DNA of 21,664 nucleotides from Gammaproteobacteria bacterium (lineage in GTDB: Bacteria > Pseudomonadota > Gammaproteobacteria > Xanthomonadales > Xanthomonadaceae), in contig JAPLSI010000029.1 of the NCBI GenBank assembly GCA_026398715.1, positions 1-21,664 of the forward strand. The letters run 5' to 3'. The translations under genes were made by a program, and so were the position numbers. Of the stretch, positions 1-21,664 are shown one piece after another; position 1 is the first letter of the stretch; each line of letters begins with the position of its first letter. Under the pieces are notes generated by a model, which did not search any database, was not told the DNA's origin, and saw nothing but the letters and a program-made list of their open reading frames with translations.

Positions 1-5
1 TCGCC

Positions 6-70
6 AACGCAGGTCGCCCGCTGCCCCATTCGCAGGCTTGCTCGGTGGGGCCACCGGGCGATCCTGCGTT
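6..70. repeat. Palindromic repeat element, copy 1
   Basis: The ends of this ~65 bp segment are inverted repeats of each other: AACGCAGGTCGCCCG at 6-20 pairs with CGGGCGATCCTGCGTT at 55-70, with one extra base on the right arm. The same terminal sequences bound a second copy at 187-253. The segment could fold into a stem with a ~34 nt loop. The size and palindromic ends resemble dispersed REP/BIME-like intergenic elements, but I do not recognise the family and see no transposase. Confidence 0.6.
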
Positions 71-186
71 CTGTCGCCCCTATGGCAAAAGCAGCCGCGG
101 CAGTCGCAGCGACGGTTTCCGCCTTCGCCCCAATCACCCCAGCAACCTCCGGCGAGCGCAGCGACGCCCACGCACGCTGCTGAGAA

Positions 187-253
187 AACGCAGGATCGCC
201 CGGCGGCCTCACCAAGCACGAAGTGCGACTGACGGCGCCGGGCGACCTGCGTT
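187..253. repeat. Palindromic repeat element, copy 2 (inverted)
   Basis: AACGCAGGATCGCCCG (187-202) pairs with CGGGCGACCTGCGTT (239-253). Read on the opposite strand, this copy matches copy 1 well beyond the tips. Bases 2-20 are the perfect reverse complement of 239-257 (19 bp), and 54-70 of 187-203 (17 bp). Similarity continues inward around GGTGGGGCC and GGTGAGGCC. The two copies therefore form a large inverted pair around a ~115 bp centre (71-186) in which I see no gene. Confidence 0.6.
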
Positions 254-307
254 GGCGGGGGTACGGCAGGGTGTTGCACTGAAGCGATGTTGGTCGCAGG
301 TGCGCGA

Positions 308-380
308 GGGTGGTTGCCGGGGATTATTTTGACAAAGCCGGTATCGTGCGGCGACTCAAAATGATCACCGGCAACCACCC
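308..380. repeat. 73 bp near-perfect hairpin
   Basis: The left arm (308-332) and the reverse complement of the right arm (356-380) agree at 23 of 25 positions, with mismatches only at arm positions 14 and 17. The 23 nt loop can add a short GCCG/CGGC pairing. The outer 13 bp (308-320 with 368-380) are perfect. It lies between the palindromic pair and the tandem array in DNA with no convincing gene. It could be an RNA hairpin, a palindromic mobile element or a distal terminator. There is no clear T-tract right after either arm. Confidence 0.65.
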
Positions 381-390
381 CACCCAGAAC

Positions 391-510
391 CATGGAACGC
401 TCCGCTCCAAACCTCGGCACACGCTTCGTTCGGAACCGCGGCACACGCTCCGTTCGGAACTGCGGCACACGCTCCGTTCGGAACTGTGGCACACGCTTCG
501 TTCGGGATCT
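391..510. repeat. 24 bp tandem repeat array (four good copies plus one degenerate)
   Basis: Four consecutive 24 bp units lie at 415-438, 439-462, 463-486 and 487-510. They share the core CACACGCTYCGTTCGG. A degenerate fifth unit at 391-414 keeps ACGCTCCG. There are no spacers. The last unit runs into the stop codon (510-512, minus strand) of the SLC13-type transporter gene, so the array sits at the 3' end of that transcript. Because 24 is divisible by 3, a plus-strand reading gives an eight-residue repeat (RHTLRSEL-like). I consider that incidental. Confidence 0.8.
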
Positions 511-2354
511 CAGAACATCAGGTTGACTGCAACCAACGTGATGATGAGATAGAAGAGCGTCAGCGGCGCGCCAGTGCGCCACATGTCGCGCGGCCGATAA
601 CCGGCAGGCCCAGAGATCATCGACAGCACCGGATTCGACTGGCTGAGGAAATTGTTCGATGCCGACAGCGCGACCAGCATCGCTGCGGCTAGCGGGCTGC
701 TGCCCGAGGCCAGCGCCACGTTGATGGCCATCGGCACCATCACCACGGTTGCGCCGACGTTGCCGATCACCAGGCTGAAGATGATCGTCAAAAGTCCCAG
801 TGCCGCCTGCAGGCCCCATATCGGCATCCACGGACCGATGCGTTCGAGCGCCTGCTGCGCCACCCAGTTCGCGGCGCCGGTCGAATCCATCGCCCAGCCC
901 AGCGGAATCAGGCAGGCCATCAGCCACACCGTCTTCCAGTTCACGGCGGCGTAGGCCTCGTCCATGTTGATCACGCCCACCACGATCATCGCGGCGGCGC
1001 CGCCCATCAGCGCCAGCGGTACCGGCAACAGCGTGGACAGCGCGAGCAGCATCGAGGTGACGAACAAGATGATCGCCCAACGCAACTTGTGCGGTCGCTG
1101 TTCCTGCTTGGGATAGTCGGTGACCACCACGAAATCGCGGTTGATGCCGGCCTGCGCCAGGTCCGTCCAGATGCTGTGGAAGACGAGCATGTCGCCGGCG
1201 CGGATCGGCAACTGGCGGATGTCGGAACGGAATACCTTCTTGTCGCGGTTGATGGCCAGCAGGCTGATGCCGAAGCGCTTGCGCAATTTCAGTTCCGATT
1301 GCGCGCGGCCGATGAATTGCGAAGTCGGCGGCACGACGGCTTCCGAGATGCCGGCGCGACTGGGATCGAAAAGATCGGCGAAATTGCGCAGGCGGGCCGA
1401 GACCTTCATCTGGTTGGACGTGGCGTAGGCCTGCACGGCCTCGCGCTTGCCCATCACGCCGATCACGCTGCCGACCCAGATCATCTGGTCCGCCGACGGC
1501 GACAGGCGCGCTTCGCTTCCGGTCAGCAGCGCCAGGTACAAGGGTGCGTCGGGCTGCGACTCGGCTTCGCCGATGGACATTCCCACCAGCGGGCTTTCCG
1601 GCCCGACGGTCAGTTCGAACACTTCGCCTTCGATGCCGTAGGCCTGCGCGAAATAACTTTCGGTGCGCCCGGGCGTCACCACGTCCTTGGAGTCTTCGCC
1701 GGCGCGCAACCACTTGCGGCCGGGGTAGCGGTAGTACAGAAGGCCGGCGATCAGCAACGCGATGCCGATCGGCAAGGGCTGGAACATCGGGAACGGCGCC
1801 AGCGTCGCCGCACCGGAAGGCAGGTTCCGGTTGGCCGACTGCACGAGGTCGTTCAGCAGCAGCAGCGGCGAGTTGCCGACCATGGTCAGGCCACCGCCCA
1901 TCACGATGGCGGCGCCCAGCGGCAACAGCAAACGTGACAAGGACACGCCGGTGCGCGACGACAGGCGTGAAGCCACGGGCAGGAACAGCGCGGTGACGGA
2001 AGGGTTCTGCATGAAGCCCGACATCAGGCCGGCCACGGCCGACGTCCACAGGACCAGCCGGTCCTCCACGCCCTTGGATCGCCGCAAAAGCCACGAGGCC
2101 AGGCGATTGAGCGCGCCGGTGTGGTCAAGCCCTGCGCCGAGGATCATCGTTGCGATGATGCTGATGACGGCGTTGCCGGAAAATCCGGAAAACAACTCGT
2201 CAGCCGGCACCAGCCGCGCGACACCCAGTGCGACCAGCACGACCAGCGCAGTGGCGTCCACGCGGATGCGCGGGACCATGAACATCACCATCGTGAACAC
2301 GACCAGCCCGAGCACCAGCATCATGTCGCGGGTCAGGATCAGGTCGGTTCCCAT
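510..2354 (-). CDS. SLC13/DASS-family permease with two RCK_C-like domains
   Basis: A 614-aa polytopic inner-membrane transporter of the divalent anion:Na+ symporter type. Residues ~10-215 form a hydrophobic helix bundle with QNPSVTALFLPVA near 116-128, matching the conserved Asn-Pro/Thr signature region. A soluble insert at ~242-312 and ~330-405 looks like two TrkA-C (RCK_C) regulatory domains. A second bundle fills ~428-614, including the NNFLSQSNP segment. This permease-RCK_C-RCK_C-permease layout is common in bacterial SLC13 proteins, and the substrate (dicarboxylate, sulfate or another anion) cannot be read from sequence. The ATG at 2354 lies 15 bp after the trmB stop, which suggests the last gene of the thiS-thiG-trmB operon. 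The ribosome-binding site is weak. The 3' end abuts a 24 bp tandem array. Confidence 0.88.
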   Translation of the reverse strand: MGTDLILTRDMMLVLGLVVFTMVMFMVPRIRVDATALVVLVALGVARLVPADELFSGFSGNAVISIIATMILGAGLDHTGALNRLASWLLRRSKGVEDRLVLWTSAVAGLMSGFMQNPSVTALFLPVASRLSSRTGVSLSRLLLPLGAAIVMGGGLTMVGNSPLLLLNDLVQSANRNLPSGAATLAPFPMFQPLPIGIALLIAGLLYYRYPGRKWLRAGEDSKDVVTPGRTESYFAQAYGIEGEVFELTVGPESPLVGMSIGEAESQPDAPLYLALLTGSEARLSPSADQMIWVGSVIGVMGKREAVQAYATSNQMKVSARLRNFADLFDPSRAGISEAVVPPTSQFIGRAQSELKLRKRFGISLLAINRDKKVFRSDIRQLPIRAGDMLVFHSIWTDLAQAGINRDFVVVTDYPKQEQRPHKLRWAIILFVTSMLLALSTLLPVPLALMGGAAAMIVVGVINMDEAYAAVNWKTVWLMACLIPLGWAMDSTGAANWVAQQALERIGPWMPIWGLQAALGLLTIIFSLVIGNVGATVVMVPMAINVALASGSSPLAAAMLVALSASNNFLSQSNPVLSMISGPAGYRPRDMWRTGAPLTLFYLIITLVAVNLMF

Positions 2355-2369
2355 GGCCGGTGATTGCCC

Positions 2370-3089
2370 CTAGCGCCTGGTGTACAGCAGGTCCCACACG
2401 CCGTGGCCCAGGCGCAGGCCGCGGGACTCGAAATGCGTCTGCCGCCGCCACTCGGGCCGAGGCACCGAGCCGCGCGGCCCGGCCGTGTTCTGCAGTTCCG
2501 GCTGCGCATCGAGCACGTCCCACATCTGTTCGGCGTAGTCCTGCCAATCGGTGGCCAGGTGCAGTCGTCCGCCGGGGCGCAGGCGCGAGCAGAGCAGCGA
2601 AACGAATTCCGGTTGCACCAGCCGACGCTTGTGATGGCGCTTCTTGTGCCATGGGTCCGGAAAGTAGATGCGCACTTCATCAAGCGAGGCTTCGGGGATT
2701 TCATGCCTCAGCACTTCGACCGCATCGTGCTGGTACAGCCGCACGTTGGACAGGTTCGCGACCGCCAGTGCATTCAGCAGCCGACCCACGCCCGGGCCGT
2801 GGACCTCGATGCCGATGAAGTCACGATCGGGTTCGCGGGCGGCAGCGAATTCCATTTGCTCGCCATTGCCGAAGCCGATCTCCAGCACGCGCGGCGCGTG
2901 CCTGCCAAAGGCCGCATCGAAATCGCGCACGGTGGCCGTGTAGTCGATGCCATAGCGCGACCAGTGTGCGGCGAATGCGCGCTTCTGCGCATCGGTCAAC
3001 CGGCCCCCGCGCAGCACGAAGCTCCGGATCGAGCGCTCGCGCAGGGAAGGATCAGGCGGCGCCGGCGTGGGAGGGGCGTCGCTGGCCAT
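2370..3089 (-). CDS. trmB: tRNA (guanine-N7-)-methyltransferase TrmB
   Basis: A 239-aa SAM-dependent enzyme that methylates N7 of G46 in the variable loop of tRNAs. Hallmarks visible are [11 protein letters not shown] (22-32) at the N-terminus, the SAM-binding motif VLEIGFGNG (68-76), [14 protein letters not shown] for the acidic ribose contact, and the family signature [16 protein letters not shown] (141-156). Length is normal for the family. The low-complexity Pro/Ala start ([12 protein letters not shown]) is variable in relatives, so a start slightly downstream is possible. Only 3 bp separate it from the thiG stop and 15 bp from the next gene, consistent with co-transcription. Confidence 0.97.
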
Positions 3090-3092
3090 CGG

Positions 3093-3890
3093 TCAGAAGA
3101 ACAATCCGTCTATCGGTGAAGATGCGTTGGCGTTGCGGCGGCGCGGGATGCGTCCGGCAAGGAAGGCCTCGCGGCCCGCTTCGATGGCCTTGCGCATCGC
3201 GCTGGCCATCAACACCGGATTGCGCGCGCTGGCGATGGCGGTATTCATCAACACGCCGTCGCAACCGAGCTCCATCGCGATGGCCGCATCGGACGCGGTG
3301 CCGACGCCGGCATCCACCAGGATCGGCACTTTCGCGTTTTCGATGATCTCGAGGAGATTCCAGCGATTCTGGATGCCCAGGCCCGAGCCGATCGGCGCCG
3401 CCAAGGGCATCACCGCCACGCAGCCGATTTGCTCAAGGCGCTTGGCCAGGATGGGATCGTCGGACGTGTAAACCATCACGTCGAAGCCGTCGCGCACGAG
3501 GATCTCGGCGGCTTCCACCGTCTGCAGGACATCCGGGAACAGGGTCTTCGGGTCGCCGAGCACTTCGAGCTTCACCAGCTTGTGTCCGTCGAGCAACTCG
3601 CGCGCGAGCTGGCAGGTCCGCACGGCATCGGCGCTGGTGTAGCAACCCGCGGTATTGGGCAGGATCGTGTAGCGGTCGGGCGGCAGGATGTCGAGCAGGT
3701 TCGGCTCGCCGGGATTCTGGCCCAGGTTGCTTCGGCGCAGCGCGACCGTGACGATCTGCGCGCCTGCGGCTTCGGTCGCCAGTCGCGTCTGTTCGAAGTC
3801 GGCGAATTTTCCGGTGCCGGTCAGCAGGCGGGAACGATAGGACTTGCCCGCGATGATCAGCGGGTCGTCAGGTTGGGACGGGGGGTTCAT
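3093..3890 (-). CDS. thiG: Thiazole synthase ThiG
   Basis: A 265-aa TIM-barrel enzyme. It condenses 1-deoxy-D-xylulose 5-phosphate, dehydroglycine and ThiS-thiocarboxylate sulfur into the thiazole phosphate of thiamine. The Schiff-base lysine is expected in VKLEVLGD (Lys107). Other family blocks are LLTGTGKF (22-29), [15 protein letters not shown] (77-91), [11 protein letters not shown] and the phosphate-binding [25 protein letters not shown] spread near the C-terminal third. The ATG at 3890 is 47 bp downstream of the thiS stop. It sits between thiS and trmB, and no other thiamine genes are in the window. Confidence 0.97.
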
Positions 3891-3937
3891 GCGGCAATTA
3901 TGGCCCGATTGCCCGTGCCTGATAACCCTTTGATGGA

Positions 3938-4138
3938 TCAGCCGCCGCCGATGGCCTGGATGATTTCGATTCGGTCGCCATCGGACAGAACGTGATCGGC
4001 ATGGCGGCCACGGGGAATGACCTCCTGGTTGACCTCGACGGCGATCCGACGCTCGCCCAAGCCGGCCGCCTGCAGCAGCGCAAGCAAGGTCATCGGCGGC
4101 TCGAATTGCCGCAGTTCACCATTGACGTGGAGTTCCAT
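3938..4138 (-). CDS. thiS: Sulfur carrier protein ThiS
   Basis: A 66-aa ubiquitin-like sulfur carrier for thiamine thiazole synthesis. It ends in the essential Gly-Gly tail (AIGGG), which is adenylated by ThiF and converted to a thiocarboxylate that feeds ThiG. VNGELRQF at the start, [11 protein letters not shown] in the middle and [13 protein letters not shown] at the end fit the beta-grasp family, and length is typical. The gene is followed by thiG. Only 58 bp separate its ATG from the divergent tRNA-Gly gene, too short for a TPP riboswitch. A TAAAAT box lies six bases before the ATG, so the mRNA may be leaderless. Confidence 0.95.
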
Positions 4139-4144
4139 GCGCCG

Positions 4145-4150
4145 ATTTTA
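4145..4150 (-). promoter_or_regulatory. Possible -10 box for thiS
   Basis: On the minus strand TAAAAT (4150-4145) lies six bases before the thiS ATG, at a distance that would place transcription start at or near the start codon. No good -35 hexamer or ribosome-binding site is seen. This is an inferred leaderless promoter. Confidence 0.3.
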
Positions 4151-4155
4151 GCGCG

Positions 4156-4185
4156 TTGCGGGCCGGTGAATCGGGGGTTCATAAT
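4156..4185 (+). promoter_or_regulatory. Candidate promoter of tRNA-Gly
   Basis: TTGCGG (4156-4161) and CATAAT (4180-4185) are separated by 18 bp, and the first base of the mature tRNA lies 11 bp further on. Both boxes are reasonable sigma-70 matches. The element overlaps the region that must also hold the divergent thiS promoter. Confidence 0.4.
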
Positions 4186-4196
4186 CAGGGCCGAAG

Positions 4197-4270
4197 GCGG
4201 GTGTAGCTCAATGGTAGAGCTGTTGCTTCCCAAGCAACTGACGAGGGTTCGATTCCCTTCACCCGCTCCA
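4197..4270 (+). tRNA. tRNA-Gly (anticodon CCC)
   Basis: The cloverleaf can be drawn by eye. The acceptor stem GCGGGTG (4197-4203) pairs with CACCCGC (4260-4266), followed by discriminator T and an encoded CCA (4268-4270). The D-arm is GCTCAATGGTAGAGC. The anticodon stem GTTGC/GCAAC encloses loop TTCCCAA, giving anticodon CCC and glycine. The T-arm is GAGGGTTCGATTCCCTT. It decodes GGG codons. It lies between the housekeeping operon and the glycosyltransferase genes, and no terminator is apparent before the next CDS 53 bp away. Confidence 0.96.
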
Positions 4271-4323
4271 ACATCCCCCCATGATCCCGCCGACTGCGGC
4301 CTTCCCTGGCTGTCGGAGCAAGA

Positions 4324-5778
4324 ATGCCGAACCTTGAAGCCCGGAGCCCTGCGATCGATCCCGAAGCGGATCGGATCCGGGACCTGTGCTCCGCATTCCT
4401 GGCGCTGCAGGCGCAGGCGCGGTCCAACCAGGCGCTGCGCGACGAACTTGCCGCGATGAAGGCCAGCCACAGCTGGCGACTGACCGCACCGCTTCGGCAA
4501 TTGCGCCGTTGGCTGGGGCCGCGCCCGCCGACCCTGCAGCCATTGCAGCCCGCGGACGCGGCAGTGTTGCCCGGGCCGCTGGCCGATGCGTCCGAGTTGT
4601 TGCTTCGGCGAGTCGCGCCCGATGCCGCCGTCGCGCGGCCGGCACCGGGTCGGTCCCGGCAGTTGCTGGTGGACGTCACCGAGTTGGCATGCGAGGACCT
4701 GGGCGCCGGCGTGCAACGCGTCGTGCATCGCGTCCTCATCGAATTGCTGCTCGATCCGCCAGCGGGGTTTCGGGTCGAACCGGTTCGCCTCTCCGCCGAT
4801 GGACGCTACGTCCACGCACGCCAGTTCCTGGGCCGGCTACTCGGGCTGGAGGCGTGCGAGGTGGGGCTCGATCAACCGGTCAACGCCCGGCCGGGTGACC
4901 AGTATCTGGGGCTCGACCTGATCCGGGATCGTGCCGCCCTGGCCAGGCCTGCCTTGCTGTCGATGAAGGCCGGCCAGGTGTCCATGGCTTTCGTCGTGTT
5001 CGATGTGTTGCCCCTGCAACAGCCCGGCTGGTTCCCCGAGGGAATGGGCGAGCGCTTCCGCGAGTGGCTGCGCCTGGTCGCCGATTGCGGGGACAAGGCG
5101 CTGTGCATCTCCGAAACGGTCTGCCACGACCTGCGCAGCGCGTTGGCCGCGGAGGCGCCCGCGTCGAAGCTCACTGTGGCCAGCTTCACCCTGGGTTCCA
5201 ACCTCGATGGCTGGTTGCCGCCGGATGCGGGCCTGCCGGGGCCCCATGCGGGCGTCGCGCGGTTCCTGATGGTGGGCACGGTGGAGTTGCGCAAGGGCCA
5301 CGCGCAGGTGATCGATGCCTTCGAGACATTGTGGGCGCAAGGCGCGCCCTGCGAATTGCTGATAGCGGGCAACGCCGGCTGGCTGGTGCCGGGGCTCGCC
5401 GACCGGCTGCGCGGACATCGCGAAGCGGGAAAGCGCCTGCACTGGATAGAAGGCGGCGGCGACGCTTCACTGCTGGCCGCCTACCGCGACAGCACGGCCC
5501 TGCTCGCGCCTTCGTGGGGCGAGGGATTCGGCCTGCCGCTGGTGGAGGCGGCCGCGCATGGCCTGCCGATCCTTGCCCGCGACCTGCCGGTCTTTCGCGA
5601 AGTGGCGGGCAAGGGCGCGGACTATTTCACCGGCGCGTCCGGCGCCGAACTGGCCCTTGCGATCGACGACTGGATGCAGCGCTGGCGCGAAGGTCGCGTC
5701 GCCGATCCGCGCGCCGTCGTGCGGCCCACCTGGCGCGACAGCGCCGATGCCCTGAAAAGGCAATTGGCGAAGCCCTGA
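4324..5778 (+). CDS. GT4-family glycosyltransferase
   Basis: A 484-aa cytosolic GT-B fold glycosyltransferase, presumably using a nucleotide-sugar donor to build a surface polysaccharide. A short N-terminal helical segment carries SWRLTAPLR (50-58), also found in the FkbM protein downstream. A Pro/Ala linker leads to RQLLVDVTEL (from ~112) and the acceptor-side domain. The donor domain has MVGTVELRKGH and the retaining-GT4 E-x7-E motif EGFGLPLVE (Glu400, Glu408), then LARDLPVFREVAG. Residues from ~112 onward closely resemble the second half of the 930-aa protein at 9402. The start at 4324 has a GGAG (4315-4318). It precedes wzm by 116 bp, in which a separate promoter is plausible. The sugar transferred is unknown. 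Confidence 0.88.
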   Translation: MPNLEARSPAIDPEADRIRDLCSAFLALQAQARSNQALRDELAAMKASHSWRLTAPLRQLRRWLGPRPPTLQPLQPADAAVLPGPLADASELLLRRVAPDAAVARPAPGRSRQLLVDVTELACEDLGAGVQRVVHRVLIELLLDPPAGFRVEPVRLSADGRYVHARQFLGRLLGLEACEVGLDQPVNARPGDQYLGLDLIRDRAALARPALLSMKAGQVSMAFVVFDVLPLQQPGWFPEGMGERFREWLRLVADCGDKALCISETVCHDLRSALAAEAPASKLTVASFTLGSNLDGWLPPDAGLPGPHAGVARFLMVGTVELRKGHAQVIDAFETLWAQGAPCELLIAGNAGWLVPGLADRLRGHREAGKRLHWIEGGGDASLLAAYRDSTALLAPSWGEGFGLPLVEAAAHGLPILARDLPVFREVAGKGADYFTGASGAELALAIDDWMQRWREGRVADPRAVVRPTWRDSADALKRQLAKP

Positions 5779-5804
5779 CACGGGCGCGCCCCCGGGCACG
5801 GGGC

Positions 5805-5833
5805 TTGGTCGGAAAATGCCCCCCGGTTATCAT
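5805..5833 (+). promoter_or_regulatory. Candidate sigma-70 promoter for the wzm-wzt operon
   Basis: TTGGTC (5805-5810) and TATCAT (5828-5833) are separated by exactly 17 bp and lie ~60 bp before the wzm start codon. The rest of the 116 bp gap is GC-rich with overlapping short inverted repeats (for example AAGCCC at 5770 with GGGCTT at 5801) and no T-tract. Confidence 0.4.
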
Positions 5834-5894
5834 CCCGCGGGTCGGGCAGCGATGCCGCGCTTCGCGCCATCCGCGCAATCACCAAGGCTAAATC

Positions 5895-6689
5895 GTGCTG
5901 GAGCTGTTCCGCGCATTGTGGCGTTACCGCTTTTTCATCGTGTCCTCGGTGCGCAACGACTTGCGTGCGCGCTTTGCCCGCAGCCACCTGGGCGCCGCGT
6001 GGATGGTGCTGCAGCCGCTGGCGCAGGTGGCCATCTTCAGCCTGGTCCTGTCGGAAGTCCTGGCCGCACGCCTGCCCGGCACCGCGAGCAAGAGCGCCTA
6101 CGCCATCTACCTGATGGCAGGCCTGCTTTCATGGTCCTTGTTCAGTGAAATCACCAGCCGCTGCCTGACCCTGTTCGTGGACAACGCCGGCCTGCTCAAG
6201 AAGATGGTGTTCCCGCGAATCTGCCTGCCGGTGATCGTGGTGGGCGCGGCGCTGTTGAACAACCTGCTGTTGTTCCTGGCCATGTTGCTGATATTTGCCT
6301 TGATGGGCCATGCGCCGTCGCTCGAACTGGCGTGGCTGCTGCCGCTGACGGGGCTGACCGTGGCCTTCTCGCTTGGGCTGGGCCTGATGATGGGCGTGTT
6401 GAATGTCTTCCTTCGCGATGTTGGCCAGGTGATGGCCATCGTGTTGCAGCTGTGGTTCTGGCTGACGCCCATCGTGTACATGCCCAACATCGTGCCGGGC
6501 GGTTTCCAGTCGTGGATCGCGCTCAATCCGATGACGCCGATCGTGCGCGCCTACCAGCAGGTGATCCTCTACGGCCAGTCGCCCGACGTGCTGGGCATGG
6601 CCTGGGTCGTCGGGCTGGCGGCGCTGTTGCTGGTGGTTGCGCTGCTGCTGTTCCGTCGCGCCTCGCCCGACATGGTGGACGTGCTGTGA
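5895..6689 (+). CDS. wzm: ABC-2 polysaccharide export permease (Wzm-type)
   Basis: A 264-aa inner-membrane channel subunit of an ABC transporter that exports undecaprenyl-linked polysaccharide. The N-terminal amphipathic stretch (LFRALWRYRFFIVSSVRNDLRARFARSHLGAAWMVLQP, split across residues ~4-41) is typical of Wzm/KpsM/TagG proteins. About six hydrophobic segments follow, with the characteristic FLRDVGQV and WLTPIVYMP near 170-200 and a LNPMTPIVRAYQ stretch. The start is GTG at 5895, with AAGG seven bases upstream. The stop overlaps the wzt GTG by 4 bp (GTGA), so translation is coupled to its ATPase partner. Confidence 0.93.
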   Translation: MLELFRALWRYRFFIVSSVRNDLRARFARSHLGAAWMVLQPLAQVAIFSLVLSEVLAARLPGTASKSAYAIYLMAGLLSWSLFSEITSRCLTLFVDNAGLLKKMVFPRICLPVIVVGAALLNNLLLFLAMLLIFALMGHAPSLELAWLLPLTGLTVAFSLGLGLMMGVLNVFLRDVGQVMAIVLQLWFWLTPIVYMPNIVPGGFQSWIALNPMTPIVRAYQQVILYGQSPDVLGMAWVVGLAALLLVVALLLFRRASPDMVDVL

Positions 6690-7912
6690 GCGACTACCTG
6701 CTAGATGTCGAAAACCTCGGCAAGGTCTACCGCAGCTACTCGGCGGAATGGAAACGCGTGTTGCATTGGCTGGGCCTGCCGATGCATTCCGCCAGCGAGC
6801 ATTGGGCGTTGCGGCATGTTTCCTTCCGGATCGAGCGCGGCGAGGCCATCGGCATCGTCGGACAGAATGGCGCAGGAAAGAGCACCCTTCTGAAACTGGT
6901 TACCGGTACGGCACGGGCTAACGAGGGCAAGGTCACATGCGTCGGCCGCATCTCGGCGATCCTGGAACTGGGCATGGGCTTCGGACCGGACCTCACCGGT
7001 CGCGAGAATTGTCGCCATGCCGCCGGCCTGATGGGTCATTCCGAAGAACAGATTTCGCGCATGCTGCCCGAGATCGAGGCGTTTGCCGAAATCGGGGATT
7101 ACTTCGACCAGCCGGTTCGCACCTATTCAAGCGGCATGCAGATGCGCGTTGCCTTCGGCGTCGCCACGGCAGTGCGCCCCGACATCCTGATCGTGGATGA
7201 AGCGCTGGCGGTCGGCGATACCTACTTCCAGCACAAGAGCTTCGATCGCATCCGCAAGTTTCGCGAGCAGGGCACGACGCTGTTGATCGTGTCGCACGAC
7301 CGTTCCGCCGTGCAGCAGTTGTGCGACCGCGCGATCCTGCTCGACCAGGGCCGCCTGATCAAGGACGGCGGCGTCGAGGAAGTGATGGACTATTACAACG
7401 CGCTGATCGCGGAGCGCGAGAACCAGACCGTCACCGTCACGCGGCTCGAAGACGGCCGCGTGCAGACCGTGTCCGGCACGGGCGAGGCCAGCGTCGAGAC
7501 GGTCGGGCTGTACGACGCGCGGGGCGAGCCCGTGGAGTTCGTGAATGTCGGCCAGCCGGTCGAATTGCGCATCCGCGCGCGCGTGCACCGCGCCGTGCCC
7601 AGGCTGGTGCTGGGCTACATCATCCGCGACCGCCTGGGCCAGGCGATCTATGGCACCAATACCCATTACACCCGCCAGGCGCTGGAAGACGTGCCGGCAG
7701 GCGCCGTGGTGGATTACGTGATCCGTTTCCCGATGAATATCGGCGCAGGGACCTACTCTGTTTCCACTGCGCTGGTCAGCACCGAAACCCATCTGGAAAA
7801 CAACTACGAATGGCGTGACCTCGCGCTGTTGTTCACGGTGGCCAACCTGGACAAGCCATTTTTCGTGGGCACCGCCTGGGTCGAACCCAGCATCGAGCTG
7901 ACCGTGTCATGA
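6686..7912 (+). CDS. wzt: ABC polysaccharide export ATPase with C-terminal glycan-binding domain (Wzt-type)
   Basis: A 408-aa ATPase partner of Wzm. The nucleotide-binding domain has Walker A GQNGAGKST (59-67), the signature YSSGMQMR (147-154), Walker B ILIVDE (Asp171/Glu172) and switch His204 in IVSHD. After ~250 residues a beta-rich extension (~260-408) matches Wzt_C carbohydrate-binding domains, with ELRIRARVHRAVPRLVLGY and ending in AWVEPSIELTVS. In E. coli O8/O9a this domain binds the capped non-reducing end of the chain. The frame is open far upstream, but I chose GTG at 6686 because homology to Wzt starts there (SDYLLDVENLGKVY) and it overlaps the wzm stop. The stop overlaps the next ATG by 4 bp. 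Confidence 0.92.
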   Translation: MSDYLLDVENLGKVYRSYSAEWKRVLHWLGLPMHSASEHWALRHVSFRIERGEAIGIVGQNGAGKSTLLKLVTGTARANEGKVTCVGRISAILELGMGFGPDLTGRENCRHAAGLMGHSEEQISRMLPEIEAFAEIGDYFDQPVRTYSSGMQMRVAFGVATAVRPDILIVDEALAVGDTYFQHKSFDRIRKFREQGTTLLIVSHDRSAVQQLCDRAILLDQGRLIKDGGVEEVMDYYNALIAERENQTVTVTRLEDGRVQTVSGTGEASVETVGLYDARGEPVEFVNVGQPVELRIRARVHRAVPRLVLGYIIRDRLGQAIYGTNTHYTRQALEDVPAGAVVDYVIRFPMNIGAGTYSVSTALVSTETHLENNYEWRDLALLFTVANLDKPFFVGTAWVEPSIELTVS

Positions 7913-9402
7913 GCTTCGTCTCGTACGCCCAAAACTACGAAGACGTGATCCTGATGCGCGCGTTGCGCGGCGTGGCAGAGGGATTCTACATAGACGTGGG
8001 TGCCCAGCATCCGCGCAACGATTCGGTGACGAAGGCCTTCTACGACCTGGGCTGGCATGGAATCAACATCGAGCCCGTGGCGCATTGGCATCGCATGCTG
8101 GTCGAGCAACGGCCGCGCGACATCAACCTGTGCGTGGCGGCCGGGGCCGGGGAAGGAACGATCGATCTGTTCGAAGTCCAGGACAGCGGCTTGTCCACGA
8201 CCAGCGCCGAGTTCGCACGCCGACACCGCGATGCCGGGCTGCCGGTGCAGCCACCGCGCAGGGTGCCCGTGCGTCGCCTCGACACGATCTGCATCGAGCA
8301 TGGCGTGTCGCAGGTGCACTTCCTCAAGGTCGATGCCGAGGGCGCCGAGGCCGACGTGCTGGGCGGAATCGACTGGCGGGCTATCCGCCCGTGGGTGGTG
8401 CTGGTGGAGGCGACCGAGCCCAATTCGCGGACCAGCAACCACGCCGAGTGGGAGTCCCTGCTGACCGGGCACGATTATGACTTCGTCTACCAGGACGGAC
8501 TGAATCGGTTCTACCTGGCGCGGGAACACGCCGACCTGGCGCCCGCGTTCGCGGCACCGCCGAACGTGTTCGACGCCTTCGTGCGACGCGACCAGGTGGA
8601 CGAAGCAAACCGGTTGCTGGAACTCCTGCGTGAGTCCGACAGCTTGCTCAAGGACCGGGCCCGTCACATCGAGGAACTTGCCGGCCGTATCGGAGAACGC
8701 GATGCGCAGGTCGCAATCTTCCTCGAGGCCCATCGCCGGGACGTCGGCCAAATCGAAGCGCTTCATGCCGACCTGGTCCGCATGGCCGAAACGCATCGCC
8801 AGTCCAGCGAAGCCATGCAGGCCGAAATCGAGGCGCGCGAGCAACGCATCGTCGGCCTCGAGGCGGCGGGTGTCGCGCTGCGCGAACAGTTGCAGGGGAT
8901 GGGCCGCAGCCTCGAGCAGCGCGACCTTGCGAACGCGCGCCTGTCGCGCGACCTGATGGCTTCGCAGGCCGACCAGTTGGCATCCGAAGCGGCGAGGATG
9001 GCAACCCACGCAGTACGCCTGGCGGCCGAGGCGGAGACGGCCCAGGTTCGTCGCGCGCTGGACGCCGAACGCCAGGAATATGCGCGCGTGATGGCCAGCC
9101 GATCGTGGCGATTGACGGCGCCGCTTCGCGTCGTTGCCACCTCGATGCGCGAAACCGTCAACGCCCTCGAATCCGGGTCGCGCGCGCTCGCGCGGTTGCG
9201 CCCCGTACGCACCCTGGTGGCCGCGTTGCTGTCGCCTTTCCCCGGCTTGGCCCGGCGCGTGAAGCGGCGCCTGTACGGCGAGCCGACGCCGCTGCTGGCC
9301 GCCATGGAGGGCGCCGAGCCCGCGCCCTTGCCCCTGACCGAGGACGCTGAAGAAATCCTCGCACGATCGCCCGTTCCCCCGGTTGCCGGGCCACGCCGCT
9401 GA
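7909..9402 (+). CDS. FkbM-family methyltransferase with long C-terminal coiled coil
   Basis: A 497-aa protein. Residues 1-~230 are an FkbM-type SAM methyltransferase: MSFVSYAQNYEDVILMRAL, the SAM-binding FYIDVGAQHP (from ~26) and LKVDAEGAEADVLGG (Asp142). FkbM enzymes usually O-methylate sugars or natural products. Residues ~234-396 are strongly helical and heptad-like, rich in Ala, Glu, Arg and Gln with almost no Pro or Gly, so a coiled coil is likely. SWRLTAPLR (399-407) and a basic, partly hydrophobic tail follow. Placement directly after wzt (ATGA overlap) and before the tandem glycosyltransferase (TGATG overlap) suggests it modifies the exported glycan. A chain-capping and length-ruling role like WbdD is my inference; there is no kinase domain. 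Confidence 0.85.
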   Translation: MSFVSYAQNYEDVILMRALRGVAEGFYIDVGAQHPRNDSVTKAFYDLGWHGINIEPVAHWHRMLVEQRPRDINLCVAAGAGEGTIDLFEVQDSGLSTTSAEFARRHRDAGLPVQPPRRVPVRRLDTICIEHGVSQVHFLKVDAEGAEADVLGGIDWRAIRPWVVLVEATEPNSRTSNHAEWESLLTGHDYDFVYQDGLNRFYLAREHADLAPAFAAPPNVFDAFVRRDQVDEANRLLELLRESDSLLKDRARHIEELAGRIGERDAQVAIFLEAHRRDVGQIEALHADLVRMAETHRQSSEAMQAEIEAREQRIVGLEAAGVALREQLQGMGRSLEQRDLANARLSRDLMASQADQLASEAARMATHAVRLAAEAETAQVRRALDAERQEYARVMASRSWRLTAPLRVVATSMRETVNALESGSRALARLRPVRTLVAALLSPFPGLARRVKRRLYGEPTPLLAAMEGAEPAPLPLTEDAEEILARSPVPPVAGPRR

Positions 9403-12194
9403 TGCGAATCGTCCTGGACCTGCAGGCCTGCCAGGGACACGGCAACCGCGTGCGCGGGATTGGTCGCTATACCCGCTTGCTGGCGCAGTCCATGCTGCGG
9501 GAATCGCGCGGCCACGAATTCTGGATCGTGCTCAACGGTGGCATGCCCGAAGCGATCGACGAGATCCGCGGCGACTTCGACGGATTGCTGCCGCAGGACC
9601 GCATCGTGCTTTGGGACAACCCGTTCCCGGCGGCCGAGCTTCATCAGGTCGATCCCTGGCCTTGCCGGGTGGCGGAGGTGTTGCGCGAAGATTTCCTGGC
9701 GGCGCTGCAGCCCGATGTCATCCACGTGGCGTCGTTGTTCGAAGGCTGGAACGATCCTTCCGCGGCGTCCATCGGCCGCGGCAGCCTGCGCAAGGCGCCG
9801 ACTGCCGTGACGCTGTATGACCTGATCCCGCTGGCGATGCGCGAGGTCTACCTGAAGGACGGCCCGACCCGGCGCGCCTACCTGGGCAAGCTGGAGGACT
9901 TGCGGCGCGCCGACCTGTGCCTTGCGATTTCCGAGTTCACGCGTCGCCAAGCCGTTGAACTGCTCGGCATCGACGCCGGCAGCGTCGTCAACATTTCCGG
10001 TTCGGTGGATCCGGTTTTCCATCGCTTGCCTGTCGATCCGCGCAGGGCGGCGAGCATCGCTTCGCGCCACGGCCTGTGGCGGTCGTTCGTCATGTACACC
10101 GGTGGTTTCGACCACCGCAAGAATGTCGATGGACTGATTCGCGCCTATGCCGGTTTACCGGCGGACGTCCGCGCCAGCCGACAGTTGCTGATCGTCGGCA
10201 AGCCGCCCGGCGACGCGCATGGTGAACTGGCCGGCGTTGCGCATGAGGCGGGGCTGGCCGCCGACGAAGTGTGTTTTGCCGGTTACGTTTCCGATCCCGA
10301 CCTGGTCGCGTTGTACAACGCGTGCGAGCTGTATGTCTTTCCCTCGCTGATGGAAGGCTTCGGATTGCCCGCGCTCGAGGCCATGGCCTGCGGCGCGCCG
10401 GTCATCGGCGCCGACGCCAGCAGCTTGCCTGAGGTGATCGGCTATCCCGAGGCGATGTTCGAGGCAGGCTCCGACGAGGCGATGCGCGAGCGCATGTTGC
10501 AGGGCCTGGTGGACCCGGCATTCCGGACCCGCCTGCTCGAGCATTCCAGTGAAAGGTTCCGTCTGTTTTCGTGGGAAGCGACGGCGCGCACTGCACTGGA
10601 TGCACTGGAGGCGCTGGCCGTATCCGGTTCTACAACGACCGGGCAGGGGCCAGGCGAGGATCGCTGGCAAATGCTGGCGCGTCAGGCCGAGCGTTTGTCG
10701 GACCTGGCCCCTTGGGAAAACCTTCCGGACAATGCGCGACGTCGGCTCGCCGCCGCGCGCTCCGAGAACTTGCCGGTACCCAGGCCCCGGCAGTTGCTGG
10801 TGGATGTGTCCAACCTGAGCGGACACGACGCCGGCACCGGAATCCAGCGCGTGGTGCGAAACGTGCTGCGCGAGTTGTATCGCGCCGACACGCGTGGCCT
10901 GGACGTGGTGCCGGTGCGTTTCGACAGCGCGGGCCAACCCCGGCAGGCGCGGGAGTTTGCAGCGCGCTTTGCCGGCGGACAGCCCGATGGGGCGGACGAT
11001 CCACTGCTCGATGCGCGCCCGGGGGACATCTTCCTGGGCCTGGACCTTTCGGCGCACATCGTGCCCTGGTACTACGAGAGTTTCGACCGGATGCGGCGTC
11101 GCGGCGTCGCCATGCATTTCGTCGTTTACGACCTGATCCCGCTGCTCCGCCCCGATTGCATGGACCCGGCGGGCGTGCCGACGCTGCAGGCATGGTATCG
11201 GTCGATCGGGCAACTGGCCGATGGCCTGTGCTGCATTTCCCGCGCGGTTGCCGACGACCTGGCCAAATGGTGCGACCAGGCGCAGCCGGTACGGCATCGG
11301 CCCTTGAAGATCGGTCATTTCCACCTTGGCAGCGAACTCGACCCGGTGGCTGTCGAAGCCGATGCCGAGGCGGATCCGCAGTTCGACGCGATCACGACGG
11401 GTCGATGTTTCCTCATGGTCGGCACGATCGAACCGCGCAATGGCCACGGCCAGGCGCTGGATGCCTTCGAGCTGCTCTGGCAGGACGGCGTCGATGCCAG
11501 CCTGGCGATCGTCGGCAAGCCGGGCTGGTTGATGGAAGATTTGACCGCCCGACTGAAGCAACATCCCGAAGCAGGCCGCCGCCTGCACTGGTTCACCGAC
11601 ATCGACGACCGCGGACTTCGAGCGCTGTATGCCGGCAGCGTGGCGTTGATCGCGGCATCGGAAGCGGAAGGCTTCGGCCTGCCCATCGTCGAGGCGGCGG
11701 GCCATGGATTGCCGGTGATTGCGCGCGACCTGCCGGTGTTTCGCGAAGTGGCCGGCGAACATGCATTTTATTTTTCGGGCTTCGGCGCCGGCGAGCTGGC
11801 CGATGCCTTGCGCGCCTGGCTCGACCTTGCCGGCCGTGGGCTTGCGCCCGCATCACGCTCGATGCCTCGCCTGGACTGGAAGGGCAGCGCCGATGCACTC
11901 ATCCGGTGCGTCATCGACGGCGAGCACGATGTCTGTTGGCGTCCCTCGGGCAAGCGCCTGTTTCCGGCCACCGACCCGCGCCTGCTCCGGCAGGTGGGAC
12001 GCCTGTATCGGCAGCAGCTGCTGACCGATGAACGCAGCGGGTTCCTCACTTACGGTCCCTATGCGAATTTCGCAGCAGGCAGTTATCGGCTGCGCGCCCT
12101 CGGCAACTGGACGACGGATGCCGGCCCTGGCATCTGGATGGATGTCGTGTCCGACCAGGGCAGCTACCGCCTGGCGTCGACCTGCAGCTGTTGA
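9402..12194 (+). CDS. Tandem GT4-GT4 glycosyltransferase with C-terminal module, tail frameshifted
   Basis: A 930-aa protein with two complete GT-B/GT4 units. The first (1-~410) starts MRIVLDLQACQG with GIGRYTRLLAQSM and has E-x7-E motif EGFGLPALE (Glu318, Glu326). The second (~465-830) starts RQLLVDVSNLSG and has EGFGLPIVE (Glu756, Glu764). The second is paralogous to the 484-aa glycosyltransferase at 4324. From ~853 a third module begins (LFPATDPR, GFLTYGPY) that is also found at the end of the GT-C protein at 12363. The frame stops at 12192-12194 (SYRLASTCSC), while a clear continuation lies one frame away to 12307, so the tail is broken or misread. Two GT4 units in one protein recall WbdA, which makes two linkages of a repeat unit. 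The ATG overlaps the previous stop by one base. Confidence 0.88.
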   Translation: MRIVLDLQACQGHGNRVRGIGRYTRLLAQSMLRESRGHEFWIVLNGGMPEAIDEIRGDFDGLLPQDRIVLWDNPFPAAELHQVDPWPCRVAEVLREDFLAALQPDVIHVASLFEGWNDPSAASIGRGSLRKAPTAVTLYDLIPLAMREVYLKDGPTRRAYLGKLEDLRRADLCLAISEFTRRQAVELLGIDAGSVVNISGSVDPVFHRLPVDPRRAASIASRHGLWRSFVMYTGGFDHRKNVDGLIRAYAGLPADVRASRQLLIVGKPPGDAHGELAGVAHEAGLAADEVCFAGYVSDPDLVALYNACELYVFPSLMEGFGLPALEAMACGAPVIGADASSLPEVIGYPEAMFEAGSDEAMRERMLQGLVDPAFRTRLLEHSSERFRLFSWEATARTALDALEALAVSGSTTTGQGPGEDRWQMLARQAERLSDLAPWENLPDNARRRLAAARSENLPVPRPRQLLVDVSNLSGHDAGTGIQRVVRNVLRELYRADTRGLDVVPVRFDSAGQPRQAREFAARFAGGQPDGADDPLLDARPGDIFLGLDLSAHIVPWYYESFDRMRRRGVAMHFVVYDLIPLLRPDCMDPAGVPTLQAWYRSIGQLADGLCCISRAVADDLAKWCDQAQPVRHRPLKIGHFHLGSELDPVAVEADAEADPQFDAITTGRCFLMVGTIEPRNGHGQALDAFELLWQDGVDASLAIVGKPGWLMEDLTARLKQHPEAGRRLHWFTDIDDRGLRALYAGSVALIAASEAEGFGLPIVEAAGHGLPVIARDLPVFREVAGEHAFYFSGFGAGELADALRAWLDLAGRGLAPASRSMPRLDWKGSADALIRCVIDGEHDVCWRPSGKRLFPATDPRLLRQVGRLYRQQLLTDERSGFLTYGPYANFAAGSYRLRALGNWTTDAGPGIWMDVVSDQGSYRLASTCSC

Positions 12195-12307
12195 AGGACG
12201 TTGCCGACCTCGAGATCCGCCTGTGGGTATCGGCTGAAACCTGCTTGGCCCTGGATGGTTTCGAACTCGACATCCGGCGCGACGCCGGCCGCGATCAGGA
12301 CGACTAG
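12182..12307 (+). other. Out-of-frame continuation of the tandem glycosyltransferase tail
   Basis: Translated one frame back from the preceding gene, this stretch reads LQLLKDVADLEIRLWVSAET and then CLALDGFELDIRRDAGRDQDD, ending at TAG (12305-12307). It aligns with the last residues of the GT-C protein (IDDLEIRIAVDEGSRLEVSRFELERVR). It therefore looks like the real end of the shared C-terminal module rather than a separate gene. The join would make a protein of ~967 aa. Compared with the GT-C copy, about 15-20 residues are also missing at the break. Confidence 0.7.
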
Positions 12308-12362
12308 CGCAGCGGCCGGTCCGTTGCCATGTCCTATACTTCGCGAAACCGACCAGGGAAGC

Positions 12363-14816
12363 ATGCCAGTGCCCGCGTTGCCACCGGTGCCCGATCCAAC
12401 CGCGCGCGGATCGAACCTGTCCCAGGACGGAATGCTGGAGCGCCTCGTGGTGTTCCTGCTGTCGGCCAGCTTCGCCGGCGTCGCGCTTGCGGTCGCCGGT
12501 TTCTTCCTGGCGCCACTGGTGCTGGCGATCGCCGGATCGTGCACCTGGGCCTATCACGTGCTCGTGCCCGACACGCAATCGCAGGCGCCGACCGGGTCAC
12601 GCCTGCCGTACATCGTTCCCATCCTGCTGGTCGCCCTGTGTTTCAGGCTTGCGCCCTTCGACTACGTGATTGGCGGGCAGGACCAGGGCCTGTACACCAA
12701 CATCGCCGCCGAGCTCGTGCGCACGCACGACATCGCCGTGGTCGATCCGGAAATCCAGCGGCTCGCGGGTAGCACGGCCCTGGCCAATTATCGGCACGAC
12801 AACTACATCGATCCCTTCCTGCCCGGCGTGTACACCAGCACCGATGGGAAGGATGAGCTCACTTTCCAGTTCTACCACCTGTTCCCGGTCTGGCTGGCCT
12901 TGTTCGCGGGGCTGTTCGGCGCCTCCGCCGCGACCTACGGCCTGACATTCCTGTCGCTTGTTTCGATCATCTTCTTCCACAGGCTGGCGACGCAGTTGAC
13001 GGGAAATCCCCGACTGGGCGCGATCGCCGGCCTGTTGCTGGCGCTCAATCCGTTGCACGCGTTCTTCTCCCGGTTCCCGGTCACCGAAATTCCGACGCTG
13101 GCGTTTTCCCTGATCGGATTCACCCTGGTAGCCGTGTACTCCGGCTCGCGCCCGGAAGAACGCCGCGTGCGCTGGCTATGGCTTTCGGCCCTGTCCTTCG
13201 GCTGCCTGTTCCTGACCCGGATTTCGGGCTTCATGTACCTGCCGATCGTGTTCGCGTTGGGCACCATTCCCCTGGTGCTCGATGAAGACCGCGAACGGGC
13301 ACTGGGCCTGGCCCGATGGGCGCGGGCGACTGTCGCGCTGTACCTGGCGTCGGTGGCTTATGGACTGGTCTGGTCGCGTCCCTATTCCCTGACCATCTAC
13401 GATGACTCGTTCTCGCGGCTCGGTGGCCGCGACTGGCCGACGATCATGGCGGCGCTATTGGTGTTCGCCGCGCTGGTCTGGTCCAGCGCCTGGCTGCGTC
13501 CGGGCGGGTCGGTAGGCCGGATGCTGGCGTGGGGCGCATCGCGGCTTTCCCGCTGGATGGGCCTGGCGTTGCTGCTGGTGTTGGCCGCAGGCTGCTATCG
13601 GGTACATGACTTCGCCTTCAGCGACGCCTACGCGGGCGTCAGTCCTTTCAGCATGTTTCCCGGCACGGCCGGGCAGGGTTGGCCGAGCGTTGCCTACTCG
13701 AGCCTGGTGGCGGCGGCGATGTACCTGTGCCCGCTGCTGTTCGTGGCCTACCTTTGGCTGGCCCAGTTGCGCTGGAATGCGATCGGCAGCTTCTTCGTGT
13801 TCTTCGTGTTGTGCGTGACCGCGTATGTGGCGGTGCTCAACTGGTACATGCCCTACCAGCCGTATTACGGCCGCTACCTGGTCAGCGAACTGCTTCCCTA
13901 CTGCCTGCTGTTCGTGGTGTGCGGACTGGGATGGATCACCCACCCGGCCGGGCGCAGGTTGTTGTCGGCCTCGCTCGCGGTGGCGGGCCTGTACTTCTTC
14001 GTCCTGTCCGCCGGGCAAGTGGGCAAACTGGAGAACGAGTTCGCCCGCGACTCCATCGCCCGCCTCGCCAACGTGGCCGACGACGGCGACCTGATCTTGC
14101 TCGATGACGCCGGCAGCGAGAAATTCTCGCCGCGCGAAGTCAAGACCACGCTGGTCTATACCTTCCACCGCCACGTGGTCAGCATCAATCGCGATCGCTG
14201 GCTCGACGTGGGCTACCTGGACGGCCTGGACGCGGCCTACGACGATGTCTACCTCGTCACGCAGTCCACGGACGTGCCGTCCGGATTCGAACGCGTGGAT
14301 GCGTTGCGAATGCGCGCCATCGGCTTCGTTCGTTCCGCAGGTCCGCCGTGGCGAACGGCGCCGACGCTGGATGCAAACCTGCTGGTCTATCGACTGGCCC
14401 GTCCGGCCTACGGCATCGGAAGCCGCCAGGTCTTCATGCCGGCCACCGACCCACGCTTCCACACGCAGCAGGGGCTGATGGACGCCGGGCGGGGAGTGAT
14501 GGCCCAGGGCCGCGCAGGCTTCCTTGTGTTCGGGCCCTATGTCGCGTTGCCGCGCGGCCATTTCCAGGTTCGTATCTGGGGTCGCCAGCCGGCAACCGAT
14601 GCGGGCGAGGCCCGGCTGGAGGTCGCGTCGGCGAAAGGCACCCAGGTCATGGCCGCATCGAGTGCGCGCGCGACGTCCGCGGCCACGCCGTCAGTGATGG
14701 GAACACTCGAATTCGAGGTTCCCGACGCGGGTATCGACGATCTCGAGATCAGGATCGCCGTGGATGAAGGATCACGGCTCGAGGTGTCGCGATTCGAGTT
14801 GGAGCGGGTGCGCTAG
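12363..14816 (+). CDS. GT-C/GT39-like polytopic membrane glycosyltransferase with shared C-terminal module
   Basis: An 817-aa inner-membrane protein with roughly 13 hydrophobic segments up to ~residue 560. After the first helices comes FDYVIGGQDQGLYTNIAAEL with an acidic residue (Asp107). This is the position of the catalytic Asp in the first periplasmic loop of GT-C enzymes that use polyprenyl-phosphate sugars. FPVTEIPTLAF also fits GT39-like proteins. A soluble domain (~575-690) and a final module (~690-817, FMPATDPR, GFLVFGPYVALPRGHF, LEIRIAV, FELERVR) follow. The last module is shared with the tandem glycosyltransferase upstream. I chose ATG 12363 (AGGGA just upstream); ATG 12432 (AGGACGGA upstream) is an alternative, and the longer open frame from 12201 overlaps the previous gene's tail. 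The function is inferred from topology. Confidence 0.75.
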   Translation: MPVPALPPVPDPTARGSNLSQDGMLERLVVFLLSASFAGVALAVAGFFLAPLVLAIAGSCTWAYHVLVPDTQSQAPTGSRLPYIVPILLVALCFRLAPFDYVIGGQDQGLYTNIAAELVRTHDIAVVDPEIQRLAGSTALANYRHDNYIDPFLPGVYTSTDGKDELTFQFYHLFPVWLALFAGLFGASAATYGLTFLSLVSIIFFHRLATQLTGNPRLGAIAGLLLALNPLHAFFSRFPVTEIPTLAFSLIGFTLVAVYSGSRPEERRVRWLWLSALSFGCLFLTRISGFMYLPIVFALGTIPLVLDEDRERALGLARWARATVALYLASVAYGLVWSRPYSLTIYDDSFSRLGGRDWPTIMAALLVFAALVWSSAWLRPGGSVGRMLAWGASRLSRWMGLALLLVLAAGCYRVHDFAFSDAYAGVSPFSMFPGTAGQGWPSVAYSSLVAAAMYLCPLLFVAYLWLAQLRWNAIGSFFVFFVLCVTAYVAVLNWYMPYQPYYGRYLVSELLPYCLLFVVCGLGWITHPAGRRLLSASLAVAGLYFFVLSAGQVGKLENEFARDSIARLANVADDGDLILLDDAGSEKFSPREVKTTLVYTFHRHVVSINRDRWLDVGYLDGLDAAYDDVYLVTQSTDVPSGFERVDALRMRAIGFVRSAGPPWRTAPTLDANLLVYRLARPAYGIGSRQVFMPATDPRFHTQQGLMDAGRGVMAQGRAGFLVFGPYVALPRGHFQVRIWGRQPATDAGEARLEVASAKGTQVMAASSARATSAATPSVMGTLEFEVPDAGIDDLEIRIAVDEGSRLEVSRFELERVR

Positions 14817-14824
14817 GCACCCGC
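14804..14824. terminator. Hairpin between convergent genes
   Basis: GCGGGTGC (14804-14811) and GCACCCGC (14817-14824) form a perfect 8 bp stem with a 5 nt loop containing the TAG stop of the GT-C gene. The convergent minus-strand gene ends 11 bp further on. No T-tract follows on either strand, so any terminator activity would be weak or factor-dependent. Confidence 0.4.
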
Positions 14825-14835
14825 CATGCCGGTGA

Positions 14836-16137
14836 TCAGAAACGGTTGACCGTTTCCTTGTAGCGGATGATGTCGCCCAGCGAATGACCGCTGCCGCTCT
14901 GGCAATGGATCTTGTAGGAGCGGACCGCGCCGGTGTTCTGTTCGTTGGATTCGACTTCGATGGTGTAACGCGAGTTCGATCCGCCGTTGCGATCGTTCTT
15001 GTCGCCCATGTAGGTCTCGCTCCAGCCGGTCGAGCCGTCGCCGCCGGACACCACCAGGCCGTCCTGGTCGAGCAGGCGCATTTCAAGGCCATGGTTGGGC
15101 AGCGCGCGCAGGCCGTTGCCCGGGTTGATCAGTTCGCACTGCTGGTAGTCGGGGTGGCGGAAGTAGATGACGTGCGTGTTGCCGCTGGCGCCCGTGCCGA
15201 TTTCAAAATTGCGACCGACGCCGTCTGCGCTGACCAGCGTCTCGCGCGACACATGGTTGTCCTGCGAGCCGATGACGTCGCCCGGATAGCCCAGGCCGCC
15301 CGCACCCACTTCCTGCTTCGCGATGCGGAAGTCGGCGCCGAAGGTGGTGCTTTCCTGGGTCGTGCACAGGCTCATCAAGCCGGGCTCTTCGTTGGCGTTG
15401 TTTTCCTCGAAGCGTACCGATGCGTCGTTGTAGTCCCCGAGTGCGGCCCCGCCCGTGGCGAACACGTCGAGCAGACGCAGGGTCTGGCCCGGCGCGAGCA
15501 CGACGTCGCCTCCGCCGATGACCGCGGAGCTGCTGTTGTAGAGCGTGTAGTGGATCGATGTTGCCGTGCCGCCGGCACTTTCCTCGTTGAGGTTGGCCAG
15601 GAAGCAGTTGGTCTGGAAGGACGGCGAGCTGGGGGTGGCGGCCAGGCGACGGATGCCGTTGATGAAGCTGTCGGCGGAGGTGAAGGTGCTGGCGGGGAAG
15701 GATTCGACCGTGAAGCCGTTGCCCTGCGGATTGCTCACGCGCGAGAAGCCTGCGTAGGGCAGGTTGCTGGCGAGGTTGCGCTCGCTGGTGTACAGGAATC
15801 CGAACTGGCTGCCGGCTGCAAGCGAGGGGCAGACCGTGCGCAGGCTGGTGAACGTGACCGTCTTGCCCGGGGCGATGTCGAAGGTCGGGCAATTGATGAG
15901 GTTCGGCGCCTGCGACGTACCGGTGGCCGGGTAGTACTTCGGCGTTACCGTGACGGCGCTGAGCAGGTTGGGGTTGTGGAAGCTGAACCGCTGCGAGAAC
16001 GAGGCGGTGTCCACGACGACCGGGAATATCTGGATGGAGTGATAGGCATCGGTCGACTGCGCCTGGGCTGCAGTCGCTGCCAGGCCCAGGCCGACGGCGC
16101 AAGCTGCGGCAAGTTGAATCTGTTTGATGCGGTTCAC
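14836..16137 (-). CDS. Secreted six-cysteine protein of unknown function, paralog 1
   Basis: A 433-aa protein I do not recognise. A Sec signal peptide is clear (MNRIKQIQLAAACAVGLGLA, predicted cut AQA|QS after residue 26). The mature part is rich in Ser, Thr, Gly and aromatic residues, likely all beta, and has exactly six cysteines (in NCP, VCP, NCF, LCT, QCE and HCQ contexts), which suggests three disulfides in the periplasm or outside. It is collinear with the protein at 16339: both begin QSTD(A/G)(Y/F)H(S/A)IQ(I/V)FPVVVD and both contain FRHPDY, LEMRL, YMGDK.DRN and HCQSGSGH.LGDI. GGAG lies seven bases before the ATG. It is preceded by a terminator (16270-16293), so it probably has its own promoter. 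Confidence 0.85.
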   Translation of the reverse strand: MNRIKQIQLAAACAVGLGLAATAAQAQSTDAYHSIQIFPVVVDTASFSQRFSFHNPNLLSAVTVTPKYYPATGTSQAPNLINCPTFDIAPGKTVTFTSLRTVCPSLAAGSQFGFLYTSERNLASNLPYAGFSRVSNPQGNGFTVESFPASTFTSADSFINGIRRLAATPSSPSFQTNCFLANLNEESAGGTATSIHYTLYNSSSAVIGGGDVVLAPGQTLRLLDVFATGGAALGDYNDASVRFEENNANEEPGLMSLCTTQESTTFGADFRIAKQEVGAGGLGYPGDVIGSQDNHVSRETLVSADGVGRNFEIGTGASGNTHVIYFRHPDYQQCELINPGNGLRALPNHGLEMRLLDQDGLVVSGGDGSTGWSETYMGDKNDRNGGSNSRYTIEVESNEQNTGAVRSYKIHCQSGSGHSLGDIIRYKETVNRF

Positions 16138-16269
16138 TGGCGTCTCCGGGGGTCAATTGCCTGGCGAGGCGATGGCATACGAGGGCTAGTCTTGCATATA
16201 ACGCAGGACATACCTACCCGGAAGCGGGACCCGCACGTTGCGCGCTGTCACGTTTCCGGATTACCGTCG

Positions 16270-16293
16270 AAAAAACGCCCCCAAGAGGGGGCG
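16270..16293 (-). terminator. Rho-independent terminator after secreted paralog 2
   Basis: On the minus strand, stem CGCCCCC (16293-16287), loop TCTT and stem GGGGGCG (16282-16276) are followed by six T residues (16275-16270). This lies 46 bp after the stop of the gene at 16339 and upstream of the next minus-strand gene, so the two paralogs are probably separate transcripts. Confidence 0.85.
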
Positions 16294-16338
16294 CGTTGAC
16301 ACATTCCCGGGTTCGGCCGCAGCGGCGGCCGACGCCCG

Positions 16339-17649
16339 TCAGAACTGGACAGCCGAGTTGAACTTCACGATGTCGCCCAGGGTATGGCCGCTGCCGCTCT
16401 GGCAATGGAGCTTGTAGGGGCGCGCGGCGGCCGTATTGACCGCAGTGCTTTCCACCTCGATCGTGTAACGGGCATTGGCGCCGTTGTTGCGATCGGTCTT
16501 GTCACCCATGTAGATGCGCGAGAAGCCCTGGATGTTGACGCCGCCAGCCAGGGTGTTCAGGTACTGGTCGCGCAGGCGCATCTCGAGGCCATAGGCGGGC
16601 AAGGCACGGACGTTGGTGGCCGGGTCGATGATCTCGCACGCCACGTAGTCGGGATGGCGGAAATAGACGACGTGCGTATTGGCGCCGGTGGTCGTGTTCG
16701 ATGCGGGGATCGAGAACGCACGCGGCGTCGTGTCGCCGGTCATCTTGATGTCGAAGGCGACGGTGGTGTCGCGGCTGACGTGGTCGTCCTGCGCACCGAT
16801 TCCCGAATACTGGGTGCCGTAGCCGCGGAACTGCTTGCCGATGCGGAAGTCGGCGCCGAAGCTGGTGTTGTCCTGCACGGTGCAGAAGGTCATCAGGCCC
16901 GGCTCGCCGGTGCCCGTTTCACCGAACACGATGTAGGCATCGTCGTAGTCGCCGGCCGGCGCATTGGCCGCAGCGAACACGTCGAGCAGGCGAACCATGC
17001 GGCCGGGGGTCAGCTGCATCGTACCCGTGCCCAGCGTCGCGCCGCCGCTGCTGTACAGCGTGTAGTTGACGGTGCTGTTGAGGTGCAGGTACGGCGACAC
17101 GTCATGCTGGTTGCCGACGAAACAGTTGGTCTGGAAGGCAGGCGAGGCGCCGCTGGCGGCGCGGCGGCGCAAGCCGGTGACGATGGTGTCTGCCGAAGTG
17201 AAGGTATGGGCCGGGAAGGCTTCCACGCTGAAGCCGTTGCCGGCCGCGTTGCTTACCCGCGAATAGCCCGAGAACAGGCCCTGCGTCGCGCCGGTGACGG
17301 CGGCATACAGAAATCCGTACTGGCTACCGGCCGCGAGCGTCGGGCAGATGCCGCGCAGGCTGGTGAAAACCGTCTGGCCGCCGGCCGGAATGGTGATGGC
17401 GGGGCAGCCCATGTTGACGGCCTGGGTGGTGCCGTCGGCGGGGAAGTAGATGGTCGAGAGCGTGACGGCATTGGCTGCGTCAGGGTTCTTGAAGGTGAAG
17501 CGCTGGGTGAAGGAGTCGGAATCGACCACTACCGGGAAAACCTGGATGGCGTGGAATCCGTCAGTGGATTGGGCGAGGGCGGGCGTGGTGCCGGCCAAGG
17601 CCAGCAGGCCGAAGCCGGAGGCGAGGGCAAAATGCTTCAACGAGAACAC
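16339..17649 (-). CDS. Secreted six-cysteine protein of unknown function, paralog 2
   Basis: A 436-aa paralog of the protein at 14836, of unknown function. I start it at GTG 17649 because AAGGAG lies six bases upstream. That start also gives a normal Sec signal peptide (MFSLKHFALASGFGLLALAG, cut ALA|QS after residue 26), the same length as in the paralog. A longer frame from ATG 17676 has no good ribosome-binding site. The mature part again has six cysteines in equivalent places (GCP, ICP, NCF, FCT, ACE, HCQ) and the same terminal block HCQSGSGHTLGDIVKF. No enzyme motif, lipobox, repeat or C-terminal sorting tail is seen. A strong terminator follows. Confidence 0.85.
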   Translation of the reverse strand: MFSLKHFALASGFGLLALAGTTPALAQSTDGFHAIQVFPVVVDSDSFTQRFTFKNPDAANAVTLSTIYFPADGTTQAVNMGCPAITIPAGGQTVFTSLRGICPTLAAGSQYGFLYAAVTGATQGLFSGYSRVSNAAGNGFSVEAFPAHTFTSADTIVTGLRRRAASGASPAFQTNCFVGNQHDVSPYLHLNSTVNYTLYSSGGATLGTGTMQLTPGRMVRLLDVFAAANAPAGDYDDAYIVFGETGTGEPGLMTFCTVQDNTSFGADFRIGKQFRGYGTQYSGIGAQDDHVSRDTTVAFDIKMTGDTTPRAFSIPASNTTTGANTHVVYFRHPDYVACEIIDPATNVRALPAYGLEMRLRDQYLNTLAGGVNIQGFSRIYMGDKTDRNNGANARYTIEVESTAVNTAAARPYKLHCQSGSGHTLGDIVKFNSAVQF

Positions 17650-17655
17650 GGACAG

Positions 17656-17661
17656 CTCCTT
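17656..17661 (-). promoter_or_regulatory. Ribosome-binding site deciding a GTG start
   Basis: AAGGAG on the minus strand, six bases (CTGTCC) before GTG 17649. It lies inside the longer open frame that starts at ATG 17676, and it argues for the downstream start. Confidence 0.75.
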
Positions 17662-17734
17662 GGGTGGCGCTCGCATCGGTTGCTGCCGCTCATTCGGCAG
17701 GGCACCCGGGCGAGGATGACTCATATGGTGGCAT

Positions 17735-17748
17735 AAACACCGGTGTTT
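17735..17748. promoter_or_regulatory. 14 bp perfect palindrome, possible operator
   Basis: AAACACCGGTGTTT is a perfect 14 bp palindrome in the 107 bp gap between the small membrane protein gene and secreted paralog 2, ~86 bp upstream of the chosen GTG. With no loop it is a poor terminator and better resembles a dimeric regulator site. No regulator gene is nearby. Confidence 0.3.
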
Positions 17749-17756
17749 CGGCGGGT

Positions 17757-18308
17757 TCAGCGGCGGCTTCGTTCCGACTTGGCTTCCGCTTCCCGCAGTC
17801 GCGCAAGCTCTTCCGGACTCAGGGCAGTGCCCTTGGTGGCGGGAACGACGGCCGGGCCGCCTTCGGCCCACATGTCCACCACCGCATAGGTGCCGGGGCT
17901 GTTGGGCACGACGGTAAGCTCGCCCGCCTTGATCGGCTTGACCACGCCCTGGGCGTCCTTGGCGTATCCGATCACCTCCTGGGGCGCAGCCTTGATCGGG
18001 ATGGGCTTGGCCGGCGGAAGCGGTTCAGTCGACAGGGGCAGTCCGGCGTCATTCAGGATGCGCGCACCGTTGGCGTCCACTTCGATGCCTTCACCCGCGT
18101 ACCGGCGGCCGTCGGGCGAGGTTTGCGGACGCGTCGCGCCCGCCGTGCCCGGGCCAGCCGCGGCGTCGAGGCCCGTGTCTTGGGGCTCGCCATTGCTACC
18201 GGCGCCCTTCGGCCAGAAAAAATAGGTCGCCGATGCGGCAGCGAGCAGCAGGAGCAGGATGGGCAGCAGCTGGCGGCGAGGTTGGGCGGGGGCGGGGGTT
18301 GCAGGCAT
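17757..18308 (-). CDS. Single-span membrane-anchored protein of unknown function
   Basis: A 183-aa protein I cannot assign. A short Pro/Ala-rich cytosolic start with Arg11-Arg12 precedes one hydrophobic helix (LLPILLLLLAAASATYFFW, 14-32), so the remaining ~150 residues are expected in the periplasm. They are low in complexity up to ~70, then carry GRRYAGEGIEVDANGARI, EVIGYAKDAQGVVKPI and TYAVVDMWAEGG. The charged C-terminus (SPEELARLREAEAKSERSRR) looks helical. No cysteine or enzyme motif is seen. It is 107 bp upstream of secreted paralog 2 on the same strand and divergent from the methyltransferase gene, but a shared function is not demonstrable. Confidence 0.7.
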   Translation of the reverse strand: MPATPAPAQPRRQLLPILLLLLAAASATYFFWPKGAGSNGEPQDTGLDAAAGPGTAGATRPQTSPDGRRYAGEGIEVDANGARILNDAGLPLSTEPLPPAKPIPIKAAPQEVIGYAKDAQGVVKPIKAGELTVVPNSPGTYAVVDMWAEGGPAVVPATKGTALSPEELARLREAEAKSERSRR

Positions 18309-18487
18309 GCGTGGATGGTCCGGGTCGTGGTGGGGTCACCCCAAGCCGGCAATATTACCCGCAGCAACGTGCGCGGTGATGTGCCAGGCGTGGGTCGTGG
18401 TTACTGAAACTGTTGCCGATGCGTTAAAGTCGGTCCACTTCGCTGAGTTCAGGTTCCGGCCGCTGCGGATAGCCGGCAGACGACCCC

Positions 18488-19219
18488 ATGACCGTCCCGT
18501 CCAAGCCATCCTTCCCGCCGACCGATCCCCGCTTTTACGGCGAGGACTACTACACCAATGACCTGCATGACCGGCATTGGTTCCGCAACAACCCCTCGAA
18601 GTTCCGCCTGCGCTGGGAAAGCGTCCTGGCGCGCCTGCAACTGCAGCCCGACGACGTGTTGCTCGAGCTTGGCTGCGCTTCGGGCGAACACACCGTGCAG
18701 CTAGCGCCACGGGTGCGCCGGGCCATCGGCCTGGATTTTTCTCCCGACGCCATTCGCCTCGCGCGCGGGCAGGCGGCCCGACAGTCGAGCAAGGCCGAGT
18801 TCGTGCAGGGCAACGTGGCCGACCTGTCGGCATTCACCGATGGCTCGGTGACCAAGGTGCTGGCGATGGACCTGGTCGAACACATCCCCGACGCGGTGCT
18901 GCGATCGATGCTGTCCGAAACCTGGCGCGTGCTTGCGCCCGGCGGTCGGCTGGTCATCTACACGCCCAGCGCGACCCACTACGTTGAGCGCCTGAAGGCC
19001 GCGAACTTCCTCCTGCGGCAACTTCCCGGCCACATTGCCGTGCGCGAGGGCCCTGCGTATCGTGAGCTGCTGGAGACACAGGCCTGGGCGTCGATCGAGC
19101 TTGGCTACCTGCCTTCCAGCTATCCCGTGTTCGGCTGGATCGACCGCCTGCTGATGGCGTTGCCGGCGATCGGACCGCTGTTCCGCTTTCGAATCCTCGC
19201 GACGGCGACCAAGCCATGA
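18488..19219 (+). CDS. Class I SAM-dependent methyltransferase
   Basis: A 243-aa protein with the Rossmann methyltransferase core: motif I LLELGCASGEH (Glu60-Leu-Gly-Cys), IGLDFSPDAIRLA for the ribose-binding acid, MDLVEHIPD (Asp128, His132) as motif IV, and VLAPGGRLVIYTPS as post-motif. The N-terminal FYGEDYYTNDLHDRHWF resembles methyltransferases found in glycan loci. The C-terminal ~30 residues (FGWIDRLLMALPAIGPLFRF) are hydrophobic and may touch the membrane. The substrate is unknown. The stop overlaps the next ATG by 4 bp (ATGA), placing it first in a four-gene operon. No strong ribosome-binding site is seen, and the 179 bp divergent gap upstream holds only weak promoter-like boxes. Confidence 0.85.
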   Translation: MTVPSKPSFPPTDPRFYGEDYYTNDLHDRHWFRNNPSKFRLRWESVLARLQLQPDDVLLELGCASGEHTVQLAPRVRRAIGLDFSPDAIRLARGQAARQSSKAEFVQGNVADLSAFTDGSVTKVLAMDLVEHIPDAVLRSMLSETWRVLAPGGRLVIYTPSATHYVERLKAANFLLRQLPGHIAVREGPAYRELLETQAWASIELGYLPSSYPVFGWIDRLLMALPAIGPLFRFRILATATKP

Positions 19220-20160
19220 AGCTGATCATCCAGGTGCCGTGTTTCAACGAAGCACAGCAACTGCCTTCCATGCTCGCCCAATTGCCGCGCGCACTGCCCG
19301 GGTTCGATGCCGTCGAATGGCTGGTCGTCGACGACGGGTCGATCGATGACACCAGCGCCGTCGCGCGCCAGGCGGGCGTCGACCATGTGATTCGATTCGC
19401 GGAAAACCGCGGCCTTGCCCATGCCTTCGCCGCCGGCCTGGAAGCCTGTTGCCGGCGCGGCGCGGACGTCATCGTCAATGTGGATGCCGATAACCAATAC
19501 CGGGCCGATTTCCTGCCGCGCCTTTGCGCGCCGGTGCTGGCCGGGCGGGCCGACATCGTGGTGGGTTGCCGGCCCATTGCCCGCATCGAACATTTCTCGC
19601 CGATCAAGAAGCTGTTGCAGCGGCTGGGCAGCGCGGTGGTCCGGCTGATCTCCGGCGCCGACGTCGAGGACGCCACCAGCGGCTTTCGCGCTTATTCGCG
19701 CCGCGCGGCGCTGGCCCTGAATGTGTACTCCCGATACACCTATACGCTTGAAACCCTGGTCCAGGCGCGGCAAGCGCGGCTGACCGTCGCCAGCGTGCCG
19801 GTCGAGGTCAATCCGCCCGTGCGGCCGTCGCGCCTCATGCGCGGCACCGGCGAGTACGTACGTCGGTCGGTGGCCACGATGCTGCGCTCCTTCGTGATCT
19901 ACAGGCCCTTGCGTTTCTTCATGGTGCCTTCGGTGTTGTCGTGTCTTGCCGGTGTCGCGCTGGGCCTGCGTTTCCTGGCGAACTACCTGAGCGACGGCGT
20001 CGCGGGCAACGTGCAGTCGCTGATACTCGCTGCGATCCTGATCGTGCTTGGCGCCCTGTGCGCCGTCATCGGGTTGGTTGCCGACCTGTTGTCGGTCAAT
20101 CGCCGATTGCTCGAGGACATCCAGGCGAGCAACCGCCGGCGAGACTGGCAGGCGCCGTGA
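19216..20160 (+). CDS. GT2 glycosyltransferase, dolichol-phosphate-mannose-synthase-like
   Basis: A 314-aa GT-A fold glycosyltransferase. IIQVPCFNEAQQLP at the start, VVDDGSIDDTS (Asp39-Asp40) and VDADNQY (Asp90-x-Asp92, the metal and nucleotide-sugar site) are typical of GT2 enzymes related to DPM1 and GtrB. These transfer a sugar to polyprenyl phosphate or to a lipid-linked glycan. DATSGFRAYSR and the YTLETLVQA stretch also fit. Two C-terminal hydrophobic helices (~236-255 and ~263-288) anchor it in the inner membrane. The stop overlaps the next gene's GTG by 3 of 4 bases (GTGA). Confidence 0.92.
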   Translation: MKLIIQVPCFNEAQQLPSMLAQLPRALPGFDAVEWLVVDDGSIDDTSAVARQAGVDHVIRFAENRGLAHAFAAGLEACCRRGADVIVNVDADNQYRADFLPRLCAPVLAGRADIVVGCRPIARIEHFSPIKKLLQRLGSAVVRLISGADVEDATSGFRAYSRRAALALNVYSRYTYTLETLVQARQARLTVASVPVEVNPPVRPSRLMRGTGEYVRRSVATMLRSFVIYRPLRFFMVPSVLSCLAGVALGLRFLANYLSDGVAGNVQSLILAAILIVLGALCAVIGLVADLLSVNRRLLEDIQASNRRRDWQAP

Positions 20161-21162
20161 GTGGACAGCCCTGGCTGCTGACCCGCAAGCACCCGCCCAG
20201 CGTCGGCGGCATGCAACAGCTGAGTCATCGCCTGTGCAGCGAACTGCAGGCGTTGCGACCGGTGACCGTCATTGCCTGGCGGCGCGGGCAGTGGGGCCTG
20301 CCCATCTTCTTCCTCGTCGCCTTCGCGCGGCTGGTGCCGGCGCTGGTGCTCAAGCGGATTTCCGTGCTGCACCTGGGCGACCCGGCGCTGTCCGCGCTGG
20401 CGTGGCTGCCTCTACCTGCGCCTGTTTTTCTGGCGGCGCATGGATGCCTACGTCTGCATCAGTCGCCATGTGCGGGACCTGTTGCTGTCGGCAGGCATTG
20501 ACGCCGACCAGGTGCTGGTGATCGGGCTGGGTGTCGATGCGTTGCCTTCGCCGTCGCCGGAACCGGAGCTCGAGTCGCGGTTCGCCGACCGCTTTCCCCT
20601 GCTGTTCGCGGTAGGTCGCCTGGTGGAGCGCAAGGGCCTGCCGTGGTTCCTGCGCGAAGTCGCCCCGGCGTGGTTCGCCCGCCATCCTTCGGCGCTGCTG
20701 GTGATCGCCGGCGAAGGTCCGATGCGTCCGGCACTCGAACTTGCGATTCGGCAACAGGGCCTGGCGTCGCAAGTAATCGTGCTCGGCGCCATTTCCCAAT
20801 CGAGGAAGGCGTGGTTGTTCGGGCGCTGCGACCTGGTGCTGATGCCCAACCTCGACGTACCGGGCGACGCGGAGGGTTTTGGCCTGGTCGCCCTCGAGGC
20901 CGGTCAGGCGGGATGCTGGGTGGCGGCGGCAGACCTGCAGGGACTTCGCGATGCCATCACTGAAGGCTGCAACGGCAGCCGCATCGAGGCAGGCAACGCC
21001 AAGGCCTGGTCGGAGTCGCTTGACGGGTTGTGCGCTGATCGCGAGCGGTTGCAGTCGCTCGGCGAGCAGGCGCGCGAGTTCGTCGCGGCGCGGTATTCCT
21101 GGCACGCGATGGCCGCGAGCTACGATCGCCTTTTCCGTTCGCTGGAATCCCATGCCCCGTAG
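20157..21162 (+). pseudogene. GT4 glycosyltransferase broken by frameshift and apparent internal deletion
   Basis: Two frames together make one GT4 protein. Frame A starts at GTG 20157 (overlapping the GT2 stop): SGQPWLLTRKHPPSVGGMQQ to VLHLGDPALSALAWL, then goes off-family after ~20408. Frame B, open from about 20410, reads LYLRLFFWRRMDAYVCISRH and continues with VLVIGLGVDAL, LLFAVGRLVERKGLPWFL and the E-x7-E motif EGFGLVALE (20872-20898) to TAG 21162. Related enzymes normally have ~20-25 residues between these parts, with a conserved TVHG-D block in the first domain. Here that block is missing and the frame shifts by +1. It is either a real deletion that inactivates the enzyme or an assembly error. 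The 3' end overlaps the next gene by 11 bp. Confidence 0.75.
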
Positions 21163-21664
21163 TCGCGCCCTTCGATGGTTCGGCATCGTTTTCGGACTGG
21201 CGGTGTTTGCATGGGTGCTGGTGGGGCTGGCCGCACAGTGGCGGGCGCTGCAGTTTTCCTGGTCGCAGCTGGCGTGGCCGGCGCTGGGTTTGTCGATCGG
21301 CCTGTTCATGCTTGCGCAGGCCTTGTTCGCCGGGGCATGGCACCGGCTGCTGTCGGATACGGGCGAGTCTGGCGAATTGCGCGGCGATGTCGCGCGCTGG
21401 TGCGTCAGCTTGGCGGGCAAGTATTTTCCGGGAAAGATCTGGCAGGCCGTCGCCCGCTTCGGTCTTTACCACGGCGCGCCGCGCGGCCGGAAAGTGGCGC
21501 CGGCCTTCGTTCGGGAAACCTGCCTGACGCTGAGCGCGGCGATGGCGCTGGTGGCGACCCATGGCTGGCTGGACGTGGCGGCCACCGGCCGGCTGGCGCT
21601 TGTATTCACCCTCGGTTCGCTGTCGCTGCTCCTGCTGTCGTTGCCGGCTGTCGCGCGAATCGTG
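21152..21664 (+). CDS. LPG-synthase-TM/UPF0104 flippase-like membrane protein, 3' end outside the window
   Basis: An open frame from ATG 21152 to the window edge (171 codons, no stop). Helices are visible at ~10-29 (FGIVFGLAVFAWVLVGLAAQ) and ~43-62, followed by LAGKYFPGKIWQAVARFGLY (88-107). The GKYxPGKxW motif is characteristic of the lysylphosphatidylglycerol synthetase transmembrane family (PF03706). Its members include flippases and many uncharacterised proteins in glycolipid and polysaccharide loci. More hydrophobic helices follow from ~125. It overlaps the preceding GT4 gene by 11 bp, so it belongs to the same operon. Its position after GT2 and GT4 genes suggests a role in moving or modifying a lipid-linked glycan. 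Confidence 0.8.
   Translation, partial: MPRSRALRWFGIVFGLAVFAWVLVGLAAQWRALQFSWSQLAWPALGLSIGLFMLAQALFAGAWHRLLSDTGESGELRGDVARWCVSLAGKYFPGKIWQAVARFGLYHGAPRGRKVAPAFVRETCLTLSAAMALVATHGWLDVAATGRLALVFTLGSLSLLLLSLPAVARIV

What the first reader, a model, noticed from the sequence alone, without database searches (positions are those of the whole stretch)
5895..12307. wzm-wzt-methyltransferase/coiled coil-tandem GT4: an O9a-like capping and length-control locus built with an FkbM enzyme
Gene order and architecture parallel E. coli O8/O9a: wzm, wzt with a C-terminal glycan-binding domain, WbdD (methyltransferase plus coiled-coil ruler) and WbdA (two GT4 domains). Here the third gene is an FkbM methyltransferase followed by ~160 residues of predicted coiled coil and a basic tail, with no kinase domain. 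All these genes overlap by 1-4 bp. I infer a non-homologous counterpart of WbdD in which FkbM methylation ends the chain, the coiled coil sets its length and the Wzt extension reads the methyl cap. The architecture is seen, the O9a comparison is known biology, and the capping role is inference.
Basis: partly seen in the sequence, partly recalled or inferred. Interest (0 to 1): 0.7.

Follow-up and report, generated by a model that had tools for sequence, protein, structure and literature searches.

The report
Methyl-capping ruler for surface sugar chains
A bacterial gene set seems to build surface sugar chains, stop them at a set length by adding a methyl group with an unusual enzyme on a long helical spacer, and export only the capped chains; the head enzyme is unexpected in this role, the rest matches a known E. 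coli design.

Summary
In detail: window 5895-12194 encodes Wzm, Wzt with a sugar-binding domain (CBD), an FkbM methyltransferase plus long helix, and a tandem-GT4 polymerase, overlapping by 1-4 bp. Best reading: an O8-type chain-terminating system in which FkbM methylates the chain end, the coiled coil spaces it from the polymerase, and Wzt reads the methyl. Evidence: among 44 testable relatives, 22 of 28 with the coil-exit module have a CBD-type wzt just upstream, against 4 of 16 without; FkbM-coil-GT4 fusions exist; coils of close relatives differ by heptads (10 of 22 non-zero differences). Wzt keeps the methyl-stacking Trp of the solved Aquifex transporter. Over 119 surveyed wzt loci one rule gives Trp with 36 of 42 methyltransferase partners (17 of 17 bearing the module) and Arg with 21 of 21 sulfotransferase or kinase-type partners; E. 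coli O8 Wzt has Trp, O9a Arg. Capping and ruler activity are untested.

The parts
4324..5778 (+). GT4 glycosyltransferase with an N-terminal SHSWRLTAPLR (residues 48-58), the same motif that ends the FkbM coil; 43% identical over 381 aa to the second GT4 domain of the polymerase
   Evidence: Pfam; motif; blastp
5895..6689 (+). wzm, ABC transporter permease
   Evidence: PF01061
6686..7912 (+). wzt, ATPase plus carbohydrate-binding domain (Wzt_C at about 7466-7879)
   Evidence: PF00005 + PF14524; best solved match A. aeolicus 8dku_A E 1.6e-74
7811..7813 (+). Wzt Trp377 (numbered from base 6683), aligned with A. aeolicus Trp362 that stacks on the 3-O-methyl; pocket partners Ile313, Ser361, Ala363
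   Evidence: alignments; residue roles from passages of PMC9445017
7909..9402 (+). FkbM methyltransferase - coiled coil - exit module, proposed chain terminator and ruler
7993..8484 (+). FkbM (Methyltransf_21) domain, residues 29-192; class I methyltransferase-like fold
   Evidence: Foldseek (no match at E<=0.001; the best-ranked hits are SAM-dependent methyltransferases)
8587..9096 (+). coiled-coil region, residues 227-396, helix interrupted with low confidence at 318-333
   Evidence: AlphaFold2; heptad-step length changes
9097..9129 (+). SRSWRLTAPLR coil-exit motif (residues 397-407)
   Evidence: HMM match to E. coli WbdD
9130..9399 (+). C-terminal helices of the exit module, proposed membrane/polymerase docking region (inferred)
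   Evidence: helices; position matches the coil-GT boundary of fused relatives
9402..12194 (+). WbdA-like polymerase, tandem GT4; C-terminal domain changes frame near 12176 (second frame runs to 12307)
   Evidence: 36% over 840 aa to O9 WbdA, E 1.8e-171; frame change

Best explanation
This is a chain-terminating, length-controlled ABC-transporter glycan locus of the E. coli O8 kind with its methyltransferase head replaced. The tandem-GT4 WbdA-like enzyme lengthens a lipid-linked glycan at the membrane. The FkbM protein docks there through its SRSWRLTAPLR exit module and holds its FkbM domain away on a coiled coil; only a chain long enough to reach the domain gets an O-methyl on its non-reducing end, which stops growth. 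Wzt then takes the methylated end in a hydrophobic pocket that includes Trp377, and Wzm/Wzt exports the chain. Shown: gene order, domains, shared exit module, Wzt pocket residues, register-preserving coil variation. Inferred: methyl transfer to the terminal sugar, docking, and ruler action.
For: Linkage: of 51 genome loci, 44 testable; with the exit module 22 of 28 have a CBD-type wzt ending within 1.3 kb upstream, without it 4 of 16 (Fisher p 0.001). A wzt/fkbM ATGA overlap is kept in 22 of 26 close pairs. Fusions: L020, L024 and L038 carry FkbM and GT4 domains in one frame. Shared module: HMM from 99 FkbM tails hits O8 WbdD 5.8e-11 and O9 WbdD 2.2e-6. Polymerase: 36% over 840 aa to O9 WbdA. 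Ruler: among disjoint pairs with methyltransferase identity >=0.8, 10 of 22 non-zero coil differences are multiples of 7 (p 4e-4), 0 of 9 tail differences are; in the six closest proteins insertions include tandem 7- and 14-residue units. Methyl reading: Ile/Ser/Ala/Trp pocket matching A. aeolicus Leu300/Thr346/Ala348/Trp362; Trp in 28 of the 29 FkbM-query loci whose Wzt has the domain; module-bearing methyltransferase partners go with Trp in 17 of 17; O8 Trp, O9a Arg.
Against: Six of 28 module-bearing FkbM relatives have no CBD-type wzt just upstream (L006, L009, L021, L026, L032, L040). L018, 1,148 bp from its wzt, has Tyr instead of Trp. Six of 42 methyltransferase-partnered Wzts lack Trp, one of them beside an FkbM gene (L185, Phe); in the hold-out with Pfam calls added 6 of 17 lack it, three beside weak FkbM matches (L232-L234, Leu). 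A. aeolicus Tyr233, which contacts the glycan, aligns with Asn here, as it does in O8 Wzt. AlphaFold2 interrupts the coil at 318-333. Oligomer state, sugar and methyl position are unknown. The window's own genome is not held, so a second capping enzyme elsewhere cannot be excluded.
Confidence: 0.75

Rival explanations
1. FkbM caps the chain, but the coil is only a tether or oligomerisation rod; length is set by the balance of polymerase and terminator, not by coil length.
For: AlphaFold2 interrupts the helix at 318-333 with low confidence; hydrophobic periodicity alone is modest (49 of 1000 shuffles); coil lengths range widely, 95-369 residues between anchors.
Against: The coil is the part that varies most: the methyltransferase anchor lies at 215 with MAD 0, the tail has MAD 11, the coil MAD 28.5, and among close relatives coil changes tend to keep register. 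In O9a and K. pneumoniae O12 the same architecture is an established ruler (passages of PMC11231755).
Confidence: 0.2
2. FkbM decorates internal sugars of the repeat; another enzyme caps or the system exports uncapped chains.
For: FkbM enzymes methylate many substrates (recalled); no glycan structure is available; module-bearing FkbM proteins without a CBD-type wzt nearby exist.
Against: The transporter of the uncapped K. pneumoniae O1/O2 chains lacks the CBM (passages of PMC11231755), whereas this Wzt has one with the methyl pocket. The exit module shared with WbdD and the slot between wzt and wbdA match terminators.
Confidence: 0.12
3. The FkbM protein acts on another product (capsule, glycoprotein, S-layer) and its position is coincidental.
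For: Six module-bearing relatives lie away from a CBD-type wzt.
Against: Conserved position and 4-bp overlap across distant loci and fusions with GT4 domains.
Confidence: 0.03

Closest known systems
E. coli O8 locus (Wzm, Wzt, methyltransferase-only WbdD, WbdA); strain IAI1, L194
   Same: Gene order and overlapping genes; Wzt with Trp pocket; methyltransferase head, then a region ending in SRSWRITQPLR; polymerase homologous over both GT4 domains
   Different: The O8 WbdD head shows no significant similarity to FkbM (blastp: only residues 300-318, the motif, at E 0.001; others E above 1); O8 protein 425 aa against 497
E. coli O9a WbdD/WbdA/Wzt; strain HS, L193
   Same: Coil and exit motif SRSWRMT; WbdA homology over 840 aa
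   Different: O9a head has a methyltransferase and a kinase giving methyl-phosphate (PMC3482155, passages); its Wzt has Arg in place of Trp
Aquifex aeolicus Wzm/Wzt (8dku, 7k2t, CBD 6o14/8dky)
   Same: Closest solved Wzt; methyl-pocket residues and His355, Arg304, Val380 equivalents kept
   Different: Tyr233 aligns with Asn. Its glycan is known to end in 3-O-Me-Man/Rha (PMC9445017, passages); its terminating enzyme was not examined here
K. pneumoniae O7 ORF6 and O12 WbbB
   Same: Terminator - coil - polymerase logic fused in one protein, like the FkbM fusions L020/L024/L038
   Different: Heads are a methyltransferase-kinase and a Kdo transferase (PMC11231755, passages); FkbM occurs 0 times in that paper's main text

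Membership tests
WbdD-type chain terminator | Encoded between wzt-CBD and the WbdA polymerase | tested here: met
WbdD-type chain terminator | Catalytic head homologous to WbdD (class I methyltransferase with or without kinase) | tested here: not met
   Only FkbM PF05050 found; blastp with O8/O9 WbdD is significant only over the coil/motif region. Distant common descent of methyltransferase folds is not excluded
WbdD-type chain terminator | Long coiled coil after the head | tested here: met
   Helices 227-317 and 334-396; heptad-step variation; possible interruption noted
WbdD-type chain terminator | C-terminal membrane/polymerase docking region | tested here: inconclusive
   Sequence module shared with O8/O9 WbdD; docking itself not tested
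WbdD-type chain terminator | Trimer (reported for an O9a fragment, PMC3482155, passages) | not testable with these tools
   Only single chains can be modelled
WbdD-type chain terminator | Adds a cap that stops growth and permits export | not testable with these tools
   Needs enzyme assay and glycan analysis
FkbM methyltransferases (PF05050) | Match above Pfam's curated score | tested here: met
   94 bits against 22.7
Methyl-cap-reading Wzt | Wzt_C domain | tested here: met
   129 bits against 30.4
Methyl-cap-reading Wzt | Hydrophobic methyl pocket with Trp362 equivalent | tested here: met
   I313/S361/A363/W377
Methyl-cap-reading Wzt | Binds methylated ends only | not testable with these tools
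   Needs binding assay
WbdA polymerase | Tandem GT4 domains, homology to O8/O9 WbdA over both | tested here: met
   36% over 840 aa to O9, 33% over 803 columns to O8

The most novel reading that the evidence does not exclude
The FkbM protein is one member of a large set of head-swapped terminators: a common coil plus SxSWRxTxPLR exit module carries FkbM, several unrelated methyltransferases, methyltransferase-kinases or sulfotransferases, each next to a Wzt whose single pocket residue tracks the cap chemistry, Trp for methyl and Arg for charged caps. It follows that many bacteria should make O antigens ending in sulfate, a cap of which my searches showed no report, and that the cap type of a ruler-controlled, ABC-exported glycan can be read from one Wzt residue.
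Probability: 0.45. Interest if true: 0.75.

Novelty: new variant of a known kind. Interest (0 to 1): 0.6.

Why it matters
It suggests that the length-control and quality-control logic known from a few E. coli and Klebsiella serotypes is modular: the ruler and its docking end stay while the capping enzyme is exchanged, and the transporter's pocket changes with it. If right, cap chemistry and relative chain length of many uncharacterised glycans become predictable from sequence, and natural coil variants differing by whole heptads offer a ready series for testing the ruler model.

Tried and rejected
Searching residues 365-440 alone as a protein query gave only 5 hits, too insensitive; replaced by an HMM of the exit module. 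PDB sequence search with the FkbM protein found nothing at E<=1; Foldseek found no match at E<=0.001. PDB search with L166 gave methyltransferases only among its listed hits, no kinase; L131, L166 and L167 (methyltransferase plus unassigned domain) are related to each other over about 500 aa, and L131 and L166 show a D-x-x-P-[FH]-N ... D-L-E signature, which suggests an O7-like kinase but does not prove it. O9a as the model was rejected in favour of O8 because of the Wzt residue. A terminal-methyl precedent with the WbeT enzyme was looked at (listing, passages); I recall WbeT being FkbM-like but no call shows it, so it is not used. first read Tyr233 as conserved because I had guessed its column; searches put Asn there, and the claim is dropped.

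Correction made on re-checking: my hand-made partner table gave Trp with 29 of 29 methyltransferase partners and Arg with 13 of 13, but I had left six loci with methyltransferase HMM hits (L180, L185, L186, L188, L189, L191) among the unclassified. One uniform HMM rule (score >=60 in a same-strand ORF starting from 900 bases before to 1,500 after the wzt end) gives 28 of 34 in the two survey sets and 8 of 8 in the hold-out set. The six misses read His, Phe and, in that alignment, four Arg (Thr, Thr, Met, Thr in the alignment, so the column is uncertain there).

Literature searches: FkbM+Wzt+coiled-coil+chain length 0 papers; FkbM+O-antigen+coiled-coil 0; FkbM+O-antigen+methyltransferase+ABC transporter 2 (listing only, neither on this subject by title and start of abstract); six exit-motif strings 0; sulfotransferase+Wzt+O-antigen+terminal 3 (one read in passages); pocket terms 2, unrelated by title. 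Subscription papers are mostly not held.

Rows dropped: heptad test used 80 of the 120 listed proteins (40 lacked an anchor). Linkage used 44 of 51 loci; the seven left out as too short or truncated are L004, L025, L050 (wzt adjacent) and L024, L029, L035, L045 (none seen). Survey: 40 fetched loci from the order search (3 without a Wzt by my HMM) and 40 from the phylum and order searches; weaker PF14524 hits were mostly not fetched. Unclassified: 27 of 77 survey Wzts (11 Trp, 7 Arg, 9 others) and 29 of 42 hold-out Wzts (9 Trp, 14 Arg, 6 others). L174, with two methyltransferase domains by Pfam, has Arg and counts against the rule though the HMMs do not classify it. The O7-like class was defined from L131, L166 and L167 after their Arg had been seen; only L222 and L224 are independent of that.

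Full report
What is there. The window (21,664 bp) holds a tRNA-Gly, then a glycan cluster on the + strand. Pfam gives a GT4 enzyme (4324-5778), Wzm (5895-6689), Wzt with a Wzt_C domain (to 7912), FkbM (7909-9402) and a tandem GT4 protein (9402-12194). There is no kinase domain in the FkbM protein. AlphaFold2 on a 71-sequence alignment gives a confident methyltransferase followed by long helices (227-317, 334-396) with a low-confidence interruption between, then shorter helices.

Is it more than chance? A protein search found 3,191 relatives among the 7,993 candidates it scored (120 listed) and a genome scan 51 loci. The order wzm-wzt-FkbM-polymerase recurs in Gammaproteobacteria, Betaproteobacteria, Syntrophobacteraceae and cyanobacteria. 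Of 44 testable loci, those whose FkbM ORF carries the coil-exit module have a CBD-type wzt ending within 1.3 kb upstream in 22 of 28 cases, the others in 4 of 16. The wzt/fkbM ATGA overlap is kept in 22 of 26 close pairs. In L020, L024 and L038 the FkbM domain, the motif and GT4 domains are in one reading frame, so the window's two proteins look like the split form of a fusion.

The coil. Between fixed anchors the methyltransferase length hardly varies (median 215, MAD 0) while the coil runs from 95 to 369 residues (80 of 120 proteins with both anchors). Among disjoint pairs of relatives with at least 80% identical methyltransferases, 10 of 22 non-zero coil differences are multiples of seven (3.1 expected, p 4e-4; 6 of 13 at 90%, 12 of 26 at 70%, 12 of 31 at 60%). 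Differences of 0, 3 or 4 modulo 7, which fit heptads plus stutters, make 19 of 22, a class chosen after seeing the data. Tail differences show none (0 of 9). Random pairing gives a fraction of 0.18. In the six closest proteins insertions include tandem copies of 7- or 14-residue units. Coil length thus changes quickly but often in register, as a ruler under selection would; this does not prove that the ruler acts.

The shared exit module. Of the 120 listed relatives 99 have SxSWRxT after residue 230. E. coli WbdD O8 (L194) and O9 (L193) carry SRSWRITQPLR and SRSWRMT towards their C-terminal ends, and an HMM of the 99 FkbM tails finds them at 5.8e-11 and 2.2e-6 in a set of 11,177 sequences. In fused proteins next to other wzt genes the motif lies between the N-terminal head and the GT domains. 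[quoted passage not shown] I infer the same role here. The window polymerase is a WbdA homologue (36% over 840 aa to O9 WbdA). So the locus is WbdD-like in exit module and polymerase, and differs in the catalytic head. The same module also occurs in other cluster enzymes, such as the GT4 at 4324-5778.

What Wzt reads. The closest solved Wzt is that of Aquifex aeolicus (E 1.6e-74), whose CBD binds 3-O-methyl-mannose but not mannose, the methyl sitting among Leu300, Thr346, Ala348 and Trp362 (PMC9445017, passages). The window has Ile, Ser, Ala and Trp there and keeps Arg304, His355 and Val380 equivalents; Tyr233 aligns with Asn. To learn whether Trp is informative I surveyed wzt-CBD loci not chosen for FkbM (PF14524; 151 genomes of one order and 299 of the phylum), and later 240 and 274 further genomes of two classes. 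Under one uniform HMM rule for the neighbouring gene: order set, methyltransferase partners 20 of 20 Trp and charged-cap partners 11 of 11 Arg; second set 8 of 14 and 5 of 5; hold-out set 8 of 8 and 5 of 5. Together Trp in 36 of 42 and Arg in 21 of 21. When the methyltransferase protein also carries the exit module, Trp is seen in 17 of 17; without it in 19 of 25. This split was made afterwards, but the module is what marks a ruler-borne head. On my earlier hand-made table, which left out six misses (see Tried and rejected), clustering Wzt at 60% identity left 16 Trp and 8 Arg, at 50% 5 and 5; kinship is only partly removed by this. Known cases fit: A. aeolicus Trp, E. coli O8 Trp, E. coli O9a Arg (2r5o); the partner of L140, whose Wzt has Arg, matches WbdD 4ax8 at 1.2e-45.

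Hold-out with Pfam. For the 42 hold-out loci I fixed predictions from HMM and Pfam classes and then read the residue: Arg predicted 6, seen 6; Trp predicted 17, seen 11. The six misses are Leu (L232-L234, weak FkbM matches), Phe (L228), His (L236) and Arg (L237); in all six the methyltransferase is a short separate protein (272 to 361 aa), which may not be the terminator, an explanation made afterwards. One ambiguous locus (L229) had Arg; 18 were without a prediction. The rule is strong for ruler-borne heads and weaker for stand-alone methyltransferases.

Conclusion. Best read as an O8-like capping and length-control locus with an FkbM head. That a ruler-borne FkbM cap enzyme is not described rests on the searches listed under Tried and rejected; subscription papers are mostly not held. 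The survey also points to sulfotransferase-headed proteins with Arg-type Wzt, hence to sulfate-capped glycans; in Aeromonas salmonicida a sulfotransferase-domain ORF next to wzt was noted with no such residue found in the glycan (PMC4483657, passages), which neither supports nor excludes a single terminal sulfate.

Noticed in passing
L132, L133, L142-L146, L165, L169 (next to wzt); window not involved: Sulfotransferase-headed proteins directly after wzt with a CBD, several of them fused to GT domains and with the exit motif; Wzt has Arg at the methyl-stacking position. Suggests sulfate-capped O antigens.
   Followed up: partly
window 12176-12307: The C-terminal domain of the WbdA-like protein changes frame compared with L049 (about 17 residues unmatched), so the ORF stops at 12194 while a matching second frame runs to 12307; natural or an assembly fault.
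   Followed up: partly
window 9402-12194 C-terminus and 12201-14816 C-terminus: The polymerase and the next large ORF (871 aa, no Pfam match at 0.001) share a C-terminal domain (31% over 140 columns, E 5e-7).
   Followed up: partly
window 4324-5778: GT4 enzyme with the coil-exit motif at its N-terminus, so the motif is also used by other enzymes of the cluster, perhaps to join the same complex.
   Followed up: partly
window 14836-16137 and 16339-17871, minus strand: Two tandem paralogues, 53% identical over 433 columns, the first without a Pfam match (the second was not scanned); function unknown.
   Followed up: no
L111, L112, L115, L116, L120: Proteins after wzt with the order reversed: a DUF4214-like start and, at the C-terminus, a methyltransferase domain that by eye resembles O8 WbdD's; Wzt has Trp.
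   Followed up: partly
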